A DNA stretch of 22,127 nucleotides, from the IMG/VR virus record IMGVR_UViG_3300042904_000302, positions 1 to 22,127 of that record; one strand, 5' to 3'. The first letter of the stretch is position 1. Each line of letters begins with the position of its first letter. Positions 1 to 22,127 of this stretch are shown in pieces. The stretch is from a virus. A model generated the notes under the pieces. The model did no database searches. It was not told where the DNA came from and was given only the letters and a program-made list of their open reading frames with translations. The position numbers and the translations under genes were made by a program.

Positions 1-27
1 CGGTCAAGCCCGGCGTCGGCGGAAGAA

Positions 28-258
28 TCATTCCCGGCCGATGTAGCGCACTTTCGCGCCGTGGAATTCGACGAACGCCGACGCGGCCGGCTTGGCGCTG
101 AATTTCAACCGTTGACCAGCGGCGTAAGCGGTCGTGATCGTCCTGGCTGGGGCGATTTCCCGTTTTTCCCCGTTGCTGGCGCTGACTGAGATCAACGCGC
201 CGACTTCGACGGAATGAGCGAAGGACGTGACGACTTCGACGATGTGCGCTTTTGCCAT
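28..258 (-). CDS. Small protein of unknown function (76 aa)
   Basis: I do not recognise the family. The frame stays open further upstream, but the ATG at 258 is chosen because GAAAGGA lies about 9 nt ahead of it, the same arrangement as at the neighbouring minus-strand starts. The protein begins MAKAHIVEVV and is rich in short beta-prone stretches with basic residues (RTITTAYAAGQRLKF, KVRYIGRE), so a small beta-barrel or SH3-like fold is possible but not shown. There are no cysteine pairs, membrane segments or signal peptide. It is the last gene of the minus-strand array visible in the window and follows one copy of the repeated leader motif at 281-298. Confidence 0.6.
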   Translation of the reverse strand: MAKAHIVEVVTSFAHSVEVGALISVSASNGEKREIAPARTITTAYAAGQRLKFSAKPAASAFVEFHGAKVRYIGRE

Positions 259-280
259 TGGGAATTTCCTTTCAAGTGAA

Positions 281-298
281 GAATCGGGACACAAGCCG
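281..298 (-). repeat. Repeated leader motif, copy 1
   Basis: Read on the minus strand this is CGGCTTGTGTCCCGATTC, 22 nt upstream of the start at 258. It follows a short hairpin (GGCGC, six-base loop, GCGCC). It matches the copies at 970-986, 1267-1283, 1679-1695 and 2746-2761. Promoter and post-transcriptional roles are both open. Confidence 0.6.
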
Positions 299-332
299 AC
301 TCGGCGCCTTTCAGCGCCAAGCCGGTGAAGTT

Positions 333-938
333 TCAATCGTCGGCGATTTCAACGTCCTCGGCCAAGTCGTCGGCGTCGAACCATTCGGCGGCGTCGCCGG
401 ACACTTTGACCAGTTTCAAGCCGGGCATGATTTCATCGTGGAGATGCTCGGCCAGCCATTCCGCGCCGACGAAGCCCCAGCAATTGTCAATTTGCTCGCC
501 GGTATGAGCATCTCGCAAGTCGTATCCGAAGACTTCGCCGGACACCCAGCGGTTGTATTCGTCAAGGCAGTTCTTCGCGTCCTTCCGGCGGTCCTCCGTC
601 GTCTTCGCGCCCATGTCGTCAGGCTTGTGATCCCACACCCACAAGCCGTCGGGCGAATCGAAGTCGGGCGAGAAGTCGAGGAACCATTCCTCGCCGCATG
701 AGTGGACGGTGAACGCCAAGCCGACTTGAAACTTGCGGCGCAGGCCGATCGAAGGAGGGAAGAAGTCGGAGCGGCCAGAACCTCCGTCGTCGAACCGATG
801 CAACGTCCATTGGCCGTCGTCGTTTTCAAGCGGATTTTCGGCGAACTGGTCGCGCATCAATTTCAAGGCGACTTGACGGGGCCAGGGCGAGCATCGGGAA
901 GAATCTAGGCGAACGTCGGGAATGAGAAGCGAAGACAT
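333..938 (-). CDS. Conserved phage-type protein of unknown function (201 aa)
   Basis: The start at 938 (MSSLLIPDVR) is set by GAAAGGACGTGACGCC before the ATG; the frame continues upstream without a ribosome site. The protein is rich in Trp, Asp and Gly, with segments such as CGEEWFLDFSPDFDSPDGLW and VWDHKPDDMGAKTTEDRRKD around the middle. The C-terminal part (CWGFVGAEWLAEHLHDEI, then an acidic tail) looks globular and soluble. This resembles conserved hypothetical proteins seen in many phage accessory regions, but I know of no assigned function. It is the largest gene of the minus-strand array. The very acidic C-terminus could be a protein-interaction tail or a DNA mimic; that is speculation. 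Confidence 0.75.
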   Translation of the reverse strand: MSSLLIPDVRLDSSRCSPWPRQVALKLMRDQFAENPLENDDGQWTLHRFDDGGSGRSDFFPPSIGLRRKFQVGLAFTVHSCGEEWFLDFSPDFDSPDGLWVWDHKPDDMGAKTTEDRRKDAKNCLDEYNRWVSGEVFGYDLRDAHTGEQIDNCWGFVGAEWLAEHLHDEIMPGLKLVKVSGDAAEWFDADDLAEDVEIADD

Positions 939-969
939 GGCGTCACGTCCTTTCAAGGAATGAGGCGGG

Positions 970-986
970 GAATCGAAACACAAGCC
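970..986 (-). repeat. Repeated leader motif, copy 2
   Basis: On the minus strand GGCTTGTGTTTCGATTC, 31 nt upstream of the start at 938. The core GCTTGTGTT-GATTC is shared with the other copies. Confidence 0.6.
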
Positions 987-1023
987 CAGCGCCAGGCGGT
1001 CAAGCCGGACGCGGGCGGGTCGA

Positions 1024-1239
1024 TCATTTCCATTCGGGAGCGTGAACGGTCCATGTCGTCGGTCGGAGGGCTTGAACGACTGGATCGATCGGAATGGCGA
1101 GCGTGTCCCAGAATCCTTCAGAGCCTTTGCAAACCGGGCAATCGCAACGGCCGGCGGATTTCTGGAGTTCGGGCGGCAGGCGGACATAAACGGCGCCGGC
1201 GGTTTGGTGGACGACGCGCAGATTTTGAAGCGAAGACAT
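1024..1239 (-). CDS. Small Cys-containing protein of unknown function (71 aa)
   Basis: The ATG at 1239 lies 9-10 nt after GAAAGGA. The protein MSSLQNLRVV... has a cysteine cluster, RCDCPVCKG (C32, C34, C37), of the kind that can bind a metal, then an amphipathic stretch and the ending TWTVHAPEWK. Only three cysteines are present, so a zinc site would need a histidine or a partner molecule. It resembles short conserved phage proteins with no known role. It sits between two copies of the leader motif in the minus-strand array. Confidence 0.7.
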   Translation of the reverse strand: MSSLQNLRVVHQTAGAVYVRLPPELQKSAGRCDCPVCKGSEGFWDTLAIPIDPVVQALRPTTWTVHAPEWK

Positions 1240-1266
1240 GGCGGCCGATCCTTTCGGTGAAGACTG

Positions 1267-1283
1267 GAATCAAACACAAGCCG
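1267..1283 (-). repeat. Repeated leader motif, copy 3
   Basis: On the minus strand CGGCTTGTGTTTGATTC, identical over 17 nt to the copy at 1679-1695 and 27 nt upstream of the start at 1239. A hairpin with stem GCGGAAT/ATTCCGC lies directly before it. Confidence 0.65.
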
Positions 1284-1318
1284 GCGGAATCCAATGAAGA
1301 ATTCCGCAGGCGAAGGAA

Positions 1319-1648
1319 TCAGCGGAAGAACGTGAAGCCGTCTTCGACTAGGCAATCGTCAACGGCTTGTTTCGCTTCGTTCCTTGAACGCGCCCGGACG
1401 AAGATCATTATCGGTTCTTCGTTCAAGGTGGAATCGGGCGAGAAGGCGCACCAGAGCGGCAAGGAATCGCGGCCCCCGCCCCAATAAGCGCCGCCGGAGT
1501 CGTAATCGCCGTCAATGAACCGCACGCGTTGAAGATGCAAGCGCTCCGCCGAGCCTTGAACTTGGTTCCGGCGGCCCATTGAAGCGCCGTAAGGCGAACT
1601 GGCGGAATGGCAAGGCCGTTTCAAGATGGAATTGATGTCAACGCGCAT
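1319..1648 (-). CDS. Conserved phage-type protein of unknown function (109 aa)
   Basis: Two starts are possible. A GTG at 1657 abuts the ribosome site, while the ATG at 1648 lies about 10 nt after GGAAGGA, the spacing used by all neighbours, so 1648 is chosen. The protein contains SPYGASMGRRN, a central RFIDGDYDSGGAYWGGG and a C-terminal FVRARSRNEAKQAVDD stretch. This combination recurs in small proteins of many unrelated phages; no function is known to me. The glycine- and tyrosine-rich middle suggests a compact alpha/beta fold with a helical C-terminus. Confidence 0.75.
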   Translation of the reverse strand: MRVDINSILKRPCHSASSPYGASMGRRNQVQGSAERLHLQRVRFIDGDYDSGGAYWGGGRDSLPLWCAFSPDSTLNEEPIMIFVRARSRNEAKQAVDDCLVEDGFTFFR

Positions 1649-1678
1649 AAGCCACACGTCCTTCCAATGAAGAAGCGG

Positions 1679-1695
1679 GAATCAAACACAAGCCG
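1679..1695 (-). repeat. Repeated leader motif, copy 4
   Basis: On the minus strand CGGCTTGTGTTTGATTC, 30 nt upstream of the start at 1648. It overlaps the 3' side of a hairpin whose stem is CCGCTTG/CAAGCGG. Confidence 0.65.
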
Positions 1696-1729
1696 CTTGA
1701 ACGCAATGAAGCGAAACAAGCGGAAAGGA

Positions 1730-1948
1730 TCAGCCGAAGTAGGAAAGGCCGCATTTTCGACAACAACCGGGAAAGGGCTTGTCGGAAGGGCGACGGTCGG
1801 CCGGAACGGGATCAGCCCAGCGCCGCTGGGCGGAAGTGAGGCAGGATTCGCAACGCCAACCGTTCGAGGGTTCGCCGGTGAAGACGAACAAGCGGATCAG
1901 CGGGAACGACATGACGCGGGCAGGGCGAAGCAAGGTGAAGAGTTTCAT
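1730..1948 (-). CDS. Small putative zinc-ribbon protein (72 aa)
   Basis: The ATG at 1948 follows GAAAGGACGGTTCGCCTT; the longer frame up to 1990 has no ribosome site. The protein MKLFTLLRPARV... carries WRCESC (C33, C36) and CCRKCG (C62, C63, C66), spaced as two CxxC knuckles of a zinc ribbon with a Pro/Arg-rich loop between them. The first 25 residues are hydrophobic and basic. Such proteins often bind nucleic acid or protein partners. The product is unnamed. Its leader contains a tandem 19-bp repeat (1991-2028) and a perfect palindrome (2069-2082), so it may be regulated differently from its neighbours. Confidence 0.6.
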   Translation of the reverse strand: MKLFTLLRPARVMSFPLIRLFVFTGEPSNGWRCESCLTSAQRRWADPVPADRRPSDKPFPGCCRKCGLSYFG

Positions 1949-1990
1949 AAGGCGAACCGTCCTTTCAGTGAAGATCGATCCTGAACTCAA

Positions 1991-2028
1991 GATCGGAGCG
2001 ACTGCCCAGGATCAGAGCGGCTGCCCAA
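1991..2028. repeat. Two tandem 19-bp direct repeats
   Basis: GATCGGAGCGACTGCCCAG (1991-2009) is followed directly by GATCAGAGCGGCTGCCCAA (2010-2028), with three differences. It lies in the gap upstream of the minus-strand start at 1948, where the neighbouring genes carry the common leader motif. It may be a paired protein-binding site. Confidence 0.6.
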
Positions 2029-2068
2029 GTGGAAGGTAACCCCTCCATTGTCGTCATTTCAAAATCTA

Positions 2069-2082
2069 GTTGCCTAGGCAAC
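2069..2082. promoter_or_regulatory. 14-bp perfect palindrome, candidate operator
   Basis: GTTGCCTAGGCAAC is a perfect palindrome with the TTGC-N4-GCAA form common among MarR-type operator sites. It lies in the gap between the minus-strand genes ending at 2124 and starting at 1948. Operator function is inferred. Confidence 0.45.
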
Positions 2083-2123
2083 CAATTCCGACCTGGCCGC
2101 TTTCGCGACGGGGTCGGCGGAGT

Positions 2124-2432
2124 TCAATCGTCTTCGTCTTCGTCGGGGTATTCTTCATCCAACGCTTCAATGGCTTCCGCTTCCGTGTCGTAAACCGCCC
2201 AGGACGTGCAATCCATGTATCCGGGGGCCGACAAGCGAGCGCCCCAGCCCTTGACGAGCTTCACCGATTCGATTTCCGTCCCTTCGATGAACGGCGTCAA
2301 CGAATCGTCCATCGGTTGACCATCTTCGATTTCCACATGCCCGACGACATCGGCCGGAATGAACTCCGTGCCGTTGTTCGTCTCGATTTCGTACCACTCG
2401 CCGAACTCGACTTGTTTTTCCATGAACGCCAT
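2124..2432 (-). CDS. Acidic phage-type protein of unknown function (102 aa)
   Basis: The frame opens at 2465, but the ATG at 2432 (MAFMEKQVEF) is preceded at 10 nt by GAAAGG, so it is chosen. The protein has VEFGEWYEIETNNGTEFIPAD near the N-terminus, GARLSAPGYMDCTSWAVYDT in the second half, and a run of Asp/Glu at the end. This pattern recurs among hypothetical proteins of phages infecting alphaproteobacteria and others. No function is known to me. The strongly acidic tail is notable. Its leader contains two perfect hairpins (2464-2482 and 2485-2505). Confidence 0.75.
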   Translation of the reverse strand: MAFMEKQVEFGEWYEIETNNGTEFIPADVVGHVEIEDGQPMDDSLTPFIEGTEIESVKLVKGWGARLSAPGYMDCTSWAVYDTEAEAIEALDEEYPDEDEDD

Positions 2433-2463
2433 TCCGCACCAACCTTTCGGGTAAAGAAATTCC

Positions 2464-2548
2464 ATCGGCGACGTTCGCCGATTTACCCCTTTTAAAAAAA
2501 GGGGTTGTTTTGAAGGCCGATTTCCGCCCGTCCAGGGCGAAGATCGGC
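2464..2548. promoter_or_regulatory. Three consecutive perfect hairpins between two minus-strand genes
   Basis: Hairpin one is ATCGGCGA/TCGCCGAT with a 3-nt loop (2464-2482). Hairpin two is ACCCCTTTT/AAAAGGGGT with a 3-nt loop (2485-2505). Hairpin three has outer stem GCCGAT/ATCGGC and inner stem CGCCC/GGGCG separated by a symmetric 3+3 internal loop (2516-2548). Hairpin three lies just after the minus-strand gene that ends at 2556 and may act as its terminator or RNA-stabilising 3' end. The others lie in the leader of the gene starting at 2432. Confidence 0.6.
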
Positions 2549-2555
2549 GATTGGA

Positions 2556-2720
2556 TCATTTTTTGAAGTATCGGCGAAACAGCACGACTCGCTCCTTTCG
2601 ATCGTCCATGTCGTCGATGTCGAATTCCATCGATCCATTCGTCCGCAAGTCGTCGGCCGTGACCGGTTTGGACTTGTCTTGAACTTGATTCAATCGGTCG
2701 ATCAATTCTTGAACCGACAT
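2556..2720 (-). CDS. Small acidic protein of unknown function (54 aa)
   Basis: The ATG at 2720 follows GAAAGGACGTGCGGA at the standard spacing, and the frame runs 54 codons to TGA at 2556. The protein starts MSVQELIDRLNQVQDKSKPV, followed by an acidic centre (EFDIDDMDDRKE) and a basic, aromatic end (RRYFKK). The first half is predicted to be an amphipathic helix. It is unrecognised. Support comes from the strong ribosome site, the position in the array and the leader motif at 2746-2761. Confidence 0.65.
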   Translation of the reverse strand: MSVQELIDRLNQVQDKSKPVTADDLRTNGSMEFDIDDMDDRKERVVLFRRYFKK

Positions 2721-2745
2721 TCCGCACGTCCTTTCGCTTGAACTC

Positions 2746-2761
2746 GAATCGAAACAAGCCG
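2746..2761 (-). repeat. Repeated leader motif, copy 5
   Basis: On the minus strand CGGCTTGTTTCGATTC, 25 nt upstream of the start at 2720. It follows a hairpin with stem GCCGAT/ATCGGC. Confidence 0.55.
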
Positions 2762-2796
2762 CTCAGCCGATTTTCATCGGCCGAATGGCGAAGCGG

Positions 2797-3024
2797 TCAA
2801 TCCGCAGGTTGTCGCATGTCGATCGACCGAACGCGATCGGACAGCACGCGGAACGTCGGCGAGTCGTAAGACGGATATTCCGCTCCGTCGGCTTTTCCGC
2901 GCACTTCGCCGAACGCCGCGCCTTGCCTGACCACTTCACGTTCCATCGCCTTGACGGCTTGGCGAAGATTCCGCGTCAACGCCCATCTCGACCCGACGAA
3001 CACTCCATAGATTTTCCGTTCCAT
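2797..3024 (-). CDS. Small phage-type protein of unknown function (75 aa)
   Basis: The ATG at 3024 (MERKIYGVFVGSRWALTRNL) follows GGAAAGGA at 10 nt, whereas the longer frame from 3114 has no site. The N-terminus looks like a beta-strand followed by an amphipathic helix (RQAVKAMEREVVRQG). The second half contains EYPSYDSPTFRVLSD. Related short proteins with YGVF-G-RW and YPS-DSPTF motifs are familiar from phage accessory regions without a known role. A hairpin with stem CCGCTTG/CAAGCGG precedes it. Confidence 0.7.
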   Translation of the reverse strand: MERKIYGVFVGSRWALTRNLRQAVKAMEREVVRQGAAFGEVRGKADGAEYPSYDSPTFRVLSDRVRSIDMRQPAD

Positions 3025-3126
3025 CGCCTCATGTCCTTTCCATTGCAAATATCCGATCAATTTCCGCTTGCCATTCAAGCGGATGGAATCCGCCCGGCCG
3101 CCGTCAGGCGACAAGGCGAAGATGGG

Positions 3127-3315
3127 TTATTTCCGATACGCGATTTTCGCCCGCTTGCGATAGTAAGTTGTCGCTTGTGGGTGTTTGTTCCACGACGGTT
3201 CAAACCCGCCCCGATTCAACCAGTCGTTCAAGTCGTCGCATCGTTCGGCGGCCGTTTCCTTGTCGCCCTCGATCAAAGCTGATTCGATTTCCATCAACGT
3301 GGCGTTCGGGTCCAT
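3127..3315 (-). CDS. Small helical phage-type protein (62 aa)
   Basis: The ATG at 3315 follows AAAGGACGGTGCGGA. The protein starts MDPNATLMEIESALIEGDKE, continues with a second helix (AAERCDDLNDWLNRGGFEPS) and has a basic C-terminus (YYRKRAKIAYRK). This small two-helix domain with a DWL-RGGF-P signature is very widespread in phages and some bacterial genomes as a hypothetical protein; its function is unknown. The leader contains a strong hairpin GCCTCGCG/CGCGAGGC. Confidence 0.75.
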   Translation of the reverse strand: MDPNATLMEIESALIEGDKETAAERCDDLNDWLNRGGFEPSWNKHPQATTYYRKRAKIAYRK

Positions 3316-3411
3316 TCCGCACCGTCCTTTGCAAGCGAACAATCAAATATGCCTCGCGACACGCGAGGCGAATTCCGATCGACCCGCTTTCGCGAGTCGG
3401 CCGGAGACGTT

Positions 3412-3552
3412 TCATTCAATGTGGAAGGTGCGGCGGCCCCACCGTCGCCGAGCGATCTGCAACACCTCCTGTCGGTCGTCGGCGTCGATCCGGCCTAAGA
3501 ATCCGACCGTTCCATCGTTGTCCAGCACCATGTAGACCGCGAAGCTCCGCAT
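3412..3552 (-). CDS. First gene of the minus-strand array, unknown (46 aa)
   Basis: The ATG at 3552 is preceded at 10 nt by GAAAGG, which lies in the loop of a small hairpin (CGAGC/GCTCG, 3561-3575). The protein MRSFAVYMVLDNDGTVGFLG reads as a beta-hairpin followed by a basic helix (DDRQEVLQIARRRWGRRTF). It is unrecognised. As the first gene after the minus-strand promoter it would be among the earliest products of this transcript. Placing the ribosome site in a hairpin loop could moderate its translation. Confidence 0.65.
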   Translation of the reverse strand: MRSFAVYMVLDNDGTVGFLGRIDADDRQEVLQIARRRWGRRTFHIE

Positions 3553-3767
3553 GACAGCACCGAGCCTTTCGCTCGAAACTCGTTTCAAACCATTCCGCCG
3601 GCTGGGTGCGACACCAGCTTACGCTTTCGGCGGTTTGCTGGACGTTGAAGGATGCTGCGTTCCGCAGGTCGCTCTACGCTCAACGTCCTATCCACTTGTC
3701 AAAGACCCGATCGGCTTCGCCTCACACTGGCTTGGCCGACCCACTGTCGTCTCGGCTTTCGCTTCGA
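3553..3767 (-). promoter_or_regulatory. Structured 5' leader of the minus-strand array
   Basis: This stretch of about 215 nt lies between the predicted minus-strand promoter and the first start codon. It holds no credible gene but strong pairing potential. There is a 9-bp perfect stem GGACGTTGA/TCAACGTCC (3640-3648 with 3680-3688) enclosing a CTGCG-3 nt-CGCAG hairpin (3655-3667). Further potential stems are TCGGC/GCCGA, CCAGC/GCTGG and the ribosome-site hairpin at 3561-3575. It could be a structured leader, a riboswitch-like element or a separate small RNA. It does not match a class I can name. Confidence 0.45.
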
Positions 3768-3774
3768 CACCCGT

Positions 3775-3802
3775 ATTTTATCGTCCGTCCACTCCATTGC
3801 AA
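3775..3802 (-). promoter_or_regulatory. Predicted sigma70-type promoter for the minus-strand array
   Basis: On the minus strand TTGCAA, a 16-nt spacer, then TAAAAT. It lies in an AT-rich stretch in the only sizeable gap upstream of the ten co-directional minus-strand genes. Transcription would start near 3767. Confidence 0.55.
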
Positions 3803-3906
3803 GCATAAAATCAATTTATTTTCTATCTTTTTCTTCGCCTCGATTGCAAACTACGATCAATTAAACGTTTGCGTCGATGGTCGATTTTTGGAATTTTCTT
3901 TTCGCG

Positions 3907-3939
3907 TCCTGGTCCTGGTCCTGGTCCTGGTCCTGGTCC
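3907..3939. repeat. Tandem TCCTGG hexamer array (5.5 units)
   Basis: Five and a half perfect copies of TCCTGG, which read CCAGGA on the other strand. Each unit contains a CCTGG (CCWGG, Dcm-type) site. The array lies in the divergent intergenic region between the two predicted promoters. Confidence 0.9.
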
Positions 3940-3970
3940 GCCGACGTTTGAAATTCTTTTGATTATTTAC

Positions 3971-3998
3971 TTGCAATCGTCCAATGCGAGGTTATGAT
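3971..3998 (+). promoter_or_regulatory. Predicted promoter facing right
   Basis: TTGCAA, a 16-nt spacer, then TATGAT, about 40 nt upstream of the ATG at 4038. It has the same -35 hexamer and spacer length as the minus-strand promoter at 3775-3802, so the two form a divergent pair. Confidence 0.55.
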
Positions 3999-4037
3999 CC
4001 GCTCAGTTCGATGACACTCACTGAAAGGTGGTTCGCA

Positions 4038-4322
4038 ATGTACTCTTCGCTCGCCCAGCCGGCCAAGATCAGCCGACCCTACTCGTCCGACCTGTATCAG
4101 CCGCTATGGACGAACGCCGACATCGAGCGCAAGGCGCTTGAACTGACGCGCCAAGACGGGATGAGGGAGGAGCGCAATGGCGTACGCTCGCTTGCCTGTT
4201 GCATGCGTGACGACGCCACGGCGTACGTCAGGGCATGGCGCATCGGCTGGGCGCAGTCACGCCGTCAACGCAAGGCGGGCCAGGGCCAGGGCCAGGGCCA
4301 GGGCCAGGGCCAGGACGGATGA
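4038..4322 (+). CDS. Small basic protein with a Gly-Gln repeat tail (94 aa)
   Basis: The ATG at 4038 follows GAAAGGTGGTTCGCA, like the starts in the minus-strand array; the longer frame from 3984 lacks a site. The protein begins MYSSLAQPAKISRPY, then a helical region (NADIERKALELTRQDGMREE), a cysteine pair (ACC), a basic stretch (SRRQRKA) and six Gly-Gln dipeptides before DG. The tail is encoded by the GGCCAG array at 4278-4313, so its length may vary between relatives. No family is recognised. The basic C-terminus would suit nucleic-acid binding. It is transcribed by itself, away from both neighbouring gene groups. Confidence 0.55.
   Translation: MYSSLAQPAKISRPYSSDLYQPLWTNADIERKALELTRQDGMREERNGVRSLACCMRDDATAYVRAWRIGWAQSRRQRKAGQGQGQGQGQGQDG
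4278..4313. repeat. Tandem GGCCAG hexamer array (6 units)
   Basis: Six perfect copies encode Gly-Gln repeats at the end of the gene 4038-4322. Read in register it is (CCAGGG)n, one base per unit from the (CCAGGA)n array at 3907-3939, and in the opposite orientation. Confidence 0.9.
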
Positions 4323-4354
4323 CTGGCCGATCGGCGGCCAGCGCAATCGGGCGC

Positions 4355-4389
4355 TGGCCTGTGGCCTGTGGCCTGTGGCCTGTGGCCTG
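4355..4389. repeat. Tandem TGGCCTG heptamer array (5 units)
   Basis: Five perfect copies of TGGCCTG, the first overlapping the 3' arm of the hairpin at 4336-4359. The 7-bp unit breaks reading frame, so it is non-coding. It is the third short tandem array within 480 bp. Confidence 0.9.
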
Positions 4390-4576
4390 GCGCATCTCAT
4401 TACTCGCGACATTCACCTAACATGCGAGGCGGACGCTCGGCGACCCTGGCGGACGGGAAAGGGGGGGCCGCCCCCATGCCAGAGCGACAACTGAACTTGG
4501 GAGCGATTTGGCAAAGGTTTTGTCGGCGAGTCCAAAAGGGGTTTCAAAGGAAAAGGGAAATCCATTTCAAATAGTC

Positions 4577-4605
4577 TTGCGGTTTTTTCCTTCCCGACGT
4601 ATCAT
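4577..4605 (+). promoter_or_regulatory. Predicted promoter of the 4633-7320 operon
   Basis: TTGCGG, a 17-nt spacer, then TATCAT, 27 nt upstream of the ATG at 4633. It matches the TTGC type of -35 seen at other predicted promoters in the window. Confidence 0.6.
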
Positions 4606-4632
4606 CCACGCCGCCCAAGGAAAGGATTTGAA

Positions 4633-4977
4633 ATGAAAAAGACGATTCAAGCGAACTTCATGGTTTCTTCCGACATCGCCGATCGCGACCCTCACATGAT
4701 GAAGATGAGGCTCGATGACGCCAAGACCCAGGTGTTCATCCGCTTGATGGACAAGATCGATGAGGACAAACCGACCATCGTCGTCTTGAGGCGTGAAACC
4801 CATCCGGTGTGCGGTTCCATGCTTCCACCGGACTCCATTCCTTTCACGGAACACCGCCTGACCATCGAGTACGAGGAGATCGACCCGCCCGCTCCCCACG
4901 CCACGGAGTTTCACCAACATCAATTCAAACTGTCCCTTTCCCGATCCATCCTGTCCTTCTTCGGAATCAAGGTCTGA
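4633..4977 (+). CDS. Unknown protein, first gene of the rightward operon (114 aa)
   Basis: The ATG at 4633 follows GGAAAGGATTTGAA, the strongest ribosome site pattern in this phage. The protein MKKTIQANFMVSSDIADRDP is soluble, with strand-like segments (QVFIRLMDKI, KPTIVVLRRE, RLTIEYEEID) and a His-rich stretch near PHATEFHQHQF. No catalytic motif or family was recognised. The alternation of strands and helices suggests a small alpha/beta domain. It is followed after one base by a membrane protein gene. Confidence 0.75.
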   Translation: MKKTIQANFMVSSDIADRDPHMMKMRLDDAKTQVFIRLMDKIDEDKPTIVVLRRETHPVCGSMLPPDSIPFTEHRLTIEYEEIDPPAPHATEFHQHQFKLSLSRSILSFFGIKV

Positions 4978-4978
4978 A

Positions 4979-5143
4979 ATGAACACCCTTTGCTGGATCG
5001 TCTCGTTGACTTTCGCCATCATGGCCTTCGTCTTCGCCCTTCCTCTCTCCTCCGAGCGGGGCCGGCAGGACGACTTGGCCTTCTCGGCGGTCATGGCCTT
5101 GCTTTCGATCGCCTTCTCGCTGATGTCCCTTTCATGGAAATGA
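4979..5143 (+). CDS. Mini membrane protein, two predicted TM helices (54 aa)
   Basis: The ATG at 4979 lies one base after the previous stop codon (TGAAATGA), so translation is probably coupled. The protein MNTLCWIVSLTFAIMAFVFA has a hydrophobic helix at about residues 4-22, a charged loop (SSERGRQDD) and a second hydrophobic helix at about 33-51. No family is recognised. It is one of several tiny membrane proteins scattered through the early-type operons, a pattern suggestive of roles at the host envelope (superinfection exclusion, or modulation of membrane proteins); that is inference. Confidence 0.7.
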   Translation: MNTLCWIVSLTFAIMAFVFALPLSSERGRQDDLAFSAVMALLSIAFSLMSLSWK

Positions 5144-5149
5144 TTTGAA

Positions 5150-5401
5150 ATGAAAAACGTCATGTCTCAGACGGAATTCCTGTCCGACGAGGCCGCGAAA
5201 CGGATGGATATCGTCCAGATGGCCGCCTTCATGGCCCGTCTGCGATCCAGCTTGTTCCAGACGGCCGGGTTTTACGTTCCGGGTCCGTCCAACCGCGTGA
5301 TCCTGAACTTCCGTGAGGAATGTGAACGGGTCGTCTTGGAGGGCAATCCCGGCCTTCGCGTCCGCATGATCCTCGAAATCGAATCCATTACTCTCTTTTG
5401 A
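5150..5401 (+). CDS. Small soluble protein of unknown function (83 aa)
   Basis: The ATG at 5150 follows GGAAATGATTTGAA, the operon's standard leader. An alternative in-frame ATG at 5162 is possible. The protein contains AAKRMDIVQMAAFMARLRSS, an amphipathic helical segment, then GFYVPGPSNRVILNFREEC and a strand-rich end. No family is recognised. It is coupled to the upstream membrane gene (6-bp gap) and sits directly before the NUMOD-like/ArsR-like group. Confidence 0.7.
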   Translation: MKNVMSQTEFLSDEAAKRMDIVQMAAFMARLRSSLFQTAGFYVPGPSNRVILNFREECERVVLEGNPGLRVRMILEIESITLF

Positions 5402-5439
5402 CCGCCCGTAATGGAAATTTGAAACGAAAAGGACGAAAC

Positions 5440-5808
5440 ATGAACCGCAAAGTGGAATGCGTGGAGACGAAAGTCGAATACGACAGCCAAACCGACGCCG
5501 CCCGCGCCCTGGGCGTCGGCCCCGGTCGGATTCACTTCTCCATCTACGACGGCTTGCCCGTCAAGGGCTTTCATTTCAAGTTCGTGGGCCTGGATTCCCC
5601 GCCTCCGAAGGACAAACGCGGGAACAAGGGCGGCTTTTCCCGCCGGATCGCCGTCCGCCGGCTGGACGACGGCGAGGAGTTCGACTCCCTGATGGACGCC
5701 GTGCGGGACGAATTGGGACCGGATTTCAATCCGAACCGCGTCGGCTTGTTGAGCCGGGCCTTGACGCGGAATGGCAAGTTTCACGGCAAGCGATGGGAAA
5801 GGATTTGA
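5440..5808 (+). CDS. NUMOD1-like two-domain DNA-binding protein without nuclease (122 aa)
   Basis: The start at 5440 is set by AAAGGACGAAAC before the ATG; the longer frame from 5398 overlaps the previous gene. Domain A (about 4-49) reads VECVETKVEYDSQTDAARAL followed by GV-GRI and VKGFHF. This is the hallmark of nuclease-associated modular (NUMOD1) DNA-binding domains: short beta-hairpin, AA-ALGV helix-turn-helix, basic loop. Domain B (about 68-122) reads VRRLDDGEEFDSLMDAVRDE and ends GKRWERI. It is nearly the same as the protein at 6930-7136, while domain A corresponds to the protein at 6618-6917. No GIY-YIG or HNH motif is present. A regulator or a degraded homing-endonuclease remnant are both possible; the intact duplicates favour a functional regulator. 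Confidence 0.7.
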   Translation: MNRKVECVETKVEYDSQTDAARALGVGPGRIHFSIYDGLPVKGFHFKFVGLDSPPPKDKRGNKGGFSRRIAVRRLDDGEEFDSLMDAVRDELGPDFNPNRVGLLSRALTRNGKFHGKRWERI

Positions 5809-5809
5809 G

Positions 5810-5911
5810 ATGGCTGGAATGGAACTGGTCGTGCCTTCGTGGGCCGCGTTCGTGGTCGCCTGCCTCCTGATGGCCCTTCTCGGCCTTCTTCTCTGGAAAG
5901 GAATGAAATGA
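5810..5911 (+). CDS. Mini single-span membrane protein (33 aa)
   Basis: The ATG at 5810 starts one base after the upstream stop codon, and its ribosome site (GGAAAGGATTTGAG) is formed by the last codons of that gene (Trp-Glu-Arg-Ile-stop). The protein MAGMELVVPSWAAFVVACLL is a single hydrophobic helix at about residues 10-30 with a short Lys-containing C-terminus. The same arrangement, NUMOD-like gene then mini membrane gene, recurs at 6930-7320. Its own last codons supply GGAAAGGA for the next gene, which overlaps it by ATGA. Confidence 0.65.
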   Translation: MAGMELVVPSWAAFVVACLLMALLGLLLWKGMK

Positions 5912-6018
5912 CCTTCGACGTTGATTTCGTGATTTTTCTGCAAATCGTGTTCGACGCCATCCTGCTGGCCTTCGTCGTGTTCCTGACCGTCACCAAGAAG
6001 GACAAGGAGTCCAAATGA
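5908..6018 (+). CDS. Mini single-span membrane protein (36 aa)
   Basis: It starts within the stop codon of the previous gene (ATGA overlap), with GGAAAGGA about 5 nt upstream. The protein MTFDVDFVIFLQIVFDAILL has one hydrophobic helix at about 6-28, flanked by Asp residues outside and a Lys-rich end (TKKDKESK) that would face the cytoplasm. It overlaps the next gene by ATGA. Two consecutive mini membrane genes directly before two DNA-binding regulators suggest a functional link, though none is demonstrated. Confidence 0.65.
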   Translation: MTFDVDFVIFLQIVFDAILLAFVVFLTVTKKDKESK

Positions 6019-6350
6019 ATCCCGACGACCTTTTCTCCGCGTTCTCGTCTCCGCTCCGGCGGACGATCCTTCGCCTGCTTCTGGACGGTGAGCGAAACCG
6101 GCTCGGCCTTCTTGACACGCTTGGCATGTCGCCCATGTCGTTGCAGGCCGGCTTGTCCTTCCTGCTCAACTGCGGCTTGGTCTTCCACCGCCGCGACGGC
6201 CGGAACGCCTTCTACTCGCTCGATCCGAGCCGGCGGGAACACGTCCTGGCCGCCTTCGCCCTGTCCGACCGCTTGGAACGGGACGAGGCCGCCGCCCGCT
6301 TCAAGCAATCCCTGGAACCGACTTCCGAAACACCGGAGGATTCGCGATGA
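6015..6350 (+). CDS. ArsR-like winged-helix protein 1 (111 aa)
   Basis: It overlaps the previous gene by ATGA. The protein MNPDDLFSAFSSPLRRTILR shows the ArsR-family start (LF-A-SSPLRR-ILR-LLDG). A helix-turn-helix follows (LLDTLGMSPMSLQAGLSFLL), then a wing (GLVFHRRDGRNAFYSL), together covering about residues 5-72. The C-terminal segment contains SDRLERDEAAARFKQS. Only one cysteine is present, and no ELCV(C/G)D-type metal site, so metal sensing is unlikely. The second copy at 6347-6631 is a paralogue. It probably represses or activates phage or host promoters as a homodimer or as a heterodimer with that paralogue; this is inference. Confidence 0.75.
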   Translation: MNPDDLFSAFSSPLRRTILRLLLDGERNRLGLLDTLGMSPMSLQAGLSFLLNCGLVFHRRDGRNAFYSLDPSRREHVLAAFALSDRLERDEAAARFKQSLEPTSETPEDSR

Positions 6351-6631
6351 ACGCCGACAACCTGTTCAACGCCCTCGCGTCCGACTGCCGTCGCGAGATC
6401 CTTCGCAAGCTGATCGACGGACCCGCGACCCTTCTTGAACTGCGCGAATCCCTGTCGTCCCGATTCCCGGCCGTGGGTTTCCACTTGGGCAAGCTGCGAT
6501 GGGTCGGCTTGGTTTCGCTGCGCCGGGAAGGCCGCAGGAACGTCAATTCGATCTCGCTGGAGTTCCTGGAGTTCGCGAAGGCCGCCTTGGACGTCGCCGA
6601 CCGATTGGAGGATCGGAATGAACGACCGTGA
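6347..6631 (+). CDS. ArsR-like winged-helix protein 2 (94 aa)
   Basis: It begins in the stop codon of the first ArsR-like gene (ATGA). The protein MNADNLFNALASDCRREILR matches its neighbour in the pattern MN-D-LF-A--S--RR-ILR-L-DG. It then has TLLELRESLSSRFPAVGFHL as helix-turn-helix and GLVSLRREGRRNVNSISL as wing. Both copies end with a DRLE motif. Cysteine is limited to one residue, so no metal site is visible. Tandem duplication inside a phage operon suggests a paired regulator. Confidence 0.75.
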   Translation: MNADNLFNALASDCRREILRKLIDGPATLLELRESLSSRFPAVGFHLGKLRWVGLVSLRREGRRNVNSISLEFLEFAKAALDVADRLEDRNERP

Positions 6632-6917
6632 CGCTAAGCTGCGGGAGTTGATCCGCCGCGAGGAGGATCGTCTGCTGGCGATCGAACGAAGGAAGCACGC
6701 CAAGCGCGCCGAATCACTGGGGCGTTTGTCCAAAAAAAGGATTTCCGTCTGGTGCGAGACGGACAAGCGGCTTTTCCCCACGCTCCACCAAGCCGTCGAA
6801 GCCCTTGGCGTGGACAAGCGGCATTTGTGGCGGGCCGTGATGACCAAAGGCGGCCGGACGGTGAAGGGCAAGCTGGTCTGCCGGGCCGGCGACGTGCCGA
6901 TCCCCGACTTGAAATGA
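6618..6917 (+). CDS. NUMOD1-like single-domain protein with basic N-terminal helix (99 aa)
   Basis: The ATG at 6618 follows GGAGGATCGGA and overlaps the previous gene by 14 bp. The first 42 residues form a charged helix (KLRELIRREEDRLLAIERRK and onward), likely a coiled coil. Residues 40-90 carry the NUMOD1-like pattern KKRISVWCETDKRLFPTLHQ with AVEALGV and a Trp/Arg-rich recognition region. This domain corresponds to domain A of the 5440-5808 protein. The next gene encodes the equivalent of domain B, so the pair is a split version of that fusion. No nuclease motif is present. Confidence 0.65.
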   Translation: MNDRDAKLRELIRREEDRLLAIERRKHAKRAESLGRLSKKRISVWCETDKRLFPTLHQAVEALGVDKRHLWRAVMTKGGRTVKGKLVCRAGDVPIPDLK

Positions 6918-6929
6918 ATGGAGATTGAA

Positions 6930-7136
6930 ATGGATGATGAAAGGAAAAACGTGGTCCGGGGCAAGGTCCGGGTCCGCCGGATCGAGGACGGCCGGGAATT
7001 CGACTCCATCGCCGACGCCTTGCGCGCCGTGTGGCCGAACATGGACCCTTCCCGGCTCGCCAACTGGAACAGCGTCTTCTCCCAGGCGATCCGGTCCAAG
7101 CGCCCGTTCAAGGGCTTCCGTTGGGAAAGGATTTGA
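6930..7136 (+). CDS. Paralogue of the C-terminal domain of the 5440-5808 protein (68 aa)
   Basis: A start at 6918 is possible, but the ATG at 6930 has GGAG at 6 nt in the operon's usual GA-TTGAAATG context, so it is preferred. The protein reads VRVRRIEDGREFDSIADALR and ends FKGFRWERI. It aligns along its length with residues 68-122 of the upstream two-domain protein (VRRLDDGEEFDSLMDA ... GKRWERI), plus an extra loop (WPNMDPSRLANWNS). A small DNA-binding or dimerisation role is likely given the context. Its WERI-stop codons form the ribosome site of the next membrane gene. Confidence 0.65.
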   Translation: MDDERKNVVRGKVRVRRIEDGREFDSIADALRAVWPNMDPSRLANWNSVFSQAIRSKRPFKGFRWERI

Positions 7137-7137
7137 A

Positions 7138-7320
7138 ATGAATTGGTTTCAGATTTACGTCATTGCGATCATCGTGATTTCATTCGTGATGAACTGCGTC
7201 TTGGACATCGCGTCCGGTCGTCCGATCCAATGGTTCGTCAACCTCGCGATCGCCGTCGTCTTCGTGGGCGGGATGGCCTTGCTGATCGAGGCGTGGACTC
7301 GACGTTCCCGGCGGCGGTGA
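7138..7320 (+). CDS. Mini membrane protein, two predicted TM helices (60 aa)
   Basis: The ATG at 7138 is one base past the upstream stop codon, with GGAAAGGATTTGAA immediately before it. The protein MNWFQIYVIAIIVISFVMNC has a hydrophobic helix at about 4-23, a short polar loop (DIASGRPIQ), a second helix at about 31-51 and a strongly basic cytoplasmic tail (RRSRRR). It is the last gene of the rightward operon. No family is recognised. Confidence 0.7.
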   Translation: MNWFQIYVIAIIVISFVMNCVLDIASGRPIQWFVNLAIAVVFVGGMALLIEAWTRRSRRR

Positions 7321-7399
7321 GCGGATAGTTGACCGAATAGCCAAGAATCCAGAGGACGTATCTTACCTATCTTAACAAACGCGATTACAGCCGTTTTAA

Positions 7400-7452
7400 G
7401 GCGTTTTGGCCTTCCAGACGTACCCAAGGTCGTCTGGACCCTTAAAAACGCC
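7400..7452 (+). promoter_or_regulatory. Two-tier hairpin between operons
   Basis: Outer stem GGCGTTTT/AAAACGCC (7400-7407 with 7445-7452) and inner stem CCAGACG/CGTCTGG (7414-7420 with 7431-7437), separated by an internal loop of 6 and 7 nt. No U-run follows, so a classic terminator is not evident. It occupies the leader of the next gene (start 7488). A direct repeat TATCTTA-CC-TATCTTA lies just upstream (7359-7374). Confidence 0.5.
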
Positions 7453-7487
7453 CCCATGAGGCTGCATTTGCGTCAAAAAGGCATCCG

Positions 7488-7844
7488 ATGAAGAAGCGAA
7501 CCGAGAAAATCATGCTTTGGGACGGTGGGCCGGATGAGACGGTGCCGTTGGATGACATACAGCGGGTCGAGCTATTAAGTGATGTGCCGGATGAGAGCGG
7601 ATTGGTTCCGGTGCGAGGGATCGGCGACATCGACCGCTCCCGTCCGCCAGTTTATGCCTTGGTCCGCCTGTCCGACCTTCGCGAGCCGGACAAGTTCAAG
7701 GCGTGGCCGACCGGCAATGGCGTCAATTTCATGGTTCAGGACAGAGTGGAGTCGAGAATCCACATCCGGCGGGAGTTTGTTCCCGAAGCGATCAAGGCGT
7801 TGCAGGACTTTTTGAAATCCAAGTCGAAAGGAAAAACGAAATGA
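7488..7844 (+). CDS. Unknown soluble protein (118 aa)
   Basis: The ATG at 7488 has AAAAAGGC a few bases upstream. The protein MKKRTEKIMLWDGGPDETVP continues with strand-forming segments (RVELLSDV, VYALVRLSDL, GVNFMVQDR) and a C-terminal helix (REFVPEAIKALQDFLKSKSK). It has no recognised family or catalytic motif. It overlaps the large downstream gene by ATGA, so the two products are probably made together, and it may be an accessory factor for the pyrophosphohydrolase-like protein. Confidence 0.7.
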   Translation: MKKRTEKIMLWDGGPDETVPLDDIQRVELLSDVPDESGLVPVRGIGDIDRSRPPVYALVRLSDLREPDKFKAWPTGNGVNFMVQDRVESRIHIRREFVPEAIKALQDFLKSKSKGKTK

Positions 7845-9445
7845 GCGAGACGAAACAAGTGTTCCTGCATCAAGGACGGTTCGTGCGGATTCTGCGTTTC
7901 AAATATGTGAACGCTCTGATTCGCTACGAAGACGACCGATCCGAGCGGTGGGTGACTGTGGATGAATTGCAGGTGGGCGATTTCGTGCCGAACGATTTGC
8001 GATCGACGAAGGAAGGGATTTGGTTCAAGCATCCCGACCTTCCCGAAGACCGGCCGGAAATCCTGTTTCATCCGCAGGAGATCGAATCGCTGCGGGACTT
8101 TTGCAACCGATGGCTGATGGAGCATGGTCCGAAGGATTCGCTTGAGGCGAAAGGATATTCACGCAACAACGCGCCAGGTTTTTCGCCGGAACTTCATGTC
8201 ATCAAGATCGGCGTGGCGTCCGTCGCCCCCAACAAGACTTGCATGGTGTTCGAGCCTAATGATTTCACCGGCTTGCGTTCGGCGATGGACGAATGGGACG
8301 CCAAGTATGGATCGCCCGCTTCCGACGTCGACAAAGCCAAAGCCGACAACTTCGACTTGCTTTGGGATTTGTCGGAGGGGATGGCCCGCAAGGCGCTGGA
8401 TATTTCAGAAACGGTCGTCCTGCGGTTCTCGCACAAGGACGACGGCGGTTTCAGGATGGAGATGAATCCGCACGCCGGGACGGTCCCGAACGGACCTGAT
8501 GAGAAGGTCCATCGCTTGATGGACGCCGCCCGCGCGCTGGTGATCGGGATCGAGGACAAGTCGGACGGCCCGCTCGACGGACTGACGGCGAACGTGAAGT
8601 CCGCCCTCGCCGCCTTGTATGAGGATGTTCCCGAATGGAGCGCGTCGGACGCCGAATCGACGGGTTTGGCTTCCAAAGTCCGAACCGTCTTGTCGGAAAG
8701 CATGAACGACGCGATGCGGCGATTGGATCGGGCGGCGCGATCCACATCGAGCTATCAGTCTGCCGCGATGTCACAAGTTTTGGAGCAATCCAATCAGCTT
8801 TTGAAAAAGTACGCTGAATATTCCTTCGAGGATCACTACGCCGCCGTGAAGTCCTTGATGGAGCGAGCCGGCAATCCTTGCCCCGACAAGCCGACGATTC
8901 CTGATTTGCAATGGCGGAAGCTCCGCGCCAAGCTGCAAATCGAGGAGGCGTTGGAGAAATGCGCTGCTTTGGCGGTGAATCCCATTGTTCAAATCGCCCA
9001 GCCGGGATTACACAACCTTCACGAGTATGAGATTGATTTTGTCGATGATGGCGAGCGTTCGCCCGATCTCGTCAAGATCATCGACGCCGTGATGGACAAT
9101 CGTGTGATTTCCACCGGGACGCTGGTCGCCTGCGGCGTGAAGGAAGGCGAGTTTCAAAAGCTGGTGGACGAATCCAATTTGGCGAAGTTTGAAATTGGGT
9201 GTCCTCAATGTGGTTGTGGAAATCCAGGCGCTCTTCGGCAAGGACACATAGTACGGGTCGCTGAATGCGGACCCAATGTGTTTTCATGTTCCGCTTGCGG
9301 CAAACTTTTTGAGGGTCCGCATCGGCGCGAGGACGGCAAGTGGGTGAAAGGCGAGGGTTGGAAGGCTCCCGACATCCAAGGCGAGTTGGGCAAGCAGATT
9401 TTGAAATATGATCCGGCGATCGAGCCTGCGGATCGCGGCGAGTGA
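7841..9445 (+). CDS. MazG/PRA-PH-like NTP pyrophosphohydrolase domain protein with inserted zinc ribbon (534 aa)
   Basis: The start at 7841 follows GAAAGGAAAAACGAA and overlaps the upstream stop codon. Residues 1-320 match nothing I recognise: an N-terminal strand-rich part with KYVNALIRYEDDRSERWVTV, then long helical stretches. Residues about 331-450 look like an all-alpha NTP pyrophosphohydrolase: HYAAVKSLMERAGNPCPDKP, IEEALEK (E368, E369, E372), DLVKIIDAVMDN (D415, D419), then GTLVACGV and ESNLAKF. Between this core and the usual C-terminal GKWVKGEGWKAPDI element lies a zinc ribbon (C454, C457, C483, C486). Known relatives hydrolyse nucleoside triphosphates to monophosphates, which fits nucleotide-pool control. 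The size is far above a stand-alone domain of 100-180 residues. Activity is inferred. Confidence 0.6.
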   Translation: MSETKQVFLHQGRFVRILRFKYVNALIRYEDDRSERWVTVDELQVGDFVPNDLRSTKEGIWFKHPDLPEDRPEILFHPQEIESLRDFCNRWLMEHGPKDSLEAKGYSRNNAPGFSPELHVIKIGVASVAPNKTCMVFEPNDFTGLRSAMDEWDAKYGSPASDVDKAKADNFDLLWDLSEGMARKALDISETVVLRFSHKDDGGFRMEMNPHAGTVPNGPDEKVHRLMDAARALVIGIEDKSDGPLDGLTANVKSALAALYEDVPEWSASDAESTGLASKVRTVLSESMNDAMRRLDRAARSTSSYQSAAMSQVLEQSNQLLKKYAEYSFEDHYAAVKSLMERAGNPCPDKPTIPDLQWRKLRAKLQIEEALEKCAALAVNPIVQIAQPGLHNLHEYEIDFVDDGERSPDLVKIIDAVMDNRVISTGTLVACGVKEGEFQKLVDESNLAKFEIGCPQCGCGNPGALRQGHIVRVAECGPNVFSCSACGKLFEGPHRREDGKWVKGEGWKAPDIQGELGKQILKYDPAIEPADRGE

Positions 9446-9458
9446 TCCAAATCCGCTT

Positions 9459-9492
9459 CCGAAGGTGTGGAACGACGCCTTCGGCGGCTTTT
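9459..9492 (+). terminator. Hairpin with short U-run after the 534-aa gene
   Basis: Stem CCGAAGG/CCTTCGG (9459-9465 with 9478-9484), then CGGC and TTTT. It lies between the gene ending at 9445 and the ATG at 9507, so it may be a weak terminator or RNA-processing signal within a continuing transcript. Confidence 0.45.
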
Positions 9493-9506
9493 GAAAGGAG
9501 AATTTC

Positions 9507-9728
9507 ATGTTCAAGTTGTCTCCCAAGGATCACGTCGCCGTCAGCAAGACACAACGTATGGATCAAGTGGCGGTGGCTCGCGTCGGTGGAAGCGTCGTCG
9601 CCATGCGGTTCTCAAGGGGAAGGAGAAAACCAGTCGTTGAAATAGAAATGGATGTGACTTCGGCCGAGAAACTGATTGCGGAATTGAGATTCGCGATTGA
9701 TTACGTCAACAAGCCGGAGATCGAATGA
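9507..9728 (+). CDS. Small protein of unknown function (73 aa)
   Basis: The ATG at 9507 follows GAAAGGAGAATTTC. The protein MFKLSPKDHVAVSKTQRMDQ contains several strand segments (QVAVARVGGSVVAMRFSRGR, KPVVEIEMDVTS) and a C-terminal helix (AEKLIAELRFAIDYVNK). It looks like a small beta-sheet domain with a helix cap. No family is recognised. It overlaps the next gene by ATGA. Confidence 0.7.
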   Translation: MFKLSPKDHVAVSKTQRMDQVAVARVGGSVVAMRFSRGRRKPVVEIEMDVTSAEKLIAELRFAIDYVNKPEIE

Positions 9729-10234
9729 GTCGGTCGAAAAATTTCAAATTCGGTTGGGCATGGTTCAGTCCATGCAAGAAATATCGTTACAAATTGTCCC
9801 GTGTGTGGGGCGAAGGGCGAAGGACGTTGAATTGGATCATGCTGAATCCCAGCACGGCCGACGCGGAGACGAACGATCCGACCGTGCATCGTTGTTGCGA
9901 TTTCGCCCGACGGTGGGATTATGACCGTTGCAACGTCTATAACCTTTTCGCCCTGCGATCGACCGATCCAAAGGGCTTGTTGGCGGTTGATGATCCGATC
10001 GGCCCGAAATGGGATGATTTTTTCATTCGCTTGCTGGGTCGCCGGCAGGATTGCGTGGCTGCTTGGGGCGCTTTCAAGATCAACATCCAAAGCGGACAGG
10101 CGGCGAGGGTTTGCGAGGCGTTCAGTCGGGCGGATTTGAAGCTGTTCTGCTTGTCGATCAACAAGGACGGCTCGCCCAAACATCCTTTGTATGTCCCTTC
10201 GTCTACGAGCCTTTTGCCGTATGATTACAATTGA
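9725..10234 (+). CDS. DUF1643-family protein (169 aa)
   Basis: It starts in the stop codon of the previous gene. The protein has the DUF1643 layout: YRYKLSRVWGEGRRTLNWIM, then LNPSTADAETNDPTVHRCCD, YNLFALRSTDP, AAWGAF and C-terminal KHPLYV. The invariant LNPSTAD, DPT, NLFA-R, AWG and HPLY elements are all present and the length is typical. The family occurs in bacteria and phages and its biochemical role is unsettled. Its position among MazG-like and zinc-finger genes fits an early metabolic or anti-host gene cluster, but this does not define the function. Confidence 0.9.
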   Translation: MSRSKNFKFGWAWFSPCKKYRYKLSRVWGEGRRTLNWIMLNPSTADAETNDPTVHRCCDFARRWDYDRCNVYNLFALRSTDPKGLLAVDDPIGPKWDDFFIRLLGRRQDCVAAWGAFKINIQSGQAARVCEAFSRADLKLFCLSINKDGSPKHPLYVPSSTSLLPYDYN

Positions 10235-10432
10235 ATGACCAAATCGGATGAATGCCCCAAATGCAAGGCGTCGGCGTGGGAAACCGCCGACAACGACAGG
10301 CGGCGATGCCGTCTATGCCACGCCTTGCATCGTCTGTGCGTCACGGAGCGATCGTTGAAGGTGACGGAAGGTCGCAACAAGCAGCTTGAATCCGTCGTAT
10401 CAAGTCTGAGGGCTTATTTGATGAGGATGTGA
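10235..10432 (+). CDS. Small zinc-finger protein with helical tail (65 aa)
   Basis: The ATG at 10235 follows the upstream stop codon with no gap, so expression is likely coupled. Residues 7-28 form a four-cysteine motif, CPKC then CRLC (C7, C10, C25, C28), as in zinc ribbons. The rest is a basic, helix-forming stretch (SLKVTEGRNKQLESVVSSLR). Nucleic-acid or protein binding is plausible. No family is recognised. Confidence 0.7.
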   Translation: MTKSDECPKCKASAWETADNDRRRCRLCHALHRLCVTERSLKVTEGRNKQLESVVSSLRAYLMRM

Positions 10433-10435
10433 CCC

Positions 10436-10540
10436 ATGACCCCTTTGGAAGTATGGATGGCGTTCGTTTTTGGCTGTGCCGGAGTCGCATTCATGGCCGG
10501 CTATGTCGTCGGAATCGACAAGGAGCGCAGGAGGCGATGA
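10436..10540 (+). CDS. Mini single-span membrane protein (34 aa)
   Basis: The ATG at 10436 is three bases after the previous stop codon. The protein MTPLEVWMAFVFGCAGVAFM has one hydrophobic helix at about residues 6-26, with a Gly-rich face (GCAG, MAGYVVG), and ends in a basic cluster (DKERRRR) that predicts N-out/C-in topology. The ribosome site of the next gene (GGAGG) lies in its last codons and the two overlap by ATGA. No family is recognised. Confidence 0.6.
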   Translation: MTPLEVWMAFVFGCAGVAFMAGYVVGIDKERRRR

Positions 10541-10782
10541 AAAGTCGATTTCATTCCGGTCGGATGCCGCTGGCCGGCGGCGTTTCGTTTCATTTCATAT
10601 GGCCGCCTGATTTTCCGCACAAGCCGAGGCTTCTTGAGTTGAAATTGGAGGGTTTCGCCAAAAAGACGATCACCGAGGCCGTTCAGGACAAGAAACTGTT
10701 CGGCTTGATGGATTTCTCGGAAACCGTGGGTAATCGCAAGGTTGAGACGGTGGGTTGGTGGTCGCTCGACAGGCTTCGTTGA
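10537..10782 (+). CDS. Small protein of unknown function (81 aa)
   Basis: It starts in the stop codon of the mini membrane gene, with GGAGG just ahead. The protein MKSRFHSGRMPLAGGVSFHF includes FIWPPDFPHKPRLLELKLEG and a helix (AKKTITEAVQDKKLFGLMDF). It ends with WWSLDRLR. No family is recognised. It is the last gene before the packaging operon promoter. Confidence 0.65.
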   Translation: MKSRFHSGRMPLAGGVSFHFIWPPDFPHKPRLLELKLEGFAKKTITEAVQDKKLFGLMDFSETVGNRKVETVGWWSLDRLR

Positions 10783-10790
10783 ACATTCCT

Positions 10791-10819
10791 TTGCTTTTGC
10801 GCCCGCCCGCACTTATGAT
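10791..10819 (+). promoter_or_regulatory. Predicted promoter of the packaging/head operon
   Basis: TTGCTT, a 17-nt spacer, then TATGAT. The -10 ends 6 nt before the ATG at 10826, so transcription would be expected to start at or within a base or two of the start codon, giving a leaderless message. Confidence 0.6.
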
Positions 10820-10825
10820 CGCGGC

Positions 10826-11428
10826 ATGGTCGCGCGGATCACCAAGACTACGGCCAGTAAATTCAAGAAGCCCAAGGACAAGCTGAAACGAAAGCGGAAA
10901 GACAAGGAGGATGTCGAGCCGCAATCGCCGGAAGTCCTTCAGGGCGTGGAAGTCTCCGCGCCCCGGCAGATGGTCTACGTCGAAACGAAGCTCGACGTGG
11001 ATTCCATGTCGGCGAAGGAATTGTCCAACTTCGTCCTGAGCCGGCAGCGGAACAAGCTCACGCCCAAGCTGATCGACCAGTTCTTTCAAATGGGCGATCG
11101 AGGTGTGCCTTTCGACGCCGTGTGCGACGCCCTTCGCGTCTCCAAGGCCAACTTCCACCAGTGGGTCCGTCGCGGCGAGTTGTTTTTGGAGTCGGAGGGC
11201 GGCAACGACCCCGAAGAGGCCATCTACGCCTTGTTCGTGCAGCGCATGAAGGAATCCACCGCCTCTTACCGCCATCGGATCATCGAAGAACTGCACACGC
11301 CGGACCAAGGGAACGACTGGATTCGCTTGATGACCATCCTTGAGCGCCGGGACAAGCGGAACTTCTCGCGGCAGGATTTGGCGGGAGCGGCCACCGACGC
11401 CAGCGATCGGGACGAAGCGTTTCTTTGA
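10826..11428 (+). CDS. Terminase small subunit-like protein (200 aa)
   Basis: Small terminase subunits bind phage DNA at the packaging start site and load the large subunit. The N-terminus is very basic (SKFKKPKDKLKRKRKDKEDV). A helix-turn-helix follows at about residues 88-116 (DRGVPFDAVCDALRVSKANF, then HQWVRRGE). The C-terminal half has helical segments (MKESTASYRHRIIEEL and ILERRDKRNFSRQDL) of the kind seen in small terminases, whose oligomerisation region follows the DNA-binding domain. No ribosome site is visible before the ATG at 10826; the promoter spacing predicts leaderless translation. Its position before the large terminase supports the call. Confidence 0.75.
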   Translation: MVARITKTTASKFKKPKDKLKRKRKDKEDVEPQSPEVLQGVEVSAPRQMVYVETKLDVDSMSAKELSNFVLSRQRNKLTPKLIDQFFQMGDRGVPFDAVCDALRVSKANFHQWVRRGELFLESEGGNDPEEAIYALFVQRMKESTASYRHRIIEELHTPDQGNDWIRLMTILERRDKRNFSRQDLAGAATDASDRDEAFL

Positions 11429-11439
11429 TATGGGGAGTC

Positions 11440-12474
11440 ATGCCGCTTTCAGCCGACACATCCTACAACGTCCAATTGCTCGCCAAATGGCTGGACGAAG
11501 GGGATTATCCCGACAAAAGGGTGTTGGATGTCAGCTTCTACACCGGCCAGCCGGATTTGCGTCCGTTCAGTGTGGAAGCCGCCTTCCTATGCTACGACGG
11601 CGATTTGAATCTGGTTGATCCAATGGCGGGCGAGCCGGGCATAGGAGAGCCGAACAGCTACCCGGATTTCGACGATCCTGCGGACGAAACCCGGATCAAA
11701 GGAGCGTATCGCTACGCCGCCCAGGCGGCGGCCGGCTTGGTCAACCTCGCTCACCACAATCCTCTTGAAGCCGTCGCGTACCGGAACATCAAACGGAAAT
11801 ATCTGATCTTCAACTTGGAGGCGGATGGTTTCGAGGACACCAACGGCATCGCCGACCGTCCGACTCGGCAAGCGCTCATCGCCAAGATGGTCGAGTTGAT
11901 GCAGGAAGTCCGCGCGCAATGGACGACGGACGGCGTGACCGACGTGGGGCTTGGGATTTATCTCTGGCCGCCTTCGGTCTACGGTGGCAATCCAAACGAT
12001 GTCGAGTATGACGCGATCATGGCCGAAGCGAACGAGGACATGCTTCCGCTCGCTAATCTGCTGGACGCTTTTTTCGTCGATGTCTATGTCTACACCGAGG
12101 ACATCGACGCATGGGCGGACGGGATTTTGGCCCAGCGCATTGAACAGTGCGTAAATTTGAGTCCGTCCAAGCCGATCTTTCCCTTCATCGCCCCCAATTA
12201 CAATCCCGACGCTCCCGCCGAGGTTAGGGGTTACGCCATTCCCGAAGTGAAGTGGCGTCAGGTCATCGACGAGATCATGGCGGTGTCCGACGGTTGCGCC
12301 ATTTGGGGCGGATTGGATGCGAAAGTTGGCGGCGATCCCAACACCTATCTGGCTTGGGTCGATGCGGGATTCGAGCCGGTGGACGGCGTGGAGCCGCAGG
12401 TGCAGCCGCCGTTGGAAGGGACCGGGGAATTTCAGGGAACTTCTTCCGTTCGTGAGTTCGGGTTTGGGTTTTGA
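11440..12474 (+). CDS. Predicted TIM-barrel, glycoside-hydrolase-like protein (344 aa)
   Basis: The ATG at 11440 (GGGGAG close upstream) is preferred to a TTG at 11425. The protein alternates strands and helices as in a (beta/alpha)8 barrel. Strand ends carry acidic residues: YLIFNLEADGFED (E127, D129), GIYLWPP, FFVDVYVY (D214), KPIFPFIAPNYNP and SDGCAIWGG (D284, W289). The last pair is typical of sugar-hydrolase barrels where a Trp closes the sugar site. No exact family is assigned. The C-terminal 45 residues are Pro/Gly-rich. It could be a virion-associated depolymerase or a host-derived hydrolase. Its place between the terminase genes is unusual. No signal peptide is present. Confidence 0.55.
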   Translation: MPLSADTSYNVQLLAKWLDEGDYPDKRVLDVSFYTGQPDLRPFSVEAAFLCYDGDLNLVDPMAGEPGIGEPNSYPDFDDPADETRIKGAYRYAAQAAAGLVNLAHHNPLEAVAYRNIKRKYLIFNLEADGFEDTNGIADRPTRQALIAKMVELMQEVRAQWTTDGVTDVGLGIYLWPPSVYGGNPNDVEYDAIMAEANEDMLPLANLLDAFFVDVYVYTEDIDAWADGILAQRIEQCVNLSPSKPIFPFIAPNYNPDAPAEVRGYAIPEVKWRQVIDEIMAVSDGCAIWGGLDAKVGGDPNTYLAWVDAGFEPVDGVEPQVQPPLEGTGEFQGTSSVREFGFGF

Positions 12475-12491
12475 AATGAAAAGAGGTTGAA

Positions 12492-12890
12492 ATGGCCGGC
12501 ACTGTCACCGTTTTGGATTCCTATGAGCGCAAGGAGGATGCGAATGTCCTCAAGCGAACGCAAGTCGATTGGATCAGCGACGGCGGGTCGGCCGATGGGT
12601 CGGTGGAAGTCCACGGCACCATCTTGAAGGTGCAGTTCATCCCTTCCGCCGTCGATGCGCCCACGGACAACTACGACGTGACGCTGACCGATCTCGCCGG
12701 CGCGGACGTGCTTCGTGGCCAAGGCGCTGATCTCGACACCGCGACCGTCAAGACGTTCATCCCCTTGGTGGATGCGACGGACGGGACCAACAACCTGCAA
12801 TTCCCTTGCGTGGTCGATGAGGAGTTGGTCGTCGCCGTGCGCAACGCGGGCAACGCCAAGCAAGGCTCGATCGTCATCTATTACCGTTGA
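12492..12890 (+). CDS. Small beta-rich structural-type protein (132 aa)
   Basis: The ATG at 12492 follows AGAGGTTGAA. The sequence is almost entirely strands and turns: MAGTVTVLDSYERKED, GTILKVQFIPSAVDAPTDNY, DVTLTDLAGADVLRGQGADL and a final GSIVIYYR. Proteins with the DNYDVTLTD-G-DVL pattern are found among phage virion genes as small head or tail components. A decoration or adaptor role is plausible but not shown. It lies just before the large terminase. Confidence 0.65.
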   Translation: MAGTVTVLDSYERKEDANVLKRTQVDWISDGGSADGSVEVHGTILKVQFIPSAVDAPTDNYDVTLTDLAGADVLRGQGADLDTATVKTFIPLVDATDGTNNLQFPCVVDEELVVAVRNAGNAKQGSIVIYYR

Positions 12891-12899
12891 TGGGGTTTC

Positions 12900-14318
12900 A
12901 TGTCCGTTGATTTCTTCGACAGGGCGATTCAATCCGTCGAACGACCGTTGCCGCATCAGTTGGACACTGGCGGCAATTTTTGGCGAATGGATGATCCGGT
13001 CATCGTTTATGAGGGCGAGGCGAAGCGCGTCGTCAAGGGCGGATTTTTCGAGCATCAAAGAAGGTGGTGGAACCTACCCAATTATATAAAGATATTGGTG
13101 GGTGGATATGGTGCGGGCAAAACGAGCATCAATTGCAAACGGGCGATTTCATCCGCCTTGTTGAACGCTCCCGCGCCCGTTGCGATGGTTTCTCCGACAC
13201 ATTCCATCGCCCGGCAGACGATCGTCGCCACTGTCGCCACCTTGCTTGCGGGCAAAGAGCGAATCTATGGCAAGCATCGTTTCTGGTGGAAATATTTCAA
13301 AAAGGAATCGGTCTTCAAGATCAGGTATCAGGGTCGGGACGCCACGATCATCGTCTATTCCGGTGAAGACCCCTTGTCCCTTCGCGGCCCCAACTTGGCC
13401 GCCGCCTACATCGACGAGCCTTTCATCCAAGACGAGGAAGTTTTCAAGCAGATGATCGCTCGCGTTCGTCATCCCGCCGCTGCGAAGCGTGAGATCGGCA
13501 TGACCGGGACGCCGGAAGAAATTTCAAATTGGGGCTATGATCTATGCGTAGGCTCGTCGGCCAGTCGGCATGACGCGGGTTTCATTCGTGCTTCGACGAA
13601 ATGGAATCAAGCGCTGCCGGATGAGTATGTCGCCAACCTGGAAGGCGCGTTCGACGGCAAGGCCGCCAACGCGTACATCGAAGGCGAGTTTGAAAACCTC
13701 GCCAAAGGCGCGGTCTATTACGCCTTCGACTCCACGAACGGGACCAACGTCGTCGAGAAGGCGATCCCCGACGATGCCGAGTTGGGCTGCGGGATGGATT
13801 TCAACGTCAATCCGATGTGCGCCGCCGTCTTCTGGAAGCGGGGCGATCACATGCACTATTTCGACGCCATCGAGCTTGCCAACGCCGACACGGAACTCAT
13901 GTGCGAGGAGTTGCGCCGCAAGTACGTCTACGATGGCCAGCGGATCACCAAACAGGTCTTGCGGAACATCTACCCCGACGCCAGCGGCAATTTCCGCAAG
14001 ACGGCGAGTCCCGAAGGCAAGACGGACTTTCATTACATTCGGGCGGCCGGATTCATCATTCGGGCCAACGCCACCAACCCGAAACGAAAGGATCGTTGGA
14101 ACGCGGTCAACGGCAAATTCAAGCCGAAGGTGGGAGAAACCACGCTGACCATTTCCCCCAAGTGCAAAACGTTGATAAAGTATCTGTCGGTCGCGAGCCA
14201 TGAGCGCAGGCACAGCCAGAAGCAGATCGAACACATGCTCGACGCTTTCGGTTATCCTGTGGCCCACTTGTTCCCGATCGTCTATCAGCGCCCGATGAAG
14301 CGAATCATCGGTTTTTGA
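12900..14318 (+). CDS. terL: Terminase large subunit (472 aa)
   Basis: This is the ATP-driven DNA packaging motor and headful or cos nuclease. Walker A is GGYGAGKT (68-75), Walker B is AAYIDE (168-173, catalytic E173), and the coupling motif is TGTP (202-205). The C-terminal RNase H-like nuclease domain has D300 (GMDFNVNP) and D360 (YPDASG) as metal ligands; I did not assign the third acidic residue. The start at 12900 is nine bases after the upstream stop codon, near GGGG. Length and motif order are normal for the family. Confidence 0.93.
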   Translation: MSVDFFDRAIQSVERPLPHQLDTGGNFWRMDDPVIVYEGEAKRVVKGGFFEHQRRWWNLPNYIKILVGGYGAGKTSINCKRAISSALLNAPAPVAMVSPTHSIARQTIVATVATLLAGKERIYGKHRFWWKYFKKESVFKIRYQGRDATIIVYSGEDPLSLRGPNLAAAYIDEPFIQDEEVFKQMIARVRHPAAAKREIGMTGTPEEISNWGYDLCVGSSASRHDAGFIRASTKWNQALPDEYVANLEGAFDGKAANAYIEGEFENLAKGAVYYAFDSTNGTNVVEKAIPDDAELGCGMDFNVNPMCAAVFWKRGDHMHYFDAIELANADTELMCEELRRKYVYDGQRITKQVLRNIYPDASGNFRKTASPEGKTDFHYIRAAGFIIRANATNPKRKDRWNAVNGKFKPKVGETTLTISPKCKTLIKYLSVASHERRHSQKQIEHMLDAFGYPVAHLFPIVYQRPMKRIIGF

Positions 14319-14327
14319 GGATTTGAA

Positions 14328-15794
14328 ATGCCGATCGACTCGACGCATCCTGAATACGAGGCGTACCAGTGGCAATGGCGGAAGTGCCGCGCCTGCGTCG
14401 AGGGCGAGGAGGCGGTCAAGGCCGGCGGGACTTATTACTTGCCGATGTTGGGGGGCGTCGGCACGGACGACTATTTGAGTTACAAAGCCCGCGCCAGCTT
14501 CTACGCCGCCGCCAGCAGGACGGTGAAGGGTTTGGCCGGAGCCGTCTTGAGCCGCCCGTACGACATTTCCTATCCCGGCGTGAAGACGCAGGAGGATTTC
14601 AGCAAGGATAATCCCCTGTCCAACATCGGGGCGTCCAATGAGCCGCTTTCCGAGATCGTCCGCGTCTGCTTGGAGGAAGTCCTGACGGTCGGCCGCATCG
14701 GCGTCTTGGTGGACGCCGAAGGCGACGGTCAGCCGTACTTGAGCTTGTACTACGCCGAGCATGTCGCCAATTGGCGAGAAGACGTGTTCCGGGGCCGTCG
14801 CCGCCTGTCCATGTTGGTTTTGAAAGAGGACGGCTATGAAGTTGATCCGAACGATTCTTTTGTGCTGCTGCCTGTTTCACGCCGTCGCGTCTTTGCCTTG
14901 GACGCCGATGGCTTGTTGACGGTGGAACTTTTTGAAAATTCGACGCTCCGATCGGGGAATAGGTCCGATGGATGGGCGCAGGTCGGCGGAACCATCCTGC
15001 CTCGAATCACTGGCGGCAACCGATTGAATTTCATTCCGTTCGTGTTCATCAACGGCGGGTCCACCAATCCCAAGCCGGAGAAATCGCCGATCCTCGATCT
15101 GGTCAACGTCAATCTCGGCCATTATCGGAACAGCGCCGACTACGAGCATGGATTGCACTTCACCGCCCTTCCGACGCCGTGGGCGGCGGGTTGGGACGAT
15201 GGACCCAACGGCAATTCGCCCGATCTCCGCATTGGTTCGCTGACGGCGTGGACGACGAACAATCCGCAGGCGCACGCGGGCATGTTGGAGTTCAGCGGAG
15301 CGGGCTTGGCGTCGATTCGGGACGCTTTGGACCGCAAGGAAAGGCACATGGCGGCGCTCGGCGCGCGCCTTCTGGAAGACCGCAAGTCGGACGCCGAATC
15401 AGCCAAGACGACTCAGCTTCGCAAGGAGAGCGAGAAGTCGGCTTTGTCGATCGTCGCCGATCAAGTCTCGGAAGGACTTACTCGCGCCTTGCGATGGCAC
15501 GCGGAATGGAGCCGCAAGCCGGTGGACGGCGTGGGGATCGGACTCTACACCGATTTCGGCGCGCAGGGCATGGATGCGGTCACGTTGGAAAAACTGTTCC
15601 TTGTCCTGCAAGGCAAGGGCATTTCGTATCCGACGTTCCATTACATTCTCAATCGCGCGGGAATGTATCCCGACGGAACCACGTTGCAGAAGGAGTTGGA
15701 CGCAATCGCCGCCGGCTCTCCGGTGCCGGATGTCAGCGTTTCAAAAGACGAAGAAGGCGATCAAGGACGATCAACCAATGAGAACAAGGAGTAG
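14328..15794 (+). CDS. Portal protein, DUF4055 type (488 aa)
   Basis: The portal forms the dodecameric ring at the head vertex through which DNA enters. The ATG at 14328 follows GAGGATTTGAA. The N-terminal region has YKARASFYAAASRTVKGLAG followed by AVLSRP, the signature of DUF4055 portal-like proteins. The centre has a helical stem region (LGHYRNSADYEHGLHFTALP), and a long helix follows (DALDRKERHMAALGARLLED). The acidic, low-complexity C-terminus (SKDEEGDQGRSTNENKE) is typical. It lies directly after the terminase and before the scaffold, the usual order. Confidence 0.88.
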   Translation: MPIDSTHPEYEAYQWQWRKCRACVEGEEAVKAGGTYYLPMLGGVGTDDYLSYKARASFYAAASRTVKGLAGAVLSRPYDISYPGVKTQEDFSKDNPLSNIGASNEPLSEIVRVCLEEVLTVGRIGVLVDAEGDGQPYLSLYYAEHVANWREDVFRGRRRLSMLVLKEDGYEVDPNDSFVLLPVSRRRVFALDADGLLTVELFENSTLRSGNRSDGWAQVGGTILPRITGGNRLNFIPFVFINGGSTNPKPEKSPILDLVNVNLGHYRNSADYEHGLHFTALPTPWAAGWDDGPNGNSPDLRIGSLTAWTTNNPQAHAGMLEFSGAGLASIRDALDRKERHMAALGARLLEDRKSDAESAKTTQLRKESEKSALSIVADQVSEGLTRALRWHAEWSRKPVDGVGIGLYTDFGAQGMDAVTLEKLFLVLQGKGISYPTFHYILNRAGMYPDGTTLQKELDAIAAGSPVPDVSVSKDEEGDQGRSTNENKE

Positions 15795-15796
15795 TC

Positions 15797-15943
15797 ATGC
15801 TCATGGCGACTCTTATGGCCTTCGGTGCTGTCGTGTTCGGGGCCGTGTTCGGCGGTGTGTTCGGCTATGTGGTCGGACGATGCGCGTCGGCTTGGTGCGG
15901 AATGGATGAAACGGTCGCGATCTTGAGTACGGTCGGCAAGTGA
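15797..15943 (+). CDS. Mini single-span membrane protein (48 aa)
   Basis: The ATG at 15797 follows AAGGAG with a short spacer and lies two bases after the portal stop codon. The protein MLMATLMAFGAVVFGAVFGG is one Gly/Phe/Val-rich hydrophobic helix (about 3-27) with repeated GxxxG-like spacing that favours helix packing. A short soluble tail with two cysteines follows (RCASAWC). No family is recognised. A membrane gene inside a head operon is unusual. Confidence 0.6.
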   Translation: MLMATLMAFGAVVFGAVFGGVFGYVVGRCASAWCGMDETVAILSTVGK

Positions 15944-15968
15944 AGTTTCAAATTTTCATTCGAGCTTG

Positions 15969-15988
15969 AAAGGCTCGAAAGCCTTTTT
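15969..15988 (+). terminator. Hairpin with U-run just upstream of the scaffold gene
   Basis: AAAGGCT, CGAA tetraloop, AGCCTTT, with the T-run continuing to 15988. It ends 11 bp before the scaffold ATG. It may act as a partial terminator that sets portal-to-scaffold output, or as a 5' stabiliser of the scaffold message. Confidence 0.55.
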
Positions 15989-15999
15989 GGAGAACCGCG

Positions 16000-16827
16000 A
16001 TGAAGTTGAAGCGTTTTGTGAAGTCGTTGGACGGGATCGACGAGGCTTTTCATCCTCACTACACGCGACAAGGCGACGGTTACGCCTTGGTGTTGGAGGA
16101 TGAGGGCGTGGCCGCTTCCGCCAACGAGCGTGAGAAGCAGTTGCAGCAGAAGATCGACGAGATGCGCAGCACCAACATCGGTGAGAAGCGCAAGCGCGAG
16201 GAATTGGAGGAGACGCTTCGCCGCTATCAGGCGGCCGGCGTCGATCCCGAAGAAATCCAGCGCTTGCGGGAACTCGACGAGACGATCAGCAAGAGCCAGG
16301 ACGCCGAGTTGATCCGCAAAGGCAAGTATGAGGAAGTGGTCGAGCGCAGGTTGGCGGCGGAACGGAACAAGCTGGCCGACGCCATCAAGAAGCTGGAACG
16401 CGAGCGGGACGATCAGCGCAAGCGCGCCGACGATCGGGAAGCCAAGTGGTCGCGGGAACGCATTTCAACCGAAGCGTCCAACGCCTTGACCAAGGTGGCC
16501 GTCGTCCGGCCGGGAGCCATTACCGATTTGCAACGCCGCGCGCTGGACGCCTTCAAGGTCGATCCTGAAACCGGCCTTCTCAGCACGGAGATGGTCGATC
16601 CCGACACCGGCAAGCCGCTGGATGTGGAGGGCTGGGCGCGATTGCAGACCAAAGAGGCGTCCTACTTCTTCGAGCCGAGCCAGGGCAGCGGCGCGAACGG
16701 CGGTGTGCGCAAGCCGGCGGATCAGACCAAGCGCATGGCGGCGGCCGACATCATCAAGCCCAGCGTGTCGCAGATCGACGACATCGCCAGCGGCAAGATC
16801 GAAGTGGACACCGGTGCGCCGCGCTGA
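16000..16827 (+). CDS. Head scaffolding protein (275 aa)
   Basis: Scaffolds direct coat assembly around the portal and then leave or are degraded. The ATG at 16000 follows TTTGGAGAACCGCG. After an N-terminal globular stretch (KSLDGIDEAFHPHYTRQGDG), residues about 40-160 form a highly charged coiled coil (EREKQLQQKIDEMRS, KRKREELEETLRRYQ, NKLADAIKKLERERDDQRKR). A Pro/Gly-rich C-terminal region with a helix follows (MAAADIIKPSVSQIDDIASG). Composition and position between portal and coat match scaffolds. A strong terminator follows. Confidence 0.85.
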   Translation: MKLKRFVKSLDGIDEAFHPHYTRQGDGYALVLEDEGVAASANEREKQLQQKIDEMRSTNIGEKRKREELEETLRRYQAAGVDPEEIQRLRELDETISKSQDAELIRKGKYEEVVERRLAAERNKLADAIKKLERERDDQRKRADDREAKWSRERISTEASNALTKVAVVRPGAITDLQRRALDAFKVDPETGLLSTEMVDPDTGKPLDVEGWARLQTKEASYFFEPSQGSGANGGVRKPADQTKRMAAADIIKPSVSQIDDIASGKIEVDTGAPR

Positions 16828-16861
16828 ATCCCGTTTGAAGGAATCTTTTTGAAAAAGCAAG

Positions 16862-16887
16862 CGGATGGGTTCCGGCCCATCCGTTTT
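16862..16887 (+). terminator. Rho-independent terminator after the scaffold gene
   Basis: CGGATGGG (16862-16869), six-base loop, CCCATCCG (16876-16883), then TTTTCTT. It ends the packaging/head operon before the exonuclease gene. Confidence 0.85.
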
Positions 16888-16898
16888 CTTGTTATCAT
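16870..16898 (+). promoter_or_regulatory. Possible promoter of the exonuclease cassette
   Basis: TTCCGG, a 17-nt spacer, then TATCAT. The -35 is weak and lies in the terminator loop; the -10 is good. It is 23 nt before the ATG at 16922. Confidence 0.4.
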
Positions 16899-16921
16899 GC
16901 GTTTCAAATTGGAGATCGCCG

Positions 16922-17767
16922 ATGCCGGATTTCTTCTATATCGTGGACGCCCATGCGTGGATTTATCGGGCGTACCATGCCCCCATGTCTGATTTGAAAT
17001 CACCGAAAGGAGAGCCGACGAAAGCCACTTGGCAGTTTACCAAATTGCTTTTCAAACTGGTCAAGGAATCAAGGCCGATGTACATCGCCGTCTGCTTCGA
17101 TTCGCCGTGCAAGGGTTTGAAACGGACCAAGTGGTGTCCTGATTACAAAGCCGGTCGAGGTTTGAAGAACACCGAGATCGGAATCCAGATCGAACGGTGT
17201 CGCCAGATCGTGCAGAAGATGGGTTTGGCGATGTTCATGGAGAATGGCTACGAAGCCGATGATCTGATCGCCACCTTGGCCCGGCGGTGCGTGTCGGATG
17301 AAGTTCACGTTCGTTTGATCTCTCGCGACAAGGACATGATGCAGTTGTTGGAGGACGATCGCGTTCGGATGCTCGATCCCAATGACGGCGAGGAGTTCGG
17401 GGCCAAGGACGTTTATATCAAGTTTCAAGTCAAGCCGAGCCAGTTGGCCGATTACCTGTCTTTGGTGGGGGATGCTTGTGACGGCGTGAAGGGGTTGCCC
17501 AGCGTCGGCCCTCAGACGGCTTCCAATTGGCTGGGCAAGTACGGCAGTTTGAAATCCATTCTCGCCTTGCCGGAGGATTTGAACGACAAGCAACGCAAGT
17601 TGATCCGAACGTATCGGGATCAGGTCAAGATGGCGAAACGACTGGTTCGGTTGTACGACGCCCCGATTGAAATCGATCCTGAAAAGCTCCGATGCCCGTC
17701 GGAGATCGAAATGTTCAATCGCGCGTCGGTGATTTTCAAAGGTCTTGGTTTCAGGAGTTTCGTATGA
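16922..17767 (+). CDS. FEN-family 5'-3' exonuclease (281 aa)
   Basis: Phage FEN enzymes (T4 RNase H and T5 D15 type) remove RNA primers and flaps during replication. The start at 16922 follows TTGGAGATCGCCG. Metal-binding acidic residues are in place: D9 (IVDAHAWIYRAYHA), D60 (CFDSPCKGLKRTKW), E111/D113/D114 (EADDLIATLAR), D136/D138 (SRDKDMMQLL) and D184/D187 (GDACDGVKGLPSVGPQTASN). The last is followed by the H3TH DNA-binding loop. The length matches a stand-alone FEN without a polymerase domain. It sits, unusually, between scaffold and coat. Confidence 0.93.
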   Translation: MPDFFYIVDAHAWIYRAYHAPMSDLKSPKGEPTKATWQFTKLLFKLVKESRPMYIAVCFDSPCKGLKRTKWCPDYKAGRGLKNTEIGIQIERCRQIVQKMGLAMFMENGYEADDLIATLARRCVSDEVHVRLISRDKDMMQLLEDDRVRMLDPNDGEEFGAKDVYIKFQVKPSQLADYLSLVGDACDGVKGLPSVGPQTASNWLGKYGSLKSILALPEDLNDKQRKLIRTYRDQVKMAKRLVRLYDAPIEIDPEKLRCPSEIEMFNRASVIFKGLGFRSFV

Positions 17768-18051
17768 GCAAAGAGGAATTGTTGGATCGGGCGGCGTTGG
17801 CGGTTTTGCCGGGTTGCATTCAATTGACGACGACCCTTCCGCCGCCGGGCATCGCCGGAGCGCCGCCCAAGCCGCCGACGTTCAACATCCAAGGGGCCAC
17901 GCAGATGGCTTACCGGATGGCCGCCGAGTTCGTGAAGGCTCGTGGCCTTGTCGTCGTCGAGGAATTGAAAGGCGTCGAGGAGTTTGAAAACGATGTCCGA
18001 GAAATCAAAGAGCGAACTGCTGATGGCGGTGGAGCGGTGGATCAAGGCTGA
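17764..18051 (+). CDS. Small protein of unknown function (95 aa)
   Basis: It starts in the stop codon of the exonuclease (ATGA). The protein MSKEELLDRAALAVLPGCIQ has a Pro-rich middle (TTTLPPPGIAGAPPKPPTFN) and a helical C-terminal half (ATQMAYRMAAEFVKARGLVV). No family is recognised. Translational coupling to the exonuclease suggests a replication-related role, but nothing in the sequence proves it. Its last 60 bp overlap the next gene. Confidence 0.65.
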   Translation: MSKEELLDRAALAVLPGCIQLTTTLPPPGIAGAPPKPPTFNIQGATQMAYRMAAEFVKARGLVVVEELKGVEEFENDVREIKERTADGGGAVDQG

Positions 18052-18253
18052 ATGGGCGTTCAGGGCCGGACCCTGCGCCTATAACGACTCCGTGGCGAAC
18101 GCCATGTTGGCCGCTGAGGACAATTTGAGGAAGGTCGCCACTGGAAAGAAATGGCTCATGAACGCCGCTCGGCGGTTGGGGGTCGATGTCGATGGGACTT
18201 CTGGAAAGGATAAAAAACGAAATGGAAAGTCAAAAAGTCGCCGAGCAGGGTGA
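17993..18253 (+). CDS. Small helical basic protein of unknown function (86 aa)
   Basis: The ATG at 17993 has GAGGAG 10 nt upstream and overlaps the previous gene by 59 bp. The protein MSEKSKSELLMAVERWIKAE is mostly helical, followed by AYNDSVANAMLAAEDNLRKV and a very basic end (KDKKRNGKSKSRRAG) that could bind nucleic acid. No family is recognised. The long overlap on either side is unusual even for this compact genome. Confidence 0.6.
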   Translation: MSEKSKSELLMAVERWIKAEWAFRAGPCAYNDSVANAMLAAEDNLRKVATGKKWLMNAARRLGVDVDGTSGKDKKRNGKSKSRRAG

Positions 18254-18647
18254 TTCCCAGCCGTTGCCGACCGAAGGCAAGCGGGACGTGTTCCCTGAGA
18301 TGCGGGCGGCGTTCTTGAAGATGTACGAAGAAAGGATGGCGTTGGGAATCCAGAGGTATGGCCGCACTTTGCAAACGCACAACGGGCGGAACGTCGGCGT
18401 GGACGTGTTGGAGGAATTGTTCGACGCCTTCGCGTACGCCATGCAGTTCGTGATGGAGCATTCGGATTTGGGCCGGCAGATGCAGCAGTATCGCGATGAA
18501 GCGATCATGCTCAGACAGCGAACGGAAGCGGTTCGGGATTTCATTCTGAACCGAACTTTGGTCACGGACCAAGCGACTTATTCGCTGTTGACTGAAATCG
18601 CTGATAGGCTGGATATGAAACAGCTTCCGTCCGTCGTGGCGGAATGA
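18222..18647 (+). CDS. Small MazG-like/nucleotide pyrophosphohydrolase-like protein (141 aa)
   Basis: ATGs at 18186 and 18192 are in frame, but the one at 18222 has GGAAAGGA 11 nt upstream and is preferred. The protein has a helical core: MRAAFLKMYEERMALGIQRY, then G-TLQTHNGRNVGVDVLEELF and DAFAYAMQFV. The pattern YG--L---NGR----D-LEEL-DA--Y is typical of small phage all-alpha NTP pyrophosphohydrolases, with E and D residues as the likely Mg site. Catalysis is inferred. It would complement the larger MazG-like protein at 7841-9445 in nucleotide-pool control. Confidence 0.6.
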   Translation: MESQKVAEQGDSQPLPTEGKRDVFPEMRAAFLKMYEERMALGIQRYGRTLQTHNGRNVGVDVLEELFDAFAYAMQFVMEHSDLGRQMQQYRDEAIMLRQRTEAVRDFILNRTLVTDQATYSLLTEIADRLDMKQLPSVVAE

Positions 18648-18660
18648 ATCGGCGGCGTGC

Positions 18661-18690
18661 TTGCCGGCGCAGCTAAGAATACGCTACCAT
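18661..18690 (+). promoter_or_regulatory. Possible promoter upstream of the 96-aa gene
   Basis: TTGCCG, an 18-nt spacer, then TACCAT, about 50 nt before the ATG at 18740. Confidence 0.35.
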
Positions 18691-18739
18691 TGGACCTACG
18701 CGGAAAGATGCGAGAGACGGGATTGAGGGCGTATTTGGA

Positions 18740-19030
18740 ATGACGGATGATCTGTTCGACCGGATTTCAAAATCTGTCTTGAAAATGGATCGAAGCGAGC
18801 TTGACGCGGCTTGGCGGGAAATAGGCCGCGTCAAGCTCCTGATTCGAACGGCGGCGGGGTTGTCCAGGTCCAGCGTCAGGGACCGGCTTTTCAAAGCCAA
18901 CCAAACGCTTGATGTCGTGTTGGATGAAATGTATTTCAGGGACAACCCCTATATTCGTCGCAACCATCCGAATTTCTCATTCACCAGATTTTATTTGAAG
19001 CCTGTTGACGCCGTGCATTCCCGGCTGTAA
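18740..19030 (+). CDS. Small protein of unknown function (96 aa)
   Basis: The ATG at 18740 lies after GAGGGCGTATTTGGA. The protein MTDDLFDRISKSVLKMDRSE is helical in its first half (DAAWREIGRVKLLIRTAAGL) and ends in a Tyr/Phe/His-rich region (YIRRNHPNFSFTRFYLK). No family is recognised. A 14-bp perfect inverted repeat lies inside the coding sequence (18797-18838). The coat-gene promoter overlaps its 3' end. Confidence 0.65.
   Translation: MTDDLFDRISKSVLKMDRSELDAAWREIGRVKLLIRTAAGLSRSSVRDRLFKANQTLDVVLDEMYFRDNPYIRRNHPNFSFTRFYLKPVDAVHSRL
18797..18838. repeat. 14-bp perfect inverted repeat inside a gene
   Basis: GAGCTTGACGCGGC (18797-18810), 14-nt loop, GCCGCGTCAAGCTC (18825-18838). It would form a very stable hairpin in the mRNA of the gene 18740-19030, or a palindromic site in the DNA. 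Confidence 0.85.
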
Positions 19031-19033
19031 CAT
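19005..19033 (+). promoter_or_regulatory. Predicted promoter of the coat gene
   Basis: TTGACG, a 17-nt spacer, then TAACAT. The -35 matches the sigma70 consensus at five of six positions. The predicted start near 19040 gives a leader of about 165 nt. Confidence 0.6.
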
Positions 19034-19059
19034 TTCGTCATAGCTCAGAAATCAAAGTC

Positions 19060-19189
19060 GTCTTGGTTGGCGGGGCCGGTCCAAGACACGTCGGATGGCG
19101 GGGCTGTCCGACACCCTTCCGGTGGAAGGCACACTTTGAAACGAGCCGATTTCTCGATCGGTGCGTTTTTCGGTTTGTCTTTTTTTTTT
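19060..19189 (+). promoter_or_regulatory. Structured leader of the coat gene, four hairpins and a U-tract
   Basis: H1 is GTCTTGG/CCAAGAC (19060-19066 with 19081-19087). H2 is GTCGGA/TCCGAC (19090-19095 with 19107-19112). H3 is CCTTCC/GGAAGG with a 3-nt loop (19115-19129). H4 is CCGAT/ATCGG (19146-19161), followed by T5 and then a run of ten Ts (19180-19189) just before the ribosome site. The loops of H1 and H2 both present GGCGGGGC. H4 plus the U-tracts resembles an attenuator. Confidence 0.65.
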
Positions 19190-19203
19190 GGAAGGGTCAC
19201 ATC

Positions 19204-20346
19204 GTGGCAAACGATCTGTCTGTATTGGTTCCCAAGCTGCTGGCGCAAGGTTTGAAGACGCTTCGGCAGCAGGCGTTTCTTCCCCGAATCATCAATCGCG
19301 GTTATCAGGACGAAGCGGCGCGCCCCGGCGATGTCGTGACCATCCCGATTCCGTCGGCCGTCACCGCCGAGGACGTGGTGCCGTCCAACGTGCCGCCGGT
19401 GGACACCGACATCGGGCCGACCAGCGTCACGATCACGCTGGACAAGTGGAAAAAGGCCGACTTCACCCTCACTGACAAGGACATGGAACTTGTCAGCCTG
19501 GGCGTCATTCCGATGCAGGCCGAGGAAGCGGTGAAGGTGCTGGTCAACGCGGTCAACGCCTCGATCTTCGACCAATACCACGGCATTTACGGCTACGTCG
19601 GCACGGCAGGCACGACTCCGTTCGGCAGCGGCTTGGACGAAGCCGTGGACGCGCGCAAGGTGCTGTTCAACCAGATGGCCCCGCCCGACAACCGCTCGAT
19701 CGTCCTCAACGCCGACGCCGAAGCCAACGCGCTCAAGCGGCCGGAGTTCAGCAATCAGCAATGGCGCGTGGGCATCAACGAAGCGGCCATCGCCAGCGGC
19801 CAGATCGCCCGCACGATGGGCTTCGACTGGTACGCCCACCAGCTTGTGCCGTCGCACACCGCCGGCACGGTCACTGGCACGATCACCGTCAACGCCAACA
19901 CGGCGGCCGGCGTCGAGAGCGTCGTCCTGGCGGCCGGTTCCGGCGAAGCCATTGCCTTGAAGCGCGGCGACATCATCACCTTCGCCGGCCACACGCAGAC
20001 CTATGCCGTGCAGGCGGACTTGACCGTGGCCGCCGATTCGACCGGCACGGTGAGCATTCAGCCGCCTTTGCAGGCGGCGGTGACGACCAGCACTTCGATC
20101 ACCGTGAAGGCCAGCCACGCGGTCAATCTCGCGTTCCACCGCGACGCCTTCGCCTTCGTCACCAAGCCGCTGAACAAGGTGCCGGAAGGACTCGGAAGCA
20201 TCATGCAGAGCATGGTGGACCCGCTTTCCGGCGTGGCCCTTCGCCTGGAAATCTCGCGTCAGTACAAGCAGGTGAACTGGTCGTTCGACATCCTGTGGGG
20301 CTGCAAGCTGGTTCGCGCGGCGCTCGCGACCCGCATCGCCGGCTGA
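19204..20346 (+). CDS. Major coat protein, P22 gp5-like (380 aa)
   Basis: This is the main head protein of the HK97 fold. The GTG at 19204 with GGAAGGG 7 nt upstream is the start; the open frame further upstream runs through the hairpin leader and lacks a ribosome site. The N-terminal part reads LAQGLKTLRQQAFLPRIINR, GYQDEAARPGDVVTIPIPSA, and then TITLDKWKKADFTLTDKDME. P22-type coat signatures follow: FDQYHGIYGYVGT, IARTMGFDWYAHQLVPSHT, a strand-rich inserted domain (about 221-305) and a final VNWSFDILWGCKLVRAAL. Codon use is more C-ending than in its neighbours, as expected of a very highly expressed gene. Confidence 0.88.
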   Translation: MANDLSVLVPKLLAQGLKTLRQQAFLPRIINRGYQDEAARPGDVVTIPIPSAVTAEDVVPSNVPPVDTDIGPTSVTITLDKWKKADFTLTDKDMELVSLGVIPMQAEEAVKVLVNAVNASIFDQYHGIYGYVGTAGTTPFGSGLDEAVDARKVLFNQMAPPDNRSIVLNADAEANALKRPEFSNQQWRVGINEAAIASGQIARTMGFDWYAHQLVPSHTAGTVTGTITVNANTAAGVESVVLAAGSGEAIALKRGDIITFAGHTQTYAVQADLTVAADSTGTVSIQPPLQAAVTTSTSITVKASHAVNLAFHRDAFAFVTKPLNKVPEGLGSIMQSMVDPLSGVALRLEISRQYKQVNWSFDILWGCKLVRAALATRIAG

Positions 20347-20373
20347 TCCCCGTCGTCGTCACGCTTCTCGCGG

Positions 20374-20420
20374 AAAGGCTCGGATCGTCGGGTTGTGAAA
20401 CTCGCGTCCGAGCCTTTTTT
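20374..20420 (+). terminator. Strong rho-independent terminator after the coat gene
   Basis: AAAGGCTCGGA (20374-20384), 22-nt loop, TCCGAGCCTTT (20407-20417), with the T-run continuing to 20420. It insulates the coat gene from the lysis module. Confidence 0.9.
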
Positions 20421-20461
20421 CAAATTCTTAGGGCTGGGACGCCCGCAACCGAGTTCGGACA

Positions 20462-21121
20462 ATGGAAGAAGTAAAAAGCCTGTTTCAAAGCAAGACGCTT
20501 TTGGGTCTTGTCACCATCCTCATCACCGGCTTCGTTCGGAAGCATCTCGACGAGGAATATCGCGGGCCTGCCATCAACTTCGCGTTGGAATTCTTCCAAT
20601 GGGTCGTCGGTCCCGGCATCGTGCTTCTCGGTCGCGTGTTCGCCACGAAGAAGTTGGTGGTGAAGCCCAAGAACAGCGGCACGATCGATGACAAGTTTTC
20701 CTTCGCTTTGCTCGCGCTGCTGCCGTCCTTGTTCCTCGTCGGTTGCGGGCCTTCGGCCGGCTACAAGGATTTGGTGTCGGTCCAATATCCGATCATCGCC
20801 GATCGGATGGACCGATATGACTTGGAGCCGAGCGAGGATGTGGCGGTTTCGACCCTGCGATCCGTCGCGGCCAACCCGGACAAGATCACTTTTGAAACCG
20901 CCTATCCCGCGTGGCAATCAGCGTCGCCGATCTATCGCGAGCGAGTGGCGGCCGATCCTGCGATCAACGAACGTCGTCGGGCCGCTTGGCTCAAGACGGC
21001 TGACATCATCGACATCGGGCAAGTGAAGGAGCAGGCGTACCGGGAAGCGTTCAATTTCTTCGGGACCAAATCGCCCGAACCTGAATCGCCCGTCGCCCCG
21101 CCTCGCATTGAAACGCCTTGA
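20462..21121 (+). CDS. Holin-like membrane domain fused to a lipoprotein-like domain (219 aa)
   Basis: The first 65 residues resemble phage holin-like proteins: SLFQSKTLLGLVTILITGFV, a second hydrophobic segment (about 38-58) and the ending LLGRVFATKK, similar to the GR--A conserved in that group. A third hydrophobic stretch, FALLALLPSLFLVGC, ends in a lipobox with C95. The remainder (SPIYRERVAADPAINERRRA ... KTADIID) looks like the small lipoproteins of phage lysis cassettes. No stop codon separates the parts. In-frame GTG codons near residues 67-68 could start a separate lipoprotein. The ATG at 20462 lacks a strong ribosome site. Function is inferred from position and topology. Confidence 0.6.
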   Translation: MEEVKSLFQSKTLLGLVTILITGFVRKHLDEEYRGPAINFALEFFQWVVGPGIVLLGRVFATKKLVVKPKNSGTIDDKFSFALLALLPSLFLVGCGPSAGYKDLVSVQYPIIADRMDRYDLEPSEDVAVSTLRSVAANPDKITFETAYPAWQSASPIYRERVAADPAINERRRAAWLKTADIIDIGQVKEQAYREAFNFFGTKSPEPESPVAPPRIETP

Positions 21122-21169
21122 GCGTCGGATCGGCGGTAGTTTTCAAGTTGAAACCAAACCGGAGAAGTC

Positions 21170-21475
21170 ATGGCGGAAAAATCGACCAAGCAGTTGGAGC
21201 GGGAGCTTCGCGACATCCTCAACAAGTCGTTGCAGGAGGCGAAGGTGTTGGGCCAGAAGCAAATCGACCAGATCACGCGGCAAACGCTGCCGATGCTGAT
21301 CGATCTCGCCAAACTGCCGCCGGAGGAGGCCAAGGAAGCCCTTGAGGACGAATTGACGAACCTTCGGGCCTTGGGAGCCGTCGCGGCCATCGAAGCGCAG
21401 ACGGTCGCCTTGCAGACGACGATGGCGGTTATCCGCGCCGTCGCCATGACCGCCGCCACGATGGCGTTGGCGTGA
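21170..21475 (+). CDS. Small helical protein of the lysis region (101 aa)
   Basis: The ATG at 21170 follows CGGAGAAGTC. The protein is nearly all helix: STKQLERELRDILNKSLQEA, then KQIDQITRQTLPMLIDLAKL, EEAKEALEDELTNLRALGAV and an Ala/Met/Thr-rich end (AAIEAQTVALQTTMAVIRAV and onward) that may sit at a membrane. No family is recognised. Similar helical proteins occur in the lysis cassettes of other phages. An accessory lysis role is a guess based on position. Confidence 0.65.
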   Translation: MAEKSTKQLERELRDILNKSLQEAKVLGQKQIDQITRQTLPMLIDLAKLPPEEAKEALEDELTNLRALGAVAAIEAQTVALQTTMAVIRAVAMTAATMALA

Positions 21476-21508
21476 GTCGCAGTCGGTGGTGGAAGCGAGC
21501 GGATTGAA

Positions 21509-21943
21509 ATGGAGCAGTTTCATCTGAATCCGACATGGGCCTACGTCATCCTGACGCTAGGCTCTTTTTTGTTTGGTTCGTCGGGAGTCCTGACGTATTA
21601 CCTCAAGAATCGTTTTGATCAGTTGAAGGCTTTGCATGACATGGTGAAAGACCTTCAATCGCAGAACTCCGATCAGGCGATTCAAATGGGTCGGCTGGAA
21701 GGCCGCATCACCGCCTTGACGGAAAGTTCCGATGTGGACAAGGAGAAGGTCCGATCGCTGGAAAACGAAGTCCACAAGTATCGAGGCGATTCGCATATGT
21801 GGCGGGGCGAGGCGCAGAACTACAAGTTGAAATGGGAAGAATCGACGTTGCAAGTGAAGGCGTTGAAGGAAGAACTTTTGAAATACGATGCCGGCAAGGA
21901 CGGCGGCGGAACTTCGGCTTCGACCGAAGAAGGAACGGCATGA
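21509..21943 (+). CDS. Spanin-like inner-membrane coiled-coil protein (144 aa)
   Basis: The ATG at 21509 has a weak site (GAGCGGATTGAA). One N-terminal membrane helix (about residues 10-31, AYVILTLGSFLFGSSGVLTY) is followed by a long charged coiled coil (about 35-128: RFDQLKALHDMVKDLQSQNS, ITALTESSDVDKEKVRSLEN, KWEESTLQVKALKEELLKYD) and an acidic tail. This is the layout of i-spanins (Rz), which span the periplasm with a lipoprotein partner and fuse the membranes at lysis. The lipoprotein domain two genes upstream is the obvious partner candidate. Other coiled-coil membrane proteins cannot be ruled out. Confidence 0.6.
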   Translation: MEQFHLNPTWAYVILTLGSFLFGSSGVLTYYLKNRFDQLKALHDMVKDLQSQNSDQAIQMGRLEGRITALTESSDVDKEKVRSLENEVHKYRGDSHMWRGEAQNYKLKWEESTLQVKALKEELLKYDAGKDGGGTSASTEEGTA

Positions 21944-22127
21944 ATTCGGCGCGCATGTTCAAGTTCAGTCTGTTCATGGTGATCTTCGCTTGGCTGTTGG
22001 CGACGATCGTGTTCGTGGGGTCGTTGGCTCATGGGGCCGATCCCGTCCGCATCGACATCACCTACGATGATGGTCGGAAGACTTCCTTCTATCCGACTTC
22101 TCAGCCGGCCGCGCCCGTCGCTCGGAT
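21940..22127 (+). CDS. Exported or membrane-anchored protein, partial at window edge
   Basis: It starts in the stop codon of the spanin-like gene (ATGA) with AAGGAA upstream, and is cut by the right edge after 62 complete codons. The protein MNSARMFKFSLFMVIFAWLL has a classic signal sequence: basic start, hydrophobic core to about residue 28, and an SLAHGA segment suiting signal peptidase cleavage. The mature part begins DPVRIDITYDDGRKTSFYPT. No family can be assigned from the fragment. Confidence 0.6.
   Translation, partial: MNSARMFKFSLFMVIFAWLLATIVFVGSLAHGADPVRIDITYDDGRKTSFYPTSQPAAPVAR

Follow-up and report, generated by a model that had tools for sequence, protein, structure and literature searches.

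The window analysed here consists of one viral record, 22,127 bp long, belonging to a tailed phage in environmental DNA. At 5440–7320 it carries eight small plus-strand ORFs (g1–g8) arranged head to tail, which the initial annotation described as a compact island of NUMOD1-like, ArsR-like and mini membrane proteins, possibly a membrane-linked regulatory switch. The locus raises the question of whether these genes constitute such a system, or a run of accessory genes whose products act separately. Downstream lies a packaging and head module comprising the small terminase, large terminase, DUF4055 portal, scaffold, and P22-type coat genes. The large terminase shares ~46% identity with Vibrio phage terminases and up to 61% with those of other environmental contigs. 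A 5′-3′ exonuclease gene (PF02739/PF01367; 16865–17767) is found within the structural cluster, between scaffold and coat, and a DUF1643 gene (E 2.4e-37) is located at 9725–10234.

All eight ORFs and their junctions were found on the plus strand with the spacing originally claimed, which is, in order, +1, −4, −4, −4, −14, +12 (or 0), and +1 bp. The gene content of the island therefore stood, but its proposed start at 5440 did not: three further genes on the same strand (u1–u3, 4633–5401), with gaps of 1, 6, and 38 bp running into g1, extend the run upstream, and the complete run comprises 11 genes at 4633–7320 (Table 1). Third-position G+C in g1–g7 is 0.68–0.84 versus 0.19–0.47 at the second position, and the terminase and portal genes are alike in this respect; the corresponding values for g8 are 0.79 and 0.41. 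Since this codon-position composition matches the terminase/portal pattern, g1–g8 are genuine genes and not chance ORFs. Codon-position G+C in u1–u3 also follows a coding pattern. Predicted ribosome-site energies are only modestly better than background, with three of the 11 starts within the best 10%. The start context GGATTTGA(A/G)ATG at 4624, 5801, 7129, and 14319 precedes four genes, including the portal gene. The repeated GGATTTGAAATG junction was considered as a mark of the island and rejected, as it is also found before the portal gene (14319); it is thus a start context used generally in this phage.

Table 1. Positions of the genes and the non-coding feature of the run, and of actinophage genes encoding a transmembrane helix and a NUMOD1-like domain (the latter in their own records).
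Feature	Position	Strand	Basis
u1, 114 aa, first gene of the run	4633..4977	+	ORF, GC3 0.75 vs GC2 0.35
u2, 54 aa, mini membrane protein, two hydrophobic segments	4979..5143	+	Hydropathy
u3, 83 aa	5150..5401	+	ORF, coding composition
g1, 122 aa, predicted tandem NUMOD1-like domains: A, ~residues 1–50; B, ~69–122	5440..5808	+	phmmer, tblastn (A); AF2, Foldseek (B)
g2, 33 aa, single transmembrane segment	5810..5911	+	Hydropathy, maximum 2.49
g3, 36 aa, single transmembrane segment, basic C-terminus	5908..6018	+	Hydropathy, maximum 2.81
g4, 111 aa, predicted ArsR-fold winged helix without metal site	6015..6350	+	Profile, AF2, Foldseek, motif check
g5, 94 aa, predicted ArsR-fold winged helix, g4 paralog	6347..6631	+	NF033788, Pfam HTH_5, phmmer, alignment
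g6, 99 aa, strongly basic (+12), charged N-terminal region followed by NUMOD1-like C-terminal part	6618..6917	+	Home-made NUMOD profile
g7, 68 aa (72 from ATG 6918), single domain B	6930..7136	+	Paralogy with C-terminal half of g1, NUMOD profile
g8, 60 aa, two hydrophobic segments, basic tail	7138..7320	+	Hydropathy
Intergenic RNA or DNA with strong structure at the end of the run, main stem ~7400–7453	7322..7487	+	MFE vs shuffles
Actinophage TM-NUMOD1-like genes	L087 2779-3165; L092 2471-2887; L093 2498-2893; L094 2486-2857; L095 1498-1872		

Domain A of g1 matches the Paulinella protein sCTP-23166 (PDB 8b6e; phmmer E 5e-4), and tblastn recovered the C-terminal tails of two cyanophage GIY-YIG endonucleases together with ReqiPepy6 gp065. 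The tails of the GIY-YIG endonucleases of cyanophages MC09 and RN05-S share the pattern VxCVETGxxYxSxxxAARALGV...vkGfxFkf with the island protein. In the AlphaFold2 model of g1, domain B alone is well predicted (pLDDT ~78–90 over residues 71–122), while domain A is of low confidence. Foldseek placed 8b6e first for this model (probability 1.00, TM 0.79 by target length) and the I-TevI DNA-binding domain (PDB 1i3j) third, at low significance. The fold, consisting of a hairpin, a helix-turn-helix pair, and a closing strand, is accordingly assigned by predicted structure for domain B and by sequence only for domain A. Because the g1 model matches 8b6e and 1i3j, domain B is predicted to have the same fold as NUMOD1. 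The initial annotation had treated domain B, found at the C-terminus of g1 and in g7, as a separate domain type; with 8b6e as its top structural match, it is instead modelled as a NUMOD1-like fold with an insertion, or longer loop, between the helices.

The C-terminal half of g1 shares 47% identity with g7 (phmmer 6e-10 among ~19,000 ORFs). Against a home-made NUMOD1-like profile, g7 scored 13.1 bits and g6 10.4 bits, versus 5.1 and 6.1 bits for the best of 1000 shuffles of each, and the C-terminal half of g1 was marginal (5.9 versus 5.5 bits); by sequence, g6 appears to be a weaker NUMOD1-like member than g1 and g7. The Pfam scores in the window were below the cut-offs (12 bits against 22.8 for PF07453; 13.3 bits against 27 for PF20987), and most curated cut-offs for the ArsR and NUMOD1 families were not reached by the island proteins. 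No GIY-YIG or HNH motif, and no Pfam nuclease domain, was found in g1, g6, or g7. The NUMOD1-like call thus held up to sequence matches (8b6e and the endonuclease tails), fold comparison, and the shuffle test, as did the claimed lack of a nuclease to the motif check and Pfam scan. In tblastn searches of phages, only the NUMOD1-like matches of g1 were of note, and g6 and g7 yielded nothing meaningful. One match of g1, to Stenotrophomonas phage BUCTxx99 (E 0.7), was dropped as it is antisense to an annotated gene. Domain B and the junction directly after it are clearly duplicated; a duplicated module of domain A, domain B, and mini membrane protein is not claimed, as the N-terminal part of g1 and g6 gave no BLASTP alignment and g2 and g8 had a negative alignment score.

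The island proteins share the beta-hairpin, two-helix HTH, and closing strand of NUMOD1 (PF07453) and the I-TevI tail (PF20987, PDB 1i3j), but differ in having no nuclease, in occurring as tandem and stand-alone copies, and in the inter-helix insertion of domain B. Paulinella sCTP-23166, the top match of g1 by both sequence and structure, is likewise stand-alone, small, and nuclease-free, whereas it is eukaryotic, imported into an organelle, and linked to neither ArsR nor an operon. Its family comprises more than 200 short chromatophore-targeted proteins that bind double-stranded DNA (PMC12176269), so stand-alone, nuclease-free DNA binders of this fold do exist. Control of genetic information processing in the photosynthetic organelle has been proposed for them (PMC7729196, PMC12176269). 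One group of short imported proteins has a conserved motif that is shared by bacterial GIY-YIG and NUMOD proteins (PMC7729196), and this group is presumably the 8b6e family.

The second component is the pair g4 and g5. The ArsR/SmtB family model NF033788 matched g4 with E 7e-14 (51.4 bits) and g5 with E 1e-12 (47.6 bits), against a cut-off of 55, and Pfam HTH_5 (cut-off 22) gave 21.6 bits for g4 and 23.6 bits for g5. From a two-row alignment, one of five AlphaFold2 models of g4 reached a pLDDT of 87 (the other four, 57–64), with the full alpha1-alpha2-alpha3-alpha4-wing-alpha5 order. In this model the winged HTH is framed by helices 3–10 and 71–100, as in a winged-helix fold whose dimer helices lie on either side. 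Of the PDB chains matched by Foldseek, 51 had E ≤ 0.001, and almost all of these belong to the ArsR/SmtB family; a joint g4 and g5 profile gave 24 matches among solved sequences, nearly all of them ArsR-family regulators. The two proteins share 41% identity (phmmer 4e-9 among ~19,000 ORFs), and their genes overlap by 4 bp (ATGA). By sequence comparison and modelling, g4 and g5 are thus predicted to be true, paralogous ArsR-fold winged helices, and the original ArsR-like call is upheld by the NF033788 E-values, the structure model, and Foldseek. The reported absence of a metal site was also confirmed: each protein has one Cys, and the motif check found no CxC, CxxC, two-Cys, or DxHx10Hxx[EH] arrangement in either. 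In tblastn searches of phages, g4 gave generic ArsR-like matches only, and g5 nothing meaningful.

Compared with ArsR/SmtB regulators (NolR 4omy, SrnR 7p6f, and SqrR 6o8k among the matches), g4 and g5 have the same size and alpha1-alpha2-alpha3-alpha4-beta wing-alpha5 fold, but differ in being overlapping paralogs in a phage run and in lacking any motif for a metal, dithiol, or As site. The coupling of the two diverged copies suggests a heterodimeric or autoregulatory repressor, and overlapping, diverged paralogs are as would be expected if the proteins formed a heterodimer or were two regulators sharing an origin. As read from the alignment, g4 retains little of the Ser/Gln/His pattern that is usual for the ArsR recognition helix, and g4 itself may therefore not bind DNA.

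The third component is the mini membrane proteins, a call that the hydropathy of g2, g3, and g8 sustained. One hydrophobic segment each was found in g2 and g3, and two each in u2 and g8. Scans of family libraries with g2, g3, and g8 gave no meaningful match. For u1, no family was found, and no relative in viral contigs. In actinophages of Rhodococcus, Gordonia, and Arthrobacter, a family of proteins begins with a single TM helix and ends in a NUMOD1-like domain; its members are annotated as a membrane protein in some cases and as an HNH endonuclease or an HTH protein in others. Flanking charges predict that the DNA-binding-type domain of these proteins lies outside the cytoplasm.

In the flanking DNA, the structured element that closes the run has an MFE of −52.2 (z −4.05), and none of 200 shuffles was as stable. 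Its nested stem is formed by GGCGTTTT...AAAACGCC around TCCAGACG...CGTCTGGA, and no Rfam family was found for it. Upstream, a search for operators gave no convincing recurrent dyad: three overlapping matches were found, against 1.8 expected in shuffles, and the single candidate is a 9-bp dyad, GGCCAGCGC-N6-GCGCTGGCC, at 4336–4359. It adjoins three short tandem arrays 5′ of the run (3906–3933, 4277–4318, and 4355–4382; GGTCCT, GGCCAG, and CTGTGGC units), which sit in a long, apparently non-coding stretch.

The reading we favour, at slightly better than even, is that this is a co-transcribed accessory run in which the ArsR pair and the NUMOD1-fold proteins are DNA-binding regulators and the membrane peptides act separately. 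The gene layout, folds, and paralogy, and the lack of nuclease motifs and metal sites, are what the analysis shows; co-transcription of the 11 small accessory genes as one polycistronic run of a tailed phage, and its timing, are what we infer. Translation of the overlapping g4 and g5 genes is probably coupled, and their products would most likely pair, as a hetero- or homodimer, into a winged-helix regulator that binds DNA, senses no metal, and probably represses its own run or else promoters elsewhere in the phage or in the host. The nuclease-free g1, g6, and g7, of the NUMOD1/I-TevI-tail fold, are predicted to bind DNA; they most likely derive from homing endonucleases and were recruited to serve as sequence-recognising repressors or to bind the nucleoid. 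The mini membrane proteins would be co-expressed and would act on the envelope independently.

A less probable reading, though one deserving some weight, is that the run is a cocktail for host control during early takeover, in which the NUMOD1-like proteins would bind the host nucleoid, the mini membrane proteins would act on the host envelope, and the ArsR pair would regulate the set. Small, basic, and hydrophobic proteins do share one run, and the amoeba Paulinella takes up into its organelle short proteins with a TM helix as well as an enlarged family of short, NUMOD-related DNA-binding proteins (PMC7729196, PMC12176269), but this parallel is one of analogy. It is distinctly unlikely that the NUMOD1-like ORFs are decaying homing endonucleases that lost their nuclease, with the other genes as unrelated passengers. 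Typically, the NUMOD1 module forms the C-terminal tail of homing endonucleases of the GIY-YIG or HNH type (PMC1564403), and g1, g6, and g7 have no nuclease motif at all. However, all three ORFs are intact with normal coding composition, the tandem and paralogous copies have kept the residues of the fold despite diverging to ~47% identity, and the ORFs fit exactly into a tightly packed gene run.

The initial annotation looked to conservation of the gene set as support for a system. Exact short peptides from u1, g1, g4, g6, the ArsR pair, and domain B were used to seed scans of viral and genome contigs; no relative was found, an absence that is provisional as such seeding misses distant copies. 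In viral-contig scans, the terminase query alone found relatives, and the portal query found none. Among the 38 records formed by the window and 37 terminase relatives, the window is the sole carrier of an ArsR-like protein, and a NUMOD1 match was found only in the window and in one other record (L018), weak in both; a gene's absence here is only suggestive, as short fragments are common among these records. An ArsR-like protein was also absent from the phages with the closest NUMOD1-like relatives, namely those with ReqiPepy6 gp065 or the cyanophage endonucleases, the Gordonia phages, and Arthrobacter phage Qui, which fits independent parts. A conserved system is thus unsupported, with nothing in favour of conserved linkage, and the pattern that the initial annotation named as evidence against one, relatives carried as unlinked singletons, is largely what was seen, the NUMOD1-like relatives lying in ArsR-free phages. 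The components are ordinary; their arrangement is unusual and, among the scans and relatives covered here, so far unique.

These results bear on the membrane-linked switch, in which one or more mini membrane proteins would keep the ArsR pair or the NUMOD1-like proteins at the membrane until a signal frees them, by analogy with SdpI/SdpR. The SdpR-SdpI pair of Bacillus subtilis, in which a membrane protein is encoded alongside an ArsR-type repressor, provides a precedent (PMC11995493). The SdpR autorepressor model is second best for both g4 (E 4e-8) and g5 (E 1e-7), and g2 and g3 lie directly 5′ of g4 with 4-bp overlaps. However, the SdpR scores (32.9 bits for g4 and 31.5 for g5) are far below the cut-off of 100. 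There is also no SdpI-like multi-span (six-helix) protein, only products with one or two hydrophobic segments, and g2, g3, and g8 had no SdpI match in the Pfam scan. Linkage is not conserved among the terminase relatives or the phages bearing NUMOD1-like genes. In favour of a switch, a TM helix is fused to a NUMOD1-like domain in the actinophage proteins (ReqiPepy6 gp065, Avazak gp45 and Petito gp46 from Gordonia phages, and Qui gp75), some of them annotated as membrane proteins. They resemble the island in their nuclease-free domain and small-gene-rich regions, but differ in having the TM helix in the same chain and no ArsR protein, and they are a poor model for a switch because their charge pattern puts the domain outside the cytoplasm. 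We consider such a switch highly improbable, and its fullest form, in which the mini membrane proteins would tether and release the ArsR paralog pair together with all three NUMOD1-fold proteins, slightly more so.

The locus is a clear example of DNA-recognition modules of homing endonucleases retained without a nuclease and duplicated, beside overlapping ArsR paralogs with no metal site. It offers a phage counterpart to the short DNA-binding proteins of the Paulinella chromatophore. If g1, g6, g7, and the ArsR pair do bind DNA, they would be small phage regulators whose targets could be read directly.

Follow-up and report, generated by a model that had tools for sequence, protein, structure and literature searches.

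The leader of the P22-type coat protein gene in the window, as we refer to the whole 22,127-nucleotide stretch of viral DNA that was analysed (IMG/VR record IMGVR_UViG_3300042904_000302), carries a tandem array of three RNA hairpins, the loops of which are closed by a C-G pair and begin with GG. The same kind of hairpin is found on the mRNA strand in the coat leaders of relatives and in front of their scaffold genes; its loop is conserved and its stem sequence is free, it is specific for head genes, and at some scaffold genes the loop is itself the Shine-Dalgarno sequence. Judged from these sequence comparisons, the best explanation appears to be an operator array for head-protein synthesis that would be read by a phage head protein, a reading that we hold with about as much belief as doubt.

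The Hairpin Array in the Coat Leader of the Window

Four hairpins were predicted in the coat leader (positions 19040-19203; Table 1), the minimum free energy (MFE) structure of which has a z-score of -4.74 relative to shuffled sequences. A preliminary description, made from the letters of the window, had proposed that this leader forms an array of hairpins; the folding confirms this, and the array is more extensive than was first noted. The first two hairpins, H1 and H2, had been described as two sites sharing the loop GGCGGGGC. They do possess a common loop core, but these bases do not form an open 8-base loop: they read GGC-GGG-GCC/GC, where GGC pairs with the GC(C) that follows GGG, so that inner pairs of the stem are included and only GGG is left unpaired, as a triloop on a C-G closing pair. 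H1 and H2 share their loop, as had been stated, and H3 is a further member of this C(GGN)G class, which brings the number of such sites to three (loops GGG, GGG, and GGT), separated by gaps of 2 nt each. The 8-mer GGCGGGGC shows a mild excess in the window (5 occurrences vs. 2.07 expected) and was ruled out as the conserved loop, as the relatives share CGG.G alone. None of 5000 shuffled versions of the leader contained two perfect C(GGN)G hairpins (stems of at least 6 pairs), and on the + strand of the 22-kb window the only perfect C(GGN)G hairpins are H2 and H3, a count that leaves out H1 with its one bulge. A covariance model, of which the window leader is a training sequence, matches at positions 19094-19129 (H2-H3). 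The last hairpin of the array, H3, ends 74 nt before the coat start, because H4 intervenes. Pairing of the loops with GCCCCGCC within the coat gene (19678-19685) was also seen, but it was near chance level and was rejected. With tandem C(GGN)G hairpins on the mRNA strand of a P22-type coat leader, the window array may be regarded as a member of a family of putative GG-loop head-gene operators, in which GGAU or GGGAU loops also occur.

Table 1. Features of the head-gene region of the window
Feature	Positions	Strand	Description
Scaffold gene	16000..16827	+	phrog_206 head scaffolding protein, 1.3e-23
Possible sigma-70-like promoter	19005..19033	+	TTGACG-17-TAACAT; 9/12 match; 1 found vs. 0.8 expected by chance in region
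H1	19060..19087	+	GTCTTGGTTGGC[GGG]GCCGGTCCAAGAC; 12 pairs, one bulged U; C-G closes GGG triloop; folding -16.4 kcal/mol
H2	19090..19112	+	GTCGGATGGC[GGG]GCTGTCCGAC; 10-pair stem including two G-U pairs; C(GGG)G triloop; -13.9 kcal/mol
ACCCUUCC	19113..19120	+	5' arm of H3 and flank; alternative partner of coat Shine-Dalgarno GGAAGGGU (19190-19197)
H3	19115..19129	+	CCTTCC[GGT]GGAAGG; 6-pair stem; C(GGT)G triloop; -6.6 kcal/mol; covariance-model match
H4	19138..19169	+	terminator-like hairpin, then T runs; -13.8 kcal/mol; scan at chance level; not conserved
T10 tract	19180..19189	+	immediately 5' of Shine-Dalgarno sequence; from sequence
Coat Shine-Dalgarno sequence	19190..19196	+	GGAAGGG; from sequence; fully paired in predicted ensemble
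P22-type coat protein gene	19204..20346	+	GTG start, 380 aa; Pfam P22_CoatProtein 3.8e-24; phrog_283 9e-87

The scaffold and coat genes of the window are separated by inserted genes, and the array stays with the coat gene. The region between them (16865-19030) contains a gene for a 5'-3' exonuclease together with small unknown genes; in most relatives the scaffold and coat genes are adjacent. Terminator-like hairpins with T runs are present after the scaffold gene (16840-16890; CGGATGGGTTCCGGCCCATCCGTTTTCTT) and just before the scaffold ribosome site (15955-15985; AAAGGCTCGAAAGCCTTTTTGGAG), and the head genes of the window appear to belong to separate transcription units. No GG-loop hairpins were found in the scaffold leader of the window, and hence scaffold feedback would not be conserved there. 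Elsewhere in the window, two short hexamer-repeat tracts (~3920-3950 and ~4280-4310) are read in the list of open reading frames (ORFs) as VLVLVLVL and GPGPGPGP/QGQGQG.

Distribution of the Hairpins in Coat Leaders and Their Specificity for Head Genes

Relatives of the coat protein were drawn from IMG/VR, named phages and bacterial genomes, and they provided 76 non-redundant leaders of P22-type coat genes. At least one hairpin with a GGN, GGAU, or GGGAU loop was present within 300 nt in 51 of the 76 leaders and at least two in 34, with 25 lacking a match at the strict definition. When the count was confined to the 180 nt preceding the start and to C(GGN)G stems of at least 6 pairs, the mRNA strand held 55 hairpins and the opposite strand 0, as compared to 45 and 24, respectively, in the remaining 695 kb of flanks. 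When stems of at least 5 pairs were accepted, 77 were observed vs. 0.7 in shuffles, and the opposite strand of these leaders held 0 to 1 depending upon the stem cut-off. Due to this strand bias, the element is an RNA element and not a DNA palindrome. The loops of the 74 C(GGN)G hairpins were GGT (35), GGC (17), GGA (13), and GGG (9), and stem lengths in the relatives ranged from 5 to 11 pairs. Neighbouring hairpins are mostly spaced by 2-7 nt, and about 30-50 nt usually lie between the end of the last one and the coat start codon. The leaders of the relatives show this arrangement on stems that are unrelated; representative are those of one relative with gatgtc[GGC]gacatc and ccttcc[GGC]ggaagg, and of the Vibrio phage MAR10, with taacggc[GGG]gtcgtta and ggtttc[GGG]gaaacc.

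R1, a covariance model built for the tandem element, gave 10 matches with E ≤ 1 in 610 kb of sequence, nine of which were coat leaders, including two outside the training set. When R1 was applied to 49 non-training loci (435 kb), each of the top 11 matches was a coat leader, lay on the coding strand and ranked above the first false match; at locus L037, an inserted ORF stands between the leader and the coat frame. The next four matches on these loci were all on the minus strand, with E of 0.3 or more. The leader at L037 (5310-6030) has three C(GGC)G hairpins in tandem; a free-standing ORF comes next, and only after it the coat frame, in which the usual ATG is not visible. Read by eye, this ORF resembles an HNH/AP2-type homing endonuclease, and it appears to have been inserted immediately behind the leader; a match to an Rfam intron was not found.

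The occurrence of tandem pairs was also determined in 609 kb consisting of the window, MAR10 and nine IMG/VR contigs, whole or near-whole, two of them lacking about 2 kb each. A total of 13 pairs were present, all on the mRNA strand, with 12 before coat and one before scaffold; in these 11 genomes no tandem pair was found before any other gene, tail genes included. Additionally, a search with the RNA model of five bacterial genomes related to the coat family revealed no host gene with the element among the 150 candidates scored per genome.

Conserved Loops, Variable Stems and Loop Classes

In an alignment of 19 tandem leaders, CGG.G constituted the sole invariant columns in each hairpin, and the stem letters of neighbouring hairpins agreed no more often than expected at random (0.97 of 4 positions). 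The match between neighbouring hairpins in the third base of the loop was not significant (p = 0.06). The earlier argument that different stems with the same loop indicate selection upon an RNA contact is strongly supported by this comparison of relatives. The loop sequence had likewise been expected to persist in relatives, and this is true of the C(GGN)G core but not of the exact 8-base loop. Covariation in relatives, which had been put forward as a check, was observed in the clade that can be aligned by homology (alignment A3), where compensatory stem changes yielded a covariation score of 0.317 vs. 0.222 shuffled (0/500), the rows of A3 having been chosen by homology and the structure read from its own members. 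The pair counts from the 19-sequence set (alignment A4) are inflated, as its rows were selected for perfect hairpins, and they do not constitute covariation evidence.

In addition to the triloops, a tetraloop class (GGAU) is present in phages of Klebsiella, Escherichia coli, Salicola, Rhizobium, Caulobacter, and Synechococcus; pentaloops (GGGAU) form another class, with members in prophages of relatives of Nisaea and Thalassobaculum, among others. The classes cluster strongly when placed on the coat tree, where the tetraloop class required 4 changes vs. 9.7 when shuffled and the pentaloop class 5 vs. 8.8, with 5 changes for all labelled rows. The GGAU loop is common to phages of Escherichia/Klebsiella and of Rhizobium/Caulobacter. 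As both GGG (Vibrio) and GGAU (Escherichia, Klebsiella) are found in phages of gammaproteobacterial hosts, the loop follows the phage lineage and not the host. Two further features of these leaders may be mentioned here. In the scaffold/coat leaders of L108, L110, L025, and L112, a conserved GCGGYGC linker, possibly a two-pair GC[GGY]GC mini-hairpin, is often located between two GGAU hairpins, and a number of alphaproteobacterial relatives (L039, L042, L048, L057, and L118-L122) contain variant pentaloops (CGGGT, CGGGA, CGGGC) and imperfect GGGAU hairpins that are missed by the strict definition.

Hairpins at Scaffold Genes

Outside coat leaders, the hairpins are concentrated in front of the scaffold gene, 500-1000 nt upstream. 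Of 52 scaffold genes, 11 have a hairpin loop as their Shine-Dalgarno sequence, as compared to 2 among 495 other ORFs (Fisher p = 1e-10) and with 0 of 63 coat genes doing so. These scaffold hairpins are of the form C(GGA)G or C(GGG)G and end 2-7 nt before the ATG; the scaffold start of the Salicola phage CGphi29 reads GGCT[GGAT]AGCC-ATG. In HK639, a pair of GGAU hairpins is present in the scaffold leader and there is no room before the coat gene. P22 has no GG-loop hairpin at either the scaffold (gene 8) or the coat (gene 5) start, and it has almost no leader. It had been remarked earlier that assembly feedback in P22-like phages is known for the scaffold rather than the coat, and the coverage of relatives' scaffold ribosome-binding sites by such hairpins fits with this. 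This overlap is the strongest hint as to mechanism, and it lends indirect support to a function as translational operators.

Proposed Function and Alternative Explanations

If the array acts as an operator, a phage-encoded head protein, either scaffold or coat, would read the GG loops and translation would be adjusted to the pool of unassembled subunits. On the scaffold mRNA of many relatives, protein bound to the loop would block ribosome entry, repressing by covering the Shine-Dalgarno sequence, whereas on the coat mRNA the two or three copies would act from upstream. The preliminary description had named coat autoregulation or a phage factor; the candidate reader is probably phage-encoded, because the loop class follows the coat lineage and not the host, and both the presence of a protein reader and its identity as a head protein are what we infer from these patterns. 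A function exerted only in cis, or other common factors, would also track the coat lineage. The operator reading is weakened by the 25 of 76 leaders without a strict match, by the absence of the hairpin in P22, and by folding in a 190-nt context, where P > 0.5 was obtained for 35 of 81 hairpins.

The hairpins could alternatively be static structures that protect the coat mRNA or set the strength of its ribosome site without any reader, C(GGN)G being kept as a favourable loop. No regulator is needed in this case, coat and scaffold are abundant proteins, and, where the intercistronic leader is short, the hairpins often stand directly 3' of the scaffold stop codon. However, tandem pairs precede no other gene, tail genes included, in the 11 whole or near-whole genomes, the existence of three loop sizes, all beginning with GG and sorted by lineage, fits recognition better than stability, and scaffold leaders use the same loop as Shine-Dalgarno sequence; we consider a purely static role rather unlikely. 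Recognition by a host RNA-binding protein of the CsrA/RsmA type, reading paired GG(A) loops about 20 nt apart, is very improbable. Sites of this type often come in twos, which a single dimer can bridge, and the tetra- and pentaloop members of the present family have GGAU or GGGAU in C-G-closed loops in tandem. CsrA sites also carry GGA in hairpin loops (PMC7652899). However, in sites selected by SELEX, ACA and GGA are 100% conserved, the loops are mostly of six nt and the stems mostly of four or fewer pairs (PMC7652899), whereas GGA was not found in every site of the 76 leaders, where the loops are mostly of three nt and N is mostly T (35 of 74) and A in 13. Nor do these C-G-closed triloops, on long stems of 5 to 11 pairs, show a six-nt loop with an upstream AC pairing to a downstream GU on a stem of four pairs or less. 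The loop class, moreover, tracks the phage and not the host, and CsrA as the reader was rejected on loop sequence.

Two further alternatives concern the segment between H3 and the coat start. The MFE structure of the full leader contains a helix between ACCCUUCC and GGAAGGGU in which H3 is lost and the Shine-Dalgarno sequence is wholly hidden, and forcing H3 costs about 9 kcal/mol in the predicted ensemble. The leader might be a switch between two mutually exclusive structures, where a factor stabilizing H3 would alter coat translation. In tandem leaders, the last hairpin also has a pyrimidine-rich 5' arm (0.71 vs. 0.49, p = 0.0024, post hoc). However, with H3 enforced the Shine-Dalgarno sequence is still predicted to be about 90% paired, and no difference was found between the first and last hairpins in the strength of pairing with the Shine-Dalgarno region (p = 0.11). 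That H3 would fold first during transcription bears both ways, as it speaks against such a switch and is also the reason why H3 could act as one. The switch, for which conservation across relatives appears weak, seems improbable, and it could coexist with the operator reading. A general sequestering of the Shine-Dalgarno sequence by the last hairpin was rejected, the duplex energies being not different (p = 0.11) and the post hoc pyrimidine bias standing alone. Lastly, H4 and the U tracts had been suggested to form an attenuator, which would be under the control of H1/H2. H4 is followed by TTTTT and T10, but the region has 3 terminator-like sites including H4 vs. 4.2 expected, and a terminator-like site lies between the hairpins and the start in 4 of 51 hairpin-bearing leaders. 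As H4 is at chance level, a conserved G+C-rich hairpin with a U tract, as expected of an intrinsic terminator or attenuator, was not found; H4 was rejected as part of the conserved element and attenuation is hardly credible. The promoter upstream of the array, described earlier as good, likewise proved to be a chance-level match; a companion promoter is present in 1 of 45 relatives' leaders, and it was not accepted as a conserved companion of the array.

Relation to Known Systems and Significance

The scaffolding protein of P22 limits its own synthesis after transcription, and we know of no defined RNA site for feedback of this type. The system proposed here would involve the same gene pair, the same capsid lineage and post-transcriptional control by a head protein, but the element precedes coat as well as scaffold, and since P22 lacks the hairpin at gene 8 and gene 5, the array is not simply the P22 system. 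In RNA phages of the MS2 type, the operator is a small hairpin at or near the ribosome site, the loop of which is read by the coat protein. The hairpins described here are also small, but MS2 is another type of virus with another coat fold, and its operator is a single hairpin with its own loop and bulge, whereas the present C(GGN)G hairpins are in tandem before the coat gene itself, with stems free in sequence and usually without a bulge. In T4, the CUUCGG hairpins of phage mRNAs similarly show one recurrent loop on different stems; UUCG is a tetraloop with special thermodynamics and a wide distribution, whereas the GG loops vary in size and are confined to head-gene leaders.

At the gathering threshold, Rfam 15 yielded no match for the window or for ten isolate/prophage loci, and at E ≤ 1 a search of six relatives gave one weak minus-strand match to IRES_Bip only (17.1 bits vs. 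a gathering score of 40). In the open-access literature, to which the search was confined, no description of a GG-loop array was found, and an earlier one may exist elsewhere.

How double-stranded DNA phages match the synthesis of scaffold and coat to assembly is an old question. Tentatively, and with slightly more doubt than belief, we suggest that a widespread RNA operator system of tailed phages may be involved, in which a coat or scaffold protein of the P22 fold would recognize GG loops on scaffold and coat mRNAs, the state of assembly would set the synthesis of both proteins, and loop size would have coevolved with the coat lineage. The presence of this compact RNA signature in isolates of Vibrio, Escherichia, Klebsiella, Salicola, Rhizobium, Caulobacter, and Synechococcus phages provides concrete, testable sites, and the conservation of the loop points to the bases that are worth changing.
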